Part shown: in pieces, positions 1-25,107 of the stretch
Layout of the letters: each line of letters opens with the position of its first letter
How positions within the stretch are numbered: position 1 is the stretch's first letter
Origin: a virus
DNA: 25,107 nucleotides
Virus record (IMG/VR): IMGVR_UViG_3300025127_000254
Coordinates: 1 to 25,107 of that record
Direction: 5' to 3' (one strand)
Program-made: the position numbers and the translations under genes
Notes under the pieces: generated by a model
What the model was told of the DNA's origin: nothing
Seen by the model: only the letters and a program-made list of their open reading frames with translations
The model's database searches: none

Positions 1-96
1 TTTGCTGACGATGTAGGTAAAAAGGTAGGCACCTTTGCTGATGATATAGGTAAAAAAATTGGTACCTTCGCCGACGATGCAGTAGCTGGGTTAAAG
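1..96 (+). repeat. Tandem 33-nt (11-residue) repeat in tape-measure-like gene
   Basis: Two full copies at 1-33 and 34-66 encode FADDVGKKVGT and FADDIGKKIGT. A third, degenerate copy begins at 67 (FADDAVAGLKKIG) and echoes appear at 121 (FIDD) and 190 (FVDD). The array probably continues upstream of the window. An 11-residue period suits an extended helical coil. Confidence 0.75.
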
Positions 97-1221
97 AAAA
101 TTGGTCAAAAAGCTACTACCTTTATAGACGATGTAGCTGGTATAAATTTAAAACAATCAATGGACAATATAGGCGCTAAAGTCGGGGCATTTGTTGATGA
201 TACAGTTAAAGGTTTAAAAAACGTTGTAAGTAAAATAAATCCCTTTAGCGGTCAAGTTGATGAACTTGGTAAAGCTGCAGCTAAAGCTACTCAAGGTGCA
301 ACAGCTGGTGCCTCAGCGGCTGGTGGTGCTCCTAAAAAAGCTGGATTCTTTTCAAAAGTTGCATCCGGTGCAAAAAATCTAGCTGTAAAAGCTGGAGGCG
401 CAGTAAAAAACGTCGCCGGAAAAGCAATACAATTTACGAAAGACAAAATACTAAAACCAGTTGGTAGTGCTATTAAAAAAGTTAAGCCACTTAAATTATT
501 AAAAGGTTTAGCTAAGAGCCCACTTTTAGCTCCAGTATTAGAGAGTTTTTTCGCCGCTAAAGATATTAACGATACGATAGATCAATTTGGTGCCGGGGAA
601 ATAGATGAAAAAACATTAAATCAATTAGTAGGTAAACGTTTAATTGAAGCTGTTACAGGTGTTATAGGAGGAGCAGGCGGGGCTATAATTGGTGGCACGC
701 TTGGCTCAGTTATACCAGTGGCAGGTAACATAATAGGAGCTATTGCTGGTGGTGTATTAGGCGACGTAGGTGGTAGAGCTATAGGTGGTTTAATTGCTAA
801 AGCATTAGGGGATAAAACTGGTGAGATGGGCGAATGGGCACTAAGCTCACCTTTATTTAAAGTACCAGAACAACAAGGTGCGCCTGTTGATATTGAAGAT
901 GGTATTATAACAAAAGACGGTCAAGTCATAAGGCCCGATAAGGACGATACATTATATGCGATGAAAGACGGAGGGCCACTTTTAGATATGTTGGCTAAAG
1001 GATCAGCGCAGCAAACATCTCAACTTAAAATTCTTACTAAGATGAACGAGACATTACTTAAAGAGCAAACAGAAATGCTTCAACAACACGCAGTACTGTT
1101 AGCTGAAATAGCTGAAAAAACAGGTGTTGGTGGTAATAATATTATTAATAATAATAGTAGTGTAACTAATTTAGGAAGCGGAAGGGGGCTACAGCTACTA
1201 CGAGATAGTTATGCTGTATAA
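1..1221 (+). CDS. Tape-measure-like tail protein, C-terminal part (5' end outside window)
   Basis: The frame is open from base 1, so the ATG at 160 is internal and this is the last 406 residues of a longer protein. It opens with 11-residue repeats (see repeat entry), then an Ala/Gly/Lys-rich stretch. A long glycine-zipper-like hydrophobic segment at about 658-807 reads as a membrane-inserting hairpin. A short helical region follows near 1030-1120, and the C terminus is Asn/Ser-rich. The position just before a gp48/gp54-like tube protein matches the T4 order 29-48-54, so a gp29-type tape measure is the best guess. The Gly-rich segment would fit a protein that enters the host membrane during ejection. 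No enzymatic motif is visible. Another large tail-lumen or ejected protein is possible. Confidence 0.5.
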   Translation, partial: FADDVGKKVGTFADDIGKKIGTFADDAVAGLKKIGQKATTFIDDVAGINLKQSMDNIGAKVGAFVDDTVKGLKNVVSKINPFSGQVDELGKAAAKATQGATAGASAAGGAPKKAGFFSKVASGAKNLAVKAGGAVKNVAGKAIQFTKDKILKPVGSAIKKVKPLKLLKGLAKSPLLAPVLESFFAAKDINDTIDQFGAGEIDEKTLNQLVGKRLIEAVTGVIGGAGGAIIGGTLGSVIPVAGNIIGAIAGGVLGDVGGRAIGGLIAKALGDKTGEMGEWALSSPLFKVPEQQGAPVDIEDGIITKDGQVIRPDKDDTLYAMKDGGPLLDMLAKGSAQQTSQLKILTKMNETLLKEQTEMLQQHAVLLAEIAEKTGVGGNNIINNNSSVTNLGSGRGLQLLRDSYAV

Positions 1222-1224
1222 ATA
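1217..1224 (+). promoter_or_regulatory. Late promoter box TATAAATA
   Basis: Exact T4-type late promoter core, 5 nt (TTAAT) before the ATG at 1230. No Shine-Dalgarno sequence lies between. It overlaps the stop codon of the preceding gene. Confidence 0.8.
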
Positions 1225-1229
1225 TTAAT

Positions 1230-2444
1230 ATGAATCTTTGGACTTTAAAATTTGCCGGAACAGAAGCTCTACCTTTATTACAAAGAGGTTCAGGAGCTGG
1301 TGATGCAGGTGGGAATTTATCTAATTTAATGACCATGGGCGTGTACGGTAATACCGGTGCAGAAGGTATAAAAGATCCAATAGATGTAGCTAGCGATTTT
1401 CCATGGACTAACAGCCCTAAGACGTCAAAGTATGATATTCCTAAAATACAATTAATAGAATCAAGAATAGTTTTAAATTCTACTGTTACTAATATGGTAT
1501 ATTCTGCTTTGGCATCGGCAGACTCTATTAAGTCAGCTGGTGTTACAGTTGCTGATGCAGTTACTGATCTAGGAAGTTTCTTTAATAAATTTAATGCCCC
1601 TAAACCACCTCCCGCGACTCAAACTGATGATGCTAATACCGCTAACCAGAACCAAGAAGATGGTGAAGAAAGCTCTCTTAAGTCTAAAATTACCGATCTT
1701 TATAATAGTGCATTAGAAGCTGGTAATTTTAAAGTATTTGCTAACCCGGCTTTAAAACCATATCAAGGGTTATACGCAACTGAGCTAACCGGATTCAACT
1801 ATTACTTTCCATATTTAGAAGACCAGTACGCTCAAATAACTACTAATTTTGGAGAAGGTGATTCTAATGTAATAACTCCAATAGCTGATTTAGTTAAAGG
1901 CGTTTCTCAAGGGTTAGCTGGTATGGCTAATGTTTTAAGGCCTGGCACCTATATAGAAAAAGCTAAACAATTCACTATGGGCGATGTAGGTAGACAATTA
2001 AATTTTAAAATACCTCTACTTAATACTAGGAGAGCAGAAGATATTTCTAGAAATTGGCAATTAATTTTTGGATTAATTTATCAGAACAGACCGGGTAGAG
2101 TTAGTAAAAGTATAATAGACCAGCCTGTAATATATGAAGTTAATTTGCCAGGCGTTGCGTATATGCCTTACGCGTATATATCAAACTTACAAGTAAGATT
2201 TTTAGGTGCAAGAAGAACTATGAAGTTTCAAGTACCAGTATTGGATGAAAATGATTCTAATGTCGGTTTAATTGAAACAACTGTACCGGATGCATATGAA
2301 CTAGATATAACTGTTACAGGTATGAATGAAGAAACAAGAAACTTCTTATATGCTAATGTAACTAAGTCTAAATTACAGGTAAATAAAGCAGTAAATGCAC
2401 CGGAAATACCTACTCCCGCTACTCAGCCACGGTTGTTTTCGTAA
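1230..2444 (+). CDS. Baseplate tail-tube-like protein (gp48/gp54 type)
   Basis: 404 residues, no cysteine. The C-terminal half (about residues 240-375) holds alternating hydrophobic strands with the sequences LPGVAYMPYAYISNLQVRFL and TTVPDAYELDITVTGM. This resembles the tube-like fold of T4 gp48 and gp54, which start the tail tube on the baseplate. An insert at residues 122-150 is rich in Pro, Thr, Asn and Glu and is probably a flexible loop. It lies between the tape-measure-like gene and gp53, consistent with a tail operon. T4 gp48 is 364 and gp54 is 320 residues. I cannot say which of the two it replaces; only one such gene is seen here. The start is fixed by the late box 5 nt upstream. Confidence 0.55.
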   Translation: MNLWTLKFAGTEALPLLQRGSGAGDAGGNLSNLMTMGVYGNTGAEGIKDPIDVASDFPWTNSPKTSKYDIPKIQLIESRIVLNSTVTNMVYSALASADSIKSAGVTVADAVTDLGSFFNKFNAPKPPPATQTDDANTANQNQEDGEESSLKSKITDLYNSALEAGNFKVFANPALKPYQGLYATELTGFNYYFPYLEDQYAQITTNFGEGDSNVITPIADLVKGVSQGLAGMANVLRPGTYIEKAKQFTMGDVGRQLNFKIPLLNTRRAEDISRNWQLIFGLIYQNRPGRVSKSIIDQPVIYEVNLPGVAYMPYAYISNLQVRFLGARRTMKFQVPVLDENDSNVGLIETTVPDAYELDITVTGMNEETRNFLYANVTKSKLQVNKAVNAPEIPTPATQPRLFS

Positions 2445-2475
2445 ATTAATAAATATTTGCTCTTACAGGTTTTAA

Positions 2476-2483
2476 GATAAATA
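2476..2483 (+). promoter_or_regulatory. Late promoter box GATAAATA
   Basis: One mismatch to TATAAATA, followed by the same TTAAT spacer and ATG as at 1217-1232. A second possible box, AATAAATA, lies at 2448-2455 and would give a leader of about 28 nt. Confidence 0.7.
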
Positions 2484-2488
2484 TTAAT

Positions 2489-2854
2489 ATGGAAACAGGC
2501 GAATATCAGAACGATATTGAAATCTTAAAAGATCTTGAAAAGTATAGATATGAAAATATTTTCAAGCTATATAAAACTGGCGAGAAAAATTTTTATTTTT
2601 ATAATATACTTAAAAAGATAAAATTACCTGATACGACAAACGAAAGATTATTTGAAACAGTTAAATTTACTGATCAAATGCCTCTAACCACATTAAGTTT
2701 TAGAATTTACGGTACTACTTATCTTTGGTGGACAATAGCTTTAGTTAATAATATTACTAACCCTGCAGAAATAGAATCAGGGAAAGAAATAAAATATATA
2801 AAAAAAACATTCTTAAAACCTGTCTTAGATAGTATACAACAGCAGCTTCAGTAA
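2489..2854 (+). CDS. gp53: Baseplate wedge protein gp53-like
   Basis: 121 residues, shorter than T4 gp53 (196). The diagnostic block is at residues about 65-100: LSFRIYGTTYLWWTIALVNN, then NPAEIESGKEIKYI. It matches the 'YG-x-LWW-x-I-x-x-x-N-x-I-x-(N/D)P' pattern of the LysM-like gp53 wedge family. gp53 joins neighbouring wedges around the hub, which fits the gene for a gp27-like hub protein directly downstream. The stop overlaps that next gene as TAATG, suggesting translational coupling. The start is supported by the late box 5 nt upstream. Confidence 0.75.
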   Translation: METGEYQNDIEILKDLEKYRYENIFKLYKTGEKNFYFYNILKKIKLPDTTNERLFETVKFTDQMPLTTLSFRIYGTTYLWWTIALVNNITNPAEIESGKEIKYIKKTFLKPVLDSIQQQLQ

Positions 2855-4419
2855 TGAGATACGATTTTGATACAGTATATGAAGATCAGTTTAGTTATAT
2901 TATTGATAATCAAAAATATATCTTTAAGGCTACTTTGTTTAATCCAGATGGTGATAACTTAACTTTAACTAAATCTCAAGTTAAAGAACTAAAATTATAT
3001 GATAATATTTTTCAACCCTGGATAAAGGGAGAAATTATTATAGACAATACTGAACAAGCATTAGAAAGATTTAGAACAAACCCAGTAGATAAAGAACTTA
3101 AACCAGGTTCAAAAGAAATTCAAGGCTATACTACCAGAGGAGATGGTAGGGACTTTATAAGAATTGAAATTATTCCATTGAATACCACTGACCAGGGATA
3201 TGATGAAAATTCAGATGAGTTTAATAAATTGTTTGGACTAAGATACTTTTTTAGTATTTCTGATGAGGAAACTGTGGATTTAAATAATACTGAATGTAGA
3301 AGATATATAATAAATGATTATGATTTAGAAATATTACATGAAAGAAAAACATTTTTTTCGTCTTCTCAATTAGTTAATACTACTGAAAGTGTTACTGATT
3401 TAAATAATAAAGATAGAGAATCTTATACGGGCGACTGCCTTAAAAAGATCTTAGCATTAGGTTTAAATGGTGACGACGTAGTAAAATTAGAAGAAAATCC
3501 AGATACGGGAGAGTATGTGTCACCTAAATTTGAAAGCGGTTCAAGTCGTATATTTTATTCTTCACCAGCAAACGCAAGTGCTTATTATGATTTAATGTAT
3601 ATATTAAAGAGACATGTTGGTGGTAGTGATAAACAAGATTTTTCATTTCTTAAAAAGCAAAATTTTTCTGGAGAATATACCCTTCAAAGTGCAGCGACTT
3701 TATTTTCAAAAGCATTTGTTCAAAGTAGAAATACAGGCGGGGAGTTATTCGTTGAAAACTTTACTATAACAGGTTCATCAAAAGAAGATACCAATATTAT
3801 TGAAACAGAAAAAAAATCGCCTGATGCATCTTTAGAGTTTGGAGAAAAAAGTGAAATTTTAAATTATAAATTTTTTAACACCCCTGGAAGACTTTATAAA
3901 GAAAAAATAAAAACGGAAGCTGTTCATTCTTATGATTTTAAAAATAAAAAATTTAATGTTGATATTTTTGATAGTAATGCAATTGCAGCAAAAACAAAAT
4001 TTTCGGAGCTTTACGTTACCCCGCTTAAAGGTAAAAATGGCAAGCCAGCACCCAACCTACCACTAACCGAAATGCAAAAACAGAATCTTACTTTTAATAA
4101 TATTTTTTCTGAATACGGAGATAACTCTGATATTCGTAAATCTTATGGGATAAATAAGCTTTTAAGAAATGCCCTAGTAACTAATATGGGGGTTGAAATA
4201 ATAGTAAAAGGTCAGACTTTGAGACGGTCTGGAACGTTTTTTAGCTTAGATAGAGCCGGGGATTATATAGACAATACATTTGATAATAAATTATTAGGTA
4301 TTTATTTTATAGCTGAAGTACAGCATGAGTTTGTTAATGATACAGAATACTATAATAAGATTATTGGTATTAAAACTTATCATTATGAAGACCCTAAATT
4401 TAGAGAGGACATGATATAA
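2854..4419 (+). CDS. Probable baseplate hub protein, gp27-like
   Basis: 521 residues. The N-terminal region has the phrase LKLYDNIFQPWIKGEIIIDN (residues about 46-65). This is the typical opening of hub proteins whose barrels sit around the central spike. The C terminus (GIYFIAEVQHEFVNDTEYYN and following) resembles the closing 'F-x-V-x-E-V-x-H-E' strand of T4 gp27. T4 gp27 is 391 residues, so this version carries about 130 extra residues, probably loops in the middle. It is translated through a TAATG overlap with gp53 and hands over to the next gene by another TAATG. The family assignment rests on short motifs and gene order only. Confidence 0.55.
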   Translation: MRYDFDTVYEDQFSYIIDNQKYIFKATLFNPDGDNLTLTKSQVKELKLYDNIFQPWIKGEIIIDNTEQALERFRTNPVDKELKPGSKEIQGYTTRGDGRDFIRIEIIPLNTTDQGYDENSDEFNKLFGLRYFFSISDEETVDLNNTECRRYIINDYDLEILHERKTFFSSSQLVNTTESVTDLNNKDRESYTGDCLKKILALGLNGDDVVKLEENPDTGEYVSPKFESGSSRIFYSSPANASAYYDLMYILKRHVGGSDKQDFSFLKKQNFSGEYTLQSAATLFSKAFVQSRNTGGELFVENFTITGSSKEDTNIIETEKKSPDASLEFGEKSEILNYKFFNTPGRLYKEKIKTEAVHSYDFKNKKFNVDIFDSNAIAAKTKFSELYVTPLKGKNGKPAPNLPLTEMQKQNLTFNNIFSEYGDNSDIRKSYGINKLLRNALVTNMGVEIIVKGQTLRRSGTFFSLDRAGDYIDNTFDNKLLGIYFIAEVQHEFVNDTEYYNKIIGIKTYHYEDPKFREDMI

Positions 4420-5252
4420 TGAGTAATAAAGTTACATTGCTACCAGACTATATTGATATAGTTCAGCAACCAAGCGTAGATTTTTATAAGAATAGTACGT
4501 CTCTTTTTGAAACATTTAAAGCCTATATAGGGGAGCTCAATACTTCAATAAATTTTGAAAAATCAAAAACTGAAACTAATATTGCCGAAAGTATGGCTGC
4601 TATTTTCAAGGCTTTAAATGATAATGATTTTAAGGTTGTAGTTGACGAGGTAGAATATAATTTTGACGAAGGGTTTAAATTATACTTTATTGAAAAATAT
4701 CAAACATTAATGGCATCTTTAAAAGATTTTATAAGCGAAACAATCGGTAAAGATAATGTATATTTTATAAACTATAGCGATGATATAGGAAATATAGCTA
4801 ATGAAACTAGCGTAGTAGATAATAGTACTTCTCCTTTTTTCGATACATACGATGATCTATTTAACTACCCTAATTCTTTGCCAGCTTCTTTATATAATAA
4901 AGTATCAAATAATGAGCTATCTACGTCTATTAAACTTTCTTTATTTACTGACGCATTAATGAAAACTAATCTAGGTGGTATTCAATCAACTTCAGATTCG
5001 AATGTTGCCAAGACAGCTCATGGTGATAATTTAGTAAATGATAACTTATATATTGACAGATTGTTTCTTTTAAAAGACCCAGTTAAATCAAAAATAAAGA
5101 CTGTATTAAATAATATGGCTGATTTTGTACAGTTTTTTAAAGGGGTTAATTATAAAGATAAAGATTCGGAAAGAAATGCTTTAGATTTAATATATTCAGC
5201 TACTATAGAAAATGTTGAAGTTGAAATAGATTTACTAAAAAATAAAGTTTAA
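4419..5252 (+). CDS. Hypothetical baseplate-region protein
   Basis: 277 residues, not recognised. It is acidic and Asn/Asp/Ser-rich, no cysteine was noticed, and there is no signal peptide or membrane segment. Helical stretches near residues 60-110 and 215-240 (DPVKSKIKTVLNNMADFVQF) flank a Ser/Asn-rich centre. It follows the hub gene with a TAATG overlap. A purine-rich AGAGGA lies 10 nt before the ATG, one of the few plausible Shine-Dalgarno sites in the window. The operon context suggests a tail or baseplate part, or an assembly factor. Its stop interlocks with the stop of the opposing gene (shared TTAA at 5249-5252). Confidence 0.75.
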   Translation: MSNKVTLLPDYIDIVQQPSVDFYKNSTSLFETFKAYIGELNTSINFEKSKTETNIAESMAAIFKALNDNDFKVVVDEVEYNFDEGFKLYFIEKYQTLMASLKDFISETIGKDNVYFINYSDDIGNIANETSVVDNSTSPFFDTYDDLFNYPNSLPASLYNKVSNNELSTSIKLSLFTDALMKTNLGGIQSTSDSNVAKTAHGDNLVNDNLYIDRLFLLKDPVKSKIKTVLNNMADFVQFFKGVNYKDKDSERNALDLIYSATIENVEVEIDLLKNKV

Positions 5253-5710
5253 TTTTCTTCTACTTCTATAATGTCGGCTTTTTTTATTAATTTAGCCATT
5301 AATTCTTCTCTGTTAAGTAGTAGTTTATGGTCCTGGTCATTTTGCTGTAAAGCTTTTTTACTCTCTATATCCATCTGTTTAATACCAACGGAAGTAACAT
5401 TTCTTTGATCAGCTACGTGCAATTTGCTAAGATTTTCTAAAGCTGCAGCAGATGCACCTACTAGTTTAGCTAATGCCTCAACATCTCTACTATCTGGAGC
5501 TGCAGCTACAAATTTTCCTATATCTTCAATATATTCTAAACTATCTTTTACTAATTTACCAGAGTTGTTTAATAAAAATTGCTCAAGTTTTTCTTTATCT
5601 AACTCAAATTCTGGCTCTTTTTTCGAAATAGATGTATCTTTAATTGCACCAGATGTTTTTAGATCATTTATTAAATCATCTACATCCGTTGTATTATCTG
5701 CATCGCTCAT
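5249..5710 (-). CDS. Probable small terminase subunit, gp16-like
   Basis: 153 residues from the preferred ATG at 5710. An upstream in-frame ATG at 5743 adds 11 residues but would bury the promoter-like box 5716-5723. The core, about residues 40-115, is two long helices separated by a Pro-Asp-Ser-Arg turn (AAAPDSRDVEALAKLVGASA, then a Leu-rich helix ending LSKLHV). That layout is typical of T4-family gp16: 'x-x-PR-x-x-E-x-x-x-x-L-x-x-x-x-x-x-x-x-x-L-x-x-LH'. gp16 forms the ring that recognises DNA and regulates the gp17 packaging motor. T4 gp16 is 164 residues. It lies alone on the minus strand among tail genes; the large subunit is not in the window. A scaffold or another helical protein remains possible. 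Confidence 0.55.
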   Translation of the reverse strand: MSDADNTTDVDDLINDLKTSGAIKDTSISKKEPEFELDKEKLEQFLLNNSGKLVKDSLEYIEDIGKFVAAAPDSRDVEALAKLVGASAAALENLSKLHVADQRNVTSVGIKQMDIESKKALQQNDQDHKLLLNREELMAKLIKKADIIEVEEN

Positions 5711-5715
5711 AAAAA

Positions 5716-5723
5716 TATTTAAT
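5716..5723 (-). promoter_or_regulatory. Late-type box ATTAAATA
   Basis: On the minus strand, ATTAAATA followed by TTTTT and the ATG at 5710: again a 5-nt spacer. It deviates from TATAAATA at two positions, but an identical box precedes the gene at 13933. Confidence 0.5.
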
Positions 5724-5731
5724 AGAATCCC

Positions 5732-5759
5732 TTGATTAAACAAGTTAGTATAGTATAAT
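5732..5759 (+). promoter_or_regulatory. Sigma70-type promoter for the dUTPase island
   Basis: A -35-like TTGATT (5732-5737) and a perfect -10 TATAAT (5754-5759) are separated by 16 nt. This differs from the late boxes and suggests early or middle transcription by host holoenzyme. The -10 ends 6 nt before the ATG at 5766, so this transcript too may start at the start codon. AGGTG at 5760-5764 is too close to the ATG to be a good ribosome site. Confidence 0.65.
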
Positions 5760-5765
5760 AGGTGT

Positions 5766-6230
5766 ATGAGTAAAGTAAGTATAAAATTTGTTAAGACGCA
5801 TGATGATGCTAAACTTCCTACGAAAGCTCATATGGGCGATAATTGTTTTGATTTGTATGCAGTTGAGGATACTGTGATACCTCGATGTAAATATGGCCCT
5901 ATTGATGAAGTATGGGTTGGTAGCAATGTCGTACCAGTTGGCATTACTGTAGGTTATATTTCTGAAGGTTATGGTTTTGTTCTTAGACCTAAATCAGGAT
6001 TAGGATTTAAAGCTGGGCTACAGCCTCATCTTGGTGAGATAGATAATGGTTACCGTGGTGATTGCGGCGTTAAAATGTATAACTTTTCTAATAAGGATTA
6101 TACTTTCAATAAAGGTGATAAAGTAGCTCAAATTAAGATAGAAAAAATTTATGATACTGTAGTTGAATGGACTAATGAAATTGAAGAAGCTCAAAGAGGA
6201 GATGCAGGTTTTGGATCATCCGGTAAGTAG
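5766..6230 (+). CDS. dut: Deoxyuridine 5'-triphosphate nucleotidohydrolase (dUTPase)
   Basis: 154 residues, normal for a trimeric dUTPase, which hydrolyses dUTP to dUMP and pyrophosphate. It keeps uracil out of DNA and feeds dTMP synthesis. All five family motifs are present. Motif 1 is around residues 23-31 (MGDNCFDLY). Motif 2 is RPKSGLG at 74-80. Motif 3 is GEIDNGYRGD at 90-99, with the catalytic Asp93 and the uracil-stacking Tyr96. Motif 4 is GDKVAQ at 117-122. Motif 5 is RGDAGFGSSG at 144-153. A short insertion after motif 1 (residues 41-52) is unusual but outside the active site. It heads a plus-strand replication island with the clamp loader and has its own sigma70-like promoter. Confidence 0.97.
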   Translation: MSKVSIKFVKTHDDAKLPTKAHMGDNCFDLYAVEDTVIPRCKYGPIDEVWVGSNVVPVGITVGYISEGYGFVLRPKSGLGFKAGLQPHLGEIDNGYRGDCGVKMYNFSNKDYTFNKGDKVAQIKIEKIYDTVVEWTNEIEEAQRGDAGFGSSGK

Positions 6231-6239
6231 GAACATTAA

Positions 6240-6245
6240 TATAAT
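6240..6245 (+). promoter_or_regulatory. Possible -10 box TATAAT before the 36-residue ORF
   Basis: TATAAT sits 5 nt before the ATG at 6251, the same geometry as other starts in the window. I see no good -35, so it may be weak or fortuitous in this AT-rich DNA. Confidence 0.3.
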
Positions 6246-6250
6246 AAGAT

Positions 6251-6361
6251 ATGGGTAAAGTTACAAGACAACGAATAACCGAAAAAAAAGTTGGTAGTGC
6301 TAAGATACGTAAAACTGTAACTGTTACAGTAACGAGGCCTTCTAAAAGAAAACGTAAATAA
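6251..6361 (+). CDS. Small basic 36-residue protein
   Basis: ATG at 6251, stop TAA at 6359-6361. The peptide begins MGKVTRQRITEKKVGSAKIR, continues with a Val/Thr strand (TVTVTVT) and ends in a basic tail (RPSKRKRK). More than a third of the residues are Lys or Arg, so it very likely binds nucleic acid or an acidic partner. Its stop overlaps the clamp-loader ATG (TAATG), so the two are probably co-translated. It fills the gap between dUTPase and clamp loader exactly, which argues that it is a real gene. No family recognised. Confidence 0.6.
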   Translation: MGKVTRQRITEKKVGSAKIRKTVTVTVTRPSKRKRK

Positions 6362-7275
6362 TGTTTAATAATCTCTGGGTTGAAAAATATCGTCCGAAAA
6401 CTCTTAGTGACTTAGTATTATCTGATACTAATAAAAAGTACTTTGAATCTATAACTGACGAGATACCTAACTTATTATTTGTTGGTACTCCTGGTCTAGG
6501 AAAGACCACCCTTGCAAGGATTCTTATTGAAGATGTATTAAAATGTCAGTATCTATATATAAATGCTTCTGATGAAAATGGCATCGATACTATACGCTCT
6601 AAGGTAGTAGGCTTTAGTCAGACTAAGTCTCTCGATGGGTCTATTAAAGTAGTAATACTTGATGAGGCTGACGGTATAACCATCGACGGTCAAAGAGCTC
6701 TACGTAATACTATGGAGGAATATTCGAGTCAGACTCGCTTTATTCTTACCGCTAATTATAAGCATAAGATTATACCTGCTATACAAAGTCGTACTCAATC
6801 TTTTGATTTAAATCCCCCTTTTGAAGATGTAGTAACGCGTATAGTTGAGATAGTTAAAAGCGAAGGTGTAAAGATTGACGATAGTCAAAAGGGTAACTTC
6901 GTTAATACTATTAAGCAAAACTACCCTGATATACGCAAGATCATTAATGCTGTGCAGAAGGCTTGCGTTAAGGGTAAATTTACAATTGATATAGCTCTAG
7001 ATAGTAAAGAAATTGTTGATAGAGTTCATAAAGAAATACAGAGTAGTAATGTTATTGGGTTACGTAAATACCTAATTGAAAACGAAAACGAGTTTCAAGG
7101 TGACTATCATAACTTAATGAAGCAATACTTAAACTTCGTATATGAAAGTAGTATCGCAGATGATAAAAAGCGAGAGTATATCCTTGTATTGAGTGATTAT
7201 ATGTATAAGGATGTATTTGTGTTAGATAAAGAGATTAACGCGTTTGCGTGTTGGGCGAGTCTTTCTAAAGTTTGA
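6361..7275 (+). CDS. gp44: Sliding clamp loader large subunit, gp44-like AAA+ ATPase
   Basis: 304 residues (T4 gp44 is 319). It is an ATPase that, with gp62, loads the gp45 sliding clamp for replication; in T4-type phages the loaded clamp also activates late promoters. Visible motifs are the N-terminal WVEKYRPKTLSDLV signature of clamp loaders, Walker A GTPGLGKT (residues 42-49), Walker B VVILDEAD (97-104), sensor 1 in LTAN (129-132), and the SR of the arginine-finger motif at 143-144. The usual Cys after SR is Thr here (SRT). The collar domain follows. Start by TAATG coupling to the small basic ORF. The small subunit (gp62) does not follow, unlike the T4 order 45-44-62. Confidence 0.97.
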   Translation: MFNNLWVEKYRPKTLSDLVLSDTNKKYFESITDEIPNLLFVGTPGLGKTTLARILIEDVLKCQYLYINASDENGIDTIRSKVVGFSQTKSLDGSIKVVILDEADGITIDGQRALRNTMEEYSSQTRFILTANYKHKIIPAIQSRTQSFDLNPPFEDVVTRIVEIVKSEGVKIDDSQKGNFVNTIKQNYPDIRKIINAVQKACVKGKFTIDIALDSKEIVDRVHKEIQSSNVIGLRKYLIENENEFQGDYHNLMKQYLNFVYESSIADDKKREYILVLSDYMYKDVFVLDKEINAFACWASLSKV

Positions 7276-7278
7276 TTA

Positions 7279-7286
7279 AATAAATA
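7279..7286 (+). promoter_or_regulatory. Late-type box AATAAATA, unusually close to the ATG
   Basis: Only 1 nt separates this box from the ATG at 7288, unlike the 5-8 nt elsewhere. With T4 geometry the transcript would start inside the ORF, so the box may have another role or be part of a copied leader block. Confidence 0.35.
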
Positions 7287-7302
7287 CATGAAAGATAATG
7301 AT
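7280..7302 (+). repeat. Leader repeat, copy 1 (box + ATG + first codons)
   Basis: 23 nt: ATAAAT, two variable bases, then ATGAAAGATAATGAT. It matches the minus-strand block 8537-8559 at 21 of 23 positions; only the two bases before the ATG differ. Both blocks encode MKDND. Confidence 0.8.
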
Positions 7303-7743
7303 CTTTACCTAATTGCAGAACAATATGAAGTAATTTTAAACGAAGCGGACAAGATTGAGCGAAGAAAGCGCAACGCAATTGATAATCTTCAATTAGCTTT
7401 AGATGTAATTGGTCTAGACCCCGTCTTTCAGGTCGGAACTGCTGCAGATTTAGTAAATTTTACAATATCTGGACTCAGATCAGGATTAGCTTTAGCTCAA
7501 AGAGAGGGTGATATAGCTAAGGAACATGCAATTAACGCTGGTATATCCGCTATATCTTTAATACCATTTGCTGATATAATTAAGGTATTAAAACTGCGTA
7601 AATTAGGTAAACTAGCAAAGCCAGCAACTAAGTTAGCGGTAGCGGGTGGTAGGGCTGCTAAAGGGTATGGTATAAAGAGAAAACTAGATAGAATTGCTAA
7701 TGCTAAATCTGAAAAATCGGATCAGGATAGTATCGATATTTAG
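7288..7743 (+). CDS. Putative internal head/ejected protein with pre-toxin-like hydrophobic segment
   Basis: 151 residues. The leader MKDNDLYLIAEQYEVILNEA carries IAE (9-11) and LNE (17-19), matching the (L/I)xE rule of T4 gp21 prohead protease. T4 internal protein III is, from memory, cut after a similar ten-residue leader ending IAE. Residues 35-105 form hydrophobic helices: LALDVIGLDP, GTAADLVNF, then HAINAGISAISLIPFADIIK. This resembles the pre-toxin (PT-TG type) region found before toxin domains in polymorphic toxins. The rest is Lys/Arg-rich with a small Ala/Gly helix; no toxin domain follows. I infer a capsid-packaged, possibly membrane-active protein. The stop interlocks with the opposing gene (TTAG at 7740-7743). 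Confidence 0.6.
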   Translation: MKDNDLYLIAEQYEVILNEADKIERRKRNAIDNLQLALDVIGLDPVFQVGTAADLVNFTISGLRSGLALAQREGDIAKEHAINAGISAISLIPFADIIKVLKLRKLGKLAKPATKLAVAGGRAAKGYGIKRKLDRIANAKSEKSDQDSIDI

Positions 7744-8249
7744 AGTAAAATAAAAGCTAATACCGCTAGCCCCCCAGATCCTATTTTTGAATCTAGGAAC
7801 TGACCAGTATTGTCTAAAAGTTCTAACCACCAAGATTGTTCTTTAGTTGGGTATTTTTCTGCCAACTCATCCGCTAAAGCCTTTTTCAAGCGAATAATTT
7901 TTGACTTAGGCAGGTCGCCGCCCTTTTCTGCTATTTCAGCTAATCTAATTTCTTTTTCGTATTTCTTTTCAAAATCTGCATCATCATTAAACTTTTTTAA
8001 ATTTTTCTTATTTTTTCTTATAATAAAATTTATAGCTTTACCTAAAATTCTAGCTCCTAAAAATACCGAGGCAGTTGTAACAACTGTACTTAGAATATTG
8101 CTAAAGAATTCATAAATTTGCACAAAGATATTAGGCCCGGTTAAGGCTCCGGAGCCGAGAAACCCCGGAAAACCGAGTACTTCACATAAAACTTCTTGAA
8201 GCTCAGCTTCAGCTGTTTTATCTTCATAAAACTCCTGAAAGGTGTTCAT
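7740..8249 (-). CDS. Putative internal head protein with two membrane segments
   Basis: 169 residues. The N terminus MNTFQEFYED resembles the T4 internal-protein capsid-targeting leader (MKTYQEF type, from memory), and LQE at 17-19 fits a prohead-protease site. Residues 41-78 are a long hydrophobic segment, followed by a strongly charged Lys/Glu region (78-135). The last 13 residues (from GSGG) are again hydrophobic, so both ends could insert into a membrane. The start overlaps the stop of the upstream gene as TAATG, indicating coupling. A holin or other lysis protein is the main alternative, because small two-segment membrane proteins also look like this. The leader favours a virion role. 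Confidence 0.5.
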   Translation of the reverse strand: MNTFQEFYEDKTAEAELQEVLCEVLGFPGFLGSGALTGPNIFVQIYEFFSNILSTVVTTASVFLGARILGKAINFIIRKNKKNLKKFNDDADFEKKYEKEIRLAEIAEKGGDLPKSKIIRLKKALADELAEKYPTKEQSWWLELLDNTGQFLDSKIGSGGLAVLAFILL

Positions 8250-8551
8250 TAGCAGTTTTCGCCGTCTTCGTTATGTTCGTCGTCTTCGTGAGTATCTTCT
8301 TCGTTTTCACCAGCTTTTTTAAGGCAGTAATCGCCTATCTTTTTAAGCTGTTCTGAAGTAAGATAATTAAGAGACTGTATAATGCCATCAAGTGCTATAC
8401 CTGTACCTTTAGCTGCTACACCGCCGACAGCTAAGCCAGTCTTACCTGCAGCTCTGCCAGTTGCTTTAGCTGCGCTTCCAAGAGCAGACATTACACCTTC
8501 TTGTATTTGGCCGTAGGCCTCTTCGAGTAGTTTTGAATCATTATCTTTCAT
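8249..8551 (-). CDS. Putative internal head protein, glycine/alanine-rich with acidic tail
   Basis: 100 residues from the ATG at 8551. A farther in-frame ATG at 8587 would overlap the upstream gene and is less likely. The leader MKDNDSKLLEEAYGQIQEG parallels that of the 7288 gene and offers LLE (8-10) and IQE (16-18) sites. Residues 19-60 are small and hydrophobic (GSAAKATGRAAGKTGLAVGG, then a Gly/Ala helix), which could lie in a membrane. After a helix with one Cys, the tail (81-100) is almost entirely Glu, Asp, His, Asn and Gly and ends in Cys. The neighbours on both sides share the leader type. Function unknown. Confidence 0.6.
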   Translation of the reverse strand: MKDNDSKLLEEAYGQIQEGVMSALGSAAKATGRAAGKTGLAVGGVAAKGTGIALDGIIQSLNYLTSEQLKKIGDYCLKKAGENEEDTHEDDEHNEDGENC

Positions 8552-8559
8552 AAATTTAT
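8537..8559 (-). repeat. Leader repeat, copy 2 (box + ATG + first codons)
   Basis: Minus-strand partner of 7280-7302; see that entry. The box here is GATAAATT (8553-8560), 1 nt before the ATG at 8551, and overlaps the stop codon of the preceding minus gene. Confidence 0.8.
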
Positions 8560-9152
8560 CCCATATATTGTGTTGTATAATTACCAACCTGACTTGGTTT
8601 ACTTACCGTACCACCGGCTGGTATCTTAGTATTTTGTTTTGGTAAATAAATTTCTGTAGGTTTTAAAGAGTCACCTTGTTGAGTCATTCTTGTAAGCTCT
8701 GTTTGCTCGTCCTCTTGCTTGACCTCTTCTGGATCGATCTGAACTTTGTTGTCATACTTAACGCTATCCGGTACTGGTGCTTTTCCAAAATCTTCATCAT
8801 GGCCTTCAGTATTTTGTATTAATAGATCTGCAGGAATAGAAACCGCATTTTTATTATCATAAAGACCGTTCGCTAATTCAATAGCGACGTCAGCAGTATA
8901 TACTCCAGCTCTATTATCTTCATTCCCCGGTGCTCTAGAAGGCATATCAGTTTTAATATTAATTACTTTTTTATTAAGATCAGTATCTTTGAATATTTTT
9001 TCAATATAGTCTTTTACAGTATCTGCTAGACCTTTATAACTATCTTTTGATTTATAGTTATCCACTAGATCAACTCTATCACCAACCAATATACCACCAT
9101 TGGTCATTCTCTGAATAGTTGATTCTACTAAATTTAAGAATTTATTTGCCAT
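8556..9152 (-). CDS. Hypothetical phage protein, possible structural
   Basis: 198 residues, first gene of the minus-strand trio. The N terminus has a helix (FLNLVESTIQRM) and then GGILVGDRVDLV (residues 19-30), a GD-turn of the kind seen in small beta-barrel (KOW/SH3-like) folds. The middle block RAPGNEDNRAGVYTADVAIE alternates strands and turns. The C-terminal third is Pro/Gln/Thr-rich and probably disordered. No enzyme motif and no cysteine was noticed. I have an impression of similar proteins in T4-like marine phages but cannot name a family. The start is fixed by the late box 5 nt upstream. It probably drives expression of the two following small genes. Confidence 0.75.
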   Translation of the reverse strand: MANKFLNLVESTIQRMTNGGILVGDRVDLVDNYKSKDSYKGLADTVKDYIEKIFKDTDLNKKVINIKTDMPSRAPGNEDNRAGVYTADVAIELANGLYDNKNAVSIPADLLIQNTEGHDEDFGKAPVPDSVKYDNKVQIDPEEVKQEDEQTELTRMTQQGDSLKPTEIYLPKQNTKIPAGGTVSKPSQVGNYTTQYMG

Positions 9153-9157
9153 ATTAT

Positions 9158-9165
9158 TATTTATG
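9158..9165 (-). promoter_or_regulatory. Late promoter box CATAAATA
   Basis: On the minus strand, CATAAATA, 5-nt spacer ATAAT, ATG at 9152. It lies back to back with the plus-strand box at 9189-9196 in a 52-bp divergent gap. Confidence 0.7.
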
Positions 9166-9188
9166 GTTCTTGGCTAATAATTCTATAG

Positions 9189-9196
9189 TATAAATA
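9189..9196 (+). promoter_or_regulatory. Late promoter box TATAAATA
   Basis: Exact box, 8 nt before the ATG at 9205, the longest spacer in this set. A leader of about 3 nt is predicted. Confidence 0.75.
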
Positions 9197-9204
9197 TAAT
9201 TACA

Positions 9205-9681
9205 ATGGCAGAGATTAATTTAGATATATTAACGCAGGTAGATGGAAATAGACCAGATAAAGCTATTTATAAAGATATTCATTTAGATTTAAATAACGTT
9301 TACACGCGTAACAGTGAGCTAGATAAAAGAAATGAAGTAAAAGACTTGCAAACAGATACAAACATAGGTGCTATCGCCAACGCATTTGTAAATCTCTTGA
9401 CTACATCTCCAGGTCAAAAGCCTCTTAATCCTTTATTTGGTATTAATTTTGGCGATCTATTGTTTCTTCCAGTATCTGAAGAAAGAGCAGATGCTATAGG
9501 TAGCAATATTATTGATACAGTAGCCAGATTTGAACCAAGAATAAAACTTATAAAATTAACAATAACACCCGTAATAGAACAGCAAGAATACATTTGTGAT
9601 TTTATATATACTATACCTCGTTTCAATAACGAAAGAATCAACTTATCAGGTAGACTATCAAGAACCGGTTTTTACGTTTAA
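9205..9681 (+). CDS. gp25: Baseplate wedge protein, gp25-like
   Basis: 158 residues (T4 gp25 is 132). The core at residues 45-140 shows the gp25/lysozyme-like wedge signature. NIGAIANAFVNLLTTSPGQK precedes PLFGINFGDLLF, then IIDTVARFEPRI (the 'I-x-x-x-I-x-x-x-EPR-(I/V)' element), and a closing strand pair ends at the C terminus. gp25 joins gp6 and gp53 in the wedge and helps start sheath assembly. gp6 follows directly, as is common in contractile tails. The extra N-terminal 30 residues carry a charged strand region (DKAIYKDIHLDLNNVY) normal for marine relatives. Start set by the late box. Confidence 0.93.
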   Translation: MAEINLDILTQVDGNRPDKAIYKDIHLDLNNVYTRNSELDKRNEVKDLQTDTNIGAIANAFVNLLTTSPGQKPLNPLFGINFGDLLFLPVSEERADAIGSNIIDTVARFEPRIKLIKLTITPVIEQQEYICDFIYTIPRFNNERINLSGRLSRTGFYV

Positions 9682-9696
9682 ATAGCATTATGCCTT

Positions 9697-9704
9697 TATA
9701 AATA
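9697..9704 (+). promoter_or_regulatory. Late promoter box TATAAATA
   Basis: Exact box with 5-nt spacer TATAT before the gp6 ATG at 9710; no Shine-Dalgarno. Confidence 0.8.
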
Positions 9705-9709
9705 TATAT

Positions 9710-11545
9710 ATGGCAGCTAATACTGATTTTACATTACCAAGAGATGCATATGCAACCTTTGATGCGCTTACTCTTAAAAACTTAATAAAAAATAGATTAA
9801 GAGAGGGCGGAGTATTTACCGATCAAGATTTTGAAGGTAGTAATCTTTCGGCAATTATAGATGTTATCGCCTTTTCTTATCATCTATCTTTATTTTACTT
9901 AAATCAAACTTCCTCTGAGGCATTATTCGATGAAGCAACTATTTTTGAAAATATAAATAGAATTACAAAGTTAATAGGATATAAGCCTACAGGATACAAA
10001 ACTTCAGCTCTATCTTTTGATGCTACAGCATCAGCTTTATTACCAAGAGATATATACACTATTAAAAGATATTCGTATTTTATGATTGATGGCACGCCCT
10101 ATTCATTTATTAGTGACGCATCTTTTAGTAAAACTAATATAGCAGAAGAAAACTTAACAGAACTAGCTAACAATAGCTTACTATATCAAGGGAAATATGT
10201 TGAGCATCCTGTATTATTCGCTGTAGGAGAAGAATTTGAAAATGTATCACTTGTAGTAAGAGATACTATTAACAATAACCAAATAGATATTGAAGATAGT
10301 TCAATTAACGTCTATATTAAGTCATTTAATACTGGTAAATTTGTTAGTTATACCGAGATAGATTCTATTTTTAATGCGAGTAGTGCGGATTATGTATTTG
10401 AAAAAAGATTAAATGAAAATGGGTTTTATGAATTGAAATTTGGTAATGGTGTTAATGGTGCAAAGCTTAACGCGGGTGATGGGATTTATATCTATTATCT
10501 AAAAAGCGATGGAGAATCCGGTCAAGTTTCCCCCGGCAGTTTAAATGGAAATAATTTGAATGTCTTTACTACTACACAATTTGAGGAAATATCAAATGAT
10601 ATTTATGATAAAGATTTAATTGTACTAACACCGCAAAGATCGGCATTTATTACATTTACTAATAATAATGCTTCAACTATACCTAGTGAAATAGAAACTG
10701 TAGAAGAGATTAGAACTAATTCTCCAAGAAGTTTTTTCGCTCAAAATCGTATAGTTACAAATGATGATTTTATTAATTTTGTTACTAAAAATTATAGCAA
10801 CATAGTTAGTAGCTCTGTTTTAGTTAATAATGATTCATTTGTAGATACAGTTATAAAATATTATTATGATCTAGGGTTAGATAGACCTAATCAAGATTCT
10901 AGGTTTCTATTTAATCAAACAAAATTTGCTACTACTAACCAGTCTAATCATGTATATGCTTTTTTGGTACCTAGAATTAAAACTGTAGATTCGGCAAATA
11001 ATTTGTTTTATCTTTCTCAGTCTCAAAAATCTGAAATTGTAAATTCAGCTAGAGGTCAAAAAATTATTAATGCAGAAATCTTACCTCAAGACCCTGTATA
11101 TACAGCTATAGCTATAGGACTGGAAGATCAAAGCAATCAAACCCCTGCTGTAAGCGACATTGAAAATACTTTTTTAGTTGTAGAAAGATTGTTAAATGAT
11201 AGAATAAGCTCTACTAAAATACAAGAGCAAGTTTCAGCAGTATTTCAAACTGAACTATCTACAGATAAGGTAAGTCTAGGTTATACTGTTAATATTAATG
11301 ATATAACTACAAAAATTTTAAATATTGAAGGAGTAACAAGAATTAAGACTAGGAAAATTAATCCTGTTAACAATCAAATTATTAGAGAAATACCATTTTT
11401 AAATCTGTATAATTTTAATGCTGCCTATTCGGATGTTGACATTAATAGCTCTGGTTCTAATATTGGATTACCGTTTTTTAAATATCCATTTTTATGGAAT
11501 GGATCTGTAAAGGATAATGTAATAGTCGAAATAGTTGAATCATAA
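9710..11545 (+). CDS. gp6: Baseplate wedge protein, gp6-like (baseplate J family)
   Basis: 611 residues (T4 gp6 is 660), no cysteine seen. The N terminus shows the wedge pattern: a long helix after DFEGSNLSAIIDVIAFSYHL, then NQTSSEALFDEA and IGYKPTGYKTS. The middle carries the baseplate-J region 'SPRSFFAQNRIVTNDDFINF' followed by a helix and strands (SSSVLVNND). gp6 forms the continuous ring of the wedge, linking gp25 and gp53 to gp7. Its position directly after gp25 supports this. The stop overlaps the next start as TAATG. Confidence 0.95.
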   Translation: MAANTDFTLPRDAYATFDALTLKNLIKNRLREGGVFTDQDFEGSNLSAIIDVIAFSYHLSLFYLNQTSSEALFDEATIFENINRITKLIGYKPTGYKTSALSFDATASALLPRDIYTIKRYSYFMIDGTPYSFISDASFSKTNIAEENLTELANNSLLYQGKYVEHPVLFAVGEEFENVSLVVRDTINNNQIDIEDSSINVYIKSFNTGKFVSYTEIDSIFNASSADYVFEKRLNENGFYELKFGNGVNGAKLNAGDGIYIYYLKSDGESGQVSPGSLNGNNLNVFTTTQFEEISNDIYDKDLIVLTPQRSAFITFTNNNASTIPSEIETVEEIRTNSPRSFFAQNRIVTNDDFINFVTKNYSNIVSSSVLVNNDSFVDTVIKYYYDLGLDRPNQDSRFLFNQTKFATTNQSNHVYAFLVPRIKTVDSANNLFYLSQSQKSEIVNSARGQKIINAEILPQDPVYTAIAIGLEDQSNQTPAVSDIENTFLVVERLLNDRISSTKIQEQVSAVFQTELSTDKVSLGYTVNINDITTKILNIEGVTRIKTRKINPVNNQIIREIPFLNLYNFNAAYSDVDINSSGSNIGLPFFKYPFLWNGSVKDNVIVEIVES

Positions 11546-12396
11546 TGCCAATAACCTCTCCATCAGAAATAGTTTATAACTTTGATAGATCGTATGACGA
11601 TCTACCACCTATGAATGTACCTGTTCGTGTAGTTGAACCTCGAGCTGATACTGCAATGTGGGGAGGGATATCTGCTATACCTGCTTTTTCTAATGAAGCA
11701 TATAAGTTAAGAATATATCCAGATTTTTCGAGTACTGATCCGCAAGGCATAGCTGCTACCCCTATAGTAGACAATTATAGATATTTTATAGATTTAGGAG
11801 ACGGTACGATTACTACGGATTTAACAGCTGAACACTATTATAAATACCCCGGTGAGTATACTGTAACGTTAGTCGTAGTAGATAGTGCTACTAACTTCTA
11901 TAAAGGCTTACAGCAACCAATTATAAAAGTAAATGACGTTATTTCTGATTCTATATTTTTAACATTTGATACATCCTCAGATGATGTTGATATAGACGGT
12001 ACTATGGTTGATGGGGGTAAGATCACTACGCAATCTACATTTCAGAATCCTATTAGAGTAACTAGATTTAATTCTTATCAAACTTATTCAGCCTTATCTG
12101 CAACCGGCTATTCTATAAACCTAACAGTATCTGGTAATCGTAGTGAACTTGTATCCCCTTCAGGTTATTATACTGATACTGAAGCTCATTTGAAAAGGTA
12201 CGCTGCGTTTGTGCAAATGCAACAAGATGGCCAGGGGCTAGTTACTGATACAATTAAAACTTCGAGTGATAAAATTTATGGTCGGTTAAACTTAGTTACT
12301 GATAGTCCAATTTATTATATCGATTCTTATAAACGCAGTGATAATATATTTATTGGAACGTCAGGCATCGGCACGTTTTATTATTATGAAGACTAA
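11545..12396 (+). CDS. PKD-domain virion protein
   Basis: 283 residues. A PKD-like immunoglobulin fold spans about residues 70-130: YFIDLGDGTITTDLTAEHYY, then YPGEYTVTLVVVDSATN. It keeps the DLGDG turn and the 'Y-x-YPG-x-Y-T-V-x-L' strand of the family. The remaining sequence is Ser/Thr-rich strands with no enzyme motif. PKD-type folds in phage tails usually decorate the surface or aid weak carbohydrate binding. It follows gp6 with a TAATG overlap, so it is probably a baseplate or tail accessory. In T4 the next gene is 7, which this does not resemble. Confidence 0.8.
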   Translation: MPITSPSEIVYNFDRSYDDLPPMNVPVRVVEPRADTAMWGGISAIPAFSNEAYKLRIYPDFSSTDPQGIAATPIVDNYRYFIDLGDGTITTDLTAEHYYKYPGEYTVTLVVVDSATNFYKGLQQPIIKVNDVISDSIFLTFDTSSDDVDIDGTMVDGGKITTQSTFQNPIRVTRFNSYQTYSALSATGYSINLTVSGNRSELVSPSGYYTDTEAHLKRYAAFVQMQQDGQGLVTDTIKTSSDKIYGRLNLVTDSPIYYIDSYKRSDNIFIGTSGIGTFYYYED

Positions 12397-12403
12397 GAGA
12401 GGT

Positions 12404-12411
12404 TATAAATA
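12404..12411 (+). promoter_or_regulatory. Late promoter box TATAAATA
   Basis: Exact box, 5-nt spacer TTCTT, ATG at 12417. Confidence 0.8.
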
Positions 12412-12416
12412 TTCTT

Positions 12417-13910
12417 ATGAGTACTCATAATATAGTAGTTTTTGCATCTTTTGATACTAAAAAGTTTCGTGATCCTGAAAGTGAGTTCATAAATCTTGAG
12501 AATGACGGGCTGCCTTTTTTAAATGTTCAGCCCTCAACTTTAGTATATACTGTATCTACGACAGCTGCATTTAATTTAGATACTGATAAATTAAGCTATA
12601 CAACTACTGGTATAACTGGGCTAGTTAACCCTTTAACCTCTTTTGCTTTACCAAAAATTAATTTTGCAAACCAAAATATTTATTTTGTTACTAAGGTAGT
12701 AAGTGTAAGCGGATCACCTCGTAAAAGAATGGAAAAATTAACTAATGAATTTCTCTTTTTAAAAACTAATGAAACAGCTGAAGAAGAATTAATTCTAATA
12801 CAAAATACTGAAAGTGGTAAAATCATAGTAGAATCTGAAAAATTAATACTAGAACTATATGATAAAGAAGGCGAACTAGTTTCTCCTCAATTGTTAAATT
12901 TTACTAGTAATTTTGGTGATCTTACAGGCTCCAACGGGGGAGGCTTCTTTAAAGGATATCTCAATACTTCAGTTACAGGGGAAGATTTTAGAATTAAATT
13001 AATATACAAAACTGACGCGGGTAAACTATCTGGATATTCTACAACTTTTGATATATTCCCATCTACGGGTATTTTTGATGTAAGAAAAGTAAATGAAGAT
13101 CATAATGAAACTGATAGTTTGAAAAAACTTACCTATCAGCCTGCTCTTCAATTTCAACCTGTATTAATGGATGAGTTACTTGGGCAAATTGTAGGTAATA
13201 AAGATTCTATTCCAGAAACATTAGGTATAAAATTATATGAAAAGATATCAAATTTTACAAGTAATATAAGTGACCCGGATGTAGCTAATCTTAAATCTTT
13301 AAATTCCTTAATAACAGAAATTAATATATCAGTTGATGAATACAATCAAGAATTTCCTCCAAGCTTAGCTAGATTATTAGATATTCTTTCTGTTAGCCTG
13401 AGTAAGCAGCTTGGGGGTAGAAATCAATTTCAAAATAACTTTAATGATAAAGGGTTTACTAGTAAGACCAAGTTTGGTAAGAATAAAGGAAGTAAATTAG
13501 ATATAGGCAGCACTGTACTTAATACTGGTTCAAGATCGAGAGATATTATAGCTTATGAGAAGTTTAGCGAAAAATATACTGTTATTAATACAAATATTCT
13601 AAGCGCTACAAATGTCCCTTACGTAAGTGCTAATTCTTATGCATTATCAAGTTATAATCCAACCTGGGGCTGGGGATTAGTTATACCAAATAATGTTTCG
13701 GGCATAGATATAGAAAAATATTACGAATTTTATAATTTTGATAAAACTATCGAAGGTTCATATCAAGAAAAATTCATTGACTTCGATAATGTTAATAATA
13801 CATACTTAACTTCTATTACTTCATATAATGATTATATTAAAAAATACGGTATAGCAGAAAAAGTAATCGCGCATAATTTATATACTAACTTAGATCTTAT
13901 CTCAGGCTAG
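12417..13910 (+). CDS. Hypothetical virion structural protein
   Basis: 497 residues, not recognised. No cysteine noticed. The N-terminal 230 residues are Thr/Ser/Asn-rich strands with short turns. A helical patch follows (about 270-330, including EYNQEFPPSLARLLDILSVS). The C-terminal third has aromatic turns such as NPTWGWGLVIPNN and many Tyr and Asn. It lies between a PKD-domain protein and an 802-residue protein downstream of gp6, where T4 encodes wedge proteins gp7 and gp8, so a wedge or peripheral baseplate role is likely. There is no motif-level evidence for either family. Own late promoter. Confidence 0.8.
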   Translation: MSTHNIVVFASFDTKKFRDPESEFINLENDGLPFLNVQPSTLVYTVSTTAAFNLDTDKLSYTTTGITGLVNPLTSFALPKINFANQNIYFVTKVVSVSGSPRKRMEKLTNEFLFLKTNETAEEELILIQNTESGKIIVESEKLILELYDKEGELVSPQLLNFTSNFGDLTGSNGGGFFKGYLNTSVTGEDFRIKLIYKTDAGKLSGYSTTFDIFPSTGIFDVRKVNEDHNETDSLKKLTYQPALQFQPVLMDELLGQIVGNKDSIPETLGIKLYEKISNFTSNISDPDVANLKSLNSLITEINISVDEYNQEFPPSLARLLDILSVSLSKQLGGRNQFQNNFNDKGFTSKTKFGKNKGSKLDIGSTVLNTGSRSRDIIAYEKFSEKYTVINTNILSATNVPYVSANSYALSSYNPTWGWGLVIPNNVSGIDIEKYYEFYNFDKTIEGSYQEKFIDFDNVNNTYLTSITSYNDYIKKYGIAEKVIAHNLYTNLDLISG

Positions 13911-13918
13911 ATACTTTG

Positions 13919-13926
13919 ATTAAATA
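13919..13926 (+). promoter_or_regulatory. Late-type box ATTAAATA
   Basis: Two mismatches from TATAAATA, 6-nt spacer TTTTAT, ATG at 13933. Same variant as at 5716-5723. Confidence 0.5.
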
Positions 13927-13932
13927 TTTTAT

Positions 13933-16341
13933 ATGTCATCTATTACTAAAAATATTGTATATAATAGTGTAACTAATACACTAGGAGACGAAAAGAAAGA
14001 TCTAAACAATCCATTTTCGTTTTTAGATTATCTTAAATATACTGGTACAAATGATAAAGATGATCAATTAATTAATTACCGAGACTATTTAAAAAGCTGG
14101 GAACAGTTTACTAATATTTCTTTAGTTTCAATTAACGTTAATGTAAAAGATCAATTTATCGCTTTTTTAGAGGAAATTAAATTAGTATTTCTATCGCCAG
14201 AAGAAAGAAGATATTTTGACAATATTGACCTAACTAATGATGAGCAGTTAACAGTTTCTCTTCCATTTTTTACTACAAAAATTAAAGAAATAGCTCTTTA
14301 TTTTAAAAAGAAAAGGGATACTATAACTGGAAATTTAGAGTATATTAAAAGAAAAGGTACCCCTTCAGGGGCTGAAAGATTTATTAAAGAACAAATTCTT
14401 GATATATATTCAGGTGATGATGTTGCAGGTCTAGTAGATTTTAATAAATTAGATCAAGATGGTCTTAATGAACTTCTTAATAATATAGATATTAATATAG
14501 AAAGAGTTTATGATACCTTTAATGATTATTATGATTTAAGTCCGTTAAAGCCACCATCATTTTATGATGTTACTGGAGGATTAAGAAAAGATTATTTTTC
14601 TTCTAATACTAATAATCTAAGTGCAAATTTTTATATAGATGAAGATAAAGCTATTAGCCAAGTTATTAACGAGCAAGGATTAGTTTTAAAAGAAATCCCC
14701 GGATTGTACGTTAAGTTTGATACTACAGATTTATCATATATGAATAATGATAAATTTATAGAATATAAGAATACTAATAATAGATCTGATTTAAATTTTA
14801 ACTATGAAAAAGATATAGCGAAACGATATTTAGGTACAGATATGTATTATGTATCTTCAAATAGTTCAGGAGATTTTATATACGATAAATTATTCGATGC
14901 CGCTTATCCTCATAGAAATTTACTTAACATTAATAATCCTGCAACTATTACTATACCTGGTAGCGCGTATAAATCAGAAAGAGACATTGGAATTTATTTT
15001 AAGCCCGCATATAGAGGTATATTAAAAATGGAAACAGATTTTATTTCATCTTTATTAGAAATTAATATTCAAAAAGATACTACTTATACTTTTCCAGATC
15101 CTTTTAGGGTTGGTAACGTAGATGGTCTGGGGGGCGTAAAAAGAGAAAATCCATTGACGTTTAATGGTTCTTTTGATAGATTTAAAACACCATCAAGTTC
15201 TTTTGGTAGATTTTTGCCAGAGGTAGATAGTAGAGACCAAACTATGCATTCCTACAATACTTCAGAACAAAGATTATTTAAGGCTAATAATTTATCTCCG
15301 TTTCAAGGTCTCGAGACTATTAATCTATCAGGTAGTATTACAAAAGAAACAGGAGATATATTTGGAAATAAATTTTATCTTGTAAACCGTACATTTGAAA
15401 ATAATAAAAATATTTCTAACACATCGTTTATTCGTTCCCCTCTTGGTTTATATGATACAGAGCAAACAGCTTTATCAACATCATCCGAAAAAGAAACTAT
15501 AACATTAAAAAGATCTAAAAATAAAAATATTCAGGTATATAGTTTAATTGATAATACAATTTTCCCTATTCAAGAAAAATTTACTAAAATATTCAATAGA
15601 TATACCTACAACCCCATACTTTATAATCAACTTATTTCAAACCAATTTCAAGATATAGATATTTTTAAAAATGTATATTTTTTAAGAACTGACAATTATC
15701 TTATTATAGATACTATTTCATATTCTTCAGAAGGCTTATTTACCCCAGAAACATTTGTTTCGTTGGTTAAGAAATTTAATAAAGGTTTTGTTGTAGATCA
15801 AGAAAATACTATTTTATCTAATATTAGTAATCCTACTAGACTAGGAGATGAACTTTTTTATATTAAATTGAACAGCGATCCATCCACCACATCACCTGTT
15901 AATATAAAATTCTTTCAGTTTGAAATATTTAAATATAATTTAAATACAAAGAAAGAAATAAATTTAATTACTTCCAACACCCAAAATCAAAGTTATTTTC
16001 AAGATAATTTTACCTTCAATGTAGGTAGTAATATAGTAGAAATATCCGAAATTAAGCTTTCATATAACAGTAAGCAAGAAAAATTTATTTGCATAACTAA
16101 TTTTAGAGATTTAAATAATGTTAGTTTTTTACATATTTTAATATTTGATATTAATGGTAACTTGCTTGATATAAAAAGTAACTATGCAATTACACCGGAT
16201 AATTTCGCTAACACAGTTAATTTTTATACATCTGGATTGGTTAAAAATATGAGCCAAGCAGAACCTGCAGGCCTTATTGAACCGAGATCTGTATTAACTA
16301 ACCCTAAACAGGATTCAAAATATGGCGCACTTAGATTCTAA
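13933..16341 (+). CDS. Large hypothetical baseplate/tail structural protein
   Basis: 802 residues, the largest complete gene here. It has one clear Cys (in KFICITNF), and Asn, Ile, Phe and Tyr are abundant. Residues 45-150 are helical and charged (NVKDQFIAFLEEIKLVFLSP, then KIKEIALYFKKKRD). The middle and C-terminal parts look like beta-rich repeats, perhaps propeller-like. By position after gp6 and by size it could be the counterpart of T4 gp7 (1032 residues), which initiates wedge assembly, but I see no decisive motif. The next gene starts 20 nt before this one ends. Confidence 0.8.
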   Translation: MSSITKNIVYNSVTNTLGDEKKDLNNPFSFLDYLKYTGTNDKDDQLINYRDYLKSWEQFTNISLVSINVNVKDQFIAFLEEIKLVFLSPEERRYFDNIDLTNDEQLTVSLPFFTTKIKEIALYFKKKRDTITGNLEYIKRKGTPSGAERFIKEQILDIYSGDDVAGLVDFNKLDQDGLNELLNNIDINIERVYDTFNDYYDLSPLKPPSFYDVTGGLRKDYFSSNTNNLSANFYIDEDKAISQVINEQGLVLKEIPGLYVKFDTTDLSYMNNDKFIEYKNTNNRSDLNFNYEKDIAKRYLGTDMYYVSSNSSGDFIYDKLFDAAYPHRNLLNINNPATITIPGSAYKSERDIGIYFKPAYRGILKMETDFISSLLEINIQKDTTYTFPDPFRVGNVDGLGGVKRENPLTFNGSFDRFKTPSSSFGRFLPEVDSRDQTMHSYNTSEQRLFKANNLSPFQGLETINLSGSITKETGDIFGNKFYLVNRTFENNKNISNTSFIRSPLGLYDTEQTALSTSSEKETITLKRSKNKNIQVYSLIDNTIFPIQEKFTKIFNRYTYNPILYNQLISNQFQDIDIFKNVYFLRTDNYLIIDTISYSSEGLFTPETFVSLVKKFNKGFVVDQENTILSNISNPTRLGDELFYIKLNSDPSTTSPVNIKFFQFEIFKYNLNTKKEINLITSNTQNQSYFQDNFTFNVGSNIVEISEIKLSYNSKQEKFICITNFRDLNNVSFLHILIFDINGNLLDIKSNYAITPDNFANTVNFYTSGLVKNMSQAEPAGLIEPRSVLTNPKQDSKYGALRF
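16310..16313 (+). promoter_or_regulatory. Shine-Dalgarno AGGA for the nested start at 16322
   Basis: AGGA lies 8 nt before the ATG at 16322, inside the end of the preceding gene. This start has no late box nearby, so it depends on the upstream transcript and a conventional ribosome site. Confidence 0.5.
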
Positions 16342-17527
16342 ACATAAATTACAGGTAGACCTTTCAAATGCAGAGCCTTCTACAGTAAATCTTCAGATTA
16401 ACAGTCAGTATTCCATTCAAGGAAATACAACAGTAACGTTTGTTTTGTCTAATATACAAAATGCTATTGACCCAACCGGGGTAGGTATAAAAGGTATTGA
16501 GGTAAAGCCTGAAGTTAATGATCTTGGAAGTATAACAGATCCTGTATTTTACCCGGCTATTTTTAGCAGTACAGGTAGTACAACAGCGTTACCCTTTACT
16601 ACTTTTGAACACACATATTACTCCGCAGTTTCTAGCATTAGTTCCTTATCTGCTGAATTTAACATATTTTACCAACAAGAGGATGAAAGTTTAGGTCCAC
16701 TTTCAGCTAATCAAAAAATTCATTTTAAGACTACAGCTGATAATATAGTTGATCGAAATATAACTTTATTGAATTCGCAAATGTTTACTATCGAAGGCGA
16801 CCCAGTACCTATGTTTAATATAGAAACCGATGAAAATATTATTTACCCTCTGACTTATTATCAATTTTTATCATCTGAAAGACGATTTTTGGGTATTTAT
16901 CTTAATACAGATGAAGAAACGCTCCCAGAACCTTTAAGTACGGACTTTTTAGCAGATACAAGATTTTGGTTATCTAGCGCTTTATCTACTGTAGGGGCTA
17001 TAGCTTTAAGTGGTGGTGGATTTACCCTTCAGGGAAGAACCGGAAGGCAATATACTTATATGTTTGATATTACAGGCGATGGCACTGCTATATCTAATTT
17101 ATCTTCTGATGCTTTAAGTGCTTATGCTGATATAGAAATACCTTTTATTAATTTAAATCTTGGCTCATTTAAAGCCTATCAAACAGTTTTTCAAGCTATA
17201 ACTAGTACGGTTTTTAATCAAGGAATTCTAGGCGATGAAGGAGAATTTTTAAGCATTACTACTAGTATTTTTGATACCCAAGATCGTGGAGGATTAGTTA
17301 GATTTAATCATGGAAATTTAGTACCACCAGCGGCAACAGTATACGCTTTATCCGCTGCAACTGTTATAAGGCAGGGTACTTTTGAATCATCGGAATTTGG
17401 TGATTGGTATTACAGACAAAGCAATGTAATAGATAGATTGTATACTTACCCAGCTTCAGGATATGGATTAAGCGCAAGTAATAGAATCTCTACCGACCCA
17501 GATGGCGACAATATAACTGCATTATAA
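16322..17527 (+). CDS. Hypothetical virion protein
   Basis: 401 residues, not recognised. Ser/Thr-rich beta-type sequence, no Cys seen. The N-terminal region reads like an immunoglobulin-like sandwich (VNLQINSQYSIQGNTTVTFV). A Gly-rich turn follows at about residues 225-245 (ALSGGGFTLQGRTGRQYTYM). Alanine/serine pairs 'ALSA' recur through the second half. It overlaps the preceding gene by 20 nt and shares its transcript, and it sits just before the fibre genes. A fibre-attachment or baseplate-rim role is plausible but unproven. Confidence 0.75.
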   Translation: MAHLDSKHKLQVDLSNAEPSTVNLQINSQYSIQGNTTVTFVLSNIQNAIDPTGVGIKGIEVKPEVNDLGSITDPVFYPAIFSSTGSTTALPFTTFEHTYYSAVSSISSLSAEFNIFYQQEDESLGPLSANQKIHFKTTADNIVDRNITLLNSQMFTIEGDPVPMFNIETDENIIYPLTYYQFLSSERRFLGIYLNTDEETLPEPLSTDFLADTRFWLSSALSTVGAIALSGGGFTLQGRTGRQYTYMFDITGDGTAISNLSSDALSAYADIEIPFINLNLGSFKAYQTVFQAITSTVFNQGILGDEGEFLSITTSIFDTQDRGGLVRFNHGNLVPPAATVYALSAATVIRQGTFESSEFGDWYYRQSNVIDRLYTYPASGYGLSASNRISTDPDGDNITAL

Positions 17528-17534
17528 ATAAATA
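17523..17534 (+). promoter_or_regulatory. Overlapping late boxes TATAAATA and AATAAATA
   Basis: TATAAATA at 17523-17530 (9 nt from the ATG) overlaps AATAAATA at 17527-17534 (5 nt, spacer TATAT). The second fits the common spacing, the first the consensus. The first overlaps the stop codon of the preceding gene. Confidence 0.75.
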
Positions 17535-17539
17535 TATAT

Positions 17540-19273
17540 ATGGCTACAGATATCAAAATTTCAGAACTTAATGAGATCACGCAGAACTCAGATATAAACC
17601 AGATTATAGTAAATGATAGGGAAAGTGCTGGCGATAGCGGTATCACTAAACGTATAAATCTTGATAATTTTTTAACTGCTAGTTTAGTTAAAACTAGAAA
17701 TATAGCTGACTTAAATGTTACAACTGATAAGCTAGATACTGGTGCAGTTACTTTTGATAAAATAGCTAATAAATCTATAACCTGTAACCAAATAGCTGAT
17801 GAAACTATTTGTAATGGTTTAATAGAAGACAGTGCTATTAATAATAGAACTCTCGATAATAATGGCGATTTTACAGTGTCGAGACTTGTTGCTACAACCA
17901 GTCTTCAAGCACCGCAGGTAGCAGCAACTAGCAAATTAACCGTTGACAATGGGTGTGTTAAATTAAACGGTTTAGATTATGAATTTCCTAGTACACAAGT
18001 ACCTCAACATTTTTTGAGAACTGATGGAGCCGGAAATCTTTCATGGGAAGAAGCAGCTCCGGGCGCAGGCACGGCTTTAGTATTTGATCAAATTTTCCCT
18101 GTAGGTACTATAATCCCTTATGGAGGTAGTGCAGCTGTACCTAATGATCAATGGATTGCTCTAGATGGTTCAAATAATAGTAGATTTGACGGGGTTGCAT
18201 ATCCAGAATTATCAGCAGCTCTAGGAACAACATGGGGAGCTAGATATACCTCAGAAAGTGGAAGCACTACTTCCTCTACGGGTAGATATTTCTCTTTACC
18301 TAATATGTCGGGAAGAGTTCCAATAGGTCAAGGTACTGGAACAGATAATGCAGGGACGACCTGCTCATTTGGAATGGGTAGTACTACTGGTTTATATTGT
18401 CAGACATTAAATGCCAATAATATTCCATCACACACACATTGTTATAGAAATGATTATTTTATAGAGATTCATAATAGTCAAAAATGTGTTGATTATATTG
18501 AAAATGTTGGCTCGGGTTTATTTGGGTCCGGGAGATCTGATAGTGATAATATATACGTTTATGGAAGATGCTGCACTACAGCGCAAAATTCAACTTCAAA
18601 TTCTGCTTTCTCTATTGTTCAGCCAGTTGCATCTACAAGATATATTATAAAAGCTAAACCAGATCATATTCAACAATTTGGCATGGCCGTAGGGGTAGGT
18701 CTTTCAGCTCTCGACGGGGCAGGCGCTCAAACAAATACTATAGATTTATCTAGTACAGAATTAGGTATAAAAATTGATCATAATCAATTACAATTTTCTG
18801 GATCTAATGAAATACAATTAAAAACAAATACTGTTTTAACCGATACAGAATTTGTTAGGGTTAATGGCGCTACCAATCCCTTAGTTCATGATGAACGCAC
18901 TACTTGTGGAGTAGTCAAAGAATACTGCTTATGTGATTTTACTGACGCTGGTGGTATACTCGATGCAACAACAAGATGCGATATTCGAGGCGTGGTTATG
19001 ACGTATAATGTATTTAACGGGCAAAATGTTATTGCAAATCGGTTTTCGGAAGTTCTTGTAAATACAGATAATGGAGGTGTAGACGCTGGGTATGATGTTG
19101 TAGGTAGATATAGTTCACAAAATGGTGATGATGATGGTGGCTCCGGAGCAATGACTACTATACCTCTTAATAAAGATTTAACATCATTCTGTTTTAAGTA
19201 TAATGTGAATCCCCATAAATGTAATTATGCACAAACAAGAATTCTTGGAGTGATTATTAACAAATACGCTTAA
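17540..19273 (+). CDS. Tail fibre protein with collar domain, cysteine-rich
   Basis: 577 residues. The N-terminal 45 residues (KISELNEITQ, then INLDNF) look like a virion-docking module shared with the 22239 fibre. Next come beta-helix-like repeats (TDKLDTGAVTFDKIANKSI) and the linker FLRTDGAGNLSWE. Residues 185-300 form a phage tail collar domain: PVGTIIPYGG, WIALDGS, FSLPNMSGRVPIGQG and NIPSHTH. The rest (about 300-577) is a distal region ending in a Cys-containing tip. I count about 15 Cys, while most other structural proteins here have none or one. The HTH of SHTH resembles the HxH iron-binding motif of T4 gp12. Likely a receptor-binding short-fibre counterpart. Confidence 0.9.
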   Translation: MATDIKISELNEITQNSDINQIIVNDRESAGDSGITKRINLDNFLTASLVKTRNIADLNVTTDKLDTGAVTFDKIANKSITCNQIADETICNGLIEDSAINNRTLDNNGDFTVSRLVATTSLQAPQVAATSKLTVDNGCVKLNGLDYEFPSTQVPQHFLRTDGAGNLSWEEAAPGAGTALVFDQIFPVGTIIPYGGSAAVPNDQWIALDGSNNSRFDGVAYPELSAALGTTWGARYTSESGSTTSSTGRYFSLPNMSGRVPIGQGTGTDNAGTTCSFGMGSTTGLYCQTLNANNIPSHTHCYRNDYFIEIHNSQKCVDYIENVGSGLFGSGRSDSDNIYVYGRCCTTAQNSTSNSAFSIVQPVASTRYIIKAKPDHIQQFGMAVGVGLSALDGAGAQTNTIDLSSTELGIKIDHNQLQFSGSNEIQLKTNTVLTDTEFVRVNGATNPLVHDERTTCGVVKEYCLCDFTDAGGILDATTRCDIRGVVMTYNVFNGQNVIANRFSEVLVNTDNGGVDAGYDVVGRYSSQNGDDDGGSGAMTTIPLNKDLTSFCFKYNVNPHKCNYAQTRILGVIINKYA

Positions 19274-19281
19274 GCGTTTTT
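19266..19281. terminator. Palindrome over the interlocked stop codons; weak bidirectional terminator candidate
   Basis: ACGCTTAAGCGT (19266-19277) is a perfect 12-nt palindrome, that is a 4-bp GC-rich stem with TTAA as loop. TTTTT (19277-19281) follows on the plus strand. On the minus strand the tail is ATTT. The TTAA is the shared stop region of both genes. The stem is short, so termination would be weak. Confidence 0.35.
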
Positions 19282-20058
19282 AAGATCTTCAACTTCTTTA
19301 GAAAGTCTTTTTACTTCCTCAATAAGAACCGGAATAAGTTTAATATAATCTACAGCTAGCATCCCGCTGTCTCTTTCATGAACTATCTCAGGTAATACCT
19401 CTTTAACTTCCTGAGCTAAAACTCCTAAAGATTTACCTTCTAGTTCAGCGTCTTCTTTCCAAGTAAAGGTATAACCATTTATACCATTAATAATTTCTTT
19501 AGATGATTCGATTTTATTAATATCATCTTTCAATCTTTCATCAGATGATGAGAAAGCAACAATATCGCCTCCGCCAAATATAGTGCCACAGCTAAATATT
19601 GTACCATTATTAAAAAGAGTATTGCAAGTAGTATCACCGCCTGCATCAGATACTGTACCTTCACCAAAATTAACTCTACCTTTAGCAAAGAATAAACCTG
19701 GACTACACCCTCCAGTTGCGTTATTTACTGAAAATTCAGTAGAAGTTCCTTTACCTACAAAAAAATCTCCTTCTACGTTGACTTCACCTCCGGTACCAGT
19801 TTGATTAATATTACATGCATTTACACTACAGCCATCTCCTACTACAATGTTACCGGCGCAAGTATCTAACTGACCATTTACTAGTATACCGCCGCTAGCT
19901 CTTGCAATACATAGGGAACTTTCTATTCCCATACCATCAGTAACTATAATTCTAGTTGAAAATGGATCTGGTAAGATACAATTATTACACCCTGCTTCAC
20001 CTACATTTAAAATTGACTTAAATGTATTACAAATATTTTTTCCTTCATATAGAGCCAT
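19270..20058 (-). CDS. Fibre/spike protein with S74 intramolecular chaperone domain
   Basis: 262 residues. The C-terminal domain from about residue 170 is the endosialidase-type intramolecular chaperone (peptidase S74). It contains SSDERLKDDI, GYTFTW, GVLAQEVKEVLPEIV, AVDYIKLIPVLIEEVK and a terminal coiled coil. The catalytic pair would be Ser172 and Lys177 (S-D-E-R-L-K). This domain trimerises the fibre and then cuts itself off. The fibre part (1-165) is Gly/Asn-rich with ten cysteines at 10, 24, 27, 50, 67, 77, 82, 118, 145 and 157; the chaperone has none. The gene is convergent with the collar fibre and shares its stop (TTAA). It may form the tip of a fibre together with the neighbouring 657-residue protein. 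Confidence 0.93.
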   Translation of the reverse strand: MALYEGKNICNTFKSILNVGEAGCNNCILPDPFSTRIIVTDGMGIESSLCIARASGGILVNGQLDTCAGNIVVGDGCSVNACNINQTGTGGEVNVEGDFFVGKGTSTEFSVNNATGGCSPGLFFAKGRVNFGEGTVSDAGGDTTCNTLFNNGTIFSCGTIFGGGDIVAFSSSDERLKDDINKIESSKEIINGINGYTFTWKEDAELEGKSLGVLAQEVKEVLPEIVHERDSGMLAVDYIKLIPVLIEEVKRLSKEVEDLKNA

Positions 20059-20063
20059 ACAAT

Positions 20064-20071
20064 TATTTATT
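20064..20071 (-). promoter_or_regulatory. Late promoter box AATAAATA
   Basis: Minus strand; 5-nt spacer ATTGT before the ATG at 20058. Confidence 0.65.
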
Positions 20072-20085
20072 AAAAATTATCTTAA

Positions 20086-22059
20086 TTAAAAGGTTACTAT
20101 TTCATTATCCTGATACTTCTTACCAGAGAATCTTTTTAATAGATTGCCTAATATTTTTTGTTGATAACGGTATATTTTAATAATACACCTGTTGAATACT
20201 TCTGGCGTTATAACTTCATTGACGCCTACAAAATAGTCGTAATCTTTTTCTTCAACCAATGAACTACTTAAACCTACATTACCGGTATAAGACATAAGTC
20301 TATATTCGCTTGAATCAAATTCAAATAAAAATCCAAACCCTATTCTAGAGGCAAGGCTATCTAAATTAAATAATATTTTTTTTATACTTTTATTAAAAGT
20401 AATATTATTAAAATATTCTTCTTTTACATTAACGTCATTTTTATCAAAAATATTAAAATTATCATTATGTAGGTTGGATAATTGCTCATTATTTTCATTA
20501 AATCTTAAAACTCTATCAAATCCGTTAAACGTAGTACCATCTGCTCCAGCATTTTTTTGATATAAGAAAATAGAATCTCTATCATCATTTTCAGGTAAAA
20601 TTTTAGCATCAAATATTTGATAGTCAGATCCCGATAATTCCACATTAACAACGTTATCCCATTTATATGCTCCAATATAATCATCTTGATCAGCTACTAG
20701 TAAATATTTATAAACATTATAATTTGTTATAATATAGTATAAATTGCTGTCATTTTGTGAAAATAAAATTCGTTTCGGTATTTCACCTTCTCTTAAAACA
20801 TTTCTAGGATATAATAATTCTGCAGTCCCTTGAAATAAAGCATCTACTTCTAGAACACTAAAATCAGTAAATAAAATATACAATTTACTATCAATAGGAT
20901 TTATTGCAAAGTCCGCAACCGTTCTAGTCTCAAAATACTTAGAAGAAAATTCTCTAGTTTTTGATAAATTATCAGCCAGGACAATTATACTTTTTCTACC
21001 ATCATTCCAGGTATATATTTCATTAGCATAATAATAAATTAAATTTGCGCCCGATAAAAAGTCAGTACCTGCTGTATTTAGCTTTAACCCTCCAGCATTA
21101 ATTAAATCAAAATTAGTTTGATTTATTCTACTTTCATTAAGAATAGGATCTATATATAGTCTATATATTTGGTTATGAAACGCATCACTAACATATAATG
21201 TATCACGATTATTAGTTGTTATATCAGTAATTTGCTGAAAATTTTGCGAAAAAGGTCCATCAGCTCTATTAGTTGAAACAACAAATGAGGCTGTCGATGA
21301 TTCAGAAGCATCATTAGGCATTTTGTACACGCTTATGGCGGAAGTAGTGAAGTATATAGTTAAGAAATCGGTAGGGGTGGTAGAATTTAAAGGATTGGCC
21401 TCATTTACTCTCATTCCAATAACATCAAACCCTCTAGCGTCATTTAAATCTGATGCACTTGTACTAGCAAAATCGGAGGATAAATTAGGGCCAACAGCAC
21501 TATCTTTAACTACCTGAGTTAAATTACCCACAGCTCCATTACTCACTCCAGTACATCCTAAAAAGCTAGTATAATTTCTTGGAATATTATTGTCTCTTAT
21601 AAAACAAAGATTATATAACTCTAGAAAATTTTCATATAGTTTATCAAACTTTAAATTAATAGTATTCTGATTTACAAACTCGCTTGGCTGAAATAAAAGA
21701 GAATCTTCTAAATGAGGAAGGCTTATATTAGTTGATGTGCCTCTATTTAAAAAAATATTTGATAAAATAAAATTACCTTTAATATTGTCTTGAATTTGAA
21801 GTTCAGTTGAGTTAACCGTTCTAACCCTTCTTGCCCAAATTTTATTGTCGGAAATATTATAATATCCTGTATAAGGATTACCTCCACTTAGAAACGTATC
21901 TCCTAATGTATAATTAAAAGTTACAGAATGGTAATCACCAATCATTAATGATCCATCTGCCATTCTATGATATCCTTTAGGAGTTGGTAAATCAGATGAT
22001 GAATTAGATGATGGACCAGTCTCCGAATTATTAGAATATGTTGTAGTACTATAAGACAT
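20086..22059 (-). CDS. Large virion protein, probable beta-propeller adhesin
   Basis: 657 residues. After a Ser/Thr/Asn-rich start comes GYHRMADGSLMIGDYH (residues 29-44). This resembles an N-terminal 'GYH-x-MPDG-x-LM' motif I recall in marine phage virion proteins. Much of the middle has blade-like repeats, e.g. RDTLYVSDAFHNQIYRLYID (NHL-like), IDSKLYILFTDFSVLEVD and DSNLYYIITNYNVYKYLLV, suggesting a beta-propeller of about six blades. The C terminus is helical and basic (KIYRYQQKILGNLLKRFSGK), perhaps for docking. Few Cys. It shares the minus block with the S74 protein, 27 bp apart, so the two may form one fibre. Receptor binding is inferred. Confidence 0.75.
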   Translation of the reverse strand: MSYSTTTYSNNSETGPSSNSSSDLPTPKGYHRMADGSLMIGDYHSVTFNYTLGDTFLSGGNPYTGYYNISDNKIWARRVRTVNSTELQIQDNIKGNFILSNIFLNRGTSTNISLPHLEDSLLFQPSEFVNQNTINLKFDKLYENFLELYNLCFIRDNNIPRNYTSFLGCTGVSNGAVGNLTQVVKDSAVGPNLSSDFASTSASDLNDARGFDVIGMRVNEANPLNSTTPTDFLTIYFTTSAISVYKMPNDASESSTASFVVSTNRADGPFSQNFQQITDITTNNRDTLYVSDAFHNQIYRLYIDPILNESRINQTNFDLINAGGLKLNTAGTDFLSGANLIYYYANEIYTWNDGRKSIIVLADNLSKTREFSSKYFETRTVADFAINPIDSKLYILFTDFSVLEVDALFQGTAELLYPRNVLREGEIPKRILFSQNDSNLYYIITNYNVYKYLLVADQDDYIGAYKWDNVVNVELSGSDYQIFDAKILPENDDRDSIFLYQKNAGADGTTFNGFDRVLRFNENNEQLSNLHNDNFNIFDKNDVNVKEEYFNNITFNKSIKKILFNLDSLASRIGFGFLFEFDSSEYRLMSYTGNVGLSSSLVEEKDYDYFVGVNEVITPEVFNRCIIKIYRYQQKILGNLLKRFSGKKYQDNEIVTF

Positions 22060-22065
22060 TAAAAG

Positions 22066-22073
22066 TATTTATT
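22066..22073 (-). promoter_or_regulatory. Late promoter box AATAAATA
   Basis: Minus strand; 6-nt spacer CTTTTA before the ATG at 22059. Divergent from the exact plus-strand box at 22113. Confidence 0.65.
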
Positions 22074-22112
22074 GAAAAGACTTATCCTTCAAACTTTTAA
22101 TTATACTTATTA

Positions 22113-22120
22113 TATAAATA
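22113..22120 (+). promoter_or_regulatory. Late promoter box TATAAATA
   Basis: Exact box, 5-nt spacer TAGTT, followed by the ATG of the 28-residue ORF at 22126. The box could also supply a 5' leader of about 110 nt for the downstream fibre. Confidence 0.75.
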
Positions 22121-22125
22121 TAGTT

Positions 22126-22212
22126 ATGGCTATAGGTAAAGCAACAACTCAATTAGATAGAAAATCAAATAAAAATGTTTATAATGATACTCTAATATTA
22201 TACCGTAAATAA
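22126..22212 (+). CDS. 28-residue ORF, possible remnant fibre start
   Basis: ATG 22126 to TAA 22212. The peptide starts MAIGKATTQLDRKSNKNVYN and ends TLILYRK. Its start and perfect late promoter match the best starts in the window, and its first residues (MAIG) echo the next gene (MAIGTKITGL). It may be a real small protein, or the leftover 5' end of a duplicated or replaced fibre gene. No function is visible. Confidence 0.4.
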   Translation: MAIGKATTQLDRKSNKNVYNDTLILYRK

Positions 22213-22223
22213 GCCTATCAAAA

Positions 22224-22231
22224 CATAAATA
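22224..22231 (+). promoter_or_regulatory. Late promoter box CATAAATA
   Basis: 7 nt before the ATG at 22239; one mismatch from the consensus. Confidence 0.65.
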
Positions 22232-22238
22232 ATCTTAT

Positions 22239-25107
22239 ATGGCTATTGGAACAAAAATAACTGGGCTCACACCAGAGCTTGAAGAAAATGTAACTAATAA
22301 TACTTTACTGTATATAGTTAACAATAATGAGTCTAAACAGATAGTATTAGATAATCTAATTTTTGATGGTATCATAGTTGCAGATAAAATAGGTATAAAT
22401 GCTGTTATTGCAGAAAAAATTAAAACTAATGCTATTGAAGCAAAACACTTAAAAGCCAATGCTATAACAGCTGATAAAATTCAAGCAGGTTTAATTACTG
22501 CGGAAATGTTGAGAATAACAGGTACTGGAGCTATTAATCCTTCTACTATAGGCGCAGCAGAAGCTACAGCATTTGGTAGCGCATTAACTGATATTGCATC
22601 TCTCCAAAGCTCCGTGAGTAATTTAGAGGCGACAAGTGATGGGGGAATTAATACTTTTTATGAAACTGAACAACCCGCAAATCCAGCGATAGGAGACCTT
22701 TGGTTCGATACTGATGATAACCAATTGTATAGATGGAACGGTGCATCTTGGGATAATATTAGAGATCCGGATATTGTTCAAGCAATAGCTGACGCCGCTA
22801 ATGCTGCAGCGACAGCTGATAAAAAAATTACAACTTACTATCAAGATGAAGCGCCTGAGAATGACTTAGTAGACGGTACTCCTTTAGGCGCTGATGATGA
22901 TGGAGATTTATGGTTTGATACTGATGATGGTAATAAACTTTATAGGTGGAATGGTACTACACTCCCCTACGGGTGGGTCGAAGTAACTGATAGTAGAGTA
23001 GGGACTTTAGCAACTCAAATGGCCGACGCGATAGAGGATATTAGTGGTCTTACCGGAACCGTTAACACTTTACAATCTACAGCGGATGGTGGCATTAATA
23101 CATTTTATCAAACTGAGGCGCCAACAGGAAGTGAAGGTGATTTATGGGTAGACACGGATGATGGGAATGCACTTTATAGATGGGATGGCTCTGTATGGCA
23201 ACCTATTCAAGATGAATTTATACGGACAGCTTTCGTTTCGGCTACAGCAGCAGCTGATGTTGCTGATAGTAAGATTACAACATACTATGGTGATGATCCA
23301 CCTACTCATGATTTAATTGATGGTACTCCTTTAGGTGCTGATGATGATGGTGATCTATGGTTTGAAACAGATGAAGATAATAAACTGCATAGATGGAATG
23401 GTACTTCACTCCCCTACGGGTGGGTACCAGTTACAGATACAAGAGTAGATACATTATCTACTAGTTTGGTATCTGCTGTAACTAGTATTACAACCCTTGA
23501 AGATAGAGCTGATGGCTATGTACATACTTTTTATCAGGGCACTGAACCAACAAATGCAGATGTTGCAGCAGGTGATTTACAATCTGGAGATCTATGGGTT
23601 GATACAGATGATAATAAATTGTACAGATATAATGGTGCAACTTTTGAAGCAATTCAAGATACAGCTATTCAAACAGCATTTTCTTCCGCAACAGCTGCCG
23701 CAAATGTTGCCGATGGTAAAATAACAACATTTTATGGAGAAAATCCTCCTACTCTTGATCCAATAGACGACACTGATTTAGGCGTTGAAGATGAGGGTGA
23801 TTTATGGTTTCAACAAGGCCAGAATAATAAACTGCATCGATGGAGTGGAAGTGAATGGGAAGTAGTGCAAGATACCCGTGTTGATACTATTTTAACAGAT
23901 TTAGGAACCGCGGTAACTGATATTACCACTTTGCAAGGAGAAACTGACGGGTATATTCATACATTCTATCAACCCAATACACCCACTAATTCAGATTTAT
24001 CTGCCGGTAGTATAGGTATTGGAGATTTATGGGTAGATACGGATAATGGTAATAGATTATTCCGATATAACGGTACCGGGTGGGATGAAATAGTTGATGC
24101 CGCTATCCAAACAGCTTTCGTTTCAGCTACAGCAGCTGCTGATATTGCTGATAATAAAATTACAACATATTATAGCCCGGAACCTCCTGAATACGATGCG
24201 ATAGACAACACTGCTTTAGGCGTTGAAGATGAGGGTGATTTATGGTTTGAAACAGATAACAACAACCTCTTACATAGATGGTCCGGAAGTGAATGGCAAG
24301 TGGTGCAAGATACTTCAATTCAAGATAATATTTACACCACAGGTACTACTACAATAGACGGTGGTAGAATGACTACGGGTAGCTTATCCGCTGATTCTAT
24401 AGCAGCTAACAATATTACATCAGGTAAAATTAAAACCGATAGTATTGTTGCGAGACATATACTATCAGATGAAATCGATACTAATCATTTAAAGGCAAAT
24501 TCTATTACTACAGTAACATTAGCAGCTAGCGCTGTAACTGCACAAAAAATATCAAGTGGTACTATAGCATCTGAAGCAATGTTAGCGTCTAATATTATAA
24601 CAGGTGTATCTATATCTTCAAATGCTGTTGTAACTGGATCTGTAGCTAGTAAAAACTTTGATGGCTCTTATAATGCAGATACCGGACTTATAGATGCAGG
24701 TACTGAAGGATTTTTCTTAGAAGGTAATACCGGAACTATAGTAGCAAATACTTTGGTTGCTAGAGATGATATTATTACTGGTGATATGATTAAATTTAGT
24801 AGTGGTAAGGCCCTTTCTGCTGGCCCGGACGGGGATTTACAAGTTGTAGTAGATGATGAAACTCTCTCGGTTCAAGATGGTAAATTAGCAATTAAAACAG
24901 TACCTCAAACTGCAGTTGTTATACCTACTGCTGCGGTAACTTATTCTGGTGCGCTTAATGATTATGATAAAGGCACGTTTATTCGAGGTGGTAATGATCT
25001 AAGTTATAGCAGTAGTGCGCAACAGCAGTTCAATTTAGGAACATTTCTTAATATTCATTATGAAGGGGAAAGTACCTCAACGTCTGGAAATCCTACTGTA
25101 TTTACAA
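22239..25107 (+). CDS. Modular repeat tail fibre (3' end outside window)
   Basis: 956 residues visible with no stop. Residues 1-45 share a docking pattern with the 17540 fibre (KITGLTPELE, LLYIVNN, IVLDNL). Residues 43-95 and about 705-800 are beta-helix-like strings such as EAKHLKANAITADKI and DTNHLKANSITTVTL, common in lambda J-type and other central or side fibres. Between them (about 134-692) are eight modules of the GDLWFDTDDGNKLYRWNG type. These alternate between a 'TFYQTE' form and an 'ITTYY..PP' form, with Ala-rich helices between them. The tail end is Gly/Ser-rich. No chaperone or collar is seen before the window ends. Likely a long tail fibre or adhesin whose repeats set its length. 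Confidence 0.85.
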   Translation, partial: MAIGTKITGLTPELEENVTNNTLLYIVNNNESKQIVLDNLIFDGIIVADKIGINAVIAEKIKTNAIEAKHLKANAITADKIQAGLITAEMLRITGTGAINPSTIGAAEATAFGSALTDIASLQSSVSNLEATSDGGINTFYETEQPANPAIGDLWFDTDDNQLYRWNGASWDNIRDPDIVQAIADAANAAATADKKITTYYQDEAPENDLVDGTPLGADDDGDLWFDTDDGNKLYRWNGTTLPYGWVEVTDSRVGTLATQMADAIEDISGLTGTVNTLQSTADGGINTFYQTEAPTGSEGDLWVDTDDGNALYRWDGSVWQPIQDEFIRTAFVSATAAADVADSKITTYYGDDPPTHDLIDGTPLGADDDGDLWFETDEDNKLHRWNGTSLPYGWVPVTDTRVDTLSTSLVSAVTSITTLEDRADGYVHTFYQGTEPTNADVAAGDLQSGDLWVDTDDNKLYRYNGATFEAIQDTAIQTAFSSATAAANVADGKITTFYGENPPTLDPIDDTDLGVEDEGDLWFQQGQNNKLHRWSGSEWEVVQDTRVDTILTDLGTAVTDITTLQGETDGYIHTFYQPNTPTNSDLSAGSIGIGDLWVDTDNGNRLFRYNGTGWDEIVDAAIQTAFVSATAAADIADNKITTYYSPEPPEYDAIDNTALGVEDEGDLWFETDNNNLLHRWSGSEWQVVQDTSIQDNIYTTGTTTIDGGRMTTGSLSADSIAANNITSGKIKTDSIVARHILSDEIDTNHLKANSITTVTLAASAVTAQKISSGTIASEAMLASNIITGVSISSNAVVTGSVASKNFDGSYNADTGLIDAGTEGFFLEGNTGTIVANTLVARDDIITGDMIKFSSGKALSAGPDGDLQVVVDDETLSVQDGKLAIKTVPQTAVVIPTAAVTYSGALNDYDKGTFIRGGNDLSYSSSAQQQFNLGTFLNIHYEGESTSTSGNPTVFT
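22960..22978 (+). repeat. GC-rich 19-nt exact repeat, copy 1
   Basis: CACTCCCCTACGGGTGGGT, identical to 23408-23426. It encodes LPYGWV in the first two B modules; the last two B modules have SGSEW instead. Confidence 0.8.
23408..23426 (+). repeat. GC-rich 19-nt exact repeat, copy 2
   Basis: Second copy of the block at 22960-22978, in the second B module. Confidence 0.8.

Follow-up and report, generated by a model that had tools for sequence, protein, structure and literature searches.

The window analysed here, a 25-kb virus record of 25,107 nucleotides taken at its full length, holds a T4-like tail module comprising a gp6-like baseplate protein, a clamp loader and fibres. The gp6-like protein matches phrog_219 at 1e-44 and is 62-67% identical to loci of uncultured viruses; the nearest isolates among the matches listed are 27-30% identical in gp6 (this being the range for cyanophages) and 39% identical in the clamp loader. 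Because of its relatives and its low GC the virus is probably marine, and the clade to which it belongs probably consists of marine, uncultured T4-like viruses of bacteria. These relatives were recovered from viral contigs by gp6 and alignment queries, one search supplying the best 80 of 185; scanning viral contigs with a single collar or S74 protein gave no matches, and an alignment query found no gp6 relative in genome contigs. Two fibre genes of the window converge, and the features discussed below are as follows.

17540..19273, plus strand: T4 gp12-like collar fibre, 577 aa, 15 Cys (PF07484, 3.2e-6; profile match to PDB 1PDI/1OCY).
18104..18322, plus strand: Phage Tail Collar domain, residues 189-261 (Pfam).
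18362..18364, plus strand: codon of C275, conserved in 9/10 collars (collar alignment).
18431..18439, plus strand: H298-T-H300, in register with the HxH that binds metal in T4 gp12 (profile and collar alignments, literature passages).
19270-20058, minus strand: S74 fibre, 262 aa, 10 Cys (ORF and Pfam PF13884).
19546..20058, minus strand: fibre part of the S74 protein, residues 1-171, 10 Cys or 5.8% (Cys counts).
19828..19830, minus strand: codon of C77, the most widely shared S74 Cys (17/24 of the type-B fibres with a residue there, in a gappy alignment).
19273..19545, minus strand: S74 intramolecular chaperone and C-terminal helix, residues 172-262, no Cys (PF13884, 3.4e-16 at 172-226; block mean pLDDT 69-89).
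20086..22059, minus strand: 657-aa neighbour, 3 Cys; similar-sized proteins adjoin S74 fibres in relatives.
22239..25106, plus strand: fibre-like ORF that lacks Cys but has 21 Trp, in contrast to its neighbours in the window.

From their homology, both proteins probably form trimeric fibres of the usual kind on the baseplate or tail of a T4-like phage: the collar gene would encode a gp12-like, collar-headed fibre, and the S74 gene a short fibre with a cleavable chaperone. A profile built from six collars matches the T4 gp12 short tail fibre (1PDI, E 1.2e-10; 1OCY, 2.2e-10) with HxH aligned on HxH, and the HxH that a sequence-only reading of this DNA had noticed within SHTH lies, as HTH, at collar residues 298-300. 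In the 1OCY chain the two histidines correspond to positions 116 and 118, equivalent to His445 and His447 if that chain starts at 330. The motif is conserved in 9/10 clade collars and present in all four distant relatives picked from 132 matches. Unlike gp12, the window collar has 15 Cys, of which C275 aligns to a T4 proline, and its N- and C-terminal parts are different. Passages of PMC6116203 describe the gp12 HxH as binding zinc in the crystal, perhaps not the natural metal, and iron as held by HxH in T4 gp37, pyocin fibres and several spikes. By its alignment, then, the collar HxH is a known kind of site, separate from the Cys feature; H298 and H300 of three chains would together build the HxH metal site typical of fibres like gp12.

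Like other Peptidase_S74-chaperoned phage fibres, the window's S74 protein has a C-terminal PF13884 domain and the residues S172, D173 and K177, invariant in 14/14 S74 sequences; S172 and K177 are presumably the Ser and Lys of the S74 cleavage site. It departs from them in the fibre part, where Cys reaches 5.8%; for 17 long fibres from outside the clade the figure is 0.2%. All ten Cys stand at residues 10-157 and the Pfam domain spans 172-226, so that the segment presumably removed by cleavage holds none, just as the sequence-only reading had said; its count of about 15 Cys in the collar was likewise right. A Cys-free chaperone is not general, however, since 3/39 relatives have 2 Cys there. 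Structure models add little to the placement of these residues: a single-chain AlphaFold2 model of the collar (6 sequences) reaches pLDDT 30, too poor for the purpose, and that of the S74 protein (14 sequences), good in the chaperone, was dropped for placing Cys as 127/262 residues fall below 50, almost all of them within the fibre part.

How unusual is this content? The collar's 15 Cys in 577 aa amount to 2.6%, and 13 other tail-region ORFs of our own choice contain 7 Cys in 6041 aa (0.12%), giving odds of 26 and P 1.5e-17 in a pooled Fisher test of the two fibres against them. Outside the 13 stand the clamp loader (3 Cys), a 154-aa ORF at 5766-6230 (3 Cys), a 151-aa ORF at 7288-7743 (0 Cys) and four minus-strand ORFs at 5249-9152 (0-2 Cys). 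If Cys occurred at that 0.12%, the observed counts would have P = 8e-16 for the collar and 1e-12 for the S74 fibre; with 1.1%, the average in a relative with a 185-kb genome (G002), the values become 0.003 and 0.0009. The sequence-only reading is nearly correct in giving the remaining large structural proteins at most one Cys, the exceptions being a 521-aa ORF at 2854-4419 with two and the 657-aa ORF with three. The latter has no Pfam or PHROGs match at E 0.01; proteins of 629-689 aa adjoin S74 fibres in six relatives (L018, L021, L023, L024, L029 and L137), and a YxGYYN stretch near the N-terminus is common to several such neighbour proteins.

The enrichment extends through the clade. In 39 S74 fibres (12 of type A and 27 of type B, the window's among the latter; contig-end ORFs, duplicates and proteins >400 aa excluded) the fibre parts contain 241 Cys in 6878 aa, or 3.50% (range 0-7.7%), with Cys in 36 of them, 0-12 each and zero in 3. 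These sequences are related, and only the neighbour-pattern test described below thins them, to 22 representatives below 0.6 similarity; the composition and neighbour analyses used a nearly identical set of 39, in which the representative of a group of duplicates may differ. Outside the clade Cys amounts to 0.20% in 17 long S74 fibres (S74 proteins >400 aa, near-duplicates included and shorter ones left out), while seven shorter outside fibre parts (L038, L047, L048, L050, L056, L062, L063) have 0-1 Cys. In the clade's own gp6, Cys stands at 0.07% (29 proteins). In three cyanophage-type records S74 fibres have 0.15-0.5% Cys, and in some such records large non-S74 ORFs near the fibres reach 1.2-1.8%. 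A 956-aa ORF of marine virus AG-345-F15 has 17 Cys (1.8%), a 928-aa ORF of phage Sf-FS3 has 16 (1.7%), a 2521-aa stretch of ACG-2014f has 30 (1.2%), and fibre ORFs of Pelagibacter phage Mosig have 0-1%. The same convergent collar/S74 pair occurs in L004, L006 and L007 with 13/14, 11/14 and 10/14 Cys, respectively, and Cys numbers in the ten clade collars, two of them partial, lie between 2 and 15. L099, L100, L102 and L105 have three small ORFs between collar and S74, one with 6-7 Cys in 152-156 aa, and a contig-end 310-aa ORF in L109 (9293-10225, minus strand) has 25 Cys (8.1%) and no Pfam match.

Other kinds of fibre share the feature. In G002, analysed in 20-kb pieces with ORFs spanning the borders cut, there are 226 ORFs, and the nine most enriched in Cys include five fibre-like proteins: a 669-aa tail-tip protein (PF09327, over cut-off) with 31 Cys, an S74 fibre that has 11, and three repeat proteins rich in glycine, the 1628-aa one with 42 and the others with 13 each. 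A 1109-aa repeat protein of another relative (G007) has 37. From their pattern we read the glycine-rich repeats as YadA-like beta-rolls; all matches of the repeat proteins to the UspA1 repeat in Pfam were below cut-off. The remaining four enriched ORFs of G002 are a 64-aa ORF and three that overlap radical SAM matches (76203-81809, not among the window's fibre genes), whose Cys richness is such as iron-sulfur enzymes would show. An anoxic host as the reason for the cysteines is weakened by a class Ia ribonucleotide reductase subunit of G002, over the curated cut-off, which speaks against such a host. Glutaredoxin gave 0/8 matches where controls did match, and a search for an Erv1/Alr sulfhydryl oxidase gave no match but is uninformative, its control having been silent too.

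What level of Cys should one expect if nothing acted on it? For the clade S74 fibre parts the random-codon expectation is 3.44%, against 3.50% observed, and Ser is likewise at expectation; in the window the collar falls a little short of its own expectation (2.60 vs 3.13) and the S74 part exceeds its own (5.85 vs 3.88). Positive selection is therefore not demonstrated. The near-equality favours the main rival to our reading, neutral tolerance, in which the exposed fibre surfaces of the clade stop purging Cys, the residue drifts to the level of random codons and the thiols are idle; content as variable as it is here, with zero Cys in 3/39, and the turnover of positions set out below would fit it as well. 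Yet the same segments lack Trp and have Met, His, Tyr and Arg at levels 2.5 to 5.5 times lower than expected, and Cys richness is common to several fibre kinds. With Cys at expectation while these five are depleted, and with Cys in gp6 and the S74 fibres of other phages at least 15-fold rarer than expected, it looks as though Cys avoidance has been specifically lifted on the exposed fibre surface, as opposed to a general relaxation. We regard neutral tolerance as somewhat unlikely, if deserving of serious weight.

The placement of the cysteines bears on the same question. In 81 matched beta-roll-like repeats 42/44 Cys occupy six variable positions; among the other freely variable positions, 7 and 9 have one Cys each and 12, 13 and 15 none, and the absence of Cys at positions 1, 2, 5, 14 and 16 is without meaning because the search pattern fixes them. 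These repeats cover 44 of the 79 Cys in two beta-roll-like proteins, both from relatives of the window virus. In the S74 fibres the outward neighbour value of Cys is 0.155 over the 22 representatives, compared with 0.044 for random polar or small positions (4/1000 reach the Cys value) and 0.002 for hydrophobic or Ala positions (0/1000); over the unthinned set Cys is the highest of the residues, level with Arg (0.151, 0.149). This pattern suggests that the cysteines face outward on S74 fibres. We reject Cys as a buried small residue of the trimer core on the repeat positions and the S74 neighbour pattern, and a preference for outward positions even over those of other polar or small residues again counts against neutral tolerance.

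The individual positions turn over. Overall Cys retention is unremarkable to low, at 0.60 in S74 fibres and 0.52 in collars, where Trp reaches 0.77. It is high at short range (0.89 in close collars; 98% of Cys common in 13 close S74 pairs) and falls to 0.19, rank 14/19 among residues, in type-B S74 pairs less than 70% identical; where both members have Cys (263 of these pairs), 31% of the smaller Cys set is common. Alignment columns with Cys in at least half of the members number 4 in type A and 1 in type B. The window collar has 1-3 of its 15 Cys in common with each of five homologues. Conservation among homologues, on which the sequence-only reading had hung its proposals, is thus mostly lacking, with Cys scattered over outward or variable positions; the exceptions are C275 and C77 (17/24, in a gappy stretch), each the sole Cys of its window protein kept in more than half of the homologues. 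C67 is invariant in the first four S74 sequences and not across the wider set.

Because positions turn over, odd totals are as common as even ones and no clear sign of pairing emerges, neither disulfide staples nor Cys metal sites are supported. Disulfides within or between chains, locking the fibres once they are released, would suit exposed proteins with many Cys, and close relatives do retain them well; a CNNC at window S74 residues 24-27 has a CxxC counterpart at that place in 3/27 type-B fibres (window, L017, L020), and same-column Cys neighbours in one beta-roll-like protein number 3 vs 0.96 expected, a borderline excess seen in ~5% of shuffles (2 vs 1.7 in the other). However, the fibre-part Cys totals of the 39 S74 fibres are 19 odd, 17 even and 3 zero, Cys pairs within repeats show no excess (4 and 3 vs 7.2 and 3.1 expected), and most positions are lost between relatives. 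Fixed staples, as first proposed, consequently appear improbable. The companion proposal of metal sites holds for the HxH, by the gp12 match, and mostly fails for the cysteines. A Zn, Fe or Fe-S site in the fibre tip would gain from C275, which lies 23 residues before the HxH in 9/10 collars, the one collar without it (L105) having lost the HxH too, from the CxxC of those three type-B fibres and from C301, directly after the HxH and found only in the window among the collars compared. Most Cys nevertheless lack fixed partners in the alignments, and at the C275 site the four distant HxH relatives have Arg (one) or a gap (three), leaving Cys-ligated metal very improbable.

Our preferred reading, to which we give a probability of slightly under one half (about 0.48), is that the cysteines are mostly unpaired, exposed residues at changeable positions of adhesins, forming a thiol-bearing contact surface. 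Most of them would belong to no fixed staple or ligand set and would mostly be without fixed pairs; the strong Cys avoidance seen in gp6 and in the S74 fibres of other phages would be lifted on several fibre kinds, and the thiols, as small, soft and reactive side chains, would bind cell-surface groups, content outweighing position. The redox state of the cysteines, like their part in adhesion, is something we infer. A more specific version makes surface thiols, displayed in large numbers by unrelated fibre kinds, the adhesion chemistry of this lineage, in which the number of Cys and not their position matters, thiol-disulfide exchange or soft-metal bridges link the fibre to envelope proteins, and shifting positions diversify the contact surface; we hold it to be rather doubtful. 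Several results count against the preferred reading: Cys content is not constant (collars 2-15, S74 parts 0-12, the ORF at 22239-25106 none), close relatives retain their Cys, some alignment columns and the CxxC recur, one neighbour test is borderline, and Cys-bearing ORFs also occur near the fibres of some cyanophage-type records.

Two known systems offer partial parallels. Cow antibody loops, with shifting cysteines, are also Cys-rich variable binding surfaces, but those antibodies favour even Cys totals (PMC7366855), which the clade fibres do not. The marine Alteromonas phage R22Y likewise has HxH in an iron-binding tail fibre, with six such motifs there and one in the window, and the main text (PMC11705849) is without the word 'cysteine'. 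Searches of openly licensed papers for Cys in phage fibres listed none on Cys-rich ones. Judging from the fibres compared, other phage groups mostly avoid exposed Cys and this lineage carries it on several fibre kinds, apparently facing outward, which raises the question of whether reactive thiols take part in host recognition; Cys content may, moreover, flag adhesins in unannotated viral genomes.

A minor observation concerns the junction of the two genes. The convergent stop codons of collar and S74 fibre overlap within a palindrome, CGCTTAAGCG, at window 19267-19276, followed by five T; it is not listed by a terminator scan, and is perhaps a tiny two-way terminator.
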